Assembly (NCBI GenBank): GCA_015067435.1
Contig: SVMM01000004.1
Location: 62,001 to 126,000, forward strand
From: Oscillospiraceae bacterium
GTDB lineage: Bacteria > Bacillota > Clostridia > Oscillospirales > Oscillospiraceae
Length of the DNA: 64,000 nt
Direction of reading: 5' to 3'
Notes under the pieces: model-generated
Told to the model about the DNA's origin: nothing
The model's input: only the letters and a program-made list of their open reading frames with translations
The model's database searches: none
Translations under genes and position numbers: made by a program
Shown: in pieces, positions 1-64,000 of the stretch
Numbering within the stretch: position 1 is the first letter of the stretch
Layout: every line of letters begins with the position of its first letter

Positions 1-1188
1 TAATATTACGTTTGCCGCCACCGAGATTACGCCCGCGAGCAGCGGCGTCTTTCCCTGCTGCTCGGCGTAGAACGCGCGGCTCAAAATGATCTGCACGCCG
101 TAGCCCAGCATACCGAGCGACAAAAACGTCAGCGCGCCCGCCGTCAAATCCGTGGACTGCGCGTCCCACGCGCCCCACTCGTACAAAAGCCGCACCACAG
201 GTCGCGCAAGCGCCGCAAGCCCCGCCGCCATGGGCGTGAGCAGGAACAGCATCGCGCTGAGCGTGCCGGAAATGCTCTCCCCCATCGCCGCCTCGTCCTG
301 CCGCGCGGCGTAGCGCGACATCTCCGGGAAGATAACGTTCGCGATGGAGAGCACGAACACGCCCGCGACGATGGTGTAGAGCGTGTTGGCGTACTCCAGC
401 GCGCTCGCCCCGCCGGGGATGAAGGACGCGTAGCGCGTCGCCACCGTCAGGTTCAGCGGCTGCACCCATGTGCTCACCAGCACGGGGCCCGCCAACAGCA
501 AAATTTTATGTAAACCTTCGTGCCGGAGCGCGGGGTGATAGCGGTAGCCGAAGCGCCGCAGCGCGGGCAGCTGGATGAACACCTGCACCGACCAGCCCAG
601 CAGGAACGAGACCGCGAGGCCGACGACGCCGAAGCGCCGGACGAAAAACAGGTAGTAAAGGATGATGACCAGATTCGACGCGGTGGACAGCAGCGCCGGA
701 ATATTGAACTCGCCGAGCGACTGCAAAATGCCGACGATGGAGAATGCCAGCCCCGTGAAAAGCACCGTCGGGAAAAGGATGCGCAGCAGCTGCGCGCAGA
801 GCGCGGCGGTCGGCGCGTCGAAGCCCTGCGCCAGCAGCGCGGTGATCGGCGCGGCGAAGAGCATCCCCAGCGCGCTGAGCGCGGCGGTGAGCAGCGTCAT
901 GACCGTGATAAACGCGCCGGAGAGGCGAAACGCCTCGTCCTTCCCTTTCTTTTCGAGATATTCGTTGAACACGGGGATGAAGCTCGCCGAGATCGCGGAG
1001 GCGAAGATCGCGTCGAAGAAGTTGCGCGGGATGCGGCTCGCGGCCATGAATGCGTCCGCCGCCATGCCGGTGGCGAAGTTCTGCCCCAGCAGCATGTCCC
1101 GCGCCAGTCCCAGCACCTTGCCCAGCAGCGTCAGCGCCATCATCACGCCCACCGTGCGGATATTCTTTTTTTGCTGTTCCTTTTGCAT
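1..1188 (-). CDS. murJ: MurJ lipid II flippase (partial, C-terminus beyond window)
   Basis: Reading leftwards from an ATG at 1188 gives 396 uninterrupted codons that run off the window edge. The protein starts MQKEQQKKNIRTVGVMMALT and continues with the hydrophobic segments, Arg-rich first helix (GLARDMLLG) and FIPVFNEY-type loop of the MurJ/MviN branch of the MOP flippases. It should move lipid II across the cytoplasmic membrane for peptidoglycan synthesis. AAAGGAA lies 6 nt before the ATG. The family is usually about 500 residues, so roughly 100 or more are missing. Its divergent neighbour murC also serves wall synthesis. The recurrent 10-mer described in the findings occurs at 506-515 (codons Leu-His-Lys) and again over the ribosome binding site. 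Confidence 0.9.
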   Translation of the reverse strand, partial: MQKEQQKKNIRTVGVMMALTLLGKVLGLARDMLLGQNFATGMAADAFMAASRIPRNFFDAIFASAISASFIPVFNEYLEKKGKDEAFRLSGAFITVMTLLTAALSALGMLFAAPITALLAQGFDAPTAALCAQLLRILFPTVLFTGLAFSIVGILQSLGEFNIPALLSTASNLVIILYYLFFVRRFGVVGLAVSFLLGWSVQVFIQLPALRRFGYRYHPALRHEGLHKILLLAGPVLVSTWVQPLNLTVATRYASFIPGGASALEYANTLYTIVAGVFVLSIANVIFPEMSRYAARQDEAAMGESISGTLSAMLFLLTPMAAGLAALARPVVRLLYEWGAWDAQSTDLTAGALTFLSLGMLGYGVQIILSRAFYAEQQGKTPLLAGVISVAANVIL

Positions 1189-1222
1189 GGCCGTTCCTTT
1201 ATGTCAACATAATATCAATGAT

Positions 1223-1251
1223 ATCATAGCAGAAAATTCCGGCTTTGTCTA
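1223..1251 (-). promoter_or_regulatory. Promoter of murJ
   Basis: On the minus strand TAGACA (1246-1251) and TATGAT (1223-1228) are separated by 17 bp, about 35 bp upstream of the murJ ATG. The leader contains the AT-rich stretch TTATGTCAACATAA. Confidence 0.55.
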
Positions 1252-1351
1252 CCTCCGAGGCGTTCTTTTCCGCCGGGCGCTTTCTTCATCCTGATCGCCC
1301 TGCGGCGTCCGGCGGCGGCGCATCTTGTCGAAACCGCCCACAAAAAGAGCA

Positions 1352-1380
1352 TTGCGCTTTTGTGCGGAATCGTTTATAAT
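1352..1380 (+). promoter_or_regulatory. Promoter of murC operon
   Basis: TTGCGC (1352-1357) and a consensus TATAAT (1375-1380) with a 17-bp spacer. The murC ATG lies 43 bp downstream, preceded by GAAAGGA. Confidence 0.7.
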
Positions 1381-1422
1381 AGTAGGGCTGAAAATTTGCC
1401 AATTCCCGAAAGGATCGTGCAT

Positions 1423-2799
1423 ATGGACATTTCCTCTTATCTGGTTCCCGGTTCCCGCGCCCATCTCGCCGGCATCGGCGGCGTCTCCATGAGCCCGCTC
1501 GCCGAGGTGCTGCACGGCATGGGACTCACCGTGCAGGGCAGCGACATGAACTTAAGCCCCGCCGTCGAGCATCTGCGCTCTCTGGACATCCCCGTCGCCA
1601 TCGGCCACGCCGCCGACAATCTGGGCGACTGCGACTTCGTCATCCGCACCGCCGCCATCCACGACGACAACCCCGAGATCTCCGGCGCGGTCACGCGCGG
1701 CATTCCGGTGTTCGAGCGCGCGCAGGCGTGGGGCGCGATCATGAAGGGCTATCAGAACGCCCTGTGCATCTCCGGCACCCACGGCAAGACCACGACCACC
1801 GCCATGGCGACGCACATCTTCATGGCGGCGCAGAAGGACCCCACGGTCATGATCGGCGGCACGCTGGAGCTTCTGCACTCCGGCTACCGCGTCGGCAAGG
1901 GCGACACGATCATCGCCGAGAGCTGCGAATACTGCAACTCGTTTCTGAGCTTTTTCCCCACCGTCGCGGTCATCCTCAACGTGGAGGCGGATCACCTCGA
2001 TTTCTTCCGCGATTTGCAGGACGTGCAGCGCTCGTTCCGCCGCTTCGCGGAGCTGGTGCCGGAGCGCGGGCACGTCGTCGCCAACCGGGACGACGCGGGC
2101 GCGCGCGTGACGCTCGTGGGGCTTGACCGGCCCGTGTTCTGGTTCAGTCTGAACGACGAAACCGCCGACTGCCGCGCGGCGAATCTCGCGTGGAACAACG
2201 GACTGCCATCCTTCGACGTCGTCGTGCGCGGCGAGACCTACGCCCGCGTCTCGCTCAACGTCGGCGGCGAGCACAATGTGATGAACGCGCTTGCCGCGGC
2301 ATCCGGCGCCTATCTGCTCGGCATCCCCGGCGAGGCGGTGGCGCGCGGTCTCGCCACCTTCCACGGCGCGGGGCGCCGTTTTGAGAAGAAGGGCGAGTAC
2401 AACGGCGCGGCGGTCTACGACGACTATGCCCACCACCCCGGCGAGCTGCACGCGCTGCTGGCGATGGCAAAGACGCTGCCCTACAAGCGCATCGTCTGCG
2501 CCTTCCAGCCCCACACTTACTCCCGTACCCACGCGCTGTTTGACGCGTTCGTGCGCGAGCTGCGCCTGCCGGACGTGCTGATTCTGGCGGAGATCTATGC
2601 CGCGCGCGAGCAGAATGACATCGGCATCTCCTCCGCCGACCTCGCTGCGCGCATCCCCGGCGCGGTCTACTGCCCGACGCTCGCGCGCGTGACCGAAACG
2701 CTGCGCGCCGTCGCCCAGCCGGGCGACCTGATCCTCACCGTCGGCGCTGGCGACATCTACAAGGCGGGCGAAAATCTGCTCAAGGACGGGGAAGCATGA
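1423..2799 (+). CDS. murC: UDP-N-acetylmuramate--L-alanine ligase MurC
   Basis: Cytoplasmic Mur ligase that adds L-alanine to UDP-MurNAc with ATP. The 458-residue protein has the N-terminal Rossmann domain (HLAGIGGVSMSPLA near residue 14), the ATP-binding SGTHGKTTTT loop near 117-126, the EADHLDFF motif of the central domain and the YDDYAHHPGE segment of the C-terminal ligase domain. Length is normal. An in-frame ATG at 1360 is rejected because it lies upstream of the -10 box; the ATG at 1423 follows GAAAGGATCGTGCAT. It is translationally coupled to the next gene, whose ATG overlaps the murC stop. Confidence 0.95.
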   Translation: MDISSYLVPGSRAHLAGIGGVSMSPLAEVLHGMGLTVQGSDMNLSPAVEHLRSLDIPVAIGHAADNLGDCDFVIRTAAIHDDNPEISGAVTRGIPVFERAQAWGAIMKGYQNALCISGTHGKTTTTAMATHIFMAAQKDPTVMIGGTLELLHSGYRVGKGDTIIAESCEYCNSFLSFFPTVAVILNVEADHLDFFRDLQDVQRSFRRFAELVPERGHVVANRDDAGARVTLVGLDRPVFWFSLNDETADCRAANLAWNNGLPSFDVVVRGETYARVSLNVGGEHNVMNALAAASGAYLLGIPGEAVARGLATFHGAGRRFEKKGEYNGAAVYDDYAHHPGELHALLAMAKTLPYKRIVCAFQPHTYSRTHALFDAFVRELRLPDVLILAEIYAAREQNDIGISSADLAARIPGAVYCPTLARVTETLRAVAQPGDLILTVGAGDIYKAGENLLKDGEA

Positions 2800-3332
2800 T
2801 GCTGGTATCCAAGTTTTTCGAAACCGCGCCGGAACAGTGCTCCGAGCGCGCGAAGCGCGCGTTCGCGCTGCTCGACGAGCTGCACATCCCCTATCGCCGC
2901 ATCGAGCACGCGCCCGCCGAGACCATGGAGGTCTGCGCCGCCATCAGCGACGCGCTGGGCACCCGCATCTGCAAAAACCTGTTCCTGTGCAACCGTCAGC
3001 AGACGGCGTTCTACCTGCTCGCCATGCCGGAGGACAAGCCGTTTTACACCAAGGATCTCAGCCATCAGATCGGCTCGTCCCGCCTCTCCTTCGCGCCGCC
3101 GGAGAAAATGGAGGAGCTGCTCGGCTGCTCCCCCGGCTCTGCCAGCGTGCTGGGGCTCGCCAACGACACGGAGCACCGCGTCCGTCTGCTCATCGACCGG
3201 GACGTGGTCGAGGCGGAGCGCTTCGCCTGCCACCCCTGCGACAACACCGGCAGCCTCACCATCCTCACGCGCGACCTGCTGGAAACCTTCCTGCCCCACG
3301 TGGGGCACAGCTACGACGTAGTGGAGCTCTGA
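2796..3332 (+). CDS. YbaK/ProX-type aminoacyl-tRNA deacylase
   Basis: A 178-residue protein of the YbaK/EbsC editing fold, most like the ProX/PrdX group that hydrolyses mis-charged Ala-tRNA(Pro). Visible family features are the ICKNLFLCNRQ strand with its conserved lysine, the FYTKDLSHQIG segment, the GSASVLGLANDTEHRV stretch containing the catalytic GxxSP-like loop, and ACHPCDNTGSL near the C-terminus. It begins with an ATG overlapping the murC TGA (ATGA), with a second ATG immediately after. No proline reductase genes are nearby, so a housekeeping editing role is more likely than a prd function. Exact substrate is inferred. Confidence 0.85.
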   Translation: MMLVSKFFETAPEQCSERAKRAFALLDELHIPYRRIEHAPAETMEVCAAISDALGTRICKNLFLCNRQQTAFYLLAMPEDKPFYTKDLSHQIGSSRLSFAPPEKMEELLGCSPGSASVLGLANDTEHRVRLLIDRDVVEAERFACHPCDNTGSLTILTRDLLETFLPHVGHSYDVVEL

Positions 3333-3347
3333 ACCTTCGCGGACGTA

Positions 3348-3385
3348 ATCGACCTCTCCCCGGCGGATGCCGGAGAGAGGTCGAT
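3348..3385. terminator. Convergent hairpin between the deacylase and PPTase genes
   Basis: Inverted repeat ATCGACCTCTCCCCGGC / GCCGGAGAGAGGTCGAT with a 4-nt loop and one mismatch, located between two convergent stop codons. The flanking T tract is poor on both strands, so termination efficiency is uncertain. Confidence 0.55.
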
Positions 3386-3399
3386 CTTGTTCGGCAGAT

Positions 3400-3990
3400 T
3401 CACTGGATCGAGAAGGTGCGCACGTCCGCGACACGCGCGTCCGAGTGCGTGCAGATGCAGGCGACATAGTCCGGGAACGTGTCGAGATAGATGATGCGCT
3501 CGCCGCGCATCGCCGGGCTCTCCACCTCCCGGATGGAACCGAGACCCGCGCCGTTCCACTTGCTCCGGCTCTCGCGCCGGACCCAGCTTTCAAAGAACTC
3601 CTTGCGCGAGGTCGTGCCCGCGATGCGTTCCATCGTGCGCTCGCTCACGGGGCGGATCTTCTCGATGTCCACGCCCAGTGGTTCATTATGTAAACCAATC
3701 AGCGCGGCGTGGCGCGTGTGGCTGATGTTGAACTGCACGTCGGGATAGCCGTCGAACTCCGGCTTGCCGTACTTGCTGTAGCGCATTCTGGGCAGCTTTT
3801 TCCATCCGTAGATGGTGCGCGTGACCATGTAGAGGATGGCGTAGGCGCACAGCGGCTCGTGGCGAAGCTCCTCCTTCGGCATGCGAAGCAGGCGCTCGCG
3901 GCGCTCCTCCGGCACGATGCGCAGGAAGGTCTCCGCTTCGGCGTTGGTCAGGGGGCGGTCCAGTTTCACGGCAAAAAGCTGAATGTCCAC
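3400..3990 (-). CDS. 4'-phosphopantetheinyl transferase, Sfp type
   Basis: Transfers phosphopantetheine from CoA to a carrier-protein serine. The 196-residue sequence carries both Sfp-superfamily signatures: FNISHT followed by GVDIEKI (Mg-binding Asp and Glu) in the middle, and FFESWVRRESRSKWNGAGL, matching the W-x-x-KE-S-x-x-K pattern but with Arg-Glu where Lys-Glu is usual. A GTG start at 3990 is chosen because AAAGGAGGG sits 7 nt upstream; in-frame ATGs further out fall in the promoter region. The gene is monocistronic and its target carrier protein is not in the window. The 10-mer TTATGTAAAC lies at 3686-3695 within the SHTRHAALIGLHNEP coding segment. Confidence 0.88.
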   Translation of the reverse strand: MDIQLFAVKLDRPLTNAEAETFLRIVPEERRERLLRMPKEELRHEPLCAYAILYMVTRTIYGWKKLPRMRYSKYGKPEFDGYPDVQFNISHTRHAALIGLHNEPLGVDIEKIRPVSERTMERIAGTTSRKEFFESWVRRESRSKWNGAGLGSIREVESPAMRGERIIYLDTFPDYVACICTHSDARVADVRTFSIQ

Positions 3991-4029
3991 GGTCCGCCCT
4001 CCTTTGCAAAAAATGTCGTTTTCCATAGA

Positions 4030-4058
4030 ATTATAGTGCAAGAACGCCGCCTTGTCAA
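4030..4058 (-). promoter_or_regulatory. Consensus promoter of the PPTase gene
   Basis: Minus strand TTGACA (4053-4058), 17-bp spacer and TATAAT (4030-4035): a perfect sigma-A consensus. The start codon is about 40 bp downstream. Confidence 0.85.
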
Positions 4059-4177
4059 TTTTCTTCTGCGGGCAATTCCGCGCGGGCGATAAAAAAACAG
4101 AAAAATCGGAAAGAAAAAAGAGGAAAAGCGTTTTTCCCGGCGTATATAACTACTGCATGCGAAAGGGGGCGGTCCGC

Positions 4178-5963
4178 TTGGCGTTCGACCAGCGTTTTTT
4201 GGACGAGCTGACCGCGCGCAGCGACATCGTCGACGTGGTGGGCAGTTACGTGTCTCTGGCGCGCCGCGGCGCGGAGTATTGGGGCTGCTGCCCGTTCCAC
4301 AGCGAAAAGACGCCCTCGTTCCACGTCCGTCCGGACCAGCAGATGTACTACTGCTTCGGCTGCAAGAAGGGCGGCGGCGTCATCAACTTCACCATGGAGA
4401 TCGAAAACCTCTCCTATCCCGACGCGGTGCGCTTTCTCGCGCGGCGCGCGGGAATGACGGTGCCGGAGGAGAACATCGACGACGGCGCGTCCCATCTGCG
4501 CGCGCGCCTGTTCGCCCTCAACCGCGACGCCGCCCGCTTCTACTACGACCAGCTGCATTCGCCCGAGGGCGCTCCGGTGGCGGAATACCTCCGCTCGCGC
4601 AAGATCTCGCCGCGCAACGCGACGAACTTCGGCCTCGGCGCGGCGGGCGCGGCGTGGGACACCCTGACCAATGCGATGCTCGCCAGGGGCTATACGCAGT
4701 CGGAGCTGGTCGCCGCGGGGCTTTCCGTCAAGGGCAAGAACGGCGGTTTTTACGACAAGTTCCGCAGCCGCCTCATCTTCCCGATCATCGACGTGCGCGG
4801 CGACGTGCTGGGCTTCGGCGGGCGCATCATCAGCAAGGATGACCCCGGCGCGAAGTACATGAACACGCCCGAGACCGTGATCTACAGCAAGCGCCGCGTG
4901 CTCTACGGGCTCAATCTCGCCAAGAAGAGCAAGCGGCCGGGCATTTTGCTCGTCGAGGGCAACATCGACGTCGTCATGCTGCACCAGGCGGGCTTCGACA
5001 ACGCCTGCGCCTCGATGGGCACGGCGCTGACGCAGGAGCAGCTGCACCTGCTCTCGCGCTACACGAAGGAGATCATCCTCTGCTACGACAACGACGAGGC
5101 GGGCAAGGCCGCGACGCAGAAGGCGCTTGCCCTGCTGGACAACACCGATTTCAGCGTCCGCGTGCTGGAGCTGCCGAGGCGGCTGGTCGACGGGCAGTAC
5201 GTCAAGCAGGACGCGGACGATTTTATCAAGTATCAAGGCGCGGACGCCTTTGAAAACCTGCTCACGGGCAGCGAGAGCGGCATGGACTTCCGCATGGCGC
5301 AGCTCAAGAGCCGCTTCGACCTCACGAACGACCGCGGACGCATCGCCTACGCCGCCGCCGCGGCGGAGCTGCTCGCGGACGTCAGCGGCGCGGTGGAGCG
5401 CGAGGTCTACACGGTGCGCGCCGCCGAGGCCGCCGGCATCGGCGCGGACACGCTCAAGCAGGATGTAGCGCGTCTGTCCTCGCGCAAGGCGCGCAAGGAG
5501 CGGCGCGAACAGGAGAAGCACGATCTGCGTCCCGCGGCCGCCGCGCAGCCGCGCGAGCGCTCCATGCGCTACGACAACCCCCGCTCCGCCCTGGCCGAGG
5601 AGGGGCTCCTGCGCCTGCTGGTGCTGGACGAATCGCTCTTCGGCGCGGAGCCGCCGCTCGCGCAGGAGGAATTCTCCTCGTCGCTGCTCGGCAGGCTGTT
5701 CGCCGCGCTCTGGGCGCAGCGCGCGTCCGGCGGCGTGCGTCCGGCGGCGCTGGACGGTCAGTTCGACGCGAGCGAGCTCGGCCACCTGACCGCCCTGCTG
5801 CAAAAACCGGAATCCACGGAGCACGAGTCGCGCCGGCGCGCGCTGGCGGACTATCTGCGCGTCGTCCGGGACGAGGGCGCGAAGCACGCGGCGGAGGACC
5901 CGCTTGCCGCGGCAATGAAAAAGTTTGCAAAAAGCACACAAGATAGAGATGGAGGAAGTACAA

Positions 5964-5974
<11 letters not shown>
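4178..5974 (+). CDS. dnaG: DNA primase DnaG
   Basis: Synthesises RNA primers at the replication fork. The 598-residue protein has the CHC2 zinc ribbon (Cys38, His41, Cys59, Cys62), the RNA-polymerase domain, and a TOPRIM fold with [11 protein letters not shown] (catalytic Glu) and CYDNDEAG (Asp-x-Asp). A TTG start at 4178 is preferred: GAAAGGGGG precedes it by 8 nt and [11 protein letters not shown] aligns with usual DnaG N-termini. An ATG at 4157 would overlap that ribosome binding site. Its last 11 bp overlap rpoD, as in the classical macromolecular-synthesis operon; rpsU is absent from its usual upstream place. Confidence 0.95.
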
Positions 5975-7355
<1,381 letters not shown>

Positions 7356-7360
7356 ATCAA

Positions 7361-7396
7361 AAAGCAGGAAGCGCACACGCTTCCTGCTTTCCTTTT
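7361..7396 (+). terminator. Terminator of dnaG-rpoD
   Basis: AAAGCAGGAAGCG / CGCTTCCTGCTTT, a perfect 13-bp stem with a CACA loop followed by CCTTTT. It also lies just beyond the stop of the convergent gene at 7413. Confidence 0.88.
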
Positions 7397-7412
7397 ATGT
7401 TGTTTGCGCCGC

Positions 7413-8087
7413 TTACGCCTTGTCCATGGCGCTCTGAACGCTGCTCTCGACCAGGCCCTGTGCCGCGGCCGCGCCGGTTGCGCCGCCGTTGGCATACTGA
7501 TCCTTGAGATCCTGGAACTTCTTCAGCGTCGCCTCACGGGTCTTCTGGGACAGCTCGGGCAGCTCGCCGCCCCACTGCTTCTCCGCCTCGGCATAGCCCT
7601 TCTCGAACGCCTCGATCATCATGTCGAGCTTGTCGGGGTCGCCGCCGGTCAGCGCGGTCGCATACTTCACAAAGCGGTCGCTGGTCTGCTCCACGCCCCA
7701 GTAGCCGTCGTCGGCGGTGTCCTTTTGCGCCTGCTCGATGTCCTCCTGCGTGAACTTGCCGTCCTTGATCGCGTTCAGCACGTTGTCCTTGGTAATCATG
7801 CCCGCCAGATCCGTTTTTTCGACCTGCTGGCCCAGCATCTGCCGGACAAGGTTGACCATGCGCTGCTCGCTCTCGCTCTTGAGCCGCTCGATGGTCTCCG
7901 TATCCACCTGATAGCCCCTCGTCTGAACGGTCTGGCGTCCGCCGTCCGCCTGGAACGTCGCCGCCTCGGTTTCCGCGGCTTCGGTCTTTTCCTCGGCCTT
8001 CGCCGTTTCCGCCCTGGCGTTCGCGGTGTCCGTCCTGACATAGGAATTGCTGCCGCTGATGCGCGTGTTGTTCATATCCAGTTCCAT
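7413..8087 (-). CDS. Unknown coiled-coil-rich cytoplasmic protein
   Basis: I do not recognise this 224-residue protein. It has no signal peptide or membrane segment. The first 60 residues are low-complexity (Ala/Glu/Thr/Lys rich). Then come ETIERLKSESEQRMVNLV, a MLGQQ motif and an acidic helical body (DIEQAQKDTADDGYWGVEQ), ending in an Ala/Gly-rich tail. Tyr-Trp-Gly and TSDRFVKYATALTGGDPDK suggest a small folded domain. The ATG at 8087 is chosen because GGAAGGAAA precedes it; upstream in-frame starts lack a ribosome binding site. A perfect 7+7 palindrome lies about 30 bp upstream. It is monocistronic and convergent with rpoD. Confidence 0.75.
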   Translation of the reverse strand: MELDMNNTRISGSNSYVRTDTANARAETAKAEEKTEAAETEAATFQADGGRQTVQTRGYQVDTETIERLKSESEQRMVNLVRQMLGQQVEKTDLAGMITKDNVLNAIKDGKFTQEDIEQAQKDTADDGYWGVEQTSDRFVKYATALTGGDPDKLDMMIEAFEKGYAEAEKQWGGELPELSQKTREATLKKFQDLKDQYANGGATGAAAAQGLVESSVQSAMDKA

Positions 8088-8117
8088 AGTGGTTTCCTTC
8101 CTTTCCGCACGATGTAT

Positions 8118-8134
8118 TTGTCCGCATCGGACAA
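8118..8134. promoter_or_regulatory. Operator-like palindrome TTGTCCG-CAT-CGGACAA
   Basis: Perfect 7-bp dyad with a 3-bp centre, in the leader of the unknown gene at 7413-8087. A second short dyad, GGAC-AATC-GTCC, overlaps it at 8129-8140. No cognate regulator can be assigned. Confidence 0.4.
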
Positions 8135-8198
8135 TCGTCCTTGATTGCATTCTATATATCGGCTGCAAAAAGGAAAGATTAAGCGGCGCGTCGGAATT

Positions 8199-9272
8199 TC
8201 AACGCAATTCGAGCATTTTTTTCGCTTCCGCCTCCGCCAGCGCGTACACGCCGTCGAAATCGACGCAGGGATTGTACGCGCTCTCCAGCGCGTCGTGCTC
8301 GCGTTTCGCCCGCCGCAGCAGCTCCGCCGCCTCGTCGCGCAGCGAGCGTTCCACCCGTCCGACAAAACGCGCGCGGGCACGCTCGGCGCGGGAGAGCGCC
8401 GCGAGCGGCTGCGCGTCGACGCGCACGCGGCGGTACGCCTTCCCCGGATACGGGCACTGCGCGGTTTCGGTGACGAACGCGGCGCCCGCCGCCGGGACCA
8501 GCACGTGCCGCAGCTCCCGCGGCCGGTCGGGGTTCGGGCACGCGAGCACGTCGAAGCCCGCCTCCGCCGCCGCGTCGCTCACGCGCTCCAGCGCCCGCGC
8601 CGCAAGCCCCCAGCCGTCGGCGAGCGCGTAGACGCGCGGGCAGAGCGCGTCCACGACGTCAAAGCGGCACAGCTCGCCCTGATGCGTCAGACCGCCGAGA
8701 AACGCGCGGTCCACGCGCCCGCGCGCGCCTGCGGGGCGTCCGAACTCCCGCCGCGCGATGTTCTCCATCCGCCGTGTAAGCCGGTCGAAGTCCATCGCCG
8801 CGTACACGGCGGCGCGGCGCTCGCTCTCCAGCGCGTCCGCGGCGCGCAGCACGCGATACGCCTCCGCGTACGCCGCGCGGTACGCGTCCGTGTGCGCCAT
8901 GATTTCCCGACGCGCCTCCTTCGCCCGCGCGACGTCACAAAAGCGCGACAGGTCTACATAACGCTCTGCCGCAAGGGTGTAGATCGGCTCCAGCGCGTGC
9001 GGTGCGGTGCCGTCCACAACGCCCATTTTCAGTTTCGGAAACAGCACGCCGTCCAGTGAGTCCGGATCGCCCGAGCAGTTTACATAAATTACTTCTTCTC
9101 CCTGCGCGGCGAGCTTTTCGGCGATGGTGCGCATAAAGGACGACTTGCCGCCGCCGGGGCTTCCCTTGATGATGAGCAGGTCGTGCAGCCGTGCGTTCAA
9201 AAGCTGGTCGTAAAGCGAGAAAAAGCCGGTGCCGCTGTTGGCGCCGAGGAAAATGTGTACGGAATCCTTCAT
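8199..9272 (-). CDS. P-loop ATPase, PRK06851-like family
   Basis: A 357-residue cytoplasmic nucleotide-binding protein. The N-terminus (HIFLGANSGTGFFSLYDQL) followed by the Walker A IIKGSPGGGKSSFMR near residues 36-50 matches the uncharacterised PRK06851 ATPases of spore-forming Firmicutes, which begin with a similar GFYSLYD motif. A conserved NCSGDPDSLDGVLFPKL stretch follows. The C-terminal half (ALSRAERARARFVGRV) is helical and Arg-rich. The ATG at 9272 follows GAGGTGTTTTCA; a longer reading frame upstream crosses the divergent promoter and is rejected. Biological role is unknown in the family as far as I know. The recurrent 10-mer occurs at 9078-9087 inside an AT-rich codon patch (VIYVNC). 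Confidence 0.8.
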   Translation of the reverse strand: MKDSVHIFLGANSGTGFFSLYDQLLNARLHDLLIIKGSPGGGKSSFMRTIAEKLAAQGEEVIYVNCSGDPDSLDGVLFPKLKMGVVDGTAPHALEPIYTLAAERYVDLSRFCDVARAKEARREIMAHTDAYRAAYAEAYRVLRAADALESERRAAVYAAMDFDRLTRRMENIARREFGRPAGARGRVDRAFLGGLTHQGELCRFDVVDALCPRVYALADGWGLAARALERVSDAAAEAGFDVLACPNPDRPRELRHVLVPAAGAAFVTETAQCPYPGKAYRRVRVDAQPLAALSRAERARARFVGRVERSLRDEAAELLRRAKREHDALESAYNPCVDFDGVYALAEAEAKKMLELR

Positions 9273-9357
9273 TGAAAACACCTCGCGACATCCTATGCGC
9301 TCCGGCGTCCGCTTGACAGGCGCGGCATGCCTTTTCCGCCCGCGGCAAACGCCGATA

Positions 9358-9387
9358 TTGACTTTTCCCCGCGCCGTCGCGTATAAT
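9358..9387 (+). promoter_or_regulatory. Promoter of the MFS gene, almost abutting its start codon
   Basis: TTGACT (9358-9363) and consensus TATAAT (9382-9387), spacer 18 bp. The ATG is at 9397, only 9 bp beyond the -10 box, so the transcript should be leaderless or nearly so. Confidence 0.7.
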
Positions 9388-9396
9388 GGGCGCATT

Positions 9397-10647
9397 ATGG
9401 AAGAAGAAAAGAACCTGACAACCGAAAAAGAACCGCTTTGGACGCGCGACTTCACGACCATCACGCTCGGCAGCGTGGTGTCGATGCTCGGCGGCTCCAT
9501 GGCGGGCTTCGCCATCAGCCTGTTCGTGCTGGACTACACCGGCTCGCCGGTGTACTACGCGCTCTACATCTTTCTGCACACGCTGCCCCAGATCGCCGCC
9601 CCGCTGCTCGCGGGGCCGCTGATGGACAAGTTCTCCCGCCGACGCACGATCTACATGCTTGATTTCACCTCGGCGTCGATCTACCTCGCCGTGGCGTTTC
9701 TGGTGCTCACGGGGCATTTCAGCTTTTTCATCCTCGCGCTGCTGACGCTCACGGTCGGCACCATCGACAGCGTCTACCGCGTCGCGTTCGAGAGCTTATA
9801 TCCCATGCTCATCACGGAGGGGAACTACTCCAAGGCATACTCCATCGCCAGCACGCTGGAAACGCTGACGCTGGTGATGATCCCGGTCTCCACGTTCCTG
9901 TACAAGGCGTTCGGCATCTGCCCCATCCTCTTCGCCAACAGCGCCTGCTTCCTCACGGCGGCGCTCTTTGAGGTGCGCATCAGCGACGTGGAGAAGCTGG
10001 AGAGCGGCGGCGAGGCCTACAGCGCGAAAAAGTATCTGCTCGACACGAAGGAGGGCTTCCACTATCTGTTTTCGGAAAAGGGCCTGCTGTGCGTGGCGGT
10101 CTACTTCCTGTTCAGCTCGCTCGGCGGCGGCGCGGGATCGGTCATCACGCTGCCGTGGTTCCGGGACAACTATGCCAACGGCGAGTATGTGTACATGTCC
10201 GTGTGGGGCTTCTCCGTGCTGGGGCGCGCCATCGGCGGGATGCTCCACTACCGCTGGAAGCTGCCCAAGGAGAAGAAGTACGCCATCGCGTTCACGGTCT
10301 ATATCACGATCAACGTGCTGGAGGGCGCGTATCTCTACACGCCGCTGATGGTCATGCGTCTCGCGTGCTTCCTCATCGGCATCCTCGGCGTCACGTCCTA
10401 CACCATCCGCATCTCGGCGACGCAGGCGTATGTCCCCAACGGGATGCGCGGGCGGTTCAACGGCGCGTTCACCATGCTCGACACCACGGGCGCGCTGCTG
10501 GGAGAGGCGATCGCCGGCATTGCGATCTCGTACCTGCCCATGCGCCCCGCGCTCAGCGCCATCATGGGGTTTGTCGCGCTCATGGCGGTCGTGTTCATCT
10601 ACGGCGGGCGCAGGCACATCCGCCCGATCTACAATACTCACGCGTAA
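9397..10647 (+). CDS. MFS transporter
   Basis: Integral membrane protein of 416 residues with about 12 hydrophobic helices. The first loop carries GPLMDKFSRRRTIYMLD, matching the major-facilitator motif A (G-x-x-x-D-x-x-x-R-R). It resembles the MFS_3/multidrug efflux branch; the substrate cannot be told. The N-terminus MEEEKNLTTEKEPLWTRDF is short and charged before helix 1. No ribosome binding site precedes the ATG and the -10 hexamer ends 9 bp upstream, so initiation on a leaderless mRNA is likely; the next in-frame Met is already in helix 1. It is divergent from the P-loop ATPase and followed at once by the SCIFF promoter. Confidence 0.88.
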   Translation: MEEEKNLTTEKEPLWTRDFTTITLGSVVSMLGGSMAGFAISLFVLDYTGSPVYYALYIFLHTLPQIAAPLLAGPLMDKFSRRRTIYMLDFTSASIYLAVAFLVLTGHFSFFILALLTLTVGTIDSVYRVAFESLYPMLITEGNYSKAYSIASTLETLTLVMIPVSTFLYKAFGICPILFANSACFLTAALFEVRISDVEKLESGGEAYSAKKYLLDTKEGFHYLFSEKGLLCVAVYFLFSSLGGGAGSVITLPWFRDNYANGEYVYMSVWGFSVLGRAIGGMLHYRWKLPKEKKYAIAFTVYITINVLEGAYLYTPLMVMRLACFLIGILGVTSYTIRISATQAYVPNGMRGRFNGAFTMLDTTGALLGEAIAGIAISYLPMRPALSAIMGFVALMAVVFIYGGRRHIRPIYNTHA

Positions 10648-10653
10648 AAAATC

Positions 10654-10682
10654 TTGACGAACGCCGAAAATCATGGTATAAA
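10654..10682 (+). promoter_or_regulatory. Promoter of the SCIFF operon
   Basis: TTGACG (10654-10659), 17-bp spacer, TATAAA (10677-10682). The SCIFF ATG is 33 bp downstream behind GGAGGA. Confidence 0.75.
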
Positions 10683-10714
10683 GGGCAATAGTAATCTTAT
10701 GGAGGACTTAAATT

Positions 10715-10864
10715 ATGGATAAGCACATTGTGACTCTTGAGACGCGCGACCTGTGCGCGAGCGCGAAGAACGGCGGCTGCGGCGAGTGCCAGACCTCCTG
10801 CCAGAGCGCCTGCAAGACCAGCTGCGGCATCGCAAACCAGCAGTGCGAGAACGAGAATCGCTGA
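10715..10864 (+). CDS. scfA: SCIFF ranthipeptide precursor
   Basis: A 49-residue precursor peptide. The C-terminal core CGECQTSCQSACKTSC plus a sixth Cys at residue 44 is the hallmark of the six-cysteines-in-forty-five-residues family, which is near universal in Clostridia. The adjacent maturase joins Cys sulfurs to neighbouring residues as thioethers. The leader (MDKHIVTLETRDL) matches the usual recognition region but carries an additional Cys at position 14, making seven. GGAGGA lies 8 nt before the ATG. A hairpin terminator separates it from scfB, which should keep peptide mRNA in excess over enzyme mRNA. The physiological role of SCIFF is still unclear; quorum or redox signalling has been suggested. 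Confidence 0.95.
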   Translation: MDKHIVTLETRDLCASAKNGGCGECQTSCQSACKTSCGIANQQCENENR

Positions 10865-10875
10865 AAAAACGCCAA

Positions 10876-10907
10876 AAAAGCGCCGCCTGATGGCGGCGCT
10901 TTTCCTT
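10876..10907 (+). terminator. Attenuating terminator between scfA and scfB
   Basis: AAAAGCGCCGCC-TGAT-GGCGGCGCTTTT, a perfect 12-bp stem ending in a T run, placed between the scfA stop and the AAGGAG of scfB. No new promoter is visible before scfB, so scfB is probably reached by read-through. Confidence 0.8.
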
Positions 10908-10921
10908 GCAAGGAGATAACT

Positions 10922-12298
10922 ATGATCCATCAATACAAGCTGGGCGGCTGCAACATCGTGCTCGACGTCTGCTCCGGCTCCATCCACGCCGTCGACGAGC
11001 TCGCCTATGACATGATCGCGCTTTACGAAGGGCGCGCGCGCGAGGACGTCCTCGCCGCGATGCGCGAAAAATACCCCGACGCGGATGAGGCGGAGCTCGG
11101 CGAGGTCTACGGTCAGATCACGTCGCTGCGCGACGCGGGGAAGCTGTTCGCACCCGACACGTTCGCGCCGATGGCGGGCAAGCTCAAGGAAAAGAGCGCG
11201 GGCGTCGTCAAGGCGCTGTGCCTGCACGTCGCCCACACCTGCAACTTAAACTGCGCCTACTGCTTCGCCAGCCAGGGCAAGTACCACGGCGAGCGCGCCG
11301 TGATGAGCCTCGACGTCGGCAAGCGTGCGCTCGATTTTCTGATCGAGCACTCCGGCACGCGCCGCAATCTGGAGGTCGATTTCTTCGGCGGCGAGCCGCT
11401 GATGAACTGGGAGGTCGTCAAGGAGCTGGTGCGCTACGCCCGCGAACGTGAGAAGGAGACCGGCAAGAACTTCCGCTTCACGCTCACGACCAACGGGCTT
11501 CTCATCGATGACGACGTCATCGACTTCTGCAACCGCGAGATGCACAACGTGGTTCTCAGCCTCGACGGGCGCAAGGAGATCCACGACAAATGGCGCGTCG
11601 ACTACGCGGGCAACGGCAGCTGGGAGCGCATCGTGCCGAAGTTTCAGAGGCTGGTCGCGGCGCGCGGCGGCAAAAACTACTACATGCGCGGCACGTTCAC
11701 GCACGCCAATCCCGACTTTTTGAAGGATATCCGGACCATGCTCGACCTCGGCTTCACGGAGCTGAGCATGGAGCCGGTCGTCGCCGCGCCGGACGATCCC
11801 AACGCGCTGACGGAAGGCGATATCCCTGTCGTCATGAAGCAGTATGAGGAGCTGGCGCAGCTGATGCTGGAGCGTGAGCGCGCCGGAAAGCCCTTTACGT
11901 TCTACCACTACATGATCGACCTCACGGGCGGCCCCTGCATCTACAAGCGCATCTCCGGCTGCGGCTCCGGCACAGAGTACATGGCGGTCACGCCCTGGGG
12001 CGATCTGTACCCCTGCCACCAGTTTGTCGGTGAGGAAAAATTCAAGCTCGGCGACATCTGGCAGGGCGTCACCAACGATGGCGCGCAGGCGGAATTCGCC
12101 GCGTGCAACGTCTACGCCAAGCCCGAGTGCCGCGACTGCTGGGCGCGCCTCTGGTGCTCCGGCGGCTGCGCCGCCAACGCCTTCCACGCCACGGGCTCCG
12201 TCACCGGCGTCTATGAGACAGGGTGCGAGCTGTTCAAGAAGCGCATGGAGTGCGCGATCATGCTGGCGGTGGCGCGTCAGGCAGAGAAGTTAACATAA
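10922..12298 (+). CDS. scfB: SCIFF radical SAM maturase (thioether-forming)
   Basis: Radical S-adenosylmethionine enzyme of 458 residues that installs thioether cross-links in the SCIFF peptide. Residues 1-90 form the leader-binding RRE-like domain (GGCNIVLDVCSGSIHAVDE). The 4Fe-4S cluster cysteines are Cys107, Cys111 and Cys114 in CNLNCAYC, followed by FFGGEPLMNW. The C-terminal SPASM region has CGSGTEYMAV, LYPCHQF and CRDCWARLWCSGGC for auxiliary clusters. AAGGAG precedes the ATG. The stop codon overlaps the ATG of the downstream decarboxylase-GNAT gene in TAATG, so translation of the two is coupled. Confidence 0.97.
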   Translation: MIHQYKLGGCNIVLDVCSGSIHAVDELAYDMIALYEGRAREDVLAAMREKYPDADEAELGEVYGQITSLRDAGKLFAPDTFAPMAGKLKEKSAGVVKALCLHVAHTCNLNCAYCFASQGKYHGERAVMSLDVGKRALDFLIEHSGTRRNLEVDFFGGEPLMNWEVVKELVRYAREREKETGKNFRFTLTTNGLLIDDDVIDFCNREMHNVVLSLDGRKEIHDKWRVDYAGNGSWERIVPKFQRLVAARGGKNYYMRGTFTHANPDFLKDIRTMLDLGFTELSMEPVVAAPDDPNALTEGDIPVVMKQYEELAQLMLERERAGKPFTFYHYMIDLTGGPCIYKRISGCGSGTEYMAVTPWGDLYPCHQFVGEEKFKLGDIWQGVTNDGAQAEFAACNVYAKPECRDCWARLWCSGGCAANAFHATGSVTGVYETGCELFKKRMECAIMLAVARQAEKLT

Positions 12299-14076
12299 TG
12301 AATACGCCGATCTGTGATTTCGTCCGCGCCTACGCCGCGCGCGGGCCGCTGCGTCTGCACATGCCCGGTCACAAGGGCGTCGGTCCCATCGGCGCCGAGC
12401 CGCTGGACATCACGGAGGTGCCCGGCGCCGACGTGCTGTACGCGCCGGAGGGCATCATCGCCGAGAGTGAGGCGAACGCCACCGCGGTCTTCGGCAGCGC
12501 GAAGACGGTCTACTCCACCGAGGGTTCGTCGCTCTGCATCCGCGCGATGCTGTATCTCGCGCAGCTCTATGCAGGATCGCGCTGCCGCGCGCCGCGCATC
12601 CTCGCTGGCCGCAACGCGCACAAGACGTTCCTCTCCGCCGCCGCGCTACTCGACCTCGACGTCGAATGGCTGACCTCCGAAACGGATGGTGCCGTCGTCT
12701 CCTGCACGGTCACGGCGGCGGAACTGGAAAACCGGCTGGAGGCGATGTCGGAAAAGCCGGTTGCAGTTTACATAACTACTCCCGACTATCTGGGAAACCG
12801 CGCGGACATTGCCGCGCTCGCGGCAGTCTGCCATCGATACGGCGCGCTTCTGCTGGTCGACAACGCGCACGGCGCATATTTAAAATTTATGTCAACCTCA
12901 CAGCATCCGCTGGATCTCGGCGCGGACCTCTGCTGCGACAGCGCACACAAGACACTCCCCGTACTCACCGGCGGCGCGTACCTGCACGTCTCCAAATCCG
13001 CTCCCGCCATGCTCTGCGACGAGGCAAACCGCGCCATGTCGCTCTTTGCGAGCACTTCCCCTTCGTACCTGATCCTCCAGTCGCTCGACGCGGTGAACCC
13101 GTTGCTTAATAGTGGTTATGTAAATAATGTTATGTTTACTTCTGCCGCTGTGGGATCGCTGCGTGCGCAACTGCGCGGCGTCGGGTGGACGACGGTGGGC
13201 GACGAGCCGCTGAAGCTCACGCTCGCCACGAAACCCCGCGGCTATACGGGGACGGAGGTCGCCGAGCTACTTGCACGGCAGGACATCGTCTGTGAGTTCG
13301 CCGACGCGGACTATATTGTTTTTATGTTAACCAACAGGGTCGCGGCAGCCGCCGGTGCCGTCCTTGGCGCGGCGCTTTGTGCGATCCCGCCGCGTCCGCC
13401 GCTCACGGAGAAGCCTCCGATATTATGTAAAGCGTTGTGTGTACTCTCTCCCCGCGCGGCGATGCTCGCGCCGTCGGAGACGCTGCCCGTGGAGGACGCT
13501 GTGGGCCGCGTGCTGGCGTCGCCGGGCGTCGGCTGCCCGCCCGCCGTGCCGATCCTCGTCTGCGGCGAGCGTATCGATGAAAGTGCCGTCGCGGCGTTCC
13601 GCTACTACGGCGTCGAGCGCGTCGCCGTCGTACGCGAGACGATCGTCCCTGTTGACGAGACGAATCTCGCCGCCGCCGGCGCGGTCCATGCCGCCGCGTG
13701 GCAGGCGTCGCACGCCTCGTTCTGCGCGCCGGACTTCGTTGCCGCGCACACGCCGGAGCGTCAGGCGCAGTACCTGCGCGCAAAGCTGGAAAAAGGCAGC
13801 CGCGTCTATCTGCTGCTCGTCGACAGGCCCCTCGCGGTCGTCTCCGTCACGGGCAGCCTGATCGAGGACCTCTACGTCCTGCCGGAGCGTCAGAACCTCG
13901 GCTTCGGCACAAAGCTTCTGCGCTATGCGCTCGGCCAGTGCGACGGCGCGCCGACGCTCTGGATCCTGGAGAGCAATACCGGCGCGGCGCGGCTCTACGA
14001 GCGCATGGGTTTTGCCCCGACGGGGCGGCGCAATGAATCCTATCTGCTTGCTGAGATCGAATATCGGTTGACATAA
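12289..14076. repeat. Cluster of the GTTNACATAA 10-mer
   Basis: Exact copies on either strand at 12289-12298, 12776-12785, 12887-12896, 13322-13331 and 14067-14076, and one-mismatch copies at 13116-13125, 13130-13139 and 13423-13432. The first and last copies include the stop codons of scfB and of the fusion gene. Each interior copy sits in a short run of AT-rich codons unlike the rest of the gene. See findings for copies elsewhere in the window. Confidence 0.6.
12298..14076 (+). CDS. Orn/Lys/Arg decarboxylase-like PLP enzyme fused to a GNAT acetyltransferase
   Basis: A 592-residue two-domain protein. Residues 1 to about 450 are a fold-type I Orn/Lys/Arg decarboxylase: LHMPGHKG near 19-26, ITEVPGADVLY, STEGSS, VDNAHGAYLKF and the PLP lysine in DSAHKTLPVLTGGAYLH. 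The C-terminal 130 or so residues are a GNAT domain with the acetyl-CoA loop VLPERQNLGFGTKLLRYAL and the ending LWILESNTGAARLYERMGF. If both are active, the protein would decarboxylate a basic amino acid and acetylate the amine; this order is inference. It overlaps scfB by one base. The gene contains several AT-rich codon patches centred on a recurrent 10-mer, unlike its neighbours. An alternative is that the GNAT part acts on a protein or on the SCIFF product. Confidence 0.88.
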   Translation: MNTPICDFVRAYAARGPLRLHMPGHKGVGPIGAEPLDITEVPGADVLYAPEGIIAESEANATAVFGSAKTVYSTEGSSLCIRAMLYLAQLYAGSRCRAPRILAGRNAHKTFLSAAALLDLDVEWLTSETDGAVVSCTVTAAELENRLEAMSEKPVAVYITTPDYLGNRADIAALAAVCHRYGALLLVDNAHGAYLKFMSTSQHPLDLGADLCCDSAHKTLPVLTGGAYLHVSKSAPAMLCDEANRAMSLFASTSPSYLILQSLDAVNPLLNSGYVNNVMFTSAAVGSLRAQLRGVGWTTVGDEPLKLTLATKPRGYTGTEVAELLARQDIVCEFADADYIVFMLTNRVAAAAGAVLGAALCAIPPRPPLTEKPPILCKALCVLSPRAAMLAPSETLPVEDAVGRVLASPGVGCPPAVPILVCGERIDESAVAAFRYYGVERVAVVRETIVPVDETNLAAAGAVHAAAWQASHASFCAPDFVAAHTPERQAQYLRAKLEKGSRVYLLLVDRPLAVVSVTGSLIEDLYVLPERQNLGFGTKLLRYALGQCDGAPTLWILESNTGAARLYERMGFAPTGRRNESYLLAEIEYRLT

Positions 14077-14918
14077 TCTAATACCCTGCCGGCTCTGGCG
14101 GCGGGGGAGTTCCGCGCCTGCGGGCGCGGGGCGCTGGGTTCCGCCGACCCCGGCGGAGGGGCTTTTTCCGCCAGCCCCGGCGGGGGCGAGGTTCCGCGCC
14201 TGCGGGCGCGGGTTACTTTTCCCGCGAAGGAAAAGTAACCAAAAGTTCGCCAAAACATGCGGTTTTGGAATCCCTTTCCGACTGTCGGCGCCGATAGCCG
14301 CCATCCGGCGCGCCATGTCGATACATCGCTTCTCTGTTTGCGCTGACGCGCTCGTTCATCGAGGTGCAGCATTGTACGTCTTCGCGGCAGCGCCTAGCCG
14401 GGCTATAGCGGCAAGCCTGCTGATGCGTGCAAATTTGCACCGCCATCCGCCAAAAGCGCAGAGCGGAGCGAGTGCGCATTGCACGACCTTGCGGCTTCCA
14501 TCCGCAGAGAGCGCAGAGCGAAGCGAGTGCGCATTTCGCTGCCTTGCGGCTTCCATCCGCAAAGAGCGCGGAGCGGAGCGAGTGCGCGTTGCGCCACCTT
14601 GCGGTATCTATCCGCCAAAAGCGCAGAGCGAAGCGAGTGCGCATTGCACGACCTTGCGGATTTTATCGCCCCGAGGCGCGCGGCGCGGAGAGGCACAGCG
14701 CTGCGCACGGAGAACCGCAGCGACAGCGGAAAGAGAGAATACCGGTATCGTCCACGCTCGCGCCGAGCGGTTACAGCAGCACCACCGGCGGTGCGACGGC
14801 GCTTTTCCTTCTACGGAAGCCCGAAACCATTTCTTCCTTTTGGCAAGACAGAAGGAAGAAACGGTGTCGGGAACCGCCCCCCCTCGCTGGGGCCTAGCCA
14901 TGCTCTCCTCACCCAACA
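14077..14918. repeat. Gene-free composite repeat region between convergent genes
   Basis: 842 bp without a credible gene. From left to right: two copies of a GC hairpin (CCGCGCC-TGC-GGGCGCGG at about 14113 and 14194); a hairpin GGTTACTTTTCC / GGAAAAGTAACC near 14213-14240 followed by a CCAAAAC / GTTTTGG stem; a segment at 14314-14400 resembling 37695-37780; four 55-bp tandem repeats; and near 14808-14880 a stretch (CTTTTCCTTCTACGGAAG, then a TTTCTTCC / GGAAGAAA hairpin) shared with both ends of the element at 37571-37914. Open frames here are overlapping low-complexity shadows without ribosome binding sites. It is probably a non-autonomous mobile or structured-RNA element. Confidence 0.65.
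14439..14658. repeat. Four tandem copies of a 55-bp repeat
   Basis: Units at 14439-14493, 14494-14548, 14549-14603 and 14604-14658. Each contains CGCAGAGCGAAGCGAGTGCG or a 1-3 base variant and ends in CCTTGCG. The unit can fold through GCGCA/TGCGC around GAGCGAAGCGAG. 55 is not a multiple of 3, so it is not a coding repeat. Copies are contiguous, so it is not a CRISPR. Confidence 0.85.
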
Positions 14919-14919
14919 C

Positions 14920-14945
14920 AAAAGGACGGCCGAGCCGTCCTTTTT
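14920..14945 (-). terminator. Terminator of the csoR-copA-flavoprotein operon
   Basis: AAAAGGACGGC-CGA-GCCGTCCTTTT with further T residues on both sides; 15 bp beyond the stop of the flavoprotein gene. Symmetric, so it may also stop transcription from the left. Confidence 0.85.
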
Positions 14946-14959
14946 GCGTTGATATGGTT

Positions 14960-15577
14960 TTACCGGATAAAGTTGGTGCCAACGCGCGGCTCCCGTTCGG
15001 GCAGGCCGTACTTTTCCTTTCCAAGCGCGATCGACTTCATCAGAAACGCCATGTTCCGCGCCAGCGTGCGCATGACGTACAGCCCCTCGCCGTCCTGCTC
15101 CGCCTCGCCCGGCGCGCAGCCGAACACGTCGTTCCAATAGCGGCTGGTCGCGATGGGCATACCGGAGATCGAGAAATACTTGTTCAGCGCGTCCATTGTC
15201 GCGGTGGTGCCCGCGCGGCGCGCCACGGCGACCGCGGCGCCGACCTTCATCGTCTTGTCGAAGGACGTGGAGTAAAACAGGCGGTCGAGAAAGCTCTCGA
15301 TCGTGCCGTTGGGCGAAGCGTAGTACACCGGCGACGCCACGACGAGCCCGTCCGCCGCCTCAAACTTCGGCGCGGCCTCGTTCACCGCGTCGTCAAAGAC
15401 GCACTTCCCCGCCTTGGCGCAGCCGTCGCAGGCAATGCAGCCGCGGATTGCCTGATTGCCGACGCACATCGTCTCGGTCTCGATACCCCCCTGAGCAAAG
15501 ACCTTTTCCATCTCGCGCAGCGCGACGGCGGTGTTGCCGTCGGGATGCGGACTTCCGTTGATTAATAAAACTTTCAT
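14960..15577 (-). CDS. NADPH-dependent FMN reductase / iron-sulfur flavoprotein family
   Basis: A 205-residue flavodoxin-fold protein. The N-terminus [20 protein letters not shown] is the FMN phosphate-binding loop. [13 protein letters not shown], with four cysteines, is typical of iron-sulfur flavoproteins or of the substrate loop of clostridial NAD(P)H:FMN reductases. The [19 protein letters not shown] motif lines the flavin. Its ATG overlaps the stop of copA (ATGA), so it is translated with the copper-resistance genes; a role in handling copper-induced redox stress is inferred from this coupling only. No membrane segment. Confidence 0.88.
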
Positions 15578-15792
15578 GAGCGCACACCCAAAACCTTATA
15601 ATCCTGGGCTTCCACCGCCGCCTTGAGCGCGTCCGCGTCGACGCTGCCGTTCGTCTCGACGACGGCGGTGTTCTCGGTGTGGCTCGCCGTCGCGGAGACG
15701 ACGCCCTCCACCGCCTCCAGCGCCTTCTTGACGCGCGCTTCGCAGTGCTCGCACATCATACCCTCAACTTCCAAAGTGATCGTATTTGCCAT
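15574..15792 (-). CDS. copZ: Probable internally initiated CopZ copper chaperone within copA
   Basis: In frame with the end of copA, ATG at 15792 opens a 72-residue reading frame starting [20 protein letters not shown]. It has the Cys-x-x-Cys metal site and the size of CopZ chaperones. AAAGGAGG (15801-15808) stands exactly 8 nt upstream, a better ribosome binding site than that of copA itself. The layout suggests one mRNA giving both a full-length pump with a C-terminal metal domain and free CopZ. Known relatives use a separate copZ gene, and E. coli copA gives a short chaperone by frameshifting. Internal initiation is inference from the sequence. Confidence 0.6.
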
Positions 15793-18117
15793 GGTTGGTT
15801 CCTCCTTTGTTTCTTCAACAGGCTGTGCCTGCATATTACGGTTTTTGCGCGGCTTGTCCCGGCGCGTGTCGCGCATGTCGAACCAATTGAGCCGCAGCGC
15901 ATTCGTGACGACGCAGAAGCTGGAAAGGCTCATTGCCGCCGCGCCGATCATGGGGTTCAGCGTCAGCCCGAAGCGGACGAACGCGCCCGCCGCCAGCGGG
16001 ATGCAGATCGCGTTGTAGAAAAACGCCCAGAACAGGTTCTCGTGGATGTTGCGCAGCGTGGCGCGGCTGAGCCGCAGCGCCGCCGGCACGTCCGAAAGCC
16101 TGCTCTGCATCAGCACCACGTCCGCCGCGTCGACGGCGACGTCCGTGCCCGCGCCGATGGCGATGCCGACGTCCGCGCGCGTCAATGCCGGCGCGTCGTT
16201 GATCCCGTCGCCGACCATGGCGACCTTGCCCTGCTTTTGCAGCTCGCGGATCACCGCCTCCTTGCCGTCGGGCAGCACGCCGGAGATCACCTCATCCACG
16301 CCCGCCTGCGCGCCGATGGCGCGGGCAGTTCGCTCGTTGTCTCCTGTTAACATAACAACGTGTATTCCCATATTCTGTAATTCTCTGATCGCCTGCGGAC
16401 TATCCTCCTTGAGGACGTCCGCCACGGCGACGACGCCCAGCAGCCTGCCGCCGCGGGTGAAGAGCAGCGGTGTATTGCCCTGCTCCGCCAGCGCTTCCGC
16501 CCCGGCGCGTACGGCGTCGGGAACCGCCGTCTGCGACGCGATGTAGCGCAGGCTGCCGCCCAGCAGAACGGTGCCGTCGTCCAGCGCCGCGCGCAGGCCG
16601 CTGCCCGGCAGCGCCTCGAAATCGCGCACCGCGCGCAGCGGGACGCCGCGCGCTTCCGCCGCGCGCAGCACGGCTTTCGCCAGCGGGTGCTCGCTTTTCG
16701 TCTCCAGCGACGCGGCGAGCGTCAGCATCTCCGCCTCGCCGACGCCCTCCGCCGGTACGAGCTTCGTCACCGTCGGCTCGCCGCGGGTGATCGTGCCGGT
16801 CTTGTCCAGCGCCACAACCGCCACCTTGCCCGTCTCCTCCAGCGAAACGGCGGTTTTGAACAGAATGCCATGCTTCGCGCCCATGCCATTGCCCACCATG
16901 ATCGCGACCGGCGTCGCCAATCCCAGCGCGCAGGGGCAGGAGATGACCAGCACCGAGATCGCCCGTGCCAGCGCGTAGCCCATGCTCTGTCCGGCGACGA
17001 GCCAGACGATGAGCGTCAGCGCCGCGACGCCGATGACCGCGGGGACGAACACGCCGGAGACGCGGTCGGCGACCTTGGCGATGGGTGCCTTCGTCGCGGC
17101 GGCGTCGCTGACCATTTTGATGATCTGTGCGAGCGTCGTGTCCTCGCCGACGCGGCTCGCACGGCATTGCAGATAGCCGGACTGGTTCACGGTCGCCGCC
17201 GAGACCGCGTCGCCCGCCGCCTTGTCCACGGGGATGCTCTCGCCGGTCAGCGCCGCTTCGTTGACGGCGCTGTGCCCCTCCACGACCACGCCGTCCACGG
17301 GGATGCTCTCGCCGGGGCGCACGACAAAGACGTCGCCGATGCGCACCTGCTCGACGGGGACCTCCGTCTCCGCGCCGCCGCGCAGCAACACCGCCGTCTT
17401 CGGCGCGAGCCGCATCAGGCCTCGGAGCGCGTCGGTGGTCCTGCCCTTGGAGCGCGCTTCGAGCAGCTTGCCCACGGTGATAAGCGTGAGGATCATCGCC
17501 GCGGACTCGAAATAGAGGTTCATGTGGTACGCCATCGCCGCCTCCGCGTCGCCGTCGGCAACCGCGCGCGTCATGGCGAAAAGCACCCACACGCTCCACG
17601 CGAACGACACGCCGCTCCCCATCGCGACCAGCGTATCCATGTTCGGCGCGCCGTGCAGGACGCTTCGCACGCCGCTGACGAAGAATTTCTTGTTGACCAG
17701 CATCACCGCCGCCGCGAACAACATCTCCACAAGGGCGACGGCGACGTGATTGCCGTCGAAGAACGAGGGCAGCGGCCAGCCCCACATCATGTGCCCCATC
17801 GAGACGTACATCAGCGGCGCGAGCAGGCACAGCGAGGCGATCAGACGGCGGCGCAGCGCCGGCGTCTCACGGTCGGCGAGCGCGTCCTCCGCCGCGGACG
17901 GCGTGTTCTCCGCCGCCGCGCCCTTTTTTGACGCGCCGTAGCCCGCCTTCTCGACCGCCCGGACGATCTCCTCCGGCGCGGCGTCGCCCTCGACGCCCAT
18001 GGTGTTGGTCAAAAGGCTCACCGCGCAGCTCGTCACGCCCGGCACCGCGGCGACCGCCTTCTCGACGCGCGCCTGACAGGCGGCGCAGCTCATGCCCGTT
18101 ACGTTGTATTGTTCCAT
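15574..18117 (-). CDS. copA: Copper-exporting P1B-type ATPase CopA with fused C-terminal CopZ domain
   Basis: Cu(I) efflux pump of 847 residues. An N-terminal heavy-metal domain ([11 protein letters not shown]) is followed by eight hydrophobic helices, the intramembrane [10 protein letters not shown] metal site, the phosphorylation motif [11 protein letters not shown], the SEHPLAK nucleotide motif and [14 protein letters not shown]. Most CopA proteins stop soon after the last helix. This one continues through a charged linker into a second MxCxxC-type domain ([11 protein letters not shown]) that looks exactly like free CopZ. An internal ATG with a perfect ribosome binding site precedes this domain (see next entry). 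It lies 12 bp after csoR and overlaps the flavoprotein gene. Confidence 0.95.
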
Positions 18118-18129
18118 CGTCGTCTCCCG

Positions 18130-18447
18130 TCATTTCATCAGCTTCTGCACCAGGTGCACCAGCTCCTCGACGCTCTGCTCGTCGCCGTCGCGGATGTCGC
18201 GCACAACGCAGGTGGAGATGTGCCGCGAGAGCACCTCCCTGTTGAACGCATTGATCGCCGCGGCGGCCGCCGCCGACTGCGTCAGCACGTCCGCGCAGTA
18301 CGCGTCGCGCTCGATCATGCCGCGGATGCCGCGGATCTGTCCCTCGATGCGGTTCAAACGGTTGATGAGCTTCCTGCGCTCGTCCTCCGCCCGCTCCGTC
18401 GTCTTTTCTCCCAGCTGTCCGCAGCAGCAGTTATTCTCTCGATCCAT
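18130..18447 (-). CDS. csoR: CsoR-type copper-sensing repressor
   Basis: A 105-residue all-helical DUF156 repressor. The ligand set is visible as Cys in DAYCADVL and His-Cys in SRHISTCVV (C-H-C). Core helix 1 is KKLINRLNRIEGQIRGIRGM-like. An unusual N-terminus, MDRENNCCCGQL, adds three adjacent cysteines. GGAGG precedes the ATG. It is first gene of the csoR-copA(copZ)-flavoprotein operon, and two CsoR-like operators lie in its promoter, so the operon should be autorepressed and induced by Cu(I). Confidence 0.92.
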   Translation of the reverse strand: MDRENNCCCGQLGEKTTERAEDERRKLINRLNRIEGQIRGIRGMIERDAYCADVLTQSAAAAAAINAFNREVLSRHISTCVVRDIRDGDEQSVEELVHLVQKLMK

Positions 18448-18458
18448 AGTCTGCCTCC

Positions 18459-18508
18459 ATACCCCGGTCGGGTATACACACTATATACCCCTATGGGGTA
18501 TTTGTCAA
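18459..18508 (-). promoter_or_regulatory. Promoter with two CsoR operators
   Basis: Minus strand TTGACA (18503-18508) and TATAGT (18480-18485), spacer 17 bp. The spacer contains the operator TACCCCTATGGGGTA (18486-18500). A second dyad, ATACCCCGGTCGGGTAT (18459-18475), covers the start of the transcript. GC-tract dyads of this kind are typical CsoR sites. Confidence 0.85.
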
Positions 18509-18526
18509 GCACTTTTTTGCTGACGC

Positions 18527-18555
18527 TTGTAAATTTCCCGCCGCTGTGCTATGCT
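18527..18555 (+). promoter_or_regulatory. Promoter of queH-plsY
   Basis: TTGTAA (18527-18532), 17-bp spacer, TATGCT (18550-18555); the queH ATG is 27 bp downstream. Confidence 0.65.
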
Positions 18556-18581
18556 TCGGGAGTAGGAAGGGGGCGGTCCCC

Positions 18582-19154
18582 ATGGAAAGCGTACTGCTGC
18601 ACTCCTGCTGCGCGCCGTGCTCGGTCTACTGCGTCGACGCGCTGCGGCAAGAGGGCATCGAACCGACGTCGCTGTGGTTCAATCCCAACATCCATCCGTA
18701 TCAGGAGTACAAGGCGCGGCGCGACACGCTGATCGGCTACGGCGAGACCGCCGGGTTCGACGTGCGCGTGCTCGAAGACTACGGCCTGCGCGACTTCGTG
18801 CGCGCGGTCGCGGGCGACATCGATCACCGCTGCGCGCACTGTTATACGATCCGCCTCGGCACGGCGGCGAAGTACGCGGCGGAGAACGGCTTTCGCGCGT
18901 TCACCTCGTCGCTGCTCATTTCGCCGTATCAGAACCACGAGCTGCTTCGCGCCACCGGCGAGGAAATGGCGCAAAAATACGGCGTCGAGTTCCTCTACCG
19001 CGACTTCCGCCCGGGCTTCCGCGAGGGGCAGGCGAAAGCGCGGGAGCTGGGGCTTTACATGCAGAAGTACTGCGGCTGCGTGTTCTCCGAGGAGGACCGC
19101 TATCAAAAGCAGATCCAAAAGGATCGGGAACGCTTCGGAGGTGCCGCGAGATGA
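18582..19154 (+). CDS. queH: Epoxyqueuosine reductase QueH
   Basis: Reduces epoxyqueuosine to queuosine in tRNA anticodons, the non-orthologous replacement of QueG. The 190-residue protein has the DUF208/QueH cysteines: HSCCAPCSVY at the N-terminus, HRCAHCYTIRL in the middle and KYCGCVFSEEDRY near the end, which bind an iron-sulfur cluster and a metal. The ATG at 18582 follows GGAAGGGGG; a longer frame from 18546 overlaps the promoter. The stop overlaps the start of plsY (ATGA). Confidence 0.94.
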   Translation: MESVLLHSCCAPCSVYCVDALRQEGIEPTSLWFNPNIHPYQEYKARRDTLIGYGETAGFDVRVLEDYGLRDFVRAVAGDIDHRCAHCYTIRLGTAAKYAAENGFRAFTSSLLISPYQNHELLRATGEEMAQKYGVEFLYRDFRPGFREGQAKARELGLYMQKYCGCVFSEEDRYQKQIQKDRERFGGAAR

Positions 19155-19792
19155 CGATTTCAGACGCGGTCAACGCCTATTCCGTCTATCCGCTCATCGC
19201 GCTGTTCGGCTACGTCCTCGGCTCGTCGAACATGGCGTACTATCTCGCGTGGATCAAGGGCGTGGACATCCTGAGCCTCGGCAGCAAGAACCCCGGCGCG
19301 TCGAACGCGCTCATCACCATCGGCTGGTGGGCGGCGGTGCTCGTATGTCTCCACGACCTCATCAAGTGCAACCTCGCGGTATGGCTCGCGCGCGTGCTGT
19401 TTCCCGACGCCGCCTGCGCCGCCGTGATCGCGGGCGCCGCCTGCATCCTCGGGCAGATGTATCCGTTTTACATGCACTTCCGCGGCGGCAAGGGCTTCGC
19501 CGCGTATCTGAGCGTCACGCTCGCGCTGGACTGGAAGTTCGCGCTGTGCCTGTACGCGGTGCTGATCGTGCTGCTGATCGTCACGAACTACGTCGTCGTG
19601 TGCACGTTCCTCACCATCGTCGCCGTGCCCATCTGGCTTGCGGCGACGGGGCGTCCGGTCGACGCGGCGTGGATGTGCGTCCCCTCGGCGTTCATCCTCT
19701 GGAAGCACCGCGAGAACATCGTGCGGCTGCGCAACGGCACGGAGATCGGCTTCCGCAGCGCCGGCCGCGGCGACCATCGGGCGAAAAAATAA
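19151..19792 (+). CDS. plsY: Glycerol-3-phosphate acyltransferase PlsY family
   Basis: Membrane enzyme transferring an acyl group from acyl phosphate to glycerol-3-phosphate. The 213 residues form about five to seven helices and contain GSSNMAYYLAW, the LGSKNPGASNAL loop and GQMYPFYMHFRGGKGFA, the three conserved cytoplasmic motifs of PlsY (Ser-x-x-x-x-Y, G-N-x-G-A-x-N, H-x-F-x-x-x-K-G). The canonical G-N-P-G-A-T-N is here K-N-P-G-A-S-N. Translationally coupled to queH. No plsX is near; a divergent PlsY-like paralogue is possible. Confidence 0.88.
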   Translation: MTISDAVNAYSVYPLIALFGYVLGSSNMAYYLAWIKGVDILSLGSKNPGASNALITIGWWAAVLVCLHDLIKCNLAVWLARVLFPDAACAAVIAGAACILGQMYPFYMHFRGGKGFAAYLSVTLALDWKFALCLYAVLIVLLIVTNYVVVCTFLTIVAVPIWLAATGRPVDAAWMCVPSAFILWKHRENIVRLRNGTEIGFRSAGRGDHRAKK

Positions 19793-19823
19793 GAGGCTGG
19801 AATGAGCCTCGTAATGAACCAGC

Positions 19824-19867
19824 GAAGCAAGCCCCGCGCCGTACGGCGCGGGGCTTGCTTCATCTTT
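19824..19867. terminator. Bidirectional terminator between plsY and ade
   Basis: GAAGCAAGCCCCGCGCC-GTAC-GGCGCGGGGCTTGCTTC, a perfect 17-bp stem, with CATCTTTTTC on the plus side. It separates two convergent genes. Confidence 0.88.
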
Positions 19868-19874
19868 TTCGGAA

Positions 19875-21605
19875 TTACACGTACTTCTGGTTGCTCACGT
19901 CGAAGACGCCGCGGGTGGTAAGGCGCAGCGTCGGGATGACCGGCAGCGCCATGAACGAGAGCGTCATGAACGGGTCGATGCCGATGCTGACGCCCAGCTC
20001 GTACGCCGCCTCCTTGGCCTCCTCCAGCTTCTCGTTGACGACGGCGAGCGGCTCCTCGCTCATGATGCCGGCGATCTCCAGTTGCAGCTCGCCCTTCGCC
20101 CGGCCCTTGTCCCACACGACGATGCCGCCGTTGAGTTCGACCACGCGGTTGACCGCCGCCGCCATGTCCTCCTCGTTCGTGCCGACGACGATGATGTTGT
20201 GGCTGTCGTGCGAGATGGACGTCGCCACCGCGCCGGAGTCGAGCCCGTAGCCCTTGATATAGCCGACGCCGATGTGGTGCGTGTTCTTGTGCCGCTCGAC
20301 CACCGCGATCTTTAGGATGTCGTTCGCGACATCGATCTTGTCGGCATAGCCCGCGTCCTCGGTGACGATCTCGCCGGGCACCATGCCCAGCACGCCGCGC
20401 GGACGCGTATCGATGAAGTCCTCCGCGGCGAGGCGGGCGACGTGGAACGTCTCGTGCGCGTGCTTGACGAGATACGGCTCGATCTCCGGCTTCGGGATCT
20501 CCGCCAGCCGCTCCCCGTCGAACATGAGCTTGCCCTTCTTGTAGACGGATAGGATGTTGAAGTCCTCAAAGTTGTCGATGACGACAAAGTCGGCGAGGAA
20601 GCCCGGCGCGACAGCGCCGCGGTTATTGAGCAGGAAGTAGCGCGCGGCGTGGTGCGAGGCGCACTTCACCGCGATGATGGGATCGACGCCGGCTTTGATC
20701 GCCTTTTTCACGATGTAGTCCATGTGCCCCAGCTCCAGCAGGTCGTTGGGGTGCTTATCGTCCGTGCAGAACATGCAGTAGGTGTAATACTGCGGCGTCA
20801 GCAGCGGCAGCAGCGCGTCGAGATTGCGCGCGGCGGTGCCCTCGCGGATCATGATGTACTGTCCGCGCTCCAGCTTCGCCAGCGCGTCCGCCATGTTCGA
20901 GCACTCGTGGTCGGAGTAGACGCCCGCGGCGATGTAGGCGTTGAGGTCCTTGCCGCCGAGGTCGGGCGCGTGGCCGTCGATCTTCTTGTGGTGTGCCTGC
21001 GCCGCGACGATCTTTTGCAGCACCTGCTCGTCCGCGCCGACGACGCCGACGAAGTTCATCATCTCGGCAAGGCCCTCGACGCGCCCGTGCTCGTAGAACG
21101 AGTCGATCGCGCGGTAGTCGAGCGACGCGCCGGACTCGTCCAGCGGCGTCGCGGGAACGCAGCTCGGCAGCATGACGCGCACGTCCACGGGCAGGCCCTC
21201 GGTCGCCTGCAAAATGTACTCGATGCCGTCCGTACCCATGACGTTGGTGATCTCGTGCGGATCGGTGATGACGGTGGTCGTGCCGTGCGGCAGCACCGCC
21301 TTGGCAAACTCCGTCGGCGAGACGAGGGAGCTTTCCAGATGAATGTGCGCGTCCACGAAGCCGGGCAGCACCAGCTTGCCGCCGACGTCGACCTCGACCT
21401 TGCCGTGATACTCCTCGCCCATACCGGCGATCAGCCCGCCCGCCACGGCGATGTCGCCATGGCTCAACTCGTTGCAGAACACGTTGACATAGGTCGCGTT
21501 CTTGAGCACGAGGTCCGCCTTCTCGCGTCCCGCGGCAACCTCCACGACGTGCAGCTTCTTGGCGAACTTGCGATTGATCTTCCCCGCGTAGCTCTCCTTT
21601 GCCAT
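19875..21605 (-). CDS. ade: Adenine deaminase
   Basis: Deaminates adenine to hypoxanthine and ammonia for purine salvage. The 576-residue amidohydrolase has the metal site PGFVDAHIHLESS near the N-terminus, the HGTTTVITDPHEI motif, the FCTDDKHPNDLL Asp-containing motif, and the ade-specific C-terminal domain (IGVGYIKGYGL, SHDSHNIIVVG). Length is normal. The ATG at 21605 is preferred: AGGAGG lies 7 nt upstream, while an alternative start 11 codons earlier has none. The upstream neighbour in the same direction is an adenine phosphoribosyltransferase, so the pair could decide between salvage to AMP and catabolism. Confidence 0.96.
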   Translation of the reverse strand: MAKESYAGKINRKFAKKLHVVEVAAGREKADLVLKNATYVNVFCNELSHGDIAVAGGLIAGMGEEYHGKVEVDVGGKLVLPGFVDAHIHLESSLVSPTEFAKAVLPHGTTTVITDPHEITNVMGTDGIEYILQATEGLPVDVRVMLPSCVPATPLDESGASLDYRAIDSFYEHGRVEGLAEMMNFVGVVGADEQVLQKIVAAQAHHKKIDGHAPDLGGKDLNAYIAAGVYSDHECSNMADALAKLERGQYIMIREGTAARNLDALLPLLTPQYYTYCMFCTDDKHPNDLLELGHMDYIVKKAIKAGVDPIIAVKCASHHAARYFLLNNRGAVAPGFLADFVVIDNFEDFNILSVYKKGKLMFDGERLAEIPKPEIEPYLVKHAHETFHVARLAAEDFIDTRPRGVLGMVPGEIVTEDAGYADKIDVANDILKIAVVERHKNTHHIGVGYIKGYGLDSGAVATSISHDSHNIIVVGTNEEDMAAAVNRVVELNGGIVVWDKGRAKGELQLEIAGIMSEEPLAVVNEKLEEAKEAAYELGVSIGIDPFMTLSFMALPVIPTLRLTTRGVFDVSNQKYV

Positions 21606-21714
21606 CACAACGCCTCCTAAAAAATTTTTAGTTTGCAAGCATTTTTATTAGAATAACGCAAAACCATAGACGATTCAAGCCAAAATTTTCAGGAAGTTTT
21701 TGGATGCAATGCAC

Positions 21715-21744
21715 AAAAAATTCGCCGCCCGCAGGGGCGGCGAA
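21715..21744 (-). terminator. Terminator of the adenine PRTase gene
   Basis: On the minus strand TTCGCCGCCC-CTGC-GGGCGGCGAA followed by TTTTTT (complement of 21715-21720). It separates the PRTase gene and its tail element from ade. Confidence 0.88.
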
Positions 21745-21769
21745 ACAGTTTTTGAACGATTGTCCCAGA

Positions 21770-21883
21770 TGTTTTCGCAGGCGAAGCATGCGAAAACACA
21801 GCCACATTTCCCGGTTGCCGCGCAAGCGGCGAGGGAAATGGCGATTGATCGCGTCAAATAAGCGCTCCGCGCTTATTTGACGC
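21770..21883 (-). repeat. Gene-tail three-hairpin element, copy A
   Basis: Three consecutive hairpins in the minus-strand transcript. Hairpin 1 (21851-21883) has GCGTCAAATAAGCGC paired with its inverse around GGA; the first arm is the last two sense codons and stop of the PRTase gene. The core (21802-21842) CGCCATTTCCCTCGCCGC..GCGGCAACCGGGAAAT is shared with copies B and C. Hairpin 3 (21770-21798) is TGTTTTCGCA / TGCGAAAACA. Confidence 0.75.
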
Positions 21884-22433
21884 TGCCGTCGGCGTTGAAA
21901 ACGGGCAGCTTTTCCAAATACTTGATGTCGCTGCGGTCGGCAGCGCCGCCCTCGGCGAGCACCGCCATGCGCCCCGCGACCGTGCCGCCCGCCTTCTCGA
22001 CCAGCGCCTCCATCGCCTTGAGCGAGCCGCCGGTGGAGATGACGTCGTCGACGATCAAAACCTTCTTGCCCTTGATGACCGCCGCGTCGTCGCTGCCGAG
22101 GTACAGCCGCTGGAGCGAGAGCGTGGTGATGGACTGGTCGTCCACGCTGATGGGGTCGGGCATGTAGACCTTGGGGCCCTTGCGCGCGATGAAATACTTG
22201 TCCGCGCCGCTCTGGCGCGCCATCTCGTGGATCAGCGGGATGCTTTTCGCCTCCGCCGTGAAGAGGTAGTCGTATTCGATCCCCTCGGCAAGCTTGAGGA
22301 GGTCGCGCGCGCACGCGACGGTCAGCTCCGCGTCGCCGAACATGATGAACGCGCCGATGTACAGCTCGTCGTTGACCTTGCAGATGGGAAGCTCGCGGGT
22401 CAGGCCCGCGACATGCATCGGGTAAGTCGCCAT
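21873..22433 (-). CDS. Adenine phosphoribosyltransferase-like protein
   Basis: Type I phosphoribosyltransferase of about 186 residues. The PRPP-binding motif KVLIVDDVISTGGSLKAMEAL is complete, with the flexible loop and the FTAEAKSIPLIHEMARQSG segment typical of Apt-related proteins. It presumably makes AMP from adenine and PRPP. Start choice: ATG at 22433 has AAAGGA 11 nt upstream; a GTG at 22475 lacks a ribosome binding site and nearly coincides with the predicted transcript start; the ATG at 22445 overlaps the AAAGGA. The 3' end is built into hairpin 1 of element copy A. A xanthine specificity cannot be excluded. Confidence 0.85.
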   Translation of the reverse strand: MATYPMHVAGLTRELPICKVNDELYIGAFIMFGDAELTVACARDLLKLAEGIEYDYLFTAEAKSIPLIHEMARQSGADKYFIARKGPKVYMPDPISVDDQSITTLSLQRLYLGSDDAAVIKGKKVLIVDDVISTGGSLKAMEALVEKAGGTVAGRMAVLAEGGAADRSDIKYLEKLPVFNADGSVK

Positions 22434-22484
22434 TTCAGAAAGCATCCTTTCAAAAACAGTATCTTGTGTTTCCACAACACTATA

Positions 22485-22512
22485 ATTATATAATGGCAGG
22501 CATAAAAGTCAA
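22485..22512 (-). promoter_or_regulatory. Promoter of the adenine PRTase gene
   Basis: Minus strand TTGACT (22507-22512) and TATAAT (22485-22490), spacer 16 bp. Confidence 0.7.
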
Positions 22513-22535
22513 GCGTTTCTCGGTCAAAATGCCGC

Positions 22536-22564
22536 TTGCAAGCGCTTTCCGGCTATGATATAAA
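22536..22564 (+). promoter_or_regulatory. Promoter of pheST
   Basis: TTGCAA (22536-22541), 17-bp spacer, TATAAA (22559-22564). Only about 35 nt of leader precede pheS, so there is no room for a T-box. Confidence 0.7.
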
Positions 22565-22606
22565 TATAGTTTAGTTGATTTTCACTTCTGCGAAGGAGAA
22601 AGGGAT

Positions 22607-23632
22607 ATGAAGCAACAACTGGAAGCCATTCGCGCGGCGGCGGTCGCGGCGATGGAAAACGCGGCAAACGCGGAGGATCTGGAGGCGCTGCGCGTCCAGT
22701 ACCTCGGCAAGAAGGGCGAGCTGACCGCTGTTTTGAAGCAGATGGGCAAGCTCACCGCCGAGGAGCGCCCCGTCATCGGGCAGCTCGCCAACGAGGTGCG
22801 CGCGAAGCTGGAGAGCGCGATCGAAGCGCGCGCCGGGGAGCTTGCCTCCCGCGCGATGGCGGCGAAGCTCGAAGCCGAGACCGTGGACGTCACGATCCCG
22901 GGCGAGACGCGCGCGCTCGGCAAGCAGCACCCGATGTATCAGGTGCTCGACGAGATCAAGGACATCTTCATCGGCCTCGGCTTCGAGGTCATTGAGGACC
23001 GCGAGATCGAGCTGGCGGAGTACAACTTCACCAAGCTGCGCGTGGAGGAGGGCCACCCCGCCCGCGAGTGGAGCGACACGTTCTACTTCACCGAGGACAG
23101 CTCCATCCTGCTGCGCACGCAGACCTCCCCCATGCAGATCCACGCCATGGAGTCCCGCCCCCTGCCGATCCGCATGATCGCGCCGGGCAGGGTCTACCGC
23201 AAGGACGAGGTGGACGCGACGCACTCCCCCATGTTCCACCAGATCGAGGGCATGGCGATCGACAAGGGCATCACGATGTCCGATCTCAAGGGCACGCTGA
23301 ACACTGTCGTCCGCTCGCTCTACGGCGAGGACACGGTCACGCGCTTCCGCCCGCACCACTTCCCGTTCACCGAGCCGAGCTGCGAGATGGACATCCAGTG
23401 CTACAAGTGCCACGGCGCGGGCTGCCCCACCTGCAAGGGCGAGGGCTGGATCGAGCTGCTCGGCGCCGGCATGATCCATCCCAAGGTGCTGGAGGGCTGC
23501 GGCATCGACTCGAACGTTTACTCCGGCTGGGCGTTCGGCTTCGGTCTGGAGCGCCTTGCGCTGGGCCAGTACAAGATCAGCGACCTGCGTCTCATCTTTG
23601 AGAACGACGTCAGGTTCCTCGAACAGTTTTAA
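22607..23632 (+). CDS. pheS: Phenylalanyl-tRNA synthetase alpha subunit
   Basis: Catalytic subunit of the (alpha-beta)2 PheRS, 341 residues. An N-terminal coiled coil is followed by class II motif 1 (HPMYQVLDEIKDIFIGLGF), motif 2 (RMIAPGRVYRKDEVDATHSPMF) and motif 3 (GWAFGFGLERLALGQYKI). A Cys cluster (CYKCHGAGCPTCKGEGW) before motif 3 is present as in many Firmicutes. AAGGAGAAAGGGAT precedes the ATG. Followed by pheT after 15 bp. Confidence 0.97.
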   Translation: MKQQLEAIRAAAVAAMENAANAEDLEALRVQYLGKKGELTAVLKQMGKLTAEERPVIGQLANEVRAKLESAIEARAGELASRAMAAKLEAETVDVTIPGETRALGKQHPMYQVLDEIKDIFIGLGFEVIEDREIELAEYNFTKLRVEEGHPAREWSDTFYFTEDSSILLRTQTSPMQIHAMESRPLPIRMIAPGRVYRKDEVDATHSPMFHQIEGMAIDKGITMSDLKGTLNTVVRSLYGEDTVTRFRPHHFPFTEPSCEMDIQCYKCHGAGCPTCKGEGWIELLGAGMIHPKVLEGCGIDSNVYSGWAFGFGLERLALGQYKISDLRLIFENDVRFLEQF

Positions 23633-23647
23633 AGGAGGCGAACCGAC

Positions 23648-26050
23648 ATGGATCTGAGCAGAAAATGGCTGAATGAGTTCGTCGGCCTCGCCGATGTGGA
23701 CGACAAGGCGTTCAACGACGCGATGACCCTCTCTGGCTCCAAGGTGGAGACCATCACGCGCGAGGGCTCGGAGATCAAAAACGTCGTGGTCGGCAAGATA
23801 TTGGAGATGGCGCGCCATGAGAACAGTGACCATATGTGGGTGTGCCGGATCGACGTGGGCAAGGGCGCGCCCATTCAGGTCGTCACCGGCGCGCAGAACC
23901 AGAAGGCGGGCGACCTTGTCATCGTCGCGCTCGACGGGGCGGAGCTGCCCGGCGGCAAGAAGATCGAGGCGGGCAAGCTGCGCGGCGTCGAATCCAACGG
24001 TATGTGCTGCTCCTATCAGGAGCTGGGCATGACCGAGCACGACTGGCCCTATGCCGCGACGGACGGGCTTTTTATTCTCGACACCGACCCCGACGTCATG
24101 GCGAAGGGCCCCAAGCCCGGCGACGAGATCACGAAGCTGCTCGGCTATGACGACTCCGTCGTCGAGTTCGAGATCACGCCCAACCGCCCCGACTGTCTGA
24201 GCGTCATCGGCCTCGCCCGCGAGGCGAGCGCGACGTTCCACCGCCCGCTCAAGCTCCACACGCCCGTCGTCAAGGGCAGCGGCGGCAGCATCGCGGAGCT
24301 GCTGGACATCGAGATCGCCGACGGCGAGCTCTGCCCGCGCTACACCGCGCGCATGGTCAAAAACGTGAAGATCGCGCCGTCCCCCCTGTGGATGCGCGAG
24401 CGCCTGCGCGCCAGCGGCGTGCGCCCCATCAACAACATCGTCGACATCACGAACTACGTAATGCTCGAATACGGCCAGCCGATGCACGCCTTCGACTTCT
24501 CCTGCGTGGAGGGCGGCAAGATCGTCGTCCGCACCGCGCGCGAGGGCGAGACCATCCAGACGCTCGACGGCAACGAGCGCGCGCTGACGCCGAGCATGCT
24601 GTGCATCTGTGACGAGCACAGGCCCGTGTGCGTCGCGGGCGTGATGGGCGGCGCGAACAGCGAGATCGTCGGCGACACGGCGATGGTGCTCTTCGAGTCC
24701 GCGAACTTCAACGGCGTGTCCGTGCGCCGCACCGCCACCGCGCTCGGCATGCGCACCGACGCGTCGAGCCGCTACGAAAAGGGTCTCGACCCGATGAACA
24801 CGATCAAGGCCGTCGAGCGCGCCTGCGAGCTGGTCGAGCAGCTCGGCTGCGGCGAGGTCGTGGACGGCGTGATGGACGTCATCGCCAGGGACAAGCCCGA
24901 AACCATCGTCAAGCTGGAGCCGAAACGCATCAACCGGATGCTCGGCACCGACCTGTCCGAGCGCGTCATGCGCAACATCCTGCTCTCCCTCGGCTTTGCC
25001 ATCGACGAGGAAGACAACATCCACGTCCCCTCGTGGCGCGGCGATGTGGAGCACTGCTGCGACATCGCCGAGGAGGTCGCCCGCTTCTACGGCTACAACA
25101 ACATCCCCAACACGCTCACGAAGGGCGAGACAACCCGCGGCGGCTTCACCGACGTGCAGCGCTTCGAGCGCGCGCTCGGCGTCTCCTGCCGCGCGCTGGG
25201 CTTCGACGAGATCATCACCTACTCGTTCATCAGTCCTTCCTATTATGATAAGATCCGCATGGGCGCGGACGATCCGCGGCGCAGCAGCATGAAGATCCTC
25301 AACCCGCTGGGCGAGGACACATCCATCATGCGCACGACCATCCTGCCGTCCATGCTGGAGATCATCACCCGCAACTACAACTACCGCAACAAGTCCGCGC
25401 GCCTCTATGAACTGGGCAAGATCTACCTGCCCCGCGCCGACGGTCTGGCGGACGAACCGAAGATGCTGTCTCTGGGCGCTTACGGCGAGGGCGTCGACTT
25501 CTTCTCCCTCAAGGGCGCGGTGGAGGCGATCCTGCGCGAGGCGCGCATCCCCAGCGTGCGCTTTGCCGTCTGCGCGGACAACGCCGCCTACCATCCCGGC
25601 CGCTGCGCGCAGGTCTTCTCCGGCGACAAGCTGCTGGGCGTATTCGGCCAGATCCACCCGCTGGTCTGCCTCAACTACGGCGTCGAGGCAGAGGTCTACG
25701 CCGCCGAGCTGAGCTTTGAGGCGCTGTATGAAAAGCGCGGCGGCAAACCGGAGTACCGCCCGCTGCCGAAGTTCCCCGCCGCCACGCGCGACATCGCTGT
25801 CGTCTGCCGCGAAAGCGTCACAGTCGGCGCGCTGGAGGAGTGCATCCGCGGCGCCGCGGGCGAAGTGCTGCGCGAGGTGACGCTCTTCGACGTCTACCGC
25901 GGCGCCGGCATCCTTCCCGGCTCCAAGAGCGTCGCGTTCTCGCTCGTGCTGCGCGCGGACGACCGCAGTCTCACCAGCGAGGAGGCGGACGCGACGATGC
26001 GCGCCATCGTCGATGCGCTGGAGGCAAAGCTTGACGCGCATCTGCGCTGA
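23648..26050 (+). CDS. pheT: Phenylalanyl-tRNA synthetase beta subunit
   Basis: Beta subunit of 800 residues. In order: the tRNA-binding EMAP-like domain (VVVGKILEMARHENSDHMWVC region near residue 43), B3/4 editing domain (NRPDCLSVIGLAREASATF and the CVAGVMGG loop), B5 domain, catalytic-like domain (EEVARFYGYNNIPNT) and the C-terminal FDX-ACB anticodon-binding domain (KFPAATRDIAVVCRE..). AAAGGAGG precedes the ATG. Length is normal. Confidence 0.97.
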   Translation: MDLSRKWLNEFVGLADVDDKAFNDAMTLSGSKVETITREGSEIKNVVVGKILEMARHENSDHMWVCRIDVGKGAPIQVVTGAQNQKAGDLVIVALDGAELPGGKKIEAGKLRGVESNGMCCSYQELGMTEHDWPYAATDGLFILDTDPDVMAKGPKPGDEITKLLGYDDSVVEFEITPNRPDCLSVIGLAREASATFHRPLKLHTPVVKGSGGSIAELLDIEIADGELCPRYTARMVKNVKIAPSPLWMRERLRASGVRPINNIVDITNYVMLEYGQPMHAFDFSCVEGGKIVVRTAREGETIQTLDGNERALTPSMLCICDEHRPVCVAGVMGGANSEIVGDTAMVLFESANFNGVSVRRTATALGMRTDASSRYEKGLDPMNTIKAVERACELVEQLGCGEVVDGVMDVIARDKPETIVKLEPKRINRMLGTDLSERVMRNILLSLGFAIDEEDNIHVPSWRGDVEHCCDIAEEVARFYGYNNIPNTLTKGETTRGGFTDVQRFERALGVSCRALGFDEIITYSFISPSYYDKIRMGADDPRRSSMKILNPLGEDTSIMRTTILPSMLEIITRNYNYRNKSARLYELGKIYLPRADGLADEPKMLSLGAYGEGVDFFSLKGAVEAILREARIPSVRFAVCADNAAYHPGRCAQVFSGDKLLGVFGQIHPLVCLNYGVEAEVYAAELSFEALYEKRGGKPEYRPLPKFPAATRDIAVVCRESVTVGALEECIRGAAGEVLREVTLFDVYRGAGILPGSKSVAFSLVLRADDRSLTSEEADATMRAIVDALEAKLDAHLR

Positions 26051-26093
26051 GCCGCCGGATACATTACGTTTTTGTTACATTTTTTCAAGACGC

Positions 26094-26122
26094 TTTACTT
26101 TTCCAAAAAAGCGCGCTATACT
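26094..26122 (+). promoter_or_regulatory. Promoter of ireB
   Basis: TTTACT (26094-26099), 17-bp spacer, TATACT (26117-26122), in an AT-rich gap. A GTTACA half-site (26074-26079) lies just upstream. Confidence 0.65.
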
Positions 26123-26147
26123 GGCGTTGTGAAGGAGGGATGCCCGC

Positions 26148-26393
26148 ATGGACGATTTCACCCGCAAGTTTGACGCCGTTCAGGAGAAGGACGCCGAGAT
26201 CCACCATATTCTCACCACGGTCTATGCCGCGTTGGAGGACAAGGGTTACAATCCGATCAACCAGATCGTCGGTTACATTCTGTCGGAGGATCCCACCTAT
26301 ATCACCAATCACCACGAGGCGCGCACGCTGATCCGCAAGCTCGACCGGGACGAGCTGCTGCAGGTACTGTTGCGCAGCTATCTCGGCAAATAA
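26148..26393 (+). CDS. ireB: IreB family regulatory phosphoprotein (UPF0297)
   Basis: An 81-residue conserved protein matching the whole IreB/YrzL family: [51 protein letters not shown]. In Enterococcus IreB is phosphorylated by the PASTA kinase IreK on N-terminal threonines and controls cell-wall stress and cephalosporin resistance. Here the only N-terminal candidate is Thr5. GAAGGAGGG precedes the ATG. The usual partners ruvX (yrrK) and yrzB are not adjacent; it is transcribed alone between its own promoter and terminator. Confidence 0.93.
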
Positions 26394-26416
26394 AGGCTTG
26401 AGGCTCGATCGAAAGC

Positions 26417-26452
26417 GGGGCTTTCCGTGCGTTTGCGCGGAAAGCCCCTTTT
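26417..26452 (+). terminator. Terminator of ireB
   Basis: GGGGCTTTCCG-(10 nt)-CGGAAAGCCCC followed by TTTT. Confidence 0.85.
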
Positions 26453-26537
26453 GTAACCTTTGTTTACATTTTGTAACTTTTGTTACTTTCCACAAGATAT
26501 TGTCCTTTTTATCTCCGCTTTTTCCCATACACTGCGG

Positions 26538-26582
26538 TTGACAAGACGCAAAGTCGATGCTAAAATAGTTACAAATTGTAAC
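26538..26582 (+). promoter_or_regulatory. Promoter and palindromic operator of the 26.6-28.7 kb genes
   Basis: TTGACA (26538-26543), 17-bp spacer, TAAAAT (26561-26566). A perfect palindrome GTTACAAATTGTAAC (26568-26582) covers the predicted transcription start. Further TGTAAC/GTTAC half-sites occur at about 26451, 26472 and 26480, so a dimeric repressor with several sites is plausible. The regulator is not identifiable. Confidence 0.65.
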
Positions 26583-26610
26583 GAATTAATTCTGGAAGGA
26601 GCGATGCCTG

Positions 26611-26904
26611 ATGGGGGAAGCGAAAGCGGGCCTCACATACAACGGACACCCGCTGCGCCGAGCCGATAACCTGATTTACTACGGCTCGATGGCAGATAAG
26701 TATATTGTAATGATGCAGGTGCTGGACAGCGAACCGATGGGCGACCTCTCCATGGCAAAGCGCGTCTCCATCCAGCTGCAGCTCACATCTCCCAACCTCA
26801 AGTCGCGCGACCGCGTCGTGCGCAGCACGGAGAAGAACAGCATGGCCGAGGCGATGGAGTTCGCAACGATCTGGCTGGATCGCGCCCTGAGCGGCAAAAT
26901 GTAA
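26611..26904 (+). CDS. Small conserved-looking protein of unknown function
   Basis: A 97-residue soluble protein that I do not recognise. It contains LIYYGSMADKYIVMMQVLDS, an amphipathic strand-rich part (VSIQLQLTSPNLK) and a helical C-terminus (MAEAMEFATIWLDRALSGK). No cysteines, signal peptide or membrane segment. AAGGAG stands 9 nt before the ATG at 26611; an ATG at 26603 is out of frame. It follows an operator-bearing promoter and is 37 bp upstream of the secreted wall hydrolase, with no terminator between, so the two probably form an operon. Confidence 0.7.
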   Translation: MGEAKAGLTYNGHPLRRADNLIYYGSMADKYIVMMQVLDSEPMGDLSMAKRVSIQLQLTSPNLKSRDRVVRSTEKNSMAEAMEFATIWLDRALSGKM

Positions 26905-26941
26905 CCGAAACTCAACTGTTTACGAAAGAGAGCAGAAAGAC

Positions 26942-28702
26942 ATGAAAAGAAATCGTCATCCGCGTGTTCGCCTGACCCTTCTGACCGCCGCCATGGCTTG
27001 CTGCATGGCCATCGGTTCTTTTGCCGCTTCCTCCGGCATCATCACCGAGAATATCGTCAGCGCCCGCAAGGGGCCCGGCACGGGCTATGAGCGCATCGAG
27101 ACGCTGAGCAAGGGCAAAGAGGTCTCGGTCATCGGCGAAGAGGACGGCTGGTACAAGATCCAGTGGAACAACTCCACCGGTTATGTGCTCAAGAGCTTCA
27201 TCGCCGTGAACAACGGCTCCGGCAGCTATTCCGCGACGCCCAACGCCACCATCACCGGCGGCGCCACCGTCAACGTCCGCTCCGGCCCCGGCACGGAGTA
27301 CAGCCGTGTGGAAACGGTCGAAGAGGGCAGACGCGTCGCCATCATCGACGAGAGCGGCGAGTGGTACAAGGTCTCCTTCGGCGACCGCAGCGGCTACGTC
27401 CTCCGCGACTTCGTCAACAAGGACGGCAGCGGTTCGAGTTCCTCGTCCTCCTCTTCTTCGTCTTCCTCCTCGTCTTCTTCGTCCTCCTCCGTCAGCAACA
27501 ACGCGACGGTCGTGGGCGGCGACACCATCAACGTCCGCGCCTCCGCCTCCACGAGCGCCGACCGCGTGATGCTCGTCAAGGAGGGCAAGCGCATCGCCGT
27601 CCTCGACAAGAGCGGCGACTGGTACAAGGTCTCCGTGGACGGCACGACCGGCTATATTTATCAGGACTTCGTGAGCCGCGACGGCTCCTCGTCCTCTACG
27701 AGCTCCGGCTCCTCGAATTCCAGCTCCTCCAACACCGGCAACGCCACCATCACGGAGGACAAGGTGAACGTCCGCGCCTCCGCCAGCTCCAACGCCCGCT
27801 GTGTGGACGTGGTCTCCAAGGGCAAGCGCGTGACGATGCTCGCCAGAGAGGACAACTGGTTCAAGGTCTCCTATGACGGCATCACCGGCTACATCTATCG
27901 CACCTATGTCTACGCCGACAGCAACGACGTTCTCTACTCCATCCCCGTCACCGAGACGTCTTCCTCTTCCTCCACCCCGGCGCCCGCTCCCGCGCCTGCG
28001 CAGAGCGAGCCCGCGGCCGCGGAGGAGCCCAAGGAAGTGGAGATCCCCGCTTCCACCGTTGAGGCCACCTCTGTCGAGGGCGGTTCCCGCAGCGGTTCCG
28101 ATGTTCCGATCTCGTCCGGCATCATCTACGGCGGCACGATCAACGTCCGCTCCGGCCCCGGCACGGGCTATGACCGCGTGACGCGCGTTTCCACCGGCAA
28201 GAAGGTCAACATTCTGGGCGAGGAGAACGGCTGGCTGCGCATCTCCTTCGGCGACACCAAGGGCTACGTCCTCAGCGACTACGTCTACGAGGGCGACTCC
28301 CTGCCGGCGTCCCTTTCCGACAGCGTCGGTTCGCAGATCGCCTCCATGGCGGCGGGCTACCTCGGCGTCCCGTATGTCTACGGCGGCGCATCCCCCAGCG
28401 GCTTTGACTGCTCCGGCCTGACGCTCTACCTCTACAGGCAGTTCGGTTACTCTCTGCCCCACTCCGCGTCCGGCCAGTACGCCAACTGCGGCTACAGGGT
28501 CTCCCGCTCCGAGTTGCAGCCCGGCGACATCGTGTTCTTCTCCAGCCCCAGCAGCGGCGGCAGCATCGAACACTGCGCCATCTACGTCGGCGGCGGCGAC
28601 ATCGTTCACGCACGCTACAGCGTCGGTCAGGTCTATCGCAACAACCTCTCCGAGAGCTATTATTCCAGATACTACGTCGGCGCGATCCGCATCGCCGGAT
28701 AA
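26942..28702 (+). CDS. Secreted SH3b-repeat NlpC/P60 peptidoglycan endopeptidase
   Basis: A 586-residue exported protein. A signal peptide (MKRNRHPRV, hydrophobic core, cleavage near AIGSFA-A) is followed by five bacterial SH3 domains, each with the NVR/ARKGPGTGY and WYKI/V..GYV pattern, at roughly 30-90, 105-160, 195-250, 275-325 and 395-450. A run of about 20 serines separates domains 2 and 3, and Ser- and Pro-Ala-rich linkers follow the later ones. The C-terminal NlpC/P60 domain (about 465-586) has the catalytic Cys in GFDCSGLTLY and His in SIEHCAIYVGGG plus a second His in DIVHARY. It should cleave stem-peptide bonds (D-Glu to diamino acid). Ribosome binding site is weak (GAAAGAGAG). Confidence 0.92.
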   Translation: MKRNRHPRVRLTLLTAAMACCMAIGSFAASSGIITENIVSARKGPGTGYERIETLSKGKEVSVIGEEDGWYKIQWNNSTGYVLKSFIAVNNGSGSYSATPNATITGGATVNVRSGPGTEYSRVETVEEGRRVAIIDESGEWYKVSFGDRSGYVLRDFVNKDGSGSSSSSSSSSSSSSSSSSSSVSNNATVVGGDTINVRASASTSADRVMLVKEGKRIAVLDKSGDWYKVSVDGTTGYIYQDFVSRDGSSSSTSSGSSNSSSSNTGNATITEDKVNVRASASSNARCVDVVSKGKRVTMLAREDNWFKVSYDGITGYIYRTYVYADSNDVLYSIPVTETSSSSSTPAPAPAPAQSEPAAAEEPKEVEIPASTVEATSVEGGSRSGSDVPISSGIIYGGTINVRSGPGTGYDRVTRVSTGKKVNILGEENGWLRISFGDTKGYVLSDYVYEGDSLPASLSDSVGSQIASMAAGYLGVPYVYGGASPSGFDCSGLTLYLYRQFGYSLPHSASGQYANCGYRVSRSELQPGDIVFFSSPSSGGSIEHCAIYVGGGDIVHARYSVGQVYRNNLSESYYSRYYVGAIRIAG

Positions 28703-28718
28703 GCCTACATAAGAATCC

Positions 28719-28752
28719 ACCCCTGACGGCTCAGCCGTCAGGGGTGTTCTTT
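28719..28752. terminator. Bidirectional terminator containing the trmD stop codon
   Basis: ACCCCTGACGGC-TCA-GCCGTCAGGGGT, a perfect 12-bp stem. On the minus strand the 3-nt loop is TGA, the stop codon of trmD, and the first arm is its last codons (Thr-Pro-Asp-Gly). On the plus strand GTTCTTTTCG follows and can terminate the NlpC/P60 transcript. Confidence 0.8.
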
Positions 28753-29522
28753 TCGTTTTCAAATTCCGTCTTTGCTTCCTGGAGCAGCTTTTTTTCCTGC
28801 TTCGTTGTGAGCCTGCTTTCGTCAAACTGCGCCCACAGGTCGGGACGCCGCGCCATAGTGCGCTTCCAGCTCTCCTTGCGTCGCCATTTCGCCACGTTCT
28901 CATGGTGGCCGGAGAGCAGCACGTCCGGCACGCGCCTGCCGTGCCACTCGTCGGGGCGGGAGTACTGCGGGTACTCCAGCAGCCCGTCCCAGTGCGATTC
29001 CTCGGTGTAGCACGCCTCCTCCGGCAACACCCCGGGCGCCATGCGGCACACGCAGTCCGCCAGCGCCATGGCGGGGATCTCGCCGCCGGTGACGACAAAG
29101 TCGCCCATGGAGATCTCCTCGTCCACGCACTCGTCCAAAAAACGCTGGTCGACGCCCTCGTAGTGCCCGCACACAAGGATCAGGTGGTCGTAGCGTTCCT
29201 TGAGCTCGCGCGCCACCGCCTGCGTGAATACGCGCCCGCAGGGCGAGAGGTAGATCGTGTGCCCCGCGCCGTATTTCTCCACGATATCGGCATGGCAGCG
29301 GTACAGCGGGTCCGCCTGCATGACCGCGCCGCGTCCGCCGCCGTAGGGATAGTCGTCCACCTGCATCTGCTTGTTGGTGGTATACTCCCGAATTTGATGC
29401 GTCTGTATCGCGATGTACCCGCGCTCCTGCGCGCGGCCCAGTATGCTGACATTCAGCATCGCGTCCACCGACTCCGGGAACAGCGTCATAATGTCGATCC
29501 GCATGGACGGCGTTTCACTCAT
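28731..29522 (-). CDS. trmD: tRNA (guanine37-N1)-methyltransferase TrmD
   Basis: SPOUT-class methyltransferase making m1G37, 263 residues. The trefoil-knot SAM site is visible as LSPCGRVFTQ, LVCGHYEGVDQRFLDE and SMGDFVVTGGEIPAM. The N-terminal MRIDIMTLFPE is canonical. The frame opens with an ATG (MSETPSMRID) overlapping the rimM stop by 8 nt behind GGAG; the second ATG (29504) matches usual family starts, so either is possible. Last codons and stop are inside the terminator hairpin. Confidence 0.96.
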   Translation of the reverse strand: MSETPSMRIDIMTLFPESVDAMLNVSILGRAQERGYIAIQTHQIREYTTNKQMQVDDYPYGGGRGAVMQADPLYRCHADIVEKYGAGHTIYLSPCGRVFTQAVARELKERYDHLILVCGHYEGVDQRFLDECVDEEISMGDFVVTGGEIPAMALADCVCRMAPGVLPEEACYTEESHWDGLLEYPQYSRPDEWHGRRVPDVLLSGHHENVAKWRRKESWKRTMARRPDLWAQFDESRLTTKQEKKLLQEAKTEFENEKNTPDG

Positions 29523-30054
29523 CGGTCTCCAGCCCCTCGATCATGTGCACGGTGATCTCCCGCGACGTGGTGTTGATGTCTGTGACGAAGATGTCCTTTA
29601 CCGCTGGGATCAGGTAGGTCTTCTCCGGTCCCCTGACGCGGTAGAGCTTGTGCGCGGGGTAGGTCAGCACCTCCGTCACCGTGCCGACGTAGCTGTGCGG
29701 GAAGTAGTTGAACACGTTCATGCCGACGAGCTCCTCGTCGAAATACTCGCCCTTGGGAAGCCGCACCTCGCTGCGCTTGATGGACAGCACCTTCGTCTTG
29801 AGCGCCGCCGCCGCGTCCATGTCCGTGACCTCCGGCAGCGTCATGAGCACCATCTCGCCGTGCACGCGCTTGGACGTCGGGCGGAACGGCGTGCCGTCCA
29901 TGTAGAAGGTCTTGAAGCTGCACAGCCGCTCGGCGCCGACGTCCCACGGCTGCACCTTGACCTCGCCGCGCACGCCGTGCGTGTTGACGATCTGCCCGAC
30001 CTCGATGAACTCCGGCGCCTCCGACGGCGCGGGCGGCTTGTCAAACAATCCCAT
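29515..30054 (-). CDS. rimM: 16S rRNA processing protein RimM
   Basis: 30S maturation factor binding ribosomal protein S19, 179 residues. The N-terminal RimM domain has FIEVGQIVNTHGVRGEVKV and the C-terminal PRC barrel has YLIPAVKDIFVTDI. A short N-terminal extension (MGLFDKPPAPSEAPE) is present. AAGGAG precedes the ATG. Overlaps trmD. Separated from rpsP-khpA by gltS. Confidence 0.95.
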   Translation of the reverse strand: MGLFDKPPAPSEAPEFIEVGQIVNTHGVRGEVKVQPWDVGAERLCSFKTFYMDGTPFRPTSKRVHGEMVLMTLPEVTDMDAAAALKTKVLSIKRSEVRLPKGEYFDEELVGMNVFNYFPHSYVGTVTEVLTYPAHKLYRVRGPEKTYLIPAVKDIFVTDINTTSREITVHMIEGLETDE

Positions 30055-30086
30055 GGCAAAATGGCTCCTTTGATGATGTCAGACGG

Positions 30087-30095
30087 ATTATAGCA
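30087..30095 (-). promoter_or_regulatory. Extended -10 promoter of rimM-trmD
   Basis: Minus strand TGCTATAAT, an extended -10 element, 32 bp upstream of the rimM ATG. The -35 region is weak (TTTCCT at 17 bp). Confidence 0.55.
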
Positions 30096-30162
30096 CAGGT
30101 AAGAGCAAAAGGAAAGAGGCTGTTTGTGCCGCAAGTCTTCATCTGCTCCGCCGTGCAGCGTG

Positions 30163-30200
30163 CAAAAGCGCCCGCCCCGTTCGAAAACCAGGGCGGACGC
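30163..30200 (-). terminator. Terminator of gltS
   Basis: Minus strand GCGTCCGCCC-(13 nt)-GGGCGGGCGC followed by TTTTGC; one G-U pair. Confidence 0.75.
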
Positions 30201-30239
30201 TCGTTTTGTTCCGGAATGGACTCGCCGCCGCGCGAATTT

Positions 30240-31445
30240 CTACGCGAGGATGTTGGCGAAGAACGTGATGATCGCCGCGTTGAAGAAGTCGATGAAGAGC
30301 GACCCGACAAGCGGCACGATCATGAACGCCACGGGCGCGGGGCCGTAGAGCTTCGTCACCGCCTGCATGTTCGCCATGGCGTTGGGCGTCGCGCCCATGC
30401 CGAAGCCGCAGAAACCGGAGGACATCGTCGCCGCGTCGTAGTCTTTGCCCATGACGGGGAAGACGACGAAGGACGCGTAGAAGAACATCAGCACCGTCTG
30501 GATCAGCAGCAGCACGATCATCGGAACCGCCAGCGCCACCAGCTGCCAGAGCTTGAGGTTGATCATCGCCAGCGCGAGAAACAGCGACAGGCACACGTTG
30601 CCGATGGAGGTGATCTCCGCCATGGGCAGCTCCTTCCCCCGCCCGTCCGCGATGTTGCGGATGACCGCCGCGGCGATCATCGCGCCGATGTAGCCGGGCA
30701 TGGTCAGCACCTTGCCGATCAGCGCGGAGATCAGCGTGCCGATGCCGACCGCGATGACGATGAAAATTGCCGCCGAGAGCATCTTCGCCTCGTCCAGCGC
30801 GCCGGTGTCGGTGTCCTTCTCCACCTCCACGATCTCAGGTCCCGTGGCGCCCGCCTCGTTGATGCCGCTGGACTTGAGGCCGTACTTGCGGATCTTCGAC
30901 GAGGCGATCGGGCCGCCGATCATGCAGCCCGCGATCAGGCCGTAGGTCGCCGAGGCGACCGCGACCGTCATCGCGCCGGTCACGCCCATATCCTCCAGTG
31001 TCTGGCCCCAGGACGCCGACGTACCGTGCCCGCCGACGAGCGGAATGGAGCCCATTGCGAGGCCCAGCCGCCCGTCCAGACCGAACAGCTTCGCGCCGAA
31101 ACCGCCGACGACGTCCTGCAGCGTCACCATGACAATGGCGAGGATCAGGAACTTAATGACGCCGACGCCGCCCTTTTTGAGCATGGAAAACGCCGCCAGA
31201 AAACCGACCGTGCAGAAGAACGCGGTCATGAACACGGTTTGCAGCGTGGTGTCCATCTCGAACTCCAATATGCCCGCGCCGCGCACCACCGTGTGCAGGA
31301 TCGCAAAGATCAATCCGCCCACGACCGGCGCCGGAATACAGTAGCGCCGAAGGAACCCTATCTTGTTCACCAAAAGCTGCCCGATGACGAGCATCACCGC
31401 CGCAACGGCGATTGCCTGATACATGTTGAGACTGATGATCTTCAT
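30240..31445 (-). CDS. gltS: Sodium/glutamate symporter GltS
   Basis: Na+-coupled glutamate uptake carrier, 401 residues and about ten to twelve hydrophobic helices in two inverted halves. The two characteristic re-entrant motifs are GGHGTSASWG (first half) and GFCGFGMGATPNAMANMQ (second half). The N-terminus (LNMYQAIAVAAVMLVIGQLL) matches the family. CAGGAGGGAG precedes the ATG. It has its own promoter and terminator and interrupts the usual ffh-rpsP-khpA-rimM-trmD gene block. Glutamate uptake fits an amino-acid fermenter. Confidence 0.95.
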   Translation of the reverse strand: MKIISLNMYQAIAVAAVMLVIGQLLVNKIGFLRRYCIPAPVVGGLIFAILHTVVRGAGILEFEMDTTLQTVFMTAFFCTVGFLAAFSMLKKGGVGVIKFLILAIVMVTLQDVVGGFGAKLFGLDGRLGLAMGSIPLVGGHGTSASWGQTLEDMGVTGAMTVAVASATYGLIAGCMIGGPIASSKIRKYGLKSSGINEAGATGPEIVEVEKDTDTGALDEAKMLSAAIFIVIAVGIGTLISALIGKVLTMPGYIGAMIAAAVIRNIADGRGKELPMAEITSIGNVCLSLFLALAMINLKLWQLVALAVPMIVLLLIQTVLMFFYASFVVFPVMGKDYDAATMSSGFCGFGMGATPNAMANMQAVTKLYGPAPVAFMIVPLVGSLFIDFFNAAIITFFANILA

Positions 31446-31496
31446 GGCTCTCCCTCCTGTTTCGTTTCACCCGCTTTTTCGGTCTGGTATGCTGTC

Positions 31497-31525
31497 ATTA
31501 TAACGCGTGAAAGGCGGCTTGTCCA
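31497..31525 (-). promoter_or_regulatory. Promoter of gltS
   Basis: Minus strand TGGACA (31520-31525), 17-bp spacer, TATAAT (31497-31502). Confidence 0.75.
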
Positions 31526-31563
31526 GAAAAAAGTCTCTGTACGGCGCACAGTTGCCCGCCGCG

Positions 31564-31607
31564 AAAAAAAGAGGGCTCTCCGGTCAGCCGGAAAGCCTCT
31601 CTTTTTT
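31564..31607 (-). terminator. Terminator of ylxM-ffh-rpsP-khpA
   Basis: Minus strand AAAAAAGAGAGGCTTTCCGG-CTGA-CCGGAGAGCCCTCTTTTTTT: long stem with one mismatch and an eight-base T run, just after the khpA stop. Confidence 0.85.
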
Positions 31608-31616
31608 CATTGCGGA

Positions 31617-31847
31617 TCAGTCGACAATGTCCACCGATACCTTTACGCCGGTGCGTTGGGCATAGGAACGCATCACGGTGCGGATCTCCTTGGCAATGCG
31701 GCCCTGGCGGCCGATGACCTTGCCCATGTCGTCGGGGGCGACGCGCAGCTCCAACGTAAGCTCGTCCGAGCCCTGCACCTCCGTGACGGTCACGTCGTCG
31801 GGGTTGTCGACAAGGCTGCGGGCGATGTAGAGCAGCAGGTCTTTCAT
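31617..31847 (-). CDS. khpA: KH-domain RNA-binding protein KhpA
   Basis: A 76-residue single KH domain with the nucleic-acid loop GKVIGRQGRIAKEIRTV. In Firmicutes KhpA pairs with KhpB and influences cell-division and envelope gene expression. It follows rpsP after 19 bp, the conserved order. Confidence 0.93.
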   Translation of the reverse strand: MKDLLLYIARSLVDNPDDVTVTEVQGSDELTLELRVAPDDMGKVIGRQGRIAKEIRTVMRSYAQRTGVKVSVDIVD

Positions 31848-31866
31848 CTTTGAAACGACCTCCGCC

Positions 31867-32109
31867 TCAGTTCAGAGCGCCGGCTCTCTTGAGGAGCGCG
31901 CGGACGGTCTCGGTCGGCTGCGCGCCGGTCTTGATCCACTCAAGGGCGCGGTCGGTGTCGATCTTGATTTCAGCGGGCTCGACGCAGGGATTGTAGGTGC
32001 CCAGCTCCTCGATGAAGCGGCCGTCGCGGGGATAGCGGCTGTCGGCGACCACGACGCGATAGAAGGGAGCCTTCTTGGCGCCCATTCTGCGAAGACGAAT
32101 TTTGACCAT
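31867..32109 (-). CDS. rpsP: 30S ribosomal protein S16
   Basis: Complete 80-residue S16: [40 protein letters not shown]. Preceded by TTGGAGGTAAAC. A 76-bp AT-rich gap separates it from ffh; TTGATT and TATCAA 16 bp apart there could be an internal promoter. Confidence 0.97.
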
Positions 32110-32185
32110 GATAGTTTACCTCCAAAAGTATGTATTGTTTTGTATTTTGATAAAATGCTTGGGCATTGAATCAACAAAATGGATG

Positions 32186-33565
<1,380 letters not shown>

Positions 33566-33583
33566 ATGAAATGGTCTCCGTTG

Positions 33584-33949
33584 TTACTCTTTGAGCGCGG
33601 CGGTCTCTTTTTCAATGACCGCGCACAGCTCTTCCAAACGCTTGTCCTCAAAAAGCCTGTGGTTCATCTGCCGGATCTCGCCCAGCGCCGCCTCGATGGC
33701 GTCGACGTGGGGCGTGAGCTGCATGAAGCGCTTGACTAGCCCCGTCTTGTCCTCGATCTCGGTCATGTACGCCTCGGCGCGGACGATAACGTCGCGCACG
33801 CCCTGACGGGAGATGCCGTAGTTCTCGGCGATTTCGGAAAGGGACAGATCCTCGTCGTAATAGAGCTGATAGAACTCCTTCTGCCGGTCGGTCAGAAGCT
33901 CTCCGTAAAAATCGAAGAGCATGGTCATGCGAAACGTCTGATTTTTCAC
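33584..33949 (-). CDS. ylxM: YlxM/UPF0122 DNA-binding protein
   Basis: A 121-residue sigma-70 region 4-like helix-turn-helix protein: LLTDRQKEFYQLYYDEDLSLSEIAENYGISRQGVRD is the family signature. It is associated with SRP genes, and precedes ffh by 18 bp here. A GTG start is used, with AAGGAGG 6-7 nt upstream. No ftsY is adjacent. Confidence 0.93.
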   Translation of the reverse strand: MKNQTFRMTMLFDFYGELLTDRQKEFYQLYYDEDLSLSEIAENYGISRQGVRDVIVRAEAYMTEIEDKTGLVKRFMQLTPHVDAIEAALGEIRQMNHRLFEDKRLEELCAVIEKETAALKE

Positions 33950-33968
33950 AGATGATCCTCCTTGTCCC

Positions 33969-34006
33969 GGTTCCGTGTAAAGTTATATCGCTTTACAACA
34001 GGAACC
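33969..34006. promoter_or_regulatory. Nested dyad upstream of ylxM
   Basis: GGTTCC..GTAAAG..(8 nt)..CTTTAC..GGAACC: two nested inverted repeats immediately upstream of the ylxM ribosome binding site, overlapping a TATAAC (minus strand) that may be the -10 box. It could be an operator or a 5' leader hairpin. YlxM itself is a candidate ligand, by inference only. Confidence 0.45.
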
Positions 34007-34145
34007 AGTTTACCCTATCGTAGCAAAAATGTCAAGGAAAATTTGGCGGAAAATCGACGGTTCTTCTTTTTTCCCGAAAAGAGTGTGGTAATCTTTCTCA
34101 TTTCGTGGTATCCTAAAAAAAATCTGACGATAAAGGTAGACAACT

Positions 34146-35420
34146 ATGCAAACCATTCGCAAAGAACTGTCCCCCGGCGTTTTTCTCAATTACATCCCCG
34201 CGGCGAAGTTCAAAACGGGGCTGATCTCCGTCCAGCTCGTCACGCCGATGTCCGACGCGGGCGCGGCGAGCGGCGCGCTGCTGCCCGCGGTGCTGCGCCG
34301 CGGCACGGCGCGCTATCCCGACATGCGCGCGCTGTCCGGCGCGCTGGATCTGCTCTACGGCGCGGGGCTGAGCTACACCGTGCGCAAAAAGGGCGAGAAC
34401 CAGTGCCTCGGTTTTCTCTCCGGCTTCATCGACGACGCCTACGCCCCCGGCGGCGAGCGGCTGTTGGAGCCGATCGCCGCGCTGCTCGGCGAGGTGCTGC
34501 TCGCCCCCGCGCAAAGCGGCGGGGTCTTCCGTCCGGAATACGTCGCGGGTGAGAAGGACAACCTCATCGACGCCATCCGCTCCATCCTCGACGACAAGCG
34601 CGACTATGCCGACAAGCGGCTCATCGAGGAGATGTGCCGCGGCGAGCGCTACGGCATCCCCCGTCTCGGCACGGAGGAGCAGGTCGCGGCGCTGGAAAAC
34701 GGCGCGCTGTGGGATTTCTACCAGAATCTGCTGTCCACCGCCCGCATCGAGCTGTTCTACTGCGGCGCGGCGGAGCTTGCGCGCGCGGAGGACGCGCTGA
34801 CGCGCGCGCTGGAGGCGCTGCCGCGCGGCGAGCGCGTATCGCCTGTCGCGACAGAGCGCCGCGCCGCGCCGGCGGAGCCGCGGTATCTCACCGAGACGAT
34901 GGACGTGGCGCAGGGTAAGCTCTCGATGGGCTGGCGCGCGGCGACGGACGACGCCCACGCCATGATGCTCGCGAACCTCATCTTCGGCGGCTACAGCAAC
35001 TCCAAGCTCTTCCTCAACGTGCGCGAAAAACTCTCGCTGTGCTACTACGCCTCCAGCGGCTACCACCGCTCCAAGGGGCTCGTCACGGTGTCCTCCGGCG
35101 TCGAGTTCGCGGACTATGAGCGCGCGCGCGACGAGATCCTCGCGCAGCTGGACTGCGTGCGGCTGGGCGATTTCGAGCCGTGGGAGCTGGAGGGCGCGCG
35201 CAGCGTGCTCGTCAGCGCGGTGCGCACGCGCGAGGACTCCGCCGGACGCATGGAGGAAAACCTGATCGGTCAGGCGGCGACAGGCCTGTGGGAAACCGAG
35301 GAGGAAATGATTGAAAACCTCGCCGCCGTCACGCCGGAGCGCGTCGCCGCCGCGGCGGGCAGCCTGACGCTGGACACCGTCTATTTCCTCAAGGGAGAGG
35401 AGGAGAGCGCCGATGCTTAA
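34146..35420 (+). CDS. yfmF: M16-like protein YfmF (EF-P 5-aminopentanol modification-associated)
   Basis: A 424-residue M16 peptidase homologue lacking the zinc motif HxxEH, so a non-catalytic partner. Segments such as GALLPAVLRRGTARYPDMRALSG and LYGAGLSYTVRKKGENQ match YfmF. In Bacillus subtilis YfmF and YfmH are linked to 5-aminopentanol modification of elongation factor P. It overlaps yfmH by 8 bp. Transcribed with yfmH and lgt. Confidence 0.88.
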   Translation: MQTIRKELSPGVFLNYIPAAKFKTGLISVQLVTPMSDAGAASGALLPAVLRRGTARYPDMRALSGALDLLYGAGLSYTVRKKGENQCLGFLSGFIDDAYAPGGERLLEPIAALLGEVLLAPAQSGGVFRPEYVAGEKDNLIDAIRSILDDKRDYADKRLIEEMCRGERYGIPRLGTEEQVAALENGALWDFYQNLLSTARIELFYCGAAELARAEDALTRALEALPRGERVSPVATERRAAPAEPRYLTETMDVAQGKLSMGWRAATDDAHAMMLANLIFGGYSNSKLFLNVREKLSLCYYASSGYHRSKGLVTVSSGVEFADYERARDEILAQLDCVRLGDFEPWELEGARSVLVSAVRTREDSAGRMEENLIGQAATGLWETEEEMIENLAAVTPERVAAAAGSLTLDTVYFLKGEEESADA

Positions 35421-36696
35421 AACCGAATACCCGCGCATCGGGGAAACGGTGCTCACCGAAACGCTCCCCAATGGCCTGCGCGTCACCGTCGTGCCCAAGC
35501 CCGGCTTCCGCAAGCGCTACGCCTTCTTCGTCACGCGTTACGGCGGCATGGACATGCGCTTCCGCCTCGGCGGCGTCTGGCACGACACGCCCGCGGGCAT
35601 CGCGCACTATCTGGAGCACAAGATGTTCGACACCGCCGACGGCAACGCCATGCAGGCGCTCTCGCAGCTCGGCGCGGAGCCGAACGCATTCACCGCCAAC
35701 TCGATGACCGCCTACTACTTCGACTGCACGGAGCACTTCGACGAGTGCCTGCGCATCCTGCTCGGCTTCGTTTCGACGCCGTACTTCACGCAGGAGAGCG
35801 TGGACAAGGAGCGCGGCATCATCGCGCAGGAGATCCGCATGACCGAGGACACGCCCGACTGGCGCGTGTACAAAAACCTGCTCGGCTGCCTGTACCGCTC
35901 CAACCCCGCGCGCGTGCCCATCGCCGGCACGGTGGAGAGCATTCAGGAGATCACGCCCGAAACGCTCTACGCCTGTCACGAAGCGTTCTACGCCCCGTCG
36001 AACATGATGCTGTGCGTCGTGGGCGACGTGGATTTTGAGACGGTCGCCGCCGCGGCGCGCGAGGTGCTGCCGGAGCGGCGCGGCGAGGACATCGCGCGCG
36101 ACTACGGCGCGCGGGAGGATACGACGCCGCACAGCCCCGCCGCCACGCAGTCCATGGAGATCGCGACGCCGCAGTTCCTCGTCGGCTTCAAGTGCCCCGC
36201 AACGGAGAACGGCGCGGAGCTGTTCCGCCAGAGCCTGATCGGCGAGCTCGCCTGCGACATCCTGCTGGGCGATTCGTCGCCGCTCTATATGCGCCTTTAT
36301 GACGAGGGGCTCATCAACGGCAGCTTCGGCGGCGACTTTGACCAGCTCCCCGGCGCGGCGTACCTCTACGCCGGCGGCGAGTGCAAGGAGCCGGAGCGCG
36401 TCGCGCGCGCCGTCATGGACGAGGCGGCGCGGCTGGGGAGCGAGGGTGTGGACGAGACGTTCTACCGCCAGATCCGCCGCGCGAACTTCGGCGCGACGCT
36501 GCGCTCGCTCAACTCGTTCGAGAACATCGCCGTCGGCATGGCGGACGGGTACTTCCGCGGCTTCGACTCCTACCGCTTCCCGGAGGTATACGAGTCCATC
36601 TCCAAGTCGGACGTGGAGGCGTTCCTGCGCGAAAACGTCGTCGACGCGCGCCGCGCCATGTCGATGCTCACGCCGGTGAAGGGAGGCAGAGCATGA
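35413..36696 (+). CDS. yfmH: M16-family zinc peptidase YfmH
   Basis: A 427-residue M16 peptidase with the inverted zinc motif HYLEHKMF (His-x-x-Glu-His) near residue 65 and downstream Glu in EERGIIAQEI-like sequence (DKERGIIAQEIRM). GAEPNAFTANSMTAYYF is the usual substrate-site segment. Forms a pair with YfmF; see that entry for the proposed EF-P link. Stop overlaps the lgt start (ATGA). Confidence 0.92.
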   Translation: MLKTEYPRIGETVLTETLPNGLRVTVVPKPGFRKRYAFFVTRYGGMDMRFRLGGVWHDTPAGIAHYLEHKMFDTADGNAMQALSQLGAEPNAFTANSMTAYYFDCTEHFDECLRILLGFVSTPYFTQESVDKERGIIAQEIRMTEDTPDWRVYKNLLGCLYRSNPARVPIAGTVESIQEITPETLYACHEAFYAPSNMMLCVVGDVDFETVAAAAREVLPERRGEDIARDYGAREDTTPHSPAATQSMEIATPQFLVGFKCPATENGAELFRQSLIGELACDILLGDSSPLYMRLYDEGLINGSFGGDFDQLPGAAYLYAGGECKEPERVARAVMDEAARLGSEGVDETFYRQIRRANFGATLRSLNSFENIAVGMADGYFRGFDSYRFPEVYESISKSDVEAFLRENVVDARRAMSMLTPVKGGRA

Positions 36697-37580
36697 GCCT
36701 CAAGGACATCATCCCCAACACCTCGCCCATCGCCTTCCCCGGCCTGTTCGGGGACTGGCAGTTCACCGCCTCCGCCAAGGCGCTCGATATCGGCAACGGG
36801 ATCTACTGGTACGGCATCTTCATCGCGGCGGGGCTGCTGCTTGGCCTCTGGTTCTGCATGCGGCAGGCATCCCGCTTCGGCCTCACCGAGGACAACGTCA
36901 TGGACACGGTGCTCTGGGGCATGCCGCTGGGCATCGTCGGCGCGCGGCTGTACTATATCATCTTCTATCTCGACCTCTACAAGAACAGCGACGGCTCTCT
37001 CAACTTCGTGAAGATGGTCCGCGTCTGGGACGGCGGCCTCGCCATCTACGGCGGCGTCATCGTCGGCTTCCTGACCGCGTACGCCGTCAGCCGCGTGAAG
37101 AAGTTCTCCTACCTCTCCATGATGGACGACATCGTCATGGGCGTGCTGATCGGCCAGATCCTCGGCCGCTGGGGCAACTTCATGAACCGCGAGGTCTTCG
37201 GCCGTGAGACGACGCTGCCGTGGCGGATGCGCCTGTGGGCGAACGACGGGCAGTTTTACGATGTACATCCCACATTTTTGTATGAGAGCCTGTGGAACCT
37301 CGCCGGCTTCCTGCTCATCTGGCTGGTGATGACGAAGCGCCGCCGCTTCGAGGGCGAAAACCTGCTGTGCTACTTCCTGTGGTACGGCGCGGGCCGCTTC
37401 TGGATCGAGGGCATCCGCGAGGATCAGCTCTATCTCTTCAACGCCACGCTCTTCGGCGCGCGCGTGCCCGTGTCGCAGGCGCTCTCCGCGGTGCTGGTGA
37501 TCGTTTCGGCCATTTTGCTCGCGAGAGGGCTCAGGAAGGCAAAAGATGCGCCGGTCGCCGGCGAAGGCAACGTTTCCTGA
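36693..37580 (+). CDS. lgt: Prolipoprotein diacylglyceryl transferase
   Basis: Membrane enzyme that adds diacylglycerol to the lipobox Cys of prolipoproteins. The 295-residue protein has about seven helices and the signature GGLAIYGGVIVGF plus GRWGNFMNREVFG (catalytic loop Arg/Asn) and HPTFLYESLWN. GGGAGG precedes the ATG, which overlaps the yfmH stop. The stop codon lies inside the left end of the element at 37571-37914. The RND adaptor at 40944-42185 is a likely lipoprotein substrate. Confidence 0.95.
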   Translation: MSLKDIIPNTSPIAFPGLFGDWQFTASAKALDIGNGIYWYGIFIAAGLLLGLWFCMRQASRFGLTEDNVMDTVLWGMPLGIVGARLYYIIFYLDLYKNSDGSLNFVKMVRVWDGGLAIYGGVIVGFLTAYAVSRVKKFSYLSMMDDIVMGVLIGQILGRWGNFMNREVFGRETTLPWRMRLWANDGQFYDVHPTFLYESLWNLAGFLLIWLVMTKRRRFEGENLLCYFLWYGAGRFWIEGIREDQLYLFNATLFGARVPVSQALSAVLVIVSAILLARGLRKAKDAPVAGEGNVS

Positions 37581-37914
37581 AACCGCCTTTTCTCTTTCTC
37601 TTGCGAAAGAGAAAACACGGTTTCAGACTTCCCCAAAAGAGAAAAGCGCCGGATGGCTGCTTGCAGATTCATGCAAGTCCATCCGGCGCTTTCGCATCGA
37701 TATGTATCGTGTCTGTTTGCGCTGGCGCGCTCGTTCATCGATACGCTGCATTGTGCGTCTATGCGGCTGCGCCTACGGTGGAATTGTGCGCGTTGGCGTA
37801 CGTCAATGCAGCAAATGTACAGAGCAGGCGCACACCGTCGGTCTTATCCCGCAGAGGCGCGCGGCGCGGCGGTGCTTTTCCTTCTACGGAAGTCCGAAAC
37901 CGTTTCAGGAAACG
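37571..37914. repeat. Element with inverted ends between convergent lgt and RND genes
   Basis: About 344 bp bounded by CGTTTCCTGAAAC on the left and its inverse GTTTCAGGAAACG on the right. The ends supply the last codons of both genes: lgt ends Val-Ser-stop and so does the RND gene, each written GTTTCCTGA. Inside the left end is a CTTTTCTCTTTC / GAAAGAGAAAA hairpin, then a long hairpin AAAGCGCCGGATGG..CCATCCGGCGCTTT (37641-37695). GGTTTC-GACTTCC..AAAAGC-CCG recurs inverted near both ends. Parts are shared with 14314-14400 and 14808-14880. No gene inside. Confidence 0.65.
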
Positions 37915-40900
37915 CTCCCCTTCTTCCCGATGTTGTCGATCACGCAGTAGTACACCGGCGTGAAGAGCAGCGTGATGCTCGTGGAGATCAGCATGCCGCT
38001 GACCATCGTCACGCCCATGTCGCTCATCATCTCGTTCGACTGTCCGATGCCCAGCGCCAGCGGCATGATGGCGAGGATCGTCGTCAGCGTCGTCATCAGC
38101 ACGGGGCGGATGCGCAGCGGGCAGGCGTTGAGGATGGCGTCGGTGCGGCTCTCGCCGCGGTCGCGGCGCTGCTTGATGTAGTCGATGAGGATGATCGACG
38201 CGTTGACCACCGTGCCGGCGAGCATGATGAGCGCCACCATTGAGATCATCGACAGGTCGCGCCCCGTCAGCGGCAGCGCGAAGAGCGCGCCGGAGAACGC
38301 CACCGGCAGGATCATCATGACGATGACCGGCATGACGAAGGACTCGAACTGCGAGGCGAGCACGAAGTACACCAGCCCCAGCGCCACGATCAGCGCGAGC
38401 GTCAGGTCGTGGAAGTTCTCGTTGAGCTGCTCGTAGCCGCCGCCGAAGGTCAGCTCGTAGCCGTCCGGCATCGAATAGCCGTCGAGGATCGCGCGGATCT
38501 GCTCCGTGATGGCGTTGGTGTCGCCGCTGATGGTCGAGCCCGTGATCGTAACGGAGCGGGACTGGTTGACGCGCGAGATCGACGCCGGGGCAAGCTCCAC
38601 GTTGACATAGGCGATGGACGAGAGCGGCACCGTGCCGCCGTAAGGCGTGACCACCGGCATCGAGCGCAGCGCGTCCAGACTGGCGGACGCCGCGCCGTCG
38701 CCGCGCACGACCACGTCGATCTCCTTGTTGTCGATGTTCACCGTCGTCGCGGTGGCGCCGCTGAGCTCCGCGCGCACCGCCTGGCCGACCTGCGCGGCGG
38801 TCAGGCCGTACTGCGCCGCCGCGTCGCGGTTCATCGTCACCTTGACCTGCGGCACCTGATCGCTGAGGGTCGAGCGCACGTCAATGGCGTCGGGCAGCGC
38901 GGCGATGGGCTTCATCAGGTCCTCCGCGATCATCGAAAGCGTCTCATAGTCGGTGCCCGTGATCTCCACGGAAATGTCGTTGCCGGACATCATGTCGCTC
39001 ATGTCCATCGCGCTGACGGTGTACTCACAGCCCGCGACGTCGGCAAACGCGACGCGCAGGGCGTTGGCAATCTCCGTTGCATTGCGCTCGCGATCCTTCT
39101 TCGGCACCAGCCGGACGCCCAGCTCGTTTTCGCTCTCGCCGACGACGTAATAGATCGATTCCAGCTCCGGCACGTCGCGGTACACGATGTCCACCATCTG
39201 ATCCGCGATCGCCGCGGTCTGCTCCGCCTCCGAGCCGATGGGCATGGAGATCGTCGCCTGAACGAGGTTCATATCCATGTCGGGCAGCAGCACCTGCTTC
39301 GTGGCGAGGCACGCCGCGACAAAGCCGCCGACGAGCGCCACGGACAGCAGCACGCCGAGCCCGAGGTGGTTGACAAAGAAGCCCAGCACGCGGCGATAGC
39401 CGGCGAGGAAGCGGGCGCGGAAGCCCTTCCCCTCCGCATCGCCGTCCGTGAGGCGCTGCTTGTGCACCTTGCTCTCGTCGAGCAGGAAGTAGCACAGCAG
39501 CGGCACCAGCGTGACCGAAATGACCAGCGAGCCGAGGATCAAAAACGAGATCGTCAGGCAGAAATCCTTGAAGATCATGCCCGCAAGGCCGTCCGCGAGG
39601 CCCAGCGGCAAAAACACCGCCACGGTGGTGAGCGTGGAGGCGGTCAGCGAGAGCATGACCTCCTTCGTGCCCTCGATGCAGCTCGTCAGGCGGTCGTGCC
39701 CCTCCGCGGCATAGCGGTAGACGTTTTCCAGCACGACGATGGAGTTGTCGACGATCATGCCGACGCCCATGGCGACGCCGCCGAGGCTCAGCATGTTCAT
39801 CGTCAGGTCGCACACGTACATCAGCACGAACACCGTCAGGATGCACACGGGCATGGAGACGGCGATGGCGAGCGTCGCGCCGAAGCGGCGCAGGAACAGG
39901 AATACAATGACCGCCGCCAGACCCACGCCGAGGATGATGTTCTCGATGGCGGCGTTGACCACGATGTTGATATATTCGCTGGCGAGATAGGGCGTGTCGT
40001 AAACGACCTCGCTGTTCTTCGCGGCAAGCTCCGCCATTTTCGCCGCCACGGCGTCGGCGGTGGACGCCTCGTTGGCGCCGGATTGCTTGGAAACCTGCAA
40101 AAACACGCAGGACACGCCGTTCATCTGCGCGATGTCGCGCCGCTCCGTCGTCTCCAGCGCGACGTTCGCCACCTCGCCGAGGCGAACCGTGCCGCCGGTC
40201 TGGAGCGGGATGATGACGTTGCGCACCTCGTCCACGCTGCGCAGCTGCGCGTCGGTGGAGACGGTCAGCTTCTGTTCTCCGTTCTCCATATCGCCGCCCG
40301 GAAACAGCAGATTTTCGGCGACAAGGATCTGCGAAACGTAGCTGTTGGTCAGCCCCAGGCCGCTGGCGCGCGCCGCATCCAGCTCCACGCTGATCTGATA
40401 CTCCGTGCCGCCGTAGTAGCTCACCGAGGCGACGCCGTCGATGCGCTCCAGCGCGGGCACGACGACCGTCTCCGCCAGCGTCTGTACGGAGGCAAGATCC
40501 TCGCCCATCAGCGCGACGTAGGCGGTGGGCATCAAATCGCTGACGTTGATGTTGAGGATCGTCGGCGTGTTGCAGCCCTCCGGCAGGTCGAGCGCGTCAA
40601 AGCGCTCGCGCAGTTTCGTCGCTGCAATGTCGACGTTGGTGCCGTCGACGTACATGATGGTGATGGTGGTCAGGCTGTCGGCGGATGTGGACGACACCGA
40701 GTCCACGCCCGGCACCGACATGATCGCCGATTCCAGCGGCCGCGTGACCAGCTCCTCCATGTCCTCCGGGGACGCGCCGTTGTAGTAGCAGTAGACCACC
40801 GCCGCCGGATACTCCATATTCGGCAGCAGCGCAAGCTGCAGCTCCTGAATGTAGATGACGCCGAAGATCGAGATGATAACGAATGCAAGGATCGTCGTCA

Positions 40901-40940
40901 CCTTATGCTTGATGCAGAACCCTGCAATTCCTCCGCCCAT
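37905..40940 (-). CDS. RND-family efflux transporter (AcrB/HAE1-like)
   Basis: Proton-driven inner-membrane pump of 1011 residues with the two-fold RND repeat: helix 1, a large extracytoplasmic loop (about 30-330), helices 2-6, helix 7, second loop (about 550-860) and helices 8-12. Recognisable motifs are PNMEYPAAVVYCYYNGASPEDMEE at the start (quoted in part), GGVAMGVGMIVDNSIVVLENVYR with the relay Asp residues in helix 4, and MVALIMLAGTVVNASIILIDYIKQRR. Substrate unknown. Followed upstream in the operon by adaptor, TolC-like protein and TetR repressor. Confidence 0.93.
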   Translation of the reverse strand: MGGGIAGFCIKHKVTTILAFVIISIFGVIYIQELQLALLPNMEYPAAVVYCYYNGASPEDMEELVTRPLESAIMSVPGVDSVSSTSADSLTTITIMYVDGTNVDIAATKLRERFDALDLPEGCNTPTILNINVSDLMPTAYVALMGEDLASVQTLAETVVVPALERIDGVASVSYYGGTEYQISVELDAARASGLGLTNSYVSQILVAENLLFPGGDMENGEQKLTVSTDAQLRSVDEVRNVIIPLQTGGTVRLGEVANVALETTERRDIAQMNGVSCVFLQVSKQSGANEASTADAVAAKMAELAAKNSEVVYDTPYLASEYINIVVNAAIENIILGVGLAAVIVFLFLRRFGATLAIAVSMPVCILTVFVLMYVCDLTMNMLSLGGVAMGVGMIVDNSIVVLENVYRYAAEGHDRLTSCIEGTKEVMLSLTASTLTTVAVFLPLGLADGLAGMIFKDFCLTISFLILGSLVISVTLVPLLCYFLLDESKVHKQRLTDGDAEGKGFRARFLAGYRRVLGFFVNHLGLGVLLSVALVGGFVAACLATKQVLLPDMDMNLVQATISMPIGSEAEQTAAIADQMVDIVYRDVPELESIYYVVGESENELGVRLVPKKDRERNATEIANALRVAFADVAGCEYTVSAMDMSDMMSGNDISVEITGTDYETLSMIAEDLMKPIAALPDAIDVRSTLSDQVPQVKVTMNRDAAAQYGLTAAQVGQAVRAELSGATATTVNIDNKEIDVVVRGDGAASASLDALRSMPVVTPYGGTVPLSSIAYVNVELAPASISRVNQSRSVTITGSTISGDTNAITEQIRAILDGYSMPDGYELTFGGGYEQLNENFHDLTLALIVALGLVYFVLASQFESFVMPVIVMMILPVAFSGALFALPLTGRDLSMISMVALIMLAGTVVNASIILIDYIKQRRDRGESRTDAILNACPLRIRPVLMTTLTTILAIMPLALGIGQSNEMMSDMGVTMVSGMLISTSITLLFTPVYYCVIDNIGKKGSVS

Positions 40941-40943
40941 CGG

Positions 40944-42185
40944 TTACGCACCCCCAACGATACGCACGGCGTCGCCGTCGGAGAGATACTGCTGGCCGCG
41001 CGTGACCAGCTTCTGACCCGCGGAAAGCCCGGTGAGCACCTCGGTCACGCCGTCGCCGGAGAGGCCCGTCGTGATGGCGACATACTTCGCCGTGTCGTTT
41101 TCCACGACAAAGACATACTGCACGCCGTTCGAGGTCTGGATCGCCTCGGACGGGACGGCGATCGCGCCCGCGGAGCTCTCGGTAAAGAACGTCACGTCCG
41201 CGAACATGCCGGAGATCAGGCCGGTCACGTTGGACGGCACGCTGAGCACCACGGCGTACAGCTTCGTCTGCACGTTCGCCGTCTGCTCCACCGAGCGCAC
41301 GACGCCGGTGAACTCGGCGTCCGCCGCCGCGATGTTCACGCGCGCCGCGTCGCCGATGGCGATCTTGGGCACCAGCGCCTCAGAGACGTAGACCGTGATC
41401 TTCATCTGCTCGGCGTTGCTGATGACCGCCACCGGATAGTTCGCCGAGATATAGCCGCCCTCCGTCGCGGTCAGCGAGGCGAGCATGCCGCTTGCCGGCG
41501 CGACGACGTTGCCCTTGGCGTCCACGTCGTCCATCACGAGCCCCAGCTGCTCCAGATTGGCGCGCGTGCTCTCCATGCCCGCTTCGAGCTGCGCGAGCGT
41601 GGAATCGCGCTGCGCCTCGGACGAGAGCACCTGCAGCTTCAGGCCCTCCAGTTCCATGCGCGCGCCGTCCAGCTCCAGCTCCGCGCTCGTGACCTCCAGC
41701 TCCGACGCCGCGCCGATGGCAAAGAGCGCCTGCGTGTCGGAGAGGTTCTTCTCCCGCAGCGCCACGGTCTTTTCCGACAGGGCGATCTGGCTCTGCGTCA
41801 TCTCGATCTGCCGGTCGAACAGCTCCTTCTGCTGCCGGTAGCTCTCCGCGGAGCTGTTGTAGCTGATACGCGCGGCATTGTAGTTCGCCTGCGTCGAGGC
41901 AAGGTCGAGCGTGCAGATCACGTCGCCCTTTTCCACCGTGTCCCCCGCCTCAAAGTATACCGCAAGGCACTTGGCGGTCGTCGCCACATAGATCGACGTT
42001 TCGTCGTCGGAGGTCACGGTGCCGGACACCCGGTTCTCCGTCGCGACGTCGCTGCGCTCCACCGTCTTGACCTGCACCGCGACGCCCGAGGGCGGGGCGG
42101 TCTGCTCCGTCTTCTGCGTGCCGCAGCTCACCAGCGCGAACAGCGAAACCGCCGCAAGCGCCAGCGCAATCCATTTTCTTCTCAC
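40944..42185 (-). CDS. Efflux RND adaptor subunit (HlyD-like lipoprotein)
   Basis: Membrane-fusion protein of 413 residues. A lipoprotein signal (MRRKWIALALAAVSLFALVSC) ends in the lipobox LVSC. The barrel-sandwich half-motifs (SGTVTSDDETSIYVAT; VVAPASGMLASLTATEGGYI) flank a long coiled-coil hairpin (about residues 105-215), then the beta-barrel and membrane-proximal domains. GTG at 42185 is chosen because AAAGGAGGAAGCAGCG precedes it. Operon partner of the RND pump, 3 bp apart. Confidence 0.93.
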   Translation of the reverse strand: MRRKWIALALAAVSLFALVSCGTQKTEQTAPPSGVAVQVKTVERSDVATENRVSGTVTSDDETSIYVATTAKCLAVYFEAGDTVEKGDVICTLDLASTQANYNAARISYNSSAESYRQQKELFDRQIEMTQSQIALSEKTVALREKNLSDTQALFAIGAASELEVTSAELELDGARMELEGLKLQVLSSEAQRDSTLAQLEAGMESTRANLEQLGLVMDDVDAKGNVVAPASGMLASLTATEGGYISANYPVAVISNAEQMKITVYVSEALVPKIAIGDAARVNIAAADAEFTGVVRSVEQTANVQTKLYAVVLSVPSNVTGLISGMFADVTFFTESSAGAIAVPSEAIQTSNGVQYVFVVENDTAKYVAITTGLSGDGVTEVLTGLSAGQKLVTRGQQYLSDGDAVRIVGGA

Positions 42186-42199
42186 CGCTGCTTCCTCCT

Positions 42200-43504
42200 T
42201 TAACTGTTCAGGATGCCGTATTCCACCGCCCACTGATAGCTGCGGTATTTGGAAAACAGCTCCCGCTCCGCGTCCGTCACCGCCGCCTTTGCCGCGGCAA
42301 GCTCATCCTTCGCGTCCGAGAGCGCGTTGGCGGAGATGTTGCCCTGCTCAAACTTGAGCGCGGACACCGCGTACTCCCGCTCCTGCTCCGCCAGCGCCGC
42401 CCGCGCGGCGCTGAGCACCTGCGCGCAGTCCTTGACCTGCGCATACAGCACGCGGAAATTCAGCTCGAACGTAACGACCTCGTTGTCGTAAGTATACTGG
42501 GCGGTGGCAAAGGTATGCTTCGCCCGAATCTCCGTAACGGTCGTGTTGTCATAGTCCCCGCCGTCGCGAAGATAGGTGTCGCGCGCGTCCTCATAGGTCT
42601 TGCGCGCGTCGAAAAGGCTGTAACTCGCCTCTCTCGCCGTTTCAAGATCCGCTTCCAGATCCATCTTCTCCAGCTCCGCCGCCGTCACCTTCGGCAGCTC
42701 GCCCAGCGCAAGCGGCTCGCCCAGCTCCGCGCCGACCATGCTCTCCAGCTGCAGCAGGTAGTTGTCGCGGTTCATGCGCAGCGTCTGCCGTCCGCTCTGC
42801 GCCTGCGTGCGGCCCAGCTCCGCCTGCTGCGCGGTCAGCGCCGGGATCTGCCCCAGTTCCTCGCGGAGCCGGAGCTCCTTGATCGTGCGGTCGAGCTGCG
42901 CGATCTGGCGGCTCAGCGCGGCGTCCTGCGCGTCGAGGCCCTTGAGGGCGATGAACAGCGATTCGCCGAACACGATCATCTGGTTCTGCGCGTTGCGCAG
43001 CTGCCGCAGCGCGTCGGCGTTGTCCTTCTGCATGTCCCCCTCGCGGATCGCATCAAACTGCTCGCGCATCGCGTTGTATGCCTGCTCCATCTGCTTGTAC
43101 TCATCACTCTTCGACAATCCGAACGAAACGAGCATCCACTGCATGCTGGCAACGTCGTTGAGCTGCTCGCGCAGCTGATTTTCCATGTGCTCATAGTCCA
43201 GCTCGTCAAGGAAGCGCACGCTTTCCTCCAGCGCGAGGATCGGGTAATAGCTCGCGTGCATCCGCGCGCCGATGTTCTCAAACGAAAGCGTGCCCTCCGC
43301 ATCCGGCGTGACCGCCGGCTCCGCGTCCGGTTCCTCCGCCTGTCCCTCCGGCGCAGCGGTCTCCTCCGCCGCGGCGGCGCTCTCCGTCTCCTCGTCGGCG
43401 GGGCGGCGCTCCGTGTGCGCGGCGTTGTCGGCGAAGGCCGCGGAGGCGCCAAGCGCCGCCAGCAGGGACAGTGTCAGCAGCAGCGCGGTCAGTTTCCTCT
43501 TCAT
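42200..43504 (-). CDS. TolC/outer-membrane-factor-like secreted protein
   Basis: A 434-residue exported protein: signal peptide (MKRKLTALLLTLSLLAALGASAAFA), a Glu/Ala-rich linker to about residue 75, then long helices in two related halves, each ending in an EL-type coiled coil (ENQLREQLNDVASM.. and RALAEQEREYAVSALKFEQGNISANALSDAKDEL). The latter is the classical TolC repeat motif. It lies in the RND operon. In a monoderm cell such a protein could form a wall-spanning extension of the pump; if the organism has an outer membrane it would be the exit duct. Which applies cannot be told here. Confidence 0.8.
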   Translation of the reverse strand: MKRKLTALLLTLSLLAALGASAAFADNAAHTERRPADEETESAAAAEETAAPEGQAEEPDAEPAVTPDAEGTLSFENIGARMHASYYPILALEESVRFLDELDYEHMENQLREQLNDVASMQWMLVSFGLSKSDEYKQMEQAYNAMREQFDAIREGDMQKDNADALRQLRNAQNQMIVFGESLFIALKGLDAQDAALSRQIAQLDRTIKELRLREELGQIPALTAQQAELGRTQAQSGRQTLRMNRDNYLLQLESMVGAELGEPLALGELPKVTAAELEKMDLEADLETAREASYSLFDARKTYEDARDTYLRDGGDYDNTTVTEIRAKHTFATAQYTYDNEVVTFELNFRVLYAQVKDCAQVLSAARAALAEQEREYAVSALKFEQGNISANALSDAKDELAAAKAAVTDAERELFSKYRSYQWAVEYGILNS

Positions 43505-44124
43505 GATACCAACTCCTCTCTCATGCTCCCCCGCCGGAGGACGTCCAGACGGGAAGCGAGCTTTTTGCGCTCGGATGCGGCGCTCGCGCCGCTGCACAGG
43601 ATGTTGCGCACGGTGCAGGCGAAGCTGAGCACCAGCAGCGACGCCACATCCTGCAAGAACGCAACGTCCGTCCGGCGGAAGCCCGACCAGTTGATGTGCT
43701 GCGTGACCTGCCGGAAGCCCTCGTCGGACTGCATCCGGTCAAGCACCATCTGCGACATGTCCATGTTCTGATTGAGCCGCAGCACGCCGAGCACCCGCTC
43801 CATCGTGGACCGGATCTGCCCGGATTCGGAAAACACGTCGTCAAACAGCCGCAGCGAAGCGCCGAACGGCTCGCCGCCAGTCTCCGCCAGCGCGTTTTCC
43901 ATCAGGGCAAGCGCCTCCTCGCGCTGTGAGCCGAGCAGGTGGAAGAAAAGGTCCGTCTTGTCCTCAAAATACTGGTAGAAGCTGCCGCGCGGGATGCGCG
44001 CCTCCCGCACGATGCGGTTGATCGACGCCTCGTCGAAGCGCACGGACATGAACTCGCGCCACGCCGCTTCCATAAGGCGCTCGCGCTTTTCCTCCGGTAA
44101 TCGGAAAAAGGTTTGCGTCGGCAA
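43501..44124 (-). CDS. TetR-family repressor of the RND operon
   Basis: A 207-residue TetR regulator with the N-terminal helix-turn-helix (RFDEASINRIVREARIPRGSFYQYFEDKTDLF) and a variable ligand-binding C-terminal domain. A TTG start at 44124 is favoured since AAGGAGGGG lies 6 nt upstream; upstream frames run through the operators. Its stop overlaps the start of the TolC-like gene (ATGA). Two identical-type palindromes at its promoter indicate autoregulation and control of the whole efflux operon. Confidence 0.92.
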   Translation of the reverse strand: MPTQTFFRLPEEKRERLMEAAWREFMSVRFDEASINRIVREARIPRGSFYQYFEDKTDLFFHLLGSQREEALALMENALAETGGEPFGASLRLFDDVFSESGQIRSTMERVLGVLRLNQNMDMSQMVLDRMQSDEGFRQVTQHINWSGFRRTDVAFLQDVASLLVLSFACTVRNILCSGASAASERKKLASRLDVLRRGSMREELVS

Positions 44125-44144
44125 GCGATCCCCTCCTTCATTAT

Positions 44145-44205
44145 GACAACTTGTCGCTTTATGACAACATGTCGTAATTATAGGGCAGCCGCTCTTGTTT
44201 GTCAA
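44145..44205 (-). promoter_or_regulatory. Consensus promoter and twin TetR operators
   Basis: Minus strand TTGACA (44200-44205), 17-bp spacer, TATAAT (44177-44182). Palindromes GACAACATGTC (44163-44173) and GACAACTTGTC (44145-44155) lie between the -10 box and the start codon, 18 bp centre to centre. Confidence 0.85.
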
Positions 44206-44326
44206 GCCTAACAAGGAAGGAAAACATGAACAAAATGTAAACACTTCTTTACAGGTCCGGTTCTTTCTGTTATGGTGGTTCTGGTATGATTGAATTATTT
44301 GTTCTTCAGAGAAAGGGTGAGGCCAG

Positions 44327-45412
44327 ATGAGCTATCACATCGACAGGGGCGCCGGGCAGAGCGCCTACATGCAGCTTTACCGCCGTCTGCGCGGGGACAT
44401 CGTCTCCGGCGCGTATCCGCACGGGAGCAAGCTGCCTTCGAAGCGCCTGCTCGCCGAAAGCGCCGGCGTGAGCCTCGTCACGGCGGAGCACGCCTACGCC
44501 ATCCTCTGCGACGAGGGCTATATCGAATCGCGCGAGCGCAGCGGCTACTACGTCTCCTACCGCGCGAGGGACTGCTTCCCCGGCGTGGACGCGCCGCCGC
44601 TTCCGGAGCAGCCCGCCGTCCATACCGAGGGCGGTGAGTTCCCTTTCTCCGTGCTTGCCAGAACGATGCGCCGCGTGCTGTCCGACCACGCCGAGGGGCT
44701 GCTTGTCAAATCGCCGAACAACGGCTGCGCCGCGCTGCGGCAGGCGATCTGCGACTATCTGGCGCGCTCGCGCGGCATCCGCGTCAAACCCTCGCAGGTG
44801 GTCATCGGCTCCGGCGCGGAGTATCTCTACGGGCTGATCGTGCAGCTGCTGGGGCGGGAGCGCGTCTATGGCGTGGAAAGCCCGTCCTACGACAAGATCC
44901 GCCGCGTGTACGAGGCAAACGGCGTCGTGTGCGAGGCGTTGCGCCTCGGCGCGGACGGCGTGCGCACGGACGAGCTGGCGCGCGCGAGGGCGACGGCGCT
45001 GCACGTCACACCGTTCCACAGCTTCCCCAGCGGCGTCACCGCGAGCGCAGGCAAGCGCGCGGAGTACATCCGCTGGGCGCAGGAGCGGGACGGCTTCATC
45101 ATCGAGGACGACTTTGACAGCGAGTTCACGCTCTCGTCCAAGGCGGAGGACACGGTCTTCTCGCTGGAGCCGGACCGCTCGGTCATCTATCTCAACACGT
45201 TCTCCAAAACGATCGCGCCGTCGATCCGCGTGGGCTACATGGTGCTGCCGCCCGCGCTGACGGACGCGTTCGAGCGGCGCGTCGGCTTCTACTCCTGCAC
45301 GGTGCCGCTGTTCGAGCAGTACGTTCTGGCGGAGCTGCTGCGCAGCGGCGACTTCGAGCGGCACCTCAACCGCGTCCGCCGCAAGCGGCGCAGGCAGCAG
45401 GAGGGCGCGTGA
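44327..45412 (+). CDS. MocR-type GntR/aminotransferase regulator, C-terminally short
   Basis: A 361-residue chimera of a GntR winged helix (YMQLYRRLRGDIVSGAYPHGSKLPSKRLLAE, quoted in part) and a class I aminotransferase-like domain with the PLP lysine in NTFSKTIAPSIRVGYM and the Asp/Tyr region EDDFDSEFTL. MocR proteins usually reach about 450-480 residues. This one stops soon after RHLNRVRRKRRRQ, where the family normally continues with the C-terminal small domain. A terminator hairpin follows at once, so there is no frameshifted remainder. Regulators of this class sense PLP or amino acids; no pdx genes are near. A repeated GGTTCT in its upstream region may be its operator. Confidence 0.88.
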   Translation: MSYHIDRGAGQSAYMQLYRRLRGDIVSGAYPHGSKLPSKRLLAESAGVSLVTAEHAYAILCDEGYIESRERSGYYVSYRARDCFPGVDAPPLPEQPAVHTEGGEFPFSVLARTMRRVLSDHAEGLLVKSPNNGCAALRQAICDYLARSRGIRVKPSQVVIGSGAEYLYGLIVQLLGRERVYGVESPSYDKIRRVYEANGVVCEALRLGADGVRTDELARARATALHVTPFHSFPSGVTASAGKRAEYIRWAQERDGFIIEDDFDSEFTLSSKAEDTVFSLEPDRSVIYLNTFSKTIAPSIRVGYMVLPPALTDAFERRVGFYSCTVPLFEQYVLAELLRSGDFERHLNRVRRKRRRQQEGA

Positions 45413-45414
45413 AA

Positions 45415-45460
45415 AACGGGACGTGGAGCGATCGACGCTCCACGTCCCGTTTCGCTTTTC
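45415..45460. terminator. Terminator between MocR and SLH genes
   Basis: AACGGGACGTGGAGCG-ATCGA-CGCTCCACGTCCCGTT, perfect 16-bp stem, then TTCGCTTTTCG. Begins 2 bp after the MocR stop. Confidence 0.85.
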
Positions 45461-45468
45461 GTTTGTGT

Positions 45469-46425
45469 TCAGCGCGCCGCGCGATAGGGCGCGTACTCCT
45501 CGTGGGCGCGGTAGGAATCCACGCTGCGTGCCTTCGTCACGCCGATGTTGTAGAGCATCTGGCACAGCTCCGCGCGCGTCAGCGGCCTGTCCGGATCGAC
45601 GCGGTGCGCGGCGTTGACGCCGTCGATCACGCCCCAGTTCAGCGCGTCGAGCAGTGCGGCGCTCGCCCACGTGTGCTCCGACTTCGGCGCGCTGCGGCAG
45701 ACATTGGCGTCCTGCACGTCCGCCCATGTCAGCGAGCGGGTCTGCTCGCGGTTCTGCGCCTTGACCATGGCGAGCATCGTCTCGATCGCCTCGCCGCGCG
45801 TGACCTCCTGCTCGGCGAAGTCGCGGTTGCAGGAGCTGAAATCGAGCGCCGCGACCTGAAGCGCGTCGACATACGGTCCGTACCACGGCTTGTTGAACAG
45901 GTGGAGCGGGAGATTGTAGACGCGGCACAGAACCGCCGCGAGCTGGCCGGCGGTAAGGTTTTCCTCGGGGCAGAACAGGCCGTTTTCGTTCCCGTAGACA
46001 AGGCCGCCCCATGCGACCGCCATCACCGCGTCATAATACCACGCGCCCTTCGGCACATCGCCGAATTCATCCACGGCCGGACGGACGTCGATGATCTCCT
46101 CCACTTCCCTGCCGTGGGGATAGCCGGAGCCGGCGATGATGCGCGACTTCTTGCCGCCCTCGACGAGAAAGCCGATGATGCCCGCGCGCGAAAGGGCGTT
46201 GATGTAGTTATCCGTGTCGTCGCCGAACCACTCCGCCAGCTCTTCGATCTCCTTGCTCGCGTAGCCGCGGCCGTCGTCGTGCTTTTGCAGCTGCAAGGGG
46301 TCGCCGATGAAATTGTAGTTGTACTTCGCGCTCAATTCCTCCGTCGTCGCGAGCGCGGGCACGCTGAGCGGCAGCGCCAGAGCCAGCGCCAGCAGAAGCG
46401 CCGCGATCCGTCTTGTTCTTCTCAT
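45469..46425 (-). CDS. Exported protein with S-layer homology (SLH) domains
   Basis: A 318-residue protein with a signal peptide (MRRTRRIAALLLALALALPL, Ala-x-Ala cleavage near residue 26). The middle has an SLH repeat (FGDVPKGAWYYDAVMAVAWG, then YGNENGLFCPEENLTAGQL) and the C-terminal half a second, degenerate one (ALLDALNWGVIDG ... DRPLTRAELCQMLYNIG). SLH domains bind pyruvylated wall polymers. The N-terminal 100 residues are of unknown type. It follows the hydrolase gene by 13 bp with GAGGAGG, so it is in the rsmA operon. Confidence 0.85.
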   Translation of the reverse strand: MRRTRRIAALLLALALALPLSVPALATTEELSAKYNYNFIGDPLQLQKHDDGRGYASKEIEELAEWFGDDTDNYINALSRAGIIGFLVEGGKKSRIIAGSGYPHGREVEEIIDVRPAVDEFGDVPKGAWYYDAVMAVAWGGLVYGNENGLFCPEENLTAGQLAAVLCRVYNLPLHLFNKPWYGPYVDALQVAALDFSSCNRDFAEQEVTRGEAIETMLAMVKAQNREQTRSLTWADVQDANVCRSAPKSEHTWASAALLDALNWGVIDGVNAAHRVDPDRPLTRAELCQMLYNIGVTKARSVDSYRAHEEYAPYRAAR

Positions 46426-46438
46426 AAAATCATCCTCC

Positions 46439-47383
46439 TCAAGTGTTTTCCGGTTTCAATTCGTTTTCGATAAAGGCGCGGAACGCCGCCTCGACGCGCG
46501 GGCGGTCGGTCAGATAGCTCATGCCGTGTCCCGCGCCCTCGACCATCACAAGCGTCTTGCGGCTTTTGCACGCGTCGTACGCCTGCCGCGTCATATAGCT
46601 CGGCACAAAGCGGTCCTTCGTGCCGTGGATAAACAGGATCGGGTAGTCCGTCTGCGCGACCGCCTGCGTCGTGCTGTACTCCTTCAGGCTGAAATCCGCG
46701 AACAGGCGCGTGAATTTGTCCAGCAGCCAGACGGCGAAATGCGCGGGGAACGGCGTCCTCTCCCGCCAGACGTACGAAATGATCTCGCGGGGCGAGGTGA
46801 AGCCGCAGTCGGCGATCACGCCGCGCACGTTGGCGCCAAAATGATTGGACGAAGCCATCAGCACAACGCTCGCCCCCATGGAAAGCCCCTGCAGAAAGAC
46901 CGGATGCTTCTCCCCGAAGCGCGACGCGACATAGTCCACCCACACGGGCACGTCCAGCCGCTCGCGGATGCCGAAGGTGATGTAGCGCCCCTCCGAATCC
47001 CCCTGCGCGCGTTCGTCCACCACCAGCGGCTGCAAGCCCAGCTTGTAGAGCGTCGGCAGCACGCAGGTGAAATCCATCTCCCACGATGAGCGCCAGCCGG
47101 GGAACAGGATGCACGTCGCGCGCGGCGCGACGTGCGGGATCAGCACTCCGTGGAGCAGGAACCCGTCCTCGCTCTGCACCTCGATCTCCTCCGTCTCGTG
47201 CCGCTCCAGCCACGCCCGCCCCGCGGCATAGGCGTCCTTCCACACCTCGTTGCCGGACGCGTCGATGCGCTTCTGCTCCCAGTCCTCCGGCATCTCCCGC
47301 CGCGCGCAGGTGTGGCGCAGGAAGAGAAAGCCGAAGCCGGCGGTCAGCGCGAGCAGCAGCACCGGCAGCAGCCAAAGCAGCAT
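46439..47383 (-). CDS. Membrane-anchored alpha/beta hydrolase
   Basis: About 314 residues with an N-terminal membrane anchor (LLWLLPVLLLALTAGFGFLF). The alpha/beta-hydrolase triad is visible: nucleophile Ser in LQGLSMGASV, Asp in HGTKDRFVP and His in GAGHGMSY. An oxyanion-hole strand (CILFPGWRSSWEM) precedes. Such proteins in Clostridia are often annotated as lysophospholipase or BEM46-like; the substrate is unknown. Start is ambiguous: ATG at 47383 overlapped by the rsmA tail, or GTG at 47392 right after GGAGGCTG. Confidence 0.88.
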   Translation of the reverse strand: MLLWLLPVLLLALTAGFGFLFLRHTCARREMPEDWEQKRIDASGNEVWKDAYAAGRAWLERHETEEIEVQSEDGFLLHGVLIPHVAPRATCILFPGWRSSWEMDFTCVLPTLYKLGLQPLVVDERAQGDSEGRYITFGIRERLDVPVWVDYVASRFGEKHPVFLQGLSMGASVVLMASSNHFGANVRGVIADCGFTSPREIISYVWRERTPFPAHFAVWLLDKFTRLFADFSLKEYSTTQAVAQTDYPILFIHGTKDRFVPSYMTRQAYDACKSRKTLVMVEGAGHGMSYLTDRPRVEAAFRAFIENELKPENT

Positions 47384-47384
47384 C

Positions 47385-48245
47385 CTAACCACCAGCCTCC
47401 CGCAGCGCCGCGGCGAGACGCGCGAACTCCGCGATGCCGAGGCGCTCGCCGCGCACGTTCGCGTCCAGTCCGCAGGAGACGACCACGTCCGTCAGCTTTT
47501 GCTTGCCCAGCGCGCCGAAGGCGGTCGTCAGGCTGTTGACCAGCGTCTTGCGCCGCAGGGCGAACGACGCGTTGACCACGCGGAAAAAGAACGCCTCGTC
47601 CGCGACATCCACGGGCGGCGCGGCGCGCATCTCCGCGCGCAGCACCGCGGACGTCACCTTGGGCGCGGGAATGAAGCATTCCGGCGGGACCTCAAAGCAG
47701 AGCCGCGGCTCCGTGTAATACTGCATGTACACCGAGAACGCGCCGTATGCCGCCGTGCCGGGCGCGGCGCACAGGCGCTGCGCAACCTCGCGCTGGATAA
47801 GCACCGTCAGGCTCTCGAAGCAGCGCGCCTCGATCAGCGCGGTCAGCGCGGGCGTCGTGATGTTGTAGGGCAGGTTCGCGCAGACAATGGGCGTCAGATG
47901 CGCGAAGCGCTCCCGCACGAGCGCGGGGATGTCCAGCTTGAGCACGTCGGCATTGACGACGGAGAAGTTGTCAAACGCCGCCATGGTCTCGTCCAGAATG
48001 GGCAGCAGCGCCGTGTCCAGCTCGACCGCGACGACGCTGCCCGCGCGGCGGCACAGCTCCGCCGACAGCGCCCCGATGCCGGGGCCGATCTCCAGCACGC
48101 CGTTCGTCCGCTCCGCCGCCGACGTCTCGGCGATCCGGCGCGGGATCTCGCGCTCGATGAGGAAATTCTGCCCCTTGGATTTGGAGAAGTGAAAGCCGTG
48201 GCGCGCGAGCAGATGCTCGATCGCCTGCCGCTCGTCCCGTGCCAT
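47385..48245 (-). CDS. rsmA: 16S rRNA dimethyladenosine transferase RsmA (KsgA)
   Basis: Dimethylates the two adjacent adenines in helix 45 of 16S rRNA, 286 residues. SAM-binding FSKSKGQNFLIE and VLEIGPGIGALSAEL, and the catalytic CANLPYNITTP (NLPY) are all present, with the C-terminal basic domain. ATG at 48245 is chosen because AGGAGGCGAGAGGC precedes it. Confidence 0.96.
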   Translation of the reverse strand: MARDERQAIEHLLARHGFHFSKSKGQNFLIEREIPRRIAETSAAERTNGVLEIGPGIGALSAELCRRAGSVVAVELDTALLPILDETMAAFDNFSVVNADVLKLDIPALVRERFAHLTPIVCANLPYNITTPALTALIEARCFESLTVLIQREVAQRLCAAPGTAAYGAFSVYMQYYTEPRLCFEVPPECFIPAPKVTSAVLRAEMRAAPPVDVADEAFFFRVVNASFALRRKTLVNSLTTAFGALGKQKLTDVVVSCGLDANVRGERLGIAEFARLAAALREAGG

Positions 48246-48285
48246 GCCTCTCGCCTCCTGTCCGCTCTCATAGTACATCAGGGTA

Positions 48286-48314
48286 ATTATAGTGGACGCG
48301 GCGCGCAAACTCAA
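48286..48314 (-). promoter_or_regulatory. Promoter of rsmA operon
   Basis: Minus strand TTGAGT (48309-48314), 17-bp spacer, TATAAT (48286-48291). Confidence 0.8.
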
Positions 48315-48407
48315 GGGGGTTCGGGTAAAAAATCATCGCGCGCGTCAAAAAAAGCGGATGTGTCCGCAAATAACGGCAAAATCTTTGTCAAAATATCAGT
48401 GCAATAC

Positions 48408-48436
48408 TTGAAACATGCCGCAAAATATGGTATAAA
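48408..48436 (+). promoter_or_regulatory. Promoter of the GGDEF gene
   Basis: TTGAAA (48408-48413), 17-bp spacer, TATAAA (48431-48436). About 90 nt of GC-rich leader follow; I see no riboswitch fold in it. Confidence 0.7.
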
Positions 48437-48533
48437 TAGCTAATAATGCGGTTTAATATTCCGCTATCGTCCGGCGGCAGGCGGCCGCGCTCCCCGGGCG
48501 CGCGAGAAATACCCGAACGCGAGGTTGATGGCT

Positions 48534-49703
48534 ATGCTATGGGACTTTCTGCGCATATATGCCACGATCCACACGCTCTATTTCATTCTGGCGCTTTATC
48601 TGCTCAACCGGTTCAGCCAGGATATCGCCACAAAGCTGGAGTATAACTCCTTCCGCTTTCTGCTGGGCGTTTATTTTGTCTACCTTTTGCTGAGCGTGTC
48701 GTGCACCTACATCGAATACGGGAACGTCTACCTGCCGGAGTGGCTGGTCTGGGCGATCTGGACGTGCACCATTTTTTCCGTGGTGCTCATCGCAAGCTCC
48801 CTTTTCATGTTCACGGTGTTCCGCTACGCACCGCACCTTCCGAAGAAGTTTATCTTTTCGTTTCTCACCTCGATCCCCCTTCTGACCATCGTCGTTCTGC
48901 TGCTGGCTTCGCTGCGCAACGGGCTGGTTATAGACGTCACGCCGGATCACCACATCGTCTTCGGCCCGCTTTATCCGGTGATCTCCTATCTGGTGATGCC
49001 GTATTTTGCGGCGATTTTGGTCTTTGCCGCCATCAAGTACCGCGGCAACTCCTCCTACATCCGGCGCGGACAGCTGCGCACGCTGGTCTTTGCCGTCCTG
49101 TTCGTGCTCGCCTCCGGCATCGCCGATCTGCAATTCGCGCCCGCGCACGTCTCCATCCTCCCCACCTCGTCCCTCATGTGCATCATCTTCCTGAATCTCA
49201 ACATGCTCGACTCCGGCGTTTACACCGATATGCTCACGGGCATGAACAACCGGCGCAAGGCGAACGAATACCTCGGCGAATACCTGCTGGACATTTCGGA
49301 GGAGAAGCCGGTCTACCTCTACATGTGCGACGTCAATTATTTCAAGAAGATCAACGACGAATACGGCCATGCGGAGGGCGATCAGGCGCTGATCCTCACG
49401 GCAAAAGCCATCAAGTCGGCGGTCTCGTCGCGCAACAGCTTCGCGGCGCGGCTGAGCGGCGACGAGTTCCTGATCGCCTGCTTTCCGGAAAGCGCGTCCG
49501 ACGCGGAGGCTCCGGAGGCGCTGATCGAAGACGTGCAGAAATGTCTTTCCGAGAAATGCGCCGCCGCGCAAAAGCCCTATTCGGTCACGATCTCCATCGG
49601 CTGCGTCTGCTGCGAAGACCCCCGCAGGCCGCTTTCGGACTACATCCGGGAAGCGGACGAGGCGCTGTACGTCCGCAAACGCGCATTCCACGCGAAAAGC
49701 TGA
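48534..49703 (+). CDS. Membrane-bound GGDEF protein (putative diguanylate cyclase)
   Basis: About 389 residues: six to seven N-terminal hydrophobic helices (to about residue 215) resembling a 7TM sensor module, then a GGDEF domain starting DMLTGMNNRRKANEYL. The active-site motif reads LSGDEFLIA (Ser-Gly-Asp-Glu-Phe), an accepted variant; the Mg-binding DVNYFKKINDEYGHAEGDQAL helix is intact. It should make cyclic di-GMP in response to a membrane signal. No EAL or PilZ gene is nearby. ATG at 48534 sits 9 nt after GCGAGG; ATG at 48528 is an alternative. Confidence 0.9.
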   Translation: MLWDFLRIYATIHTLYFILALYLLNRFSQDIATKLEYNSFRFLLGVYFVYLLLSVSCTYIEYGNVYLPEWLVWAIWTCTIFSVVLIASSLFMFTVFRYAPHLPKKFIFSFLTSIPLLTIVVLLLASLRNGLVIDVTPDHHIVFGPLYPVISYLVMPYFAAILVFAAIKYRGNSSYIRRGQLRTLVFAVLFVLASGIADLQFAPAHVSILPTSSLMCIIFLNLNMLDSGVYTDMLTGMNNRRKANEYLGEYLLDISEEKPVYLYMCDVNYFKKINDEYGHAEGDQALILTAKAIKSAVSSRNSFAARLSGDEFLIACFPESASDAEAPEALIEDVQKCLSEKCAAAQKPYSVTISIGCVCCEDPRRPLSDYIREADEALYVRKRAFHAKS

Positions 49704-49713
49704 CAGGTTGTTG

Positions 49714-49743
49714 TTGAAATTCTGCGCAAGTCTATGTTATAAT
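49714..49743 (+). promoter_or_regulatory. Promoter of the DHH phosphoesterase gene
   Basis: TTGAAA (49714-49719), 18-bp spacer, TATAAT (49738-49743), close to the ribosome binding site ACGGAGG. Confidence 0.7.
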
Positions 49744-49776
49744 AGCTTTGGCATAAAATTATAACGGAGGTACGCC

Positions 49777-50709
49777 ATGGAACAGAAATATAAACGTCTT
49801 GTTACCCGCAGCGATTTCGACGGTCTTGCCTGCGCGATGATGCTCAAGGAGCTGGGCATGATCGAGGAGATCAAGTTCGTGCACCCCAAGGATGTGCAGG
49901 ACGGCAAGATCGAGCTGTCCAAGGACGACATCACCACCAACCTGCCCTATGACCCGCGCGTCGGCATGGCCTTCGACCACCACGAGTCCGAGGTCGACCG
50001 CCTGAAGGCGACCGAGACCAACGGCAAGCTGATCATCGACCCCACGGCGCGCAGCGCCGCGCGCGTCGTGTACGACTACTTCGGCGGCAAGGAGAAGATG
50101 CCCCGCATTTCCGACGAGCTGATGGAAGCGGTCGACAAGGGTGACAGCGCCGACTTCACGCTCGACGAAATTCTGGAGCCCACGGGCTGGGTGCTGCTGC
50201 ACTATCTGATGGACGCCCGCACGGGTCTGGGACGCTTCCGCAACTTCCGTATCTCCAACTATGACCTGATGATGGAGCTCATCGACTACTGTCTGGAGCA
50301 CAACATCAACGATATTCTGGAGCTGCCCGACGTCAAGGAGCGCGTGGATCTCTACTTCGATCAGGCGCAGCAGTTCAAGGATCAGCTCCGCCGCATCGCG
50401 AAGGTGCACGGCAAGGTCGTCGTGCTCGACCTGCGCAATGAGGAGGTCATCCACGCGGGCAACCGCTTCATGGTCTATGCGCTCTATCCCGAGGCGCAGA
50501 TTTCCATCCATGTCGCGTGGGGCTTCCAGAAGCAGAACACCGCCGTGATGATCGGCAAGTCCATCGTCAACAAGGGCTCCAACGCCGACATCGGCGAGCT
50601 GTGCCTCAAGTACGGCGGCGGCGGCCATCGCAACGCCGGCACCTGCCAGCTCGACAACGACAAGGTGGACGCTGAGCTGCCCAAGATCATCGAGGCGCTC
50701 AACGTCTGA
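49777..50709 (+). CDS. DHH/DHHA1 family phosphoesterase (exopolyphosphatase-like)
   Basis: A 310-residue soluble protein. The N-terminal DHH domain has RSDFDGLACAMML (Asp metal ligands) and the DHH triad in AFDHHESEVDR; a second Asp lies in DKGDSADF. The C-terminal DHHA1 domain ends GGGGHRNAGTCQL, the substrate-binding glycine motif. The family includes oligoribonuclease/pAp phosphatase (NrnA), cyclic di-AMP phosphodiesterases and exopolyphosphatase-like proteins; with no PAS/GGDEF part, this is the standalone type. Substrate is not assigned. Single gene with its own promoter and terminator. Confidence 0.88.
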   Translation: MEQKYKRLVTRSDFDGLACAMMLKELGMIEEIKFVHPKDVQDGKIELSKDDITTNLPYDPRVGMAFDHHESEVDRLKATETNGKLIIDPTARSAARVVYDYFGGKEKMPRISDELMEAVDKGDSADFTLDEILEPTGWVLLHYLMDARTGLGRFRNFRISNYDLMMELIDYCLEHNINDILELPDVKERVDLYFDQAQQFKDQLRRIAKVHGKVVVLDLRNEEVIHAGNRFMVYALYPEAQISIHVAWGFQKQNTAVMIGKSIVNKGSNADIGELCLKYGGGGHRNAGTCQLDNDKVDAELPKIIEALNV

Positions 50710-50729
50710 TCCCCATTCTCATCACATCA

Positions 50730-50768
50730 GCAGCCCCCGGCGGAAATCCGCCGGGGGCTGCGTTTTTT
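50730..50768 (+). terminator. Terminator of the DHH gene
   Basis: GCAGCCCCCGGCGGA-AA-TCCGCCGGGGGCTGC then GTTTTTT. It abuts the stop of the convergent ABC-F gene. Confidence 0.88.
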
Positions 50769-52296
50769 ATTGCAGGACAAGCCCGTCCTCCGTCAGGCGG
50801 TATACCGTGTCGCAGACCTCCGCGAGATACCGTCGGTCGTGCGAGACGCTGATGATCGCGCCGGGAAAGCCGCGCAGCAGGGCGCGGATCTCCGGCCCGG
50901 AGAGGGGCGAGAAGTTGCGCGTCGGCTCGTCGAGCAGCAGGACGTTCGTCTCGCTCAGGCTCAGCTTGAGCAGCAGCAGCTTCGCCTTCTGCCCGCCGGA
51001 GAGCCCGCGTGCCGGACGGAACATCTCCTCCGCCGTGTAGCGCAAGGAGCCGAGGTACGTACGCGCCGTGGTCAGCGCCTCCCGGTCGCCGGACGGCACA
51101 AGGCAGTCCAGCGGCGTTTCGTCCAGATCCAGCAGCTCCTCGTAGTCCTGCGGCATGTAGAACACGCGCAGATCGTCCCGCGGGCGCAGCATCTTGTGCA
51201 CCGCGCGCAGCAGCGTCGTCTTGCCCGCGCCGTTTTTGCCGGTGATGCCCACCTTCTCCGGTCCGCGGACGCGCAGCGCGACATTCCGCGCCAGCACACG
51301 CTCGCCGCAGCGCAGCTCCGGCAGGGCGCAGTCCAGCACCGTCTTGCCCGCGGGCAGCCGCGGCAGGTCGTGGAAGCGGATGAGGATGGGCGCTTCTGCC
51401 TCCGGATACGCCGTCATGTCCTCGTGCTCGCGCGCGTAGCGCTTCTCCATCGCCTTGACGGACGCCATCTTCTTTTTGAGCAGCCGCCCGCCCGCGGGAT
51501 CGGCGCGGGAGATGTTCTCCTGCGCGCGCTCCACGCTCTGCTGGATGCGGCGGAACTTCTCCAGCGCCTTCTTCTCCTCGCGCCGCTCGCTGCCCGCCAG
51601 CTGCGCCTGCTTGTCGAAGAGCGCCGCGCGCTCCGCCATGAACTGCCGGAACGGCATGTTTGCGACCGTCCACCGGCTCGCGGTCTTGCGCCGCAGCTGT
51701 TCGAGCAGCACGACGCGGTTGGCGGTCCGCTCGATCAGCGTCTCGTCGTGGGAGATGAACAGCACGCCGCCCCTCCAGCCGGCGATCAGCTCCTCCATCC
51801 ACTCCAGCGTCTCCACGTCCACGTCGTTCGACGGCTCGTCGAGCAGCAGGATATCCGGTTCCGCGAGCAGCAACGCCGCCATTTGCAGCTTGACCTTCTC
51901 GCCGCCGGAGAGTGTCGCCATGGGCTGTGGGGCGTACCACGCGCTATCGTCCAGCCCCAGCCGGTTTGCGAGCGACGCGAGCGTCCGCGGCGAGGCGCTT
52001 TGGAACGCCTCGCGCTCCGAGAAAAAATCGTATACGGTCTTCTCCTTGTCCGCCGCCGGAAGCTCCTGCGGCAGATAGCCCATCGCCTCGCCCCGCGTCG
52101 CGCGCGTGCCCTCCGCGTCGGCGTAGGACGCGATGAGCGCCGGATCGAAGATCCACTTGAGCAGCGTCGACTTGCCGTTGCCCTCCTCGCCGACGATCAC
52201 CGCACGGTCGCCGGGGTTGAGCACGAAATTGAAGTCATCCAGCACCGTGCGCAGGTCGCGCCGGTGCGTGATGGTCAGATGGTTGATTTGGAGCAA
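50767..52296 (-). CDS. ABC-F family ATPase
   Basis: A 509-residue soluble protein with two ABC domains and no membrane segments. First: Walker A VGEEGNGKST, signature LSGGEKVKLQ, Walker B LLLDEPSNDVD. Second: GKNGAGKTT, LSGGQKAKLLL, LLLDEPTRNFSPLSGPE. The charged interdomain linker (about 200-300) is the helical P-site tRNA-interaction motif of ABC-F proteins, which act on the ribosome and include antibiotic target-protection factors. Start is TTG, 7 nt after AAAGGAGG. Whether it confers resistance cannot be told. Confidence 0.92.
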   Translation of the reverse strand: MLQINHLTITHRRDLRTVLDDFNFVLNPGDRAVIVGEEGNGKSTLLKWIFDPALIASYADAEGTRATRGEAMGYLPQELPAADKEKTVYDFFSEREAFQSASPRTLASLANRLGLDDSAWYAPQPMATLSGGEKVKLQMAALLLAEPDILLLDEPSNDVDVETLEWMEELIAGWRGGVLFISHDETLIERTANRVVLLEQLRRKTASRWTVANMPFRQFMAERAALFDKQAQLAGSERREEKKALEKFRRIQQSVERAQENISRADPAGGRLLKKKMASVKAMEKRYAREHEDMTAYPEAEAPILIRFHDLPRLPAGKTVLDCALPELRCGERVLARNVALRVRGPEKVGITGKNGAGKTTLLRAVHKMLRPRDDLRVFYMPQDYEELLDLDETPLDCLVPSGDREALTTARTYLGSLRYTAEEMFRPARGLSGGQKAKLLLLKLSLSETNVLLLDEPTRNFSPLSGPEIRALLRGFPGAIISVSHDRRYLAEVCDTVYRLTEDGLVLQ

Positions 52297-52323
52297 AAGC
52301 GTCCCTCCTTTGCCGGAAAGGAA

Positions 52324-52353
52324 GGAGCCTGCCCGCGCACGCAGGCAGGCTCC
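52324..52353 (-). terminator. Terminator of the lysine-fermentation operon
   Basis: Minus strand GGAGCCTGCC-(10 nt)-GGCAGGCTCC then TTCCTTTCC, 7 bp past the acetoacetyl-CoA synthetase stop. Confidence 0.75.
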
Positions 52354-52359
52354 GGTCTC

Positions 52360-54315
52360 TTACGCTTGCAGCTGCGGCAGGATGTCCTCGTAGAATTTGA
52401 GGCTTTCGGGGTTGCCCAGCGCGTCGCGGTTGCCGACGGGGCGGCCGTTGAGGATGTTCGTCACCGCGCCCTCGACCTTCTTGCCGTTGAGCGTAACGGG
52501 GATCTCCGGCGTTTCCAGAATGACGGCGGGCACGTGGCGCGGGGACGCCTTGGTGCGCAGCGTCGTCTTGATCTTCTTCACCAGCTCGTCGTCGAGCGTG
52601 TGGCCCGGCTGGCACTTGACAAACAGCACGATGCGCTGGTCGCCCGCGACGTTCTGCCCGACGGCGAGCGAGTCCTCGACCTCCGGCAGGGAGTTGACCT
52701 GGTTGTATATCTCCGCCGTGCCGATGCGCACGCCGGACGGCTTGAGGATGGAGTCGCTGCGCCCGCAGAAGGTAAGGCCCCCGGTGTTGCCGTGCAGGAT
52801 GACGTAGTCGCCGTGGCGCCACACGCCGGGATAGTTCGTAAAGTAGGCGTTAAAGTACCGCTCGCCCTTGGGATCGTCCCAGAAGTACAGCGGCATGGAC
52901 GGAATGGGCTTTTCGCACACCAGCTCGCCCTCGCGGTCGCGGATGGGCTTGCCGTCGTCGTCGTAGCACTCCACCTTCTCGCCGAGGCCGAGCGCGGACA
53001 GCTCGCCGCTGTAGACGGGGATCATCATATTGCCGATGCCAAAGCAGCCGTTGATGTCCGTGCCGCCGGCGATGGAGTTGAAGTGATAGTCCTCCTTGAT
53101 CTCGCGGTAGACAAACTCCCAGCCCGCGTCCGAGAGCGCCGAGCCGGTCTGCGAAATCGCGCGCAGGGCGCTGAGGTCGGCGTGCTCGCGCGGTTTGAAG
53201 CCGTGGGCGATCAGCATGTGGATGTAGCTGGCGGAGAGGCCGAAGTCCGTGACCTTCTCGCGCTCAAGGATCTTCCAGATCGCCGCGTCGTCGGGATACG
53301 ACGGGTTGCCGTCGAACAGGCACAGCTCCGCGCCGGTGCCGAGCGCCGCCGCCTGCCAGTTCCACATCATCCAGCTGCATGTCGTGATGTAGAGGAGCTT
53401 GCTGCCCTCCTGAATGTTGCAGTGGAGCACCAGCTCCTTTAACTGGTTGACGAGGATGCCCGCGTGGGACTGCACCATGCACTTGGGCTTGCCGGTGGTG
53501 CCGGAGGAGAACATGACGACCAGCGGATGGGACGCCGAGACCTGCTCGTAGGCAAAGCCGGCGGGCGCGGGCGCGAGATAGTCCGCAAAGCGCACCGCCA
53601 TGGGCACGTCCGCGATGTCGTCGTCCCCGGCGTAGTGAACGACCACGACGCGCCGGAGCGACGGGATGCGCGAGGCGATCTCCTTTACGTTGGGGATGGT
53701 GGAGAAGGTCTTGCCCTTATAGCGGTAGCCGTCGGTGGTGACGAGGATCTTCGGCTGGATCTGCCCCACGCGGTCGACCGCGGCGGTGGCGCCGATGTCG
53801 GTGGCGCAGGAGCACCACGTCGCGCCGACGGCGGCGGCGGCGAGCATGGCGACGATGGTCTCCGGCAGGTTCGGCAGATACCCCGCGATCGTGTCGCCGG
53901 GGACGATGCCCTCGTTCCGGAACGCCGTGGCAAGGCGCTCGACCGTCTCCTTCAGCTCGCGGCGCGTCATCTCACGGCGCAGGAAGTCCTCGCCGCAGAA
54001 CGTGATCGCGACGCCGTCGCGGTCGCAGAACCGCAGGAGGTTTTCGGCGTAGTTGAGCCTTGCGCCGACGAACCACTCCGCGCCGGGGAACTTTCCGAGA
54101 TCGTCCACGACCTTGTCATAGGGCTTGGAGCATATGATGTCGAAATAGTCCCACAGCGCCGCCCAGAAGTCCGGGATGTTCTCCACGGACCAGCGGTACA
54201 GCTCGGCATATTCATGGAAGTCCGTGCCGCAGCGTTTGTTTACATAACGCATAAAGTCCGCCATCCGGCAGCCGTTTTTCTGTTCCTCGGACGGGGTCCA
54301 AAGCATTTTTTGCAT
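52360..54315 (-). CDS. aacS: Acetoacetyl-CoA synthetase (acetoacetate--CoA ligase)
   Basis: Adenylate-forming enzyme of 651 residues. P-loop MFSSGTTGKPKCMV, the AMP-binding IAGGTDINGCFG segment, HGDYVILHGN and the acetyl-CoA-synthetase-type C-terminal lysine loop (TLNGKKVEGAVTNIL) are all present; the N-terminus (WTPSEEQKNGCRMADFMRYV) matches acetoacetate ligases rather than acetate ligases. It would turn acetoacetate released by Kce into acetoacetyl-CoA at the cost of ATP to AMP. Most lysine fermenters use a CoA transferase here. Last gene of the kam operon. Confidence 0.92.
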   Translation of the reverse strand: MQKMLWTPSEEQKNGCRMADFMRYVNKRCGTDFHEYAELYRWSVENIPDFWAALWDYFDIICSKPYDKVVDDLGKFPGAEWFVGARLNYAENLLRFCDRDGVAITFCGEDFLRREMTRRELKETVERLATAFRNEGIVPGDTIAGYLPNLPETIVAMLAAAAVGATWCSCATDIGATAAVDRVGQIQPKILVTTDGYRYKGKTFSTIPNVKEIASRIPSLRRVVVVHYAGDDDIADVPMAVRFADYLAPAPAGFAYEQVSASHPLVVMFSSGTTGKPKCMVQSHAGILVNQLKELVLHCNIQEGSKLLYITTCSWMMWNWQAAALGTGAELCLFDGNPSYPDDAAIWKILEREKVTDFGLSASYIHMLIAHGFKPREHADLSALRAISQTGSALSDAGWEFVYREIKEDYHFNSIAGGTDINGCFGIGNMMIPVYSGELSALGLGEKVECYDDDGKPIRDREGELVCEKPIPSMPLYFWDDPKGERYFNAYFTNYPGVWRHGDYVILHGNTGGLTFCGRSDSILKPSGVRIGTAEIYNQVNSLPEVEDSLAVGQNVAGDQRIVLFVKCQPGHTLDDELVKKIKTTLRTKASPRHVPAVILETPEIPVTLNGKKVEGAVTNILNGRPVGNRDALGNPESLKFYEDILPQLQA

Positions 54316-54330
54316 GATGGGTGCGCCTCC

Positions 54331-55119
54331 TTACTTCATGCCGCGGCGCACCATCTCCTTGACGCAGAAGGTGGCGACGTCGTTGGCGAATTTTCCGGGG
54401 CCGAAGCCCGCGTCGAAGCCGAGCTCCTTGGCAAGCTCGTGCGTGATGCGCGCGCCGCCGCAGCACATGACGCACTTGGCGCGCATACCCTCCGCCTCCG
54501 CCAGCTCGATGAGCTCCGTCAGATTCTGGATGTGGATGTTTTTCTGCGTGACCGTCTGGCTCACGAGCAGCACGTCGGCGTGCAGCTCGCGCGCCTTTTC
54601 GAGAAATTCCTCGTTCGGCACCTGACTGCCGAGGTTGTACGCCTCGATCATGTCGTAGCGCTCCAGGCCGTAGTGTCCGGCGAAGCCCTTGCGGTTCATG
54701 ATCGCGTCGATGCCGACGGTGTGGGCGTCGGTGCCCGTGGAGGCGCCGATGACCACGATCTTGCGGCCGATGTGCTCGCGGATGTAGGCGTCCACCTCGT
54801 CCATCTCCATCGTCTCGTCCTCGATCGCCTGGATCTGGATCTTGGTGTAGTCCACGCTGTGCGTGCACGAGCCGTAGACGACGTAGAAGGTGAACTCCTT
54901 GTCGAGCGAGCGGGCATAGGCGACGTTCGGCTCGCTGATACCCATCTGTCGGGAGAGCAGGCGCGCCGCCTCCATGCCGCGATCGTTGTTGGCGACGGGC
55001 AGGGTGAAGCTCAACTGCACCTTGCCGTCGTTCATCGTGTCGCCGTAGGGCTTGAGCATCGTGAGGTCGAGGGTCTTGTCGAAGTCCTTCGCCGACATGT
55101 CGTAGAGTCCGGAGCTCAT
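54331..55119 (-). CDS. kamE: Lysine 5,6-aminomutase beta subunit
   Basis: Cobalamin-binding subunit, 262 residues. The B12 motif is GTDAHTVGID (Asp-x-His-x-x-Gly) within a Rossmann-type domain with GPGKFANDVA near the end. The PLP-binding lysine lies in the N-terminal HSVDYTKIQIQ segment, as in characterised KamE. With KamD it moves the 6-amino group of beta-lysine to C5 using adenosylcobalamin and PLP. Overlaps kamD (ATGA). Confidence 0.96.
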   Translation of the reverse strand: MSSGLYDMSAKDFDKTLDLTMLKPYGDTMNDGKVQLSFTLPVANNDRGMEAARLLSRQMGISEPNVAYARSLDKEFTFYVVYGSCTHSVDYTKIQIQAIEDETMEMDEVDAYIREHIGRKIVVIGASTGTDAHTVGIDAIMNRKGFAGHYGLERYDMIEAYNLGSQVPNEEFLEKARELHADVLLVSQTVTQKNIHIQNLTELIELAEAEGMRAKCVMCCGGARITHELAKELGFDAGFGPGKFANDVATFCVKEMVRRGMK

Positions 55120-56708
55120 GCCCTCGCCTCCTCTCCGCGCATCGCCTCGATGAAGGGGTTGAAGTGGCCGTCCGCCTTGCGCACGACGCCGGAAAGGCCC
55201 TTGCCGCCGTCCTGCGGGCGCTTGATGTCCGCGAACACGCCCTTTTCAAGCGTCGCGAACAGTCCCATATGCTCGATCTCGCGCAGGAGGTCCGCCGCCT
55301 TTTGCAGCACCTCGGCGGCGCGGCTCTGGATGATGCCGCCGGGCTTGTATTCGATCTCGCCGCCGAAGTCCGCCATCGTGCGGAAGATGTACTGCGCGTT
55401 CTCGATGGCAAGCGCGCGGTCGGACATGAACGGCGTGTGGATCGCCTCGGTCATCATGCCGAGCAGGTGGATCTTCTGCCCTGTGAGGATCGTCACCATG
55501 TTAAAGAGCGCGTCCTGCACGTGACCGCGGAAGATGTTGCCGGTCATGAACTTCGTCGGCGGCATGTACTTGAGCGGCGCGCGCGGGAAGATCTCGCGCG
55601 CCATCTGCGCCTGCGCCAGCTCGTAGAGGAACGCGTTGGGAAGGTCCGGGTTCATCTCGAACGCGTGGCCGAGGCCCATCTGCTCCTCGGGAAGCCCCGC
55701 CTTGAGCGCGAACGCCTCGTTCAAAAACTGGCTTGCCAACACCGTGTGCGCCTCCTCATAGGCGTCGGCGGTGGTGAGATAGTTGTCCTCGCCGGTGTTG
55801 ATGATAACGCCCGCGAAGCCGTTGATGACGCGGGAGAAATACTGGTCGATGATCGTGCGCTGCATGTTGATGTCGCGGAACAAAATGCCGTAAAGCGCGT
55901 CGTTGAGCATCACGTCCAGCCGCTCCAGCGCGCCCATCGCCGCAATCTCCGGCATGCACAGGCCCGAGCAGTAGTTGCACAGGCGGATGTAGCGGCGCTG
56001 CTCCTCGCCGACTTCGTCGAGCGCGGCGCGCATGAGGCGGAAGTTCTCCTGCGTGGCGTAGGTACCGCCGAAGCCCTCGGTCGTCGCGCCGAAGGGCACG
56101 AAGTCCAGCAGGCTCTGCCCCGTGGTGCGGATGACCGCGATCACGTCCGCGCCCTGCTTCGCCGCCGCCTTCGCCTGCGTGATGTCCTCGTAGATGTTGC
56201 CCGTGGCGACGATCAGGTAGATAAAGGGACCCTCCTTGTCGCTGTACGCCGTTAGGTACTCGTTGCGTTTAGCCACGTTCGCGCGGATGCGGTCCATCGT
56301 CGCGTCCACGACGGGCGCGAGCGCCGCGCGGATCTCCGGCTCCGAATGGTTCGGCAGCGCCGCGAGGTCGATCTCGCCGCGGTCGATGCCCTCGGCGATC
56401 TCCTGAGGCGTCAGCCCCAGCTCCGCCATGGCGTTGCCGACGCGCAGCGCCGCGCCGTCGCCGAGGATGTCACGGGCGGAGAGGTGCTCCACCACGACGT
56501 TCGGCAGCGGCACGTCCACGTCGTTCACGCCGTCGATGCCGAGCAGGCGGCAGACCGTGCGCTCCACCGCGACGGTGGTGTGCGCTTCGATAAAGCGCTG
56601 CGTGTCCTCCGCCACCCGCGCGGCGGAGGCGCGCGCCTGATCGACGAGCGTGCGGTCCAGCCCCAGCTTGCTCTGCACCGGGGCGATCTTTGCTTTGATC
56701 GGCTCCAT
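55116..56708 (-). CDS. kamD: Lysine 5,6-aminomutase alpha subunit
   Basis: TIM-barrel catalytic subunit, 530 residues, normal for KamD. Typical segments: KIAPVQSKLGLDRTLVDQAR at the N-terminus, ATGNIYEDITQAKAAAKQGAD, PFGATTEGFGGTYATQENFRLM and EYKPGGIIQSRAAEVLQKA. It houses the radical chemistry over the cobalamin held by KamE. Located 4 bp downstream of kamA. Confidence 0.96.
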   Translation of the reverse strand: MEPIKAKIAPVQSKLGLDRTLVDQARASAARVAEDTQRFIEAHTTVAVERTVCRLLGIDGVNDVDVPLPNVVVEHLSARDILGDGAALRVGNAMAELGLTPQEIAEGIDRGEIDLAALPNHSEPEIRAALAPVVDATMDRIRANVAKRNEYLTAYSDKEGPFIYLIVATGNIYEDITQAKAAAKQGADVIAVIRTTGQSLLDFVPFGATTEGFGGTYATQENFRLMRAALDEVGEEQRRYIRLCNYCSGLCMPEIAAMGALERLDVMLNDALYGILFRDINMQRTIIDQYFSRVINGFAGVIINTGEDNYLTTADAYEEAHTVLASQFLNEAFALKAGLPEEQMGLGHAFEMNPDLPNAFLYELAQAQMAREIFPRAPLKYMPPTKFMTGNIFRGHVQDALFNMVTILTGQKIHLLGMMTEAIHTPFMSDRALAIENAQYIFRTMADFGGEIEYKPGGIIQSRAAEVLQKAADLLREIEHMGLFATLEKGVFADIKRPQDGGKGLSGVVRKADGHFNPFIEAMRGEEARA

Positions 56709-56712
56709 AGAT

Positions 56713-57960
56713 TTATCCCTCGTGATGAGCGCGCTTGAGACGCGCGAGGTTGTTCGGCTCCATGCTCAGCGCCTGCCCGCGCTCCAGGCCCGCGACGCCG
56801 ACCAGCTCGTCCTTCTTCGCGTCGCGGCACCGCTCGCACTGGCAGTCGGTGTAGTGCTCCGGCTCGGTGTAGGTCGTGATGACGCCCTCGAAGTTGCGCA
56901 AAACCACTTTATGCGGCGTCTGGGAGATGACGTAGTTCGGCATGACCGGCGTCTTGCCGCCGCCGCCCGGCGCGTCCACCACGAAGGTCGGCACGCAGAA
57001 GCCGGAGGTGTGGCCGCGCAGCGCCTCGATGATCTCGATGCCCTTGCTCACCGGCGTGCGGAAGTGCTCCAGTCCCATCGAGAGGTCGCACTGGTAGATG
57101 TAGTACGGGCGGACGCGCATCTTCACCAGCTCGTGCATGAGCTTTTTCATCGTGTACACACAGTCGTTCACGCCCGCGAGCAGCACGGTCTGGTTGCCCA
57201 GCGGCACGCCGGCGTCGGCGAGCATGGCGGTGGCGCGCTTCGAATCCTCCGTGACCTCTTTTGGGTGGTTGAAGTGCGTGTTGAGCCAGATGGGATGGTA
57301 CTTCTTGAGCATGGCGCACAGCTCCGGCGTGATGCGCTGCGGCATGACGACGGGCGTGCGGCTGCCGATGCGCACGATCTCGACATGGTCGATCCTGCGC
57401 AGCTCGGAGATGACGTGCTCCAGCTTGTCGTCGCTCATCACCAGCGGGTCGCCGCCGGAGATCAGCACGTCGCGCACCTCCGTGTGCTCGCGCACGTAGT
57501 CGATGCACCTGTCGATCTGGTCGACTGGCACCGCCTGGTCGTGCTGCCCCGCGAAGCGGCGGCGCGTGCAGTGGCGGCAGTACATCGAGCACTGGTCGGT
57601 CACCAGCAGGAGCACACGGTCGGGATAGCGGTGCGTCAGACCCTTGACCGGGGAGTCGGTATCCTCGTGCAGCGGGTCGAGCAGATCGGCGGCGGACTGG
57701 TGCAGCTCGTTCGCCGTGGGGATCGCCTGCCGGCGGATGGGGTCGTTGGGGTCGCTTAAGTCGATGAGCGAGAGATAGTACGGCGTGATCGCCATGCGCA
57801 GCGTGCCGAGGCACTTGCGGATCCCCTCTTCCTCCTCCTCGGTGATGTCGATATGCTTTTTCAGATCCTCGACCGTCTCGATGCGGTTGCGCACCTGCCA
57901 TTTCCAGTCGTTCCAATCCTGCTCGGAAACCTCTGCAAACAAACCGTTGCGAGTTTTCAT
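56713..57960 (-). CDS. kamA: Lysine 2,3-aminomutase
   Basis: Radical SAM and PLP enzyme converting L-lysine to L-beta-lysine, 415 residues. Cluster cysteines Cys124, Cys128, Cys131 in CSMYCRHCTRRRFAG; the PLP lysine is in DAPGGGGKTPVMP; C-terminal CQCERCRDAKKDE binds zinc. AAAGGAG lies 11 nt before the start; between them ATG-CCA-TGA forms a two-codon upstream frame whose stop overlaps the kamA ATG. It is preceded by tail-element copy B. Confidence 0.96.
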   Translation of the reverse strand: MKTRNGLFAEVSEQDWNDWKWQVRNRIETVEDLKKHIDITEEEEEGIRKCLGTLRMAITPYYLSLIDLSDPNDPIRRQAIPTANELHQSAADLLDPLHEDTDSPVKGLTHRYPDRVLLLVTDQCSMYCRHCTRRRFAGQHDQAVPVDQIDRCIDYVREHTEVRDVLISGGDPLVMSDDKLEHVISELRRIDHVEIVRIGSRTPVVMPQRITPELCAMLKKYHPIWLNTHFNHPKEVTEDSKRATAMLADAGVPLGNQTVLLAGVNDCVYTMKKLMHELVKMRVRPYYIYQCDLSMGLEHFRTPVSKGIEIIEALRGHTSGFCVPTFVVDAPGGGGKTPVMPNYVISQTPHKVVLRNFEGVITTYTEPEHYTDCQCERCRDAKKDELVGVAGLERGQALSMEPNNLARLKRAHHEG

Positions 57961-57992
57961 GGCATATTATTCTCCTTTAATAGTGGTTTCCC

Positions 57993-58117
57993 ATGCCTGC
58001 GGGCAGAATTGTCCGCAGGCATCAGCCATATTTCGCGGTTGCCCCGCAAGGGGCGAGCGAAATGGCGATCCATCGCAAAGTATGTGTAAAAGGCTCCGCC
58101 TTTTACACATACTTTGC
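57993..58117 (-). repeat. Gene-tail three-hairpin element, copy B
   Basis: Between kdd and kamA inside the operon. Hairpin 1 (58075-58117) pairs GCAAAGTATGTGTAAAAGGC with its inverse around TCC/GGA; the arm contains the last codons and stop of kdd (Lys-Tyr-Val-stop). Core 58026-58065 CGCCATTTCGCTCGCCCC..GGGGCAACCGCGAAAT. Hairpin 3 (57993-58022) is ATGCCTGCGG / CCGCAGGCAT. No T run, so probably not a simple terminator. Confidence 0.75.
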
Positions 58118-59146
58118 ATCGAAGAGCTTGCGCAGCTTCTCGTTCTCGCGCAGGACGTTGAGCGTGATCTCGGCGTGATCCTTGGCATAGCCGTTGCCGA
58201 CGATCATGGTGAGGTCCTTGCCCACGCCCTCGGCGCCGAGCGCCGCGCGGGTGAAGCTGGTCGCCATGGAGAAGAAGTAGACGGTGCCGCCCTCGCGCAC
58301 AGGGAGGATGGCGCTCATCTCGCATGCCTCAACGTTGACGCAGGAGATGGAGATGTCGTACTCCTTCCCGCCGTTCGCCTCCAGCGCCGCGTTCAGAACG
58401 GACACCGGCTCGGTCGCGCTGGCGACGATGACCTTGTTGTAGACGCCCAGCTCCATGAGCCCCGCGACCTGCTTGGGGTTGCGCACCACGCCGACGACGT
58501 TGCCCTTCGGCCCGACCTTCTTCATCGCCTCGTAGCCGCACAGCACGCCGGACTTGCCGTTCGCGCCGAGGATCAGCACGCTGTCGCCCTCCTTGGGAAG
58601 CCTGCGCGCCTGCGCGGGCGCGCCGGCGACATCCAGCGCCGCGAGCGCCAGCGCCTCGGACATATCGTCGGGCAGCTTCGCGTACAGGCCGCTTTCAAAC
58701 AGCACCGCCTGCCCTACGATATCCACGCGGTCGATCTCCTTGTGGATGGCGAGGATCTTATCGATCTTCAGCGGCGTGAGGGACAACGACACCAGCGACG
58801 CGATCCTGTCGCCGACCTTGAGGTCGCGGTCCTTGAGATCGTCGCCGATGTAGGCGACCTTGCCGATGAACATGCCGCCGGAGCCGGTGACGGGGTTCTG
58901 CTGTTTGCCGCGCTCGGCGACGATGCCCATAATCATTTCGCCGATCTTCTTCTCGTCGCCGCCGCAGGCCTCGCTGATCTGGGTGAAGGACGCGGAGTCG
59001 ATGTTCAGGGAGATGACGTCGCAGATGATCTCATTGGAGTAGTGTTTGGACATGTCGTTGTCGATCTTTTGTGCCGCCTGCGTCAGCACGCCCTTGGGTT
59101 CGATGACGCGGTGCGCGCCGTACTTGTCGCCTTTGAGCTGTTCCAT
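58103..59146 (-). CDS. kdd: L-erythro-3,5-diaminohexanoate dehydrogenase
   Basis: NAD-dependent oxidative deamination of 3,5-diaminohexanoate to 5-amino-3-oxohexanoate. The 347 residues show the Kdd N-terminus (GAHRVIEPKGVLTQAA), a GroES-like part (IGDDLKDRDLKVGDRI) and a Rossmann domain with SVLILGANGKSGVL and VVGVVRNPKQ. CTGGAGGAA precedes the ATG. Its 3' end is mirrored in element copy B. Confidence 0.95.
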   Translation of the reverse strand: MEQLKGDKYGAHRVIEPKGVLTQAAQKIDNDMSKHYSNEIICDVISLNIDSASFTQISEACGGDEKKIGEMIMGIVAERGKQQNPVTGSGGMFIGKVAYIGDDLKDRDLKVGDRIASLVSLSLTPLKIDKILAIHKEIDRVDIVGQAVLFESGLYAKLPDDMSEALALAALDVAGAPAQARRLPKEGDSVLILGANGKSGVLCGYEAMKKVGPKGNVVGVVRNPKQVAGLMELGVYNKVIVASATEPVSVLNAALEANGGKEYDISISCVNVEACEMSAILPVREGGTVYFFSMATSFTRAALGAEGVGKDLTMIVGNGYAKDHAEITLNVLRENEKLRKLFDAKYV

Positions 59147-59180
59147 GGTGGTGTTCCTCCAGTTTTATTTTGATTTTGAA

Positions 59181-59999
59181 TCAGCCAAGACCGAGTATCC
59201 TCCTCGCCTCGGCGGGAGACGCGATCTCGCGCCCGAGCTCGCCGGCGATCCGGACGACCTTCGCCACCAGCTCGCCGTTGCTCTTGGCGAGCACGCCGCG
59301 CGAGAGGTAGAGATTGTCCTCAAAACCCACGCGGACGTTGCCGCCCATGACGATCGCCGCGGCGCCGAGTGTGAAGGCGTTGCGCCCGATGCCGGTCGCC
59401 GTCCATGTGCTGCCCGAGGGGATATGGCTCACCAGCCAGTCGAGGTTGCCGACGGTTGCGGGTGTGCAGCCGGGGACACCGAGCACAAAGTTGAACTGCA
59501 TCGGCGCGCCGGGCACCTCGCCCTTCTTTGCCATGGCGAGGATCGTGTCGAGATGCCCCATCTCGAAGCACTCGTACTCCGGCTTGATGTGGTTTTCCAG
59601 CATCCGCTTGCCAAAGGCGCGCATTGTGGGCATCGTGTTGTCGAAGATTTCGTCGCCGAAGTTGCAGGTGCCGCAGTCGAGCGTCGCCATCTCTGGCATC
59701 AGCTCGGTGGGCTGGAGCCGCTCCTCGGCGCTCATGCCGACCGCGCCGCCCGTGGACGGGATCAGGATCACGTCGGGGATCGCCTGTTTGATGGCATCCA
59801 TGCACATGCGGAAGCGCTCGCGGCTCTGCGTGGGCGTGCCGTCGTCCTCGCGCACGTGCAGGTGGACGATCGCCGCGCCCGCGTCATAGGCGCTCTTCGC
59901 CTCGCGCACGATCTCGTCGACGGTGTAGGGCACGGCGGGATTCTGCTGCTTCGTGACTTCCGCGCCGCAGATGGCGGCGGTGATGATGAGCTTCTCCAT
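59181..59999 (-). CDS. kce: 3-keto-5-aminohexanoate cleavage enzyme
   Basis: BKACE/DUF849 family, 272 residues. It condenses 5-amino-3-oxohexanoate with acetyl-CoA and releases acetoacetate and 3-aminobutyryl-CoA. Zinc ligands are visible as AIVHLHVREDDG (His-x-His) and the Glu of MGGNVRVGFEDNLYL. ATG at 59999 follows AGAGGAAG; an upstream frame extends into kal and is rejected. Seven base pairs after kal. Confidence 0.95.
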   Translation of the reverse strand: MEKLIITAAICGAEVTKQQNPAVPYTVDEIVREAKSAYDAGAAIVHLHVREDDGTPTQSRERFRMCMDAIKQAIPDVILIPSTGGAVGMSAEERLQPTELMPEMATLDCGTCNFGDEIFDNTMPTMRAFGKRMLENHIKPEYECFEMGHLDTILAMAKKGEVPGAPMQFNFVLGVPGCTPATVGNLDWLVSHIPSGSTWTATGIGRNAFTLGAAAIVMGGNVRVGFEDNLYLSRGVLAKSNGELVAKVVRIAGELGREIASPAEARRILGLG

Positions 60000-60006
60000 C
60001 GCGCTC

Positions 60007-60387
60007 TCACTTCCTCTGCTTATCCTTGGGGACGACGCAGGTGCCGCTGGCGCGGCAGACCACGATGGGGGGATCAAGCACGTCGCAGGCGGACTCGTTG
60101 ATGTCGGGCCGCGGGGCGATGACCTTGCGCGCCTCGAACGTCATCTTGCGCGAGGTGTTGCCGACCTTGACGATCTCGCCCTCCGCCTCGATGTAGTCGC
60201 CCGCGTAGACCGGGGCGAGGAACTCGACGTTGTCGTAGGCGCAGAACAGTCCCTCGTCGCCGTCCTGCATGATGAGCAGCTCCGTCGCCACGTCGCCGAA
60301 CAGGTGCAGCATGTGCGCCCCATCCACCAGATTGCCGCCGTAGTGCGCGTCCTCCGCGCCCATGCGTACCCGGATCAAAGATTTCAT
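60007..60387 (-). CDS. kal: 3-aminobutyryl-CoA ammonia-lyase
   Basis: Hot-dog-fold enzyme of 126 residues that eliminates ammonia from 3-aminobutyryl-CoA to give crotonyl-CoA, which then feeds butyrate formation. The [20 protein letters not shown] segment, with the conserved Asp and His, is characteristic. AGGAGGAAAC precedes the ATG. It is the first gene after the lysine-riboswitch leader. Confidence 0.94.
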
Positions 60388-60426
60388 TTTGTTTCCTCCT
60401 GTATGATATAGATATTTCGGATCATC

Positions 60427-60465
60427 AAAAAAGCGCTATTGGGCATTCTTTTCCCAATAGCGCTT
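60427..60465 (-). terminator. Expression-platform terminator in the kal leader
   Basis: Minus strand AAGCGCTATTGGG-(9 nt)-CCCAATAGCGCTT, 13-bp stem followed by TTTT and GATG. It lies 8 nt after the lysine aptamer and 40 nt before kal, the position of a riboswitch-controlled terminator. Confidence 0.85.
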
Positions 60466-60472
60466 CATGCAT

Positions 60473-60619
60473 GGCATGACAGCAGCTGGCGCTGGGCCCG
60501 GCTGCCAGAGAGACGGCTCGGCGCGCCGCCCCTCTTCGGCGAAACGACCCTTCCTCCCCGCTCGGGACCGCCATCCCATGGAGCGGGGGATACCCTTCGT
60601 TTCGCGCCTCTATTCTACC
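60473..60619 (-). promoter_or_regulatory. Lysine riboswitch (L-box) aptamer
   Basis: The 147-nt minus-strand leader carries the conserved L-box blocks in order: AATAGAGGCGCGAAAC, GGGTAT (in place of AGUA-type loop), GGAAGGG, TTTCGCCGAAGAGG, CTGGC..GCCAG and GCTGTCA. P1 can form between GGTAGAATAG and CTGTCATGCC with an internal mismatch pair, P2 between CGAAACGA and TCGTTTCG, and the next stem between CCCCGCTC and GAGCGGGG. The match was made by eye against the Bacillus lysC leader. It lies before lysine degradation genes, whereas known L-boxes mostly control synthesis and uptake. Confidence 0.83.
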
Positions 60620-60681
60620 TGTTCAATTGCAAGCCCGATTCCACAAAAAACCGTTCCTGATTTGGATACAGGCTTATGGAT

Positions 60682-60711
60682 ATTATACAAAGCAGAGTCA
60701 GCTTTTGTCAA
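60682..60711 (-). promoter_or_regulatory. Promoter of the riboswitch-controlled kal operon
   Basis: Minus strand TTGACA (60706-60711), 18-bp spacer, TATAAT (60682-60687), consensus. It starts about 45 bp after the kamC stop, so kal to aacS have a promoter separate from kamBC. Confidence 0.85.
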
Positions 60712-60756
60712 CCCATTTTTGGATTGAATTTCGCGGGTTTTTCCGCCGATTATCCC

Positions 60757-62208
60757 TTATTTCGCGTTCTCTGACGCTATAAAGTCCAAAATTTCCCGCT
60801 CTATGCCGAGCATGCGGCACACGCGCAGCGCGTGGCGCGGGCACTCCGTCCCCGGCTCCACCGGAACGAGGCCGTAGTCCATGGCGTTTTCGAGGCGGCG
60901 CAGGCGGTCGGCGCCGGTGCCGGACGCGTCGTCGCCCGCCTCCGCGTCCTTGAGCCCCTTGACCTGATAGTGCCGCACGGCAAAGTCTGCCGTGCCGTCA
61001 TAGTGCGTGGCGAGCAGCGTCACGGCATTCTTGTCAGAGAGGTACTTCACCACGGCGCGGGCGATGGCGGCGCCCTCGCGGGCGTTCGTGCCGCGCGCGA
61101 ATTCGTCCATGGCGATGAACGAAAGCCCGCCCGCGCGCAGGTTCTCCGCCGCGGCGTTGAAGCGCAAAATCTCCCCGCCGAAGCTGCTCAGCCCTTCCGC
61201 GGCGTTGGAGAAGTCGCGGTTGATGAGCTCGATGCGGTCGAACAGCGGCACACACGCCGAAGAACAAAACACAAAGCAGCCGGAAAGCGCCAGCGCCGTG
61301 TTGAGCACCACCGTCTTCATAGCGACGCTCTTGCCGCCCATGTTCGCGCCGGTGAGCACCGTGACGCCCCGCGCAAGCTCGATGCCGATGGGCGTAAAGC
61401 GGCGGCCGCGCTCCTCCAGCGCGGCGGCGAGCTGGGGATGCACCGCGCCGGTCAGACGCAGCGTATCGCCCCCGACCGACGGACGGCAGCAGCCGAAGCG
61501 CCGCGCCAGCAGGGCCTTGCTCAGCGCCGCGTCCAGCCGTCCCGCCGACGCGGCGCACGCGCGCAGCGCGCACAGCTCGGCGCGCAGCGCCTCGCTCATC
61601 TCCGCGTAGATCGCCGTCAGGGCGTCCTCCTCCGCCTTCGCTGCCTCCTGCCGCCGCGCGAGCAGCGCCTCGCGGTCCGCGTCATCCTGCCGCAGCAGCC
61701 GTTCCAGCGTGCGCTTGCGCTCCCGCGCCTCCAAAAGCGCCGGCGTGCGCGCGTCCTCGATGTAAAAGCTCAGGCGGTCGCCGCCGGATGGGTTCAGAAT
61801 GCGCAGCGCGCCGTCCACGCTCTCGAAGCGCACGCCGTCCAGCCGATCATAGCAGGGCAGCGCCTCCGCGCGCGGGATCAGTGTGCGCAGCCGCAGGCAA
61901 AACGCGGTGAGCTCGTAGAGCTCCACCTCGGTGAGCGCGCGGTTTTCGCAGGCGTCCAGCGTCCCGCTGAGCTCCTTGAGCCCGCCCAGCGCCGCGCGCA
62001 GGTTCGGAATGTCGCACTCCGGCTCGTCCAGCGCCGCGCGCAGCAGCGCGACGTTCTCCAGCTCGCGCTCCAGCGCCTCCTTCTGCTCCGGCGCGTAGAA
62101 CCCCTCCGCGCGCAGCCGCTTCACCCCGTAGGGGCAAACCGGCTCCAGCAGGTCGCGGACGTATTTGAAGCCGATATCCTCTTTTTGCTCATAGGACAAT
62201 TCAATCAT
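60757..62208 (-). CDS. kamC: MutS-like ATPase KamC, lysine 5,6-aminomutase reactivase
   Basis: A 483-residue MutS-related protein. The C-terminal ATPase has Walker A TGANMGGKSVAMKT, Walker B LSFIAMDEFARGTN and ATHYDGTADF; the N-terminal half is a helical lever region without the mismatch-recognition domain. This truncated MutS type occurs with aminomutases of lysine and ornithine fermentation, where it is thought to reactivate the B12-dependent mutase by exchanging damaged cofactor. Start ATG at 62208 follows GGAGGATCGACAG; a much longer open frame upstream is a shadow of kamB. Confidence 0.92.
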   Translation of the reverse strand: MIELSYEQKEDIGFKYVRDLLEPVCPYGVKRLRAEGFYAPEQKEALERELENVALLRAALDEPECDIPNLRAALGGLKELSGTLDACENRALTEVELYELTAFCLRLRTLIPRAEALPCYDRLDGVRFESVDGALRILNPSGGDRLSFYIEDARTPALLEARERKRTLERLLRQDDADREALLARRQEAAKAEEDALTAIYAEMSEALRAELCALRACAASAGRLDAALSKALLARRFGCCRPSVGGDTLRLTGAVHPQLAAALEERGRRFTPIGIELARGVTVLTGANMGGKSVAMKTVVLNTALALSGCFVFCSSACVPLFDRIELINRDFSNAAEGLSSFGGEILRFNAAAENLRAGGLSFIAMDEFARGTNAREGAAIARAVVKYLSDKNAVTLLATHYDGTADFAVRHYQVKGLKDAEAGDDASGTGADRLRRLENAMDYGLVPVEPGTECPRHALRVCRMLGIEREILDFIASENAK

Positions 62209-62235
62209 CTGTCGATCCTCCGGAAACGTCAGATC

Positions 62236-62342
62236 ACAAACCTCAGTCCTCTGAGGTTTGTCGCCATATTTCGCGGTTGCCGCGCCAGCGGCGAGCGAAA
62301 TGGCATCATGCGGATGTGATGGTGCAATTATTGCACCATCAC
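62236..62342 (-). repeat. Gene-tail three-hairpin element, copy C
   Basis: Between kamB and kamC. Hairpin 1 (62316-62342) is GTGATGGTGCAA-TAA-TTGCACCATCAC; the arm is the last codons of kamB (Val-Met-Val-Gln) and the loop is its stop codon. Core 62264-62304 CGCTCGCCGC..GCGGCAACCGCG as in copies A and B. Hairpin 3 (62236-62261) is ACAAACCTCAG / CTGAGGTTTGT. Confidence 0.75.
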
Positions 62343-63305
62343 GTCCAGCACCGGAACATCTATCACCGCGCGCAGCTTCTCCGCGAACGCCGCGCCGTCG
62401 AAGCGCCAGCCGCCCGCGGACACGGGGTTCGCCGTCACCGCCGCGAGCCGCGAGCCCTGCGTTACCGCGAAGCGCACGCCGCGCGCGCAAAGCGCCTCGA
62501 AGGTGCCGCGCGTGAGCAGGAGGCAGCTCCCGTCGCGCACGAGCAGCGTCAATCCCTCCTTGTCCGTCCCGCCGCGCAGCAGCGTGCGCGCCTGCGCCTC
62601 CGTCAGCGCGCCGGAGCAGAGCAGCGTGTGCGCGCCCGCGCCGCGCCGCAGCTCCGACGCCGACGCGCCGCCCTCGCTCGTCCCGTCGGGGCGGAAAAGC
62701 GTCACGCGCCCCAGCTCCGCGCCGGGCGCGGGCATCTGCGGCAGGCTCAAAAGCCTTGCGGCGTATGCCGTCTCCGCGACCACAACGTCCATGTCGCGGT
62801 GCAGCGACGCCCCGGTTGACAGCACGCAGGCGCCGTCCGCGGCGCAGGCGGACGGGCTTTTCCGGCTCAGCGCGCCGTCGATCAGCACGCTGTCCGCGCC
62901 GAGCGCCGTCAGCTTCGTGCGCAGCGCGCCCATCTGCTCCACGATGGCGGGGCCCGCGAGCTGCACGAATCCGTCGCTCCGCGCGCGGAAGATCACCACC
63001 TCGCCGAGGCTGGTGTAAAGCCCCGTGGCGGCGAGGATCTCGCGCGAGACGTCGCACAGGGGCAGCAGCTGTTCGGCGGTCGCCGCCAGCATCCCTTCGT
63101 AGAGGTAGATCGGCGGCTTGTCCGTCCCCGTGACCAGATCGCGGCTCTCGCCGTCGCGCCCGATGCTCGTCAGCGCGAGACATTCGCCGCCGCGCCGCGC
63201 GTACTCCCGGATCAGGCGGCAGAGCGCCGTGGTCTTGCCCGCGTTTTTGCACATGCCCAGCATCACCGTCACCGGCGCGCCGGACAAAAGCTCCGACAGG
63301 TTCAC
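62328..63305 (-). CDS. kamB: Lysine 5,6-aminomutase reactivase subunit KamB
   Basis: A 325-residue P-loop protein (VMLGMCKNAGKTTALCRLI near residue 13) with a C-terminal half lacking familiar motifs. The Cys-Lys-Asn-Ala-Gly-Lys-Thr loop and its place beside kamC match KamB of clostridial and fusobacterial lysine clusters. It probably acts with KamC to restore inactivated KamDE. GTG at 63305 is preferred since GAGAGGGGG lies 7 nt upstream; an ATG 19 codons earlier would start upstream of the predicted transcript start. Confidence 0.88.
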   Translation of the reverse strand: MNLSELLSGAPVTVMLGMCKNAGKTTALCRLIREYARRGGECLALTSIGRDGESRDLVTGTDKPPIYLYEGMLAATAEQLLPLCDVSREILAATGLYTSLGEVVIFRARSDGFVQLAGPAIVEQMGALRTKLTALGADSVLIDGALSRKSPSACAADGACVLSTGASLHRDMDVVVAETAYAARLLSLPQMPAPGAELGRVTLFRPDGTSEGGASASELRRGAGAHTLLCSGALTEAQARTLLRGGTDKEGLTLLVRDGSCLLLTRGTFEALCARGVRFAVTQGSRLAAVTANPVSAGGWRFDGAAFAEKLRAVIDVPVLDVMVQ

Positions 63306-63333
63306 AGCACAGCCCCCTCTCCGCATTTTGGTT

Positions 63334-63384
63334 ATTCTATCACGCCGCGCGTCGATTGACAAGCGCCGCGGCGCGCCGTATAAT
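63334..63384. promoter_or_regulatory. Overlapping divergent promoters of kamB and cobO
   Basis: Plus strand: TTGACA (63356-63361), 17-bp spacer, TATAAT (63379-63384) for cobO. Minus strand: TTGTCA (63357-63362), 17-bp spacer, TAGAAT (63334-63339) for kamB. The two -35 hexamers share five base pairs. Confidence 0.85.
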
Positions 63385-63418
63385 GTGTGCGGATTTTTCA
63401 GAAACGGGAGGCTGCGCC

Positions 63419-63940
63419 ATGCGAGGGCTGATCCATCTCTACTGCGGCGACGGAAAGGGCAAGACCACCGCGTCCGTCGGGCTCGCCGTGCGCGCCGCGG
63501 GCGCGGGGCGGAGGGTGCTGTTCGTCCAGTTCTTCAAGGACGGCTCGTCCTCGGAGCTGGACGTCCTGCGCGGCATCAAGAACATCGAGGTCCGCGTCTG
63601 CCCGACGCATTACGGCTTCGTCTGGAACATGGACGAGGCGACGTTCGCCCGCGCGCGCGAGGGCTACACGCGGCTGCTGCGCGGCGCGCTGGACGCGGCG
63701 AAGGACGGCTGCGGACTGCTGGTGCTCGACGAGGCGGTCTCCGCCTGCAACTGCGGCGCGATCCCGGAGCGCGAGATTCTGGACTTCATCGCCTGCCGCC
63801 CCGAGGGATTGGAGCTGGTGCTCACCGGGCGCAACCCCTCCGAGGCGCTGACGGAGGCGGCGGACTACATCACGGAGATGCAGAAGGTGCGCCACCCCTA
63901 CGACAAGGGGATACAGGCGCGCCTTGGCGTCGAATACTGA
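63419..63940 (+). CDS. cobO: Corrinoid adenosyltransferase (BtuR/CobO family)
   Basis: ATP:cob(I)alamin adenosyltransferase of 173 residues with the P-loop YCGDGKGKTTASVGLA at the N-terminus, FVQFFKDGSSSELD, LLVLDEAVSACNCG (Walker B-like) and LVLTGRNPSEAL. It makes adenosylcobalamin, the cofactor of KamDE, which explains its place next to the kam genes. GGGAGG lies 7 nt before the ATG. No cobalamin riboswitch fits in the 30-nt leader. Confidence 0.93.
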   Translation: MRGLIHLYCGDGKGKTTASVGLAVRAAGAGRRVLFVQFFKDGSSSELDVLRGIKNIEVRVCPTHYGFVWNMDEATFARAREGYTRLLRGALDAAKDGCGLLVLDEAVSACNCGAIPEREILDFIACRPEGLELVLTGRNPSEALTEAADYITEMQKVRHPYDKGIQARLGVEY

Positions 63941-63953
63941 TTCCCGCAAACAT

Positions 63954-63989
63954 AAAAATCACCGCAGGCAGGCGTCTGCGGTGATTTTT
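63954..63989 (+). terminator. Terminator of cobO
   Basis: AAAAATCACCGCAG-(8 nt)-CTGCGGTGATTTTT, perfect 14-bp stem with T run; symmetric, so probably bidirectional. Confidence 0.88.
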
Positions 63990-64000
63990 ATGTAAACTAT

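Follow-up and report, generated by a model that had tools for sequence, protein, structure and literature searches.

A predicted lysine-activated riboswitch sharing its P1 strand with the terminator of a lysine-fermentation operon in an Oscillospiraceae bacterium

The DNA analysed here, referred to below as the window (a stretch of 64,000 nucleotides from an Oscillospiraceae bacterium), carries on its minus strand a lysine riboswitch (L-box) which, judging from its sequence, is very probably (at a probability of about 0.88) a lysine-activated, or ON, transcriptional switch, with lysine leading to read-through into the downstream genes. Most of what is known of lysine riboswitches concerns OFF switches. 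An earlier note on this DNA had proposed an L-box aptamer and a terminator at 60427-60619, in front of the lysine-fermentation genes kal-kce-kdd-kamADE-aacS, and had suggested an Rfam covariance search as a check; the position agrees with ours, the search returned a match to RF00168 of 77.9 bits (E 1.2e-18, against a gathering score of 30) which is the only Rfam match above gathering score in the whole 64 kb, the terminator (T1) has a computed stability of -22.1 kcal/mol, and all of the genes score above the cut-offs of their protein models (Table 1).

The aptamer is followed by the genes in the order kal-kce-kdd-kamA-kamD-kamE-aacS and has the promoter on its other side, from which transcription would start at about 60675; this was the one promoter-like site in a scan of 60000-61000 (shuffled sequences lead to an expectation of 0.5). 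The start of kce is an ATG picked by us. The product of aacS, which scores above the cut-offs of two acetoacetate--CoA ligase models, is probably encoded by the last gene of the operon, and a hairpin with a weak U tail (52353-52324) lies downstream of it; scans of the 142-bp gap between kdd and kamA (57961-58102) found no Rfam match and no promoter- or terminator-like site. The score and the pocket-junction residues, which are as in other L-boxes (GAGG.GC, GCCGA, UGG, CUGUC and the AG of J5/1), place the element in the lysine riboswitch family, while two peripheral features which are highly conserved in RF00168, though not strictly defining, are absent: the loop-E AGUA, replaced by GGUA, and the A126/A127-type L4 pentaloop, replaced by CCAGC.

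Table 1. Positions of the riboswitch elements and operon genes in the window.
Feature	Position	Strand	Basis or remark
Lysine riboswitch aptamer (P1-P5)	60620..60450	-	Rfam RF00168, model positions 1-182, full length
Promoter TTGACA-18-TATAAT, sigma70-type	60711..60682	-	12 of 12 consensus positions
P1 5' strand AAUAG	60610..60614	-	5 contiguous pairs with 60460-60456 (CUAUU)
P1 3' strand CUAUU (switching strand)	60456..60460	-	Common to aptamer P1 and terminator 5' arm
P2 internal-loop GGUA	60591..60594	-	Position of AGUA (loop E / sarcin-ricin) in other L-boxes
L4 pentaloop CCAGC	60491..60495	-	Replaces the usual xAA(C/U)A
Intrinsic terminator T1, GAAGCGCUAUUGGG / CCCAAUAGCGCUUU and U tract	60466..60427	-	14 pairs
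kal Shine-Dalgarno AGGAGG	60395..60400	-	Outside the terminator; read from the sequence
kal, 3-aminobutyryl-CoA ammonia lyase	60007..60387	-	NF052388, 201.5 bits, cut-off 160
kce, 3-keto-5-aminohexanoate cleavage enzyme	59181..59999	-	NF052387, 423 bits, cut-off 382
kdd, 3,5-diaminohexanoate dehydrogenase	58103..59146	-	NF052381, 259.1 bits, cut-off 200
kamA, lysine 2,3-aminomutase	56713..57960	-	TIGR03820, 629.8 bits, cut-off 525.4
kamD, lysine 5,6-aminomutase alpha	55116..56708	-	NF052384, 907.7 bits, cut-off 600
kamE, lysine 5,6-aminomutase beta	54331..55119	-	NF052385, 402.2 bits, cut-off 280
aacS, acetoacetate--CoA ligase	52360..54315	-	TIGR01217, 800.2 bits, cut-off 520.9

The evidence for the sign of the switch is provided by the overlap between aptamer and terminator, both of which were computed here, as was their mutual exclusion. 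The 5' arm of T1 includes the J5/1 segment of the aptamer (AGCG) together with its entire P1 3' strand, and P1 and the complete terminator, having this strand in common, are mutually exclusive; since the two cannot coexist, lysine can only oppose termination. T1 is unlikely to be a chance hairpin (z -5.97, with none of 200 shuffles equally stable), no other U-tract hairpin downstream of P1 in the window leader does better than -2.7 kcal/mol, and a test of the window for an OFF-type layout found no terminator compatible with P1 accompanied by an antiterminator disrupted by P1. Lysine activation, regarded in the earlier note as the natural expectation for a catabolic operon, is thus what this architecture points to, and the sign, which the same note could not decide by eye, can be read from the sequence, as a lysine-bound P1 would block the terminator.

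When the folding of growing transcripts was computed for the ligand-free state, P1 was favoured up to leader nucleotide 237, a tie was reached at 238, and from nucleotide 244 the terminator was ahead by approximately 12 kcal/mol. Binding at micromolar affinity is worth roughly 8 kcal/mol by our estimate, which is less than this equilibrium lead; a terminator so much more stable than P1 leaves room only for a kinetic decision, as has been described for the pbuE riboswitch. We infer lysine binding, the kinetics of strand exchange and the regulatory effect as follows. RNA polymerase would make the aptamer first and, once this had bound lysine, its five-way junction together with the short P1 (AAUAG/CUAUU) would keep the strand AGCGCUAUU occupied and the 5' arm of the terminator unavailable, allowing polymerase to pass the U tract and transcribe kal-kce-kdd-kamADE-aacS; with no lysine, the terminator would nucleate at a toehold of its own, the GGG/CCC pairs adjoining its loop, invade P1 and J5/1 by strand exchange, and stop transcription once the 14-pair hairpin had been finished at the U tract. 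Given the P1 of five pairs and the altered P2-L4 contact discussed below, the affinity for lysine may be low. Translational control was also considered and set aside, the kal Shine-Dalgarno sequence lying outside the hairpin.

The arrangement is conserved. A scan of named genomes returned at least 556 relatives of kal, and among the best 80 of these, which were taken forward, 18 have an L-box just upstream of kal, the rest including many Bacteroidales sequences and a few too near a contig edge to judge. Above the family cut-off, kal was found in 5 of the 60 genomes comprising our own and its relatives and in 78 of 398 genomes of the phylum; scanning 33 further kal loci with flanks of 1.5 kb (four of the relatives and the 29 best of the phylum besides our own) gave six more L-boxes, bringing the kal-linked set, with the window, to 25. 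A hairpin starting inside the aptamer is present in all 25 and is followed by a T-rich tail in 24, the tail being weak in L079 and weak in L135 as well, and both of these leaders continue into a second terminator. Within the genus, all five genomes with kal above the cut-off (our own, G003, G013, G014 and G015) possess an ON L-box, that of G013 (L273) being found on a different contig, at its end. Conservation and three-way covariation were likewise computed: six P1 3' positions take part in a pair of P1 as well as in one of T1 in 125 of 150 cells of the kal-linked set, with the triples AUA, GCG, UGU and CGC changing together, and an alignment of P5 and T1 in 22 of the 25 sequences (excluding L095, L120 and L135) has both-sided changes at 13 of 17 pairs.

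Controls were provided by the same 60 genomes, which hold 64 L-boxes, five linked to kal and 59 not. Terminators were looked for in 31 of the non-kal L-boxes: 30 are followed by a U-tract hairpin that does not touch P1, and the remaining one (L011) stops at a contig edge 44 nt past the aptamer. Hairpins of some kind overlapping P1 also occur in 14 of the 31 (7 stable and 7 weaker), which counts against the ON reading of the layout; by eye, however, the stable ones (-13 kcal/mol or better with a loose T-rich stretch after them, in L004, L005, L007, L014, L017, L021 and L026) are read as putative antiterminators, with the T stretch falling in or before the next terminator. The genes following the controls, also assigned by eye, are dapA, asd, or genes for an NhaC-like transporter or an amino-acid binding protein in 29 of 31 cases, two being cut, and the other 28 non-kal L-boxes precede mostly similar genes, besides dapF, lysA and a small number of different or unclear ones. 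The two other L-boxes of our own genome (L001, 1501-1668, plus strand, and L002, 1674-1501, minus strand) precede dapA and the NhaC-like transporter gene, have separate downstream terminators and carry AGUA in the P2 loop.

A search model built on the ON architecture (R1) gave 41.7-67.8 bits at nine ON loci, seven of which are in its training alignment, while the maxima for L-boxes that are not ON were 31.6 bits among the 31 controls, 29.1 among a further 76 L-boxes and 31.6 among the remaining 28 of the relatives. The separation is imperfect, as the ON locus L135 scores 31.5 bits against 31.6 for L026 and L254, which are not ON. Over the 398 phylum genomes R1 returned 28 rows, seven of them better than E 1e-8: four lie before kal (our own, G440, G131 and G089), one, in G312, lies before a gene resembling a sigma54-type regulator approximately 4 kb from kal, and two, in G369 and G411, lie before kdd approximately 6 kb from kal, the G369 gene being confirmed as kdd with NF052381. 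The 21 weaker rows consist of two further matches in the tandem leaders of G369 and G411, one reverse-strand echo (L176), four L-boxes that are not ON (L160, L164, L169 and L174), 11 sites without an L-box by Rfam and three (L173, L175 and L177) outside the Rfam scan. ON-type L-boxes which have as their next gene not kal but one resembling, by eye, a sigma54-type regulator were seen at L154, which is approximately 4 kb ahead of kal, L284 and L285, and the G312 arrangement resembles the T. tengcongensis operon described in PMC5584792.

Some leaders appear to be gated more than once. A second terminator of -8 kcal/mol or better lies before kal in 7 of the 25 kal leaders (L076, L077, L078, L079, L099, L043 and L135). 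In some leaders the second terminator is an evident copy of the first. The duplex of the T1 3' arm with the T2 5' arm was equalled by at most 1 of 300 shuffles in five of the seven, by 18 of 300 in L135, where the arm was cut short, and by 184 of 300 in L078, where the pairing fails; with longer arms and foreign partners as a control, the leader's own partner was the best in 4 of 8 (L076, L077, L079 and L135, with G369 added to the seven), because many leaders have the AGCGCUAUU motif in common. A relay is plausible in which the 3' arm released from T1 would serve as an antiterminator of T2 and hold T2 open when lysine is bound. In G369 (L155, 1092-1536, plus strand) and G411 (L156, 1938-1527, minus strand) two successive ON L-boxes precede kdd, each with its own aptamer-overlapping terminator, and in G369 a third terminator follows the second; 14 double lysine riboswitches are known from PMC9481103.

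The ON aptamers also differ from other L-boxes in their own sequence. We compared 31 ON aptamers, all distinct strings (the 25 kal-linked, L273, one of G312, two of G369 and two of G411), with 139 others, namely the 59 of the relatives, four low R1 matches and the 76 mentioned above, which were hand-picked from the best-scoring L-box rows, none beside a kal site, with mechanism and gene not inspected singly. All 31 ON aptamers have GGUA in the P2 internal loop, which none of the 139 has, 134 of these carrying AGUA; the real variants that are neither are L246, L247, L257, L268 and L281, and apparent AGUA exceptions at L189, L192 and L207 were scanning errors. Four later ON leaders, identified by R1 only (L284-L287), have GGUA twice and UGUA twice (L284 and L285), making GGUA 33 of 35 and AGUA 0 of 35 in the ON total. 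In a FastTree phylogeny of the aptamers, for which the sequences were roughly trimmed and P1 was left out, all 31 ON members group together in a clade of their own (support 0.985), and the clade is still present with support 0.597 when the loop-E columns are removed.

Residue numbers were taken from PMC3764141 and alignment columns were mapped by matching of consensus strings and not by structure, and on this mapping A23 is retained in 12 of 31 ON aptamers against 138 of 139 others, A26 in 0 of 31 against 138 of 139, and G69 in 20 of 31 against 136 of 139. The L4 pentaloop fits xAA(C/U)A in 2 of 31 against 103 of 139, and YNAGY in 22 of 31 against 4 of 139; the sequences being related, no weight is placed on a Fisher value for these counts. 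Most of the pocket is kept: GAGG.GC and GCCGA are invariant in ON and other groups and UGG and CUGUC nearly so, and the J5/1 base equated with A162, on the pocket floor, is A in all 31 controls measured but in 24 of the 31 ON aptamers, that of the window among them, being U in L034, L091, L138, L143, L273 and the second G369 aptamer and G in the first (L155). According to PMC3764141, L4 contacts P2 through A127.A23-G69 and A126.U24-G68, the floor is a G11-G163-G141-A162 quartet, and mutation of A126 and A127 lowers termination; the P2 sarcin-ricin motif is highly conserved (PMC2258182) and loop E helps the P2-L4 interaction (PMC6614840).

The ON L-boxes are thus altered on both sides of the P2-L4 tertiary contact and keep most of the pocket. 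In pbuE hybrids, an overly stable tertiary structure of the ligand-free aptamer blocks strand exchange (PMC7707468), and the simplest reading of our comparison would be that P2-L4 docking has been weakened or rebuilt so that the empty aptamer yields to the terminator; common ancestry alone could also explain the common letters, the clade being one lineage and its sequences not being independent (L119 and L120 are nearly identical). A fuller proposition, which we consider evenly poised between right and wrong, is that lysine-ON riboswitches form a distinct aptamer subclass of single origin, with the pocket mostly kept and P2-L4 rebuilt (loop-E A to G, drift at A23 and G69, a YNAGY pentaloop), which would permit strand invasion in the ligand-free state and make a sensor of high lysine, some members adding multiple gates by relay terminators or tandem ON copies.

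Among the other explanations considered, an OFF switch, in which lysine would favour the terminator by way of an antiterminator formed by CCCAGCGC and GCGCUAUUGGG, had been thought conceivable in the earlier note. The duplex can be drawn and is worth -10.1 kcal/mol, but when the 28 nt preceding CUGUC were allowed to pair in any way with the arm of the terminator and the outcome was compared with 200 shuffles, 90 of them were as good in the window, which makes the pairing average, and in 23 of the 25 kal L-boxes (two could not be anchored) it never ranked among the best 10 of 200. The region involved is moreover the L4 pentaloop, and a lysine-bound P1 takes away the terminator arm, so that lysine could not favour termination; this reading is accordingly very improbable. 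Least probable of all is a vestigial element, that is, a degenerate L-box beside a constitutive terminator, for which the P1 of just five pairs and the lower RF00168 score (77.9 bits, against 90.3 and 86.4 for the L-boxes which the same genome has before dapA and the transporter gene) could be cited, but which is at odds with conservation accompanied by compensatory changes across species, with the core residues that are kept and with a consensus promoter.

The same ON architecture could in principle respond to a relative of lysine from the pathway, such as beta-lysine or 3,5-diaminohexanoate, in place of L-lysine. The separate branching of the ON aptamers, the changes in their P2 and L4, and an A162-equivalent that is U or G in 7 of 31 where every control measured has A speak for such a ligand, but the window itself has A at this position and the other pocket motifs are invariant, or nearly so, in both groups, which leaves this reading improbable, if a shade less so than the OFF switch.

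Predictions of ON-type lysine riboswitches and of catabolic L-boxes have already been published, and the earlier note's opinion that a lysine-activated L-box would deserve attention stands only with this reduction in novelty. According to PMC2258182 (2007), which cites Rodionov 2003, certain lysine riboswitches with ON logic bury pieces of the terminator stem upon ligand binding, as proposed for the window; the sentence devoted there to ON logic is a single one and a separate aptamer subclass is not mentioned in that context. PMC5584792 (2017) lists L-boxes before kal/kce in C. sticklandii, F. nucleatum, T. tengcongensis and T. wiegelii and states, citing Serganov and Patel 2009, that catabolic L-boxes are positively regulated, so that aptamer family, kind of target gene and stated sign are the same as in the window; its section 13 gives no terminator architecture, and its four L-boxes are compared here by their published description. 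The adenine riboswitch pbuE of Bacillus subtilis, whose terminator invades the aptamer through P1 by strand exchange unless ligand blocks this (PMC7707468), would work like the switch of the window, but differs from an L-box in having an unrelated aptamer, a three-way junction and a purine ligand. OFF L-boxes of dapA, asd and transporter genes belong to the same aptamer family and have nearly the same junction residues, but have the terminator separate from P1, AGUA in loop E and, in most cases, the usual L4 pentaloop. A covariation model of a lysine aptamer plus terminator, in which the overlap takes in more of the aptamer than it does in B. subtilis lysC, is given in PMC13273304, and engineered lysine-activated riboswitches exist, the natural Lactobacillus switch described with them being repressing (PMC10974012). 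In the open-licence literature searched we found neither a natural lysine-ON riboswitch that had been tested nor an ON aptamer subclass of this kind, and within that literature the subclass and the sign rule attached to it appear to be new.

In conclusion, the window offers a clean test case for the prediction of a natural ON lysine riboswitch. Whether the P2 loop reads AGUA or not is suggested as a rule by which the sign of an L-box may be predicted from the aptamer alone. The comparison also ties a tertiary contact to regulatory logic: strand exchange in pbuE hybrids is reported to require a sufficiently weak tertiary structure in the ligand-free state (PMC7707468), and it is a docking contact of that sort which is altered in the ON L-boxes.
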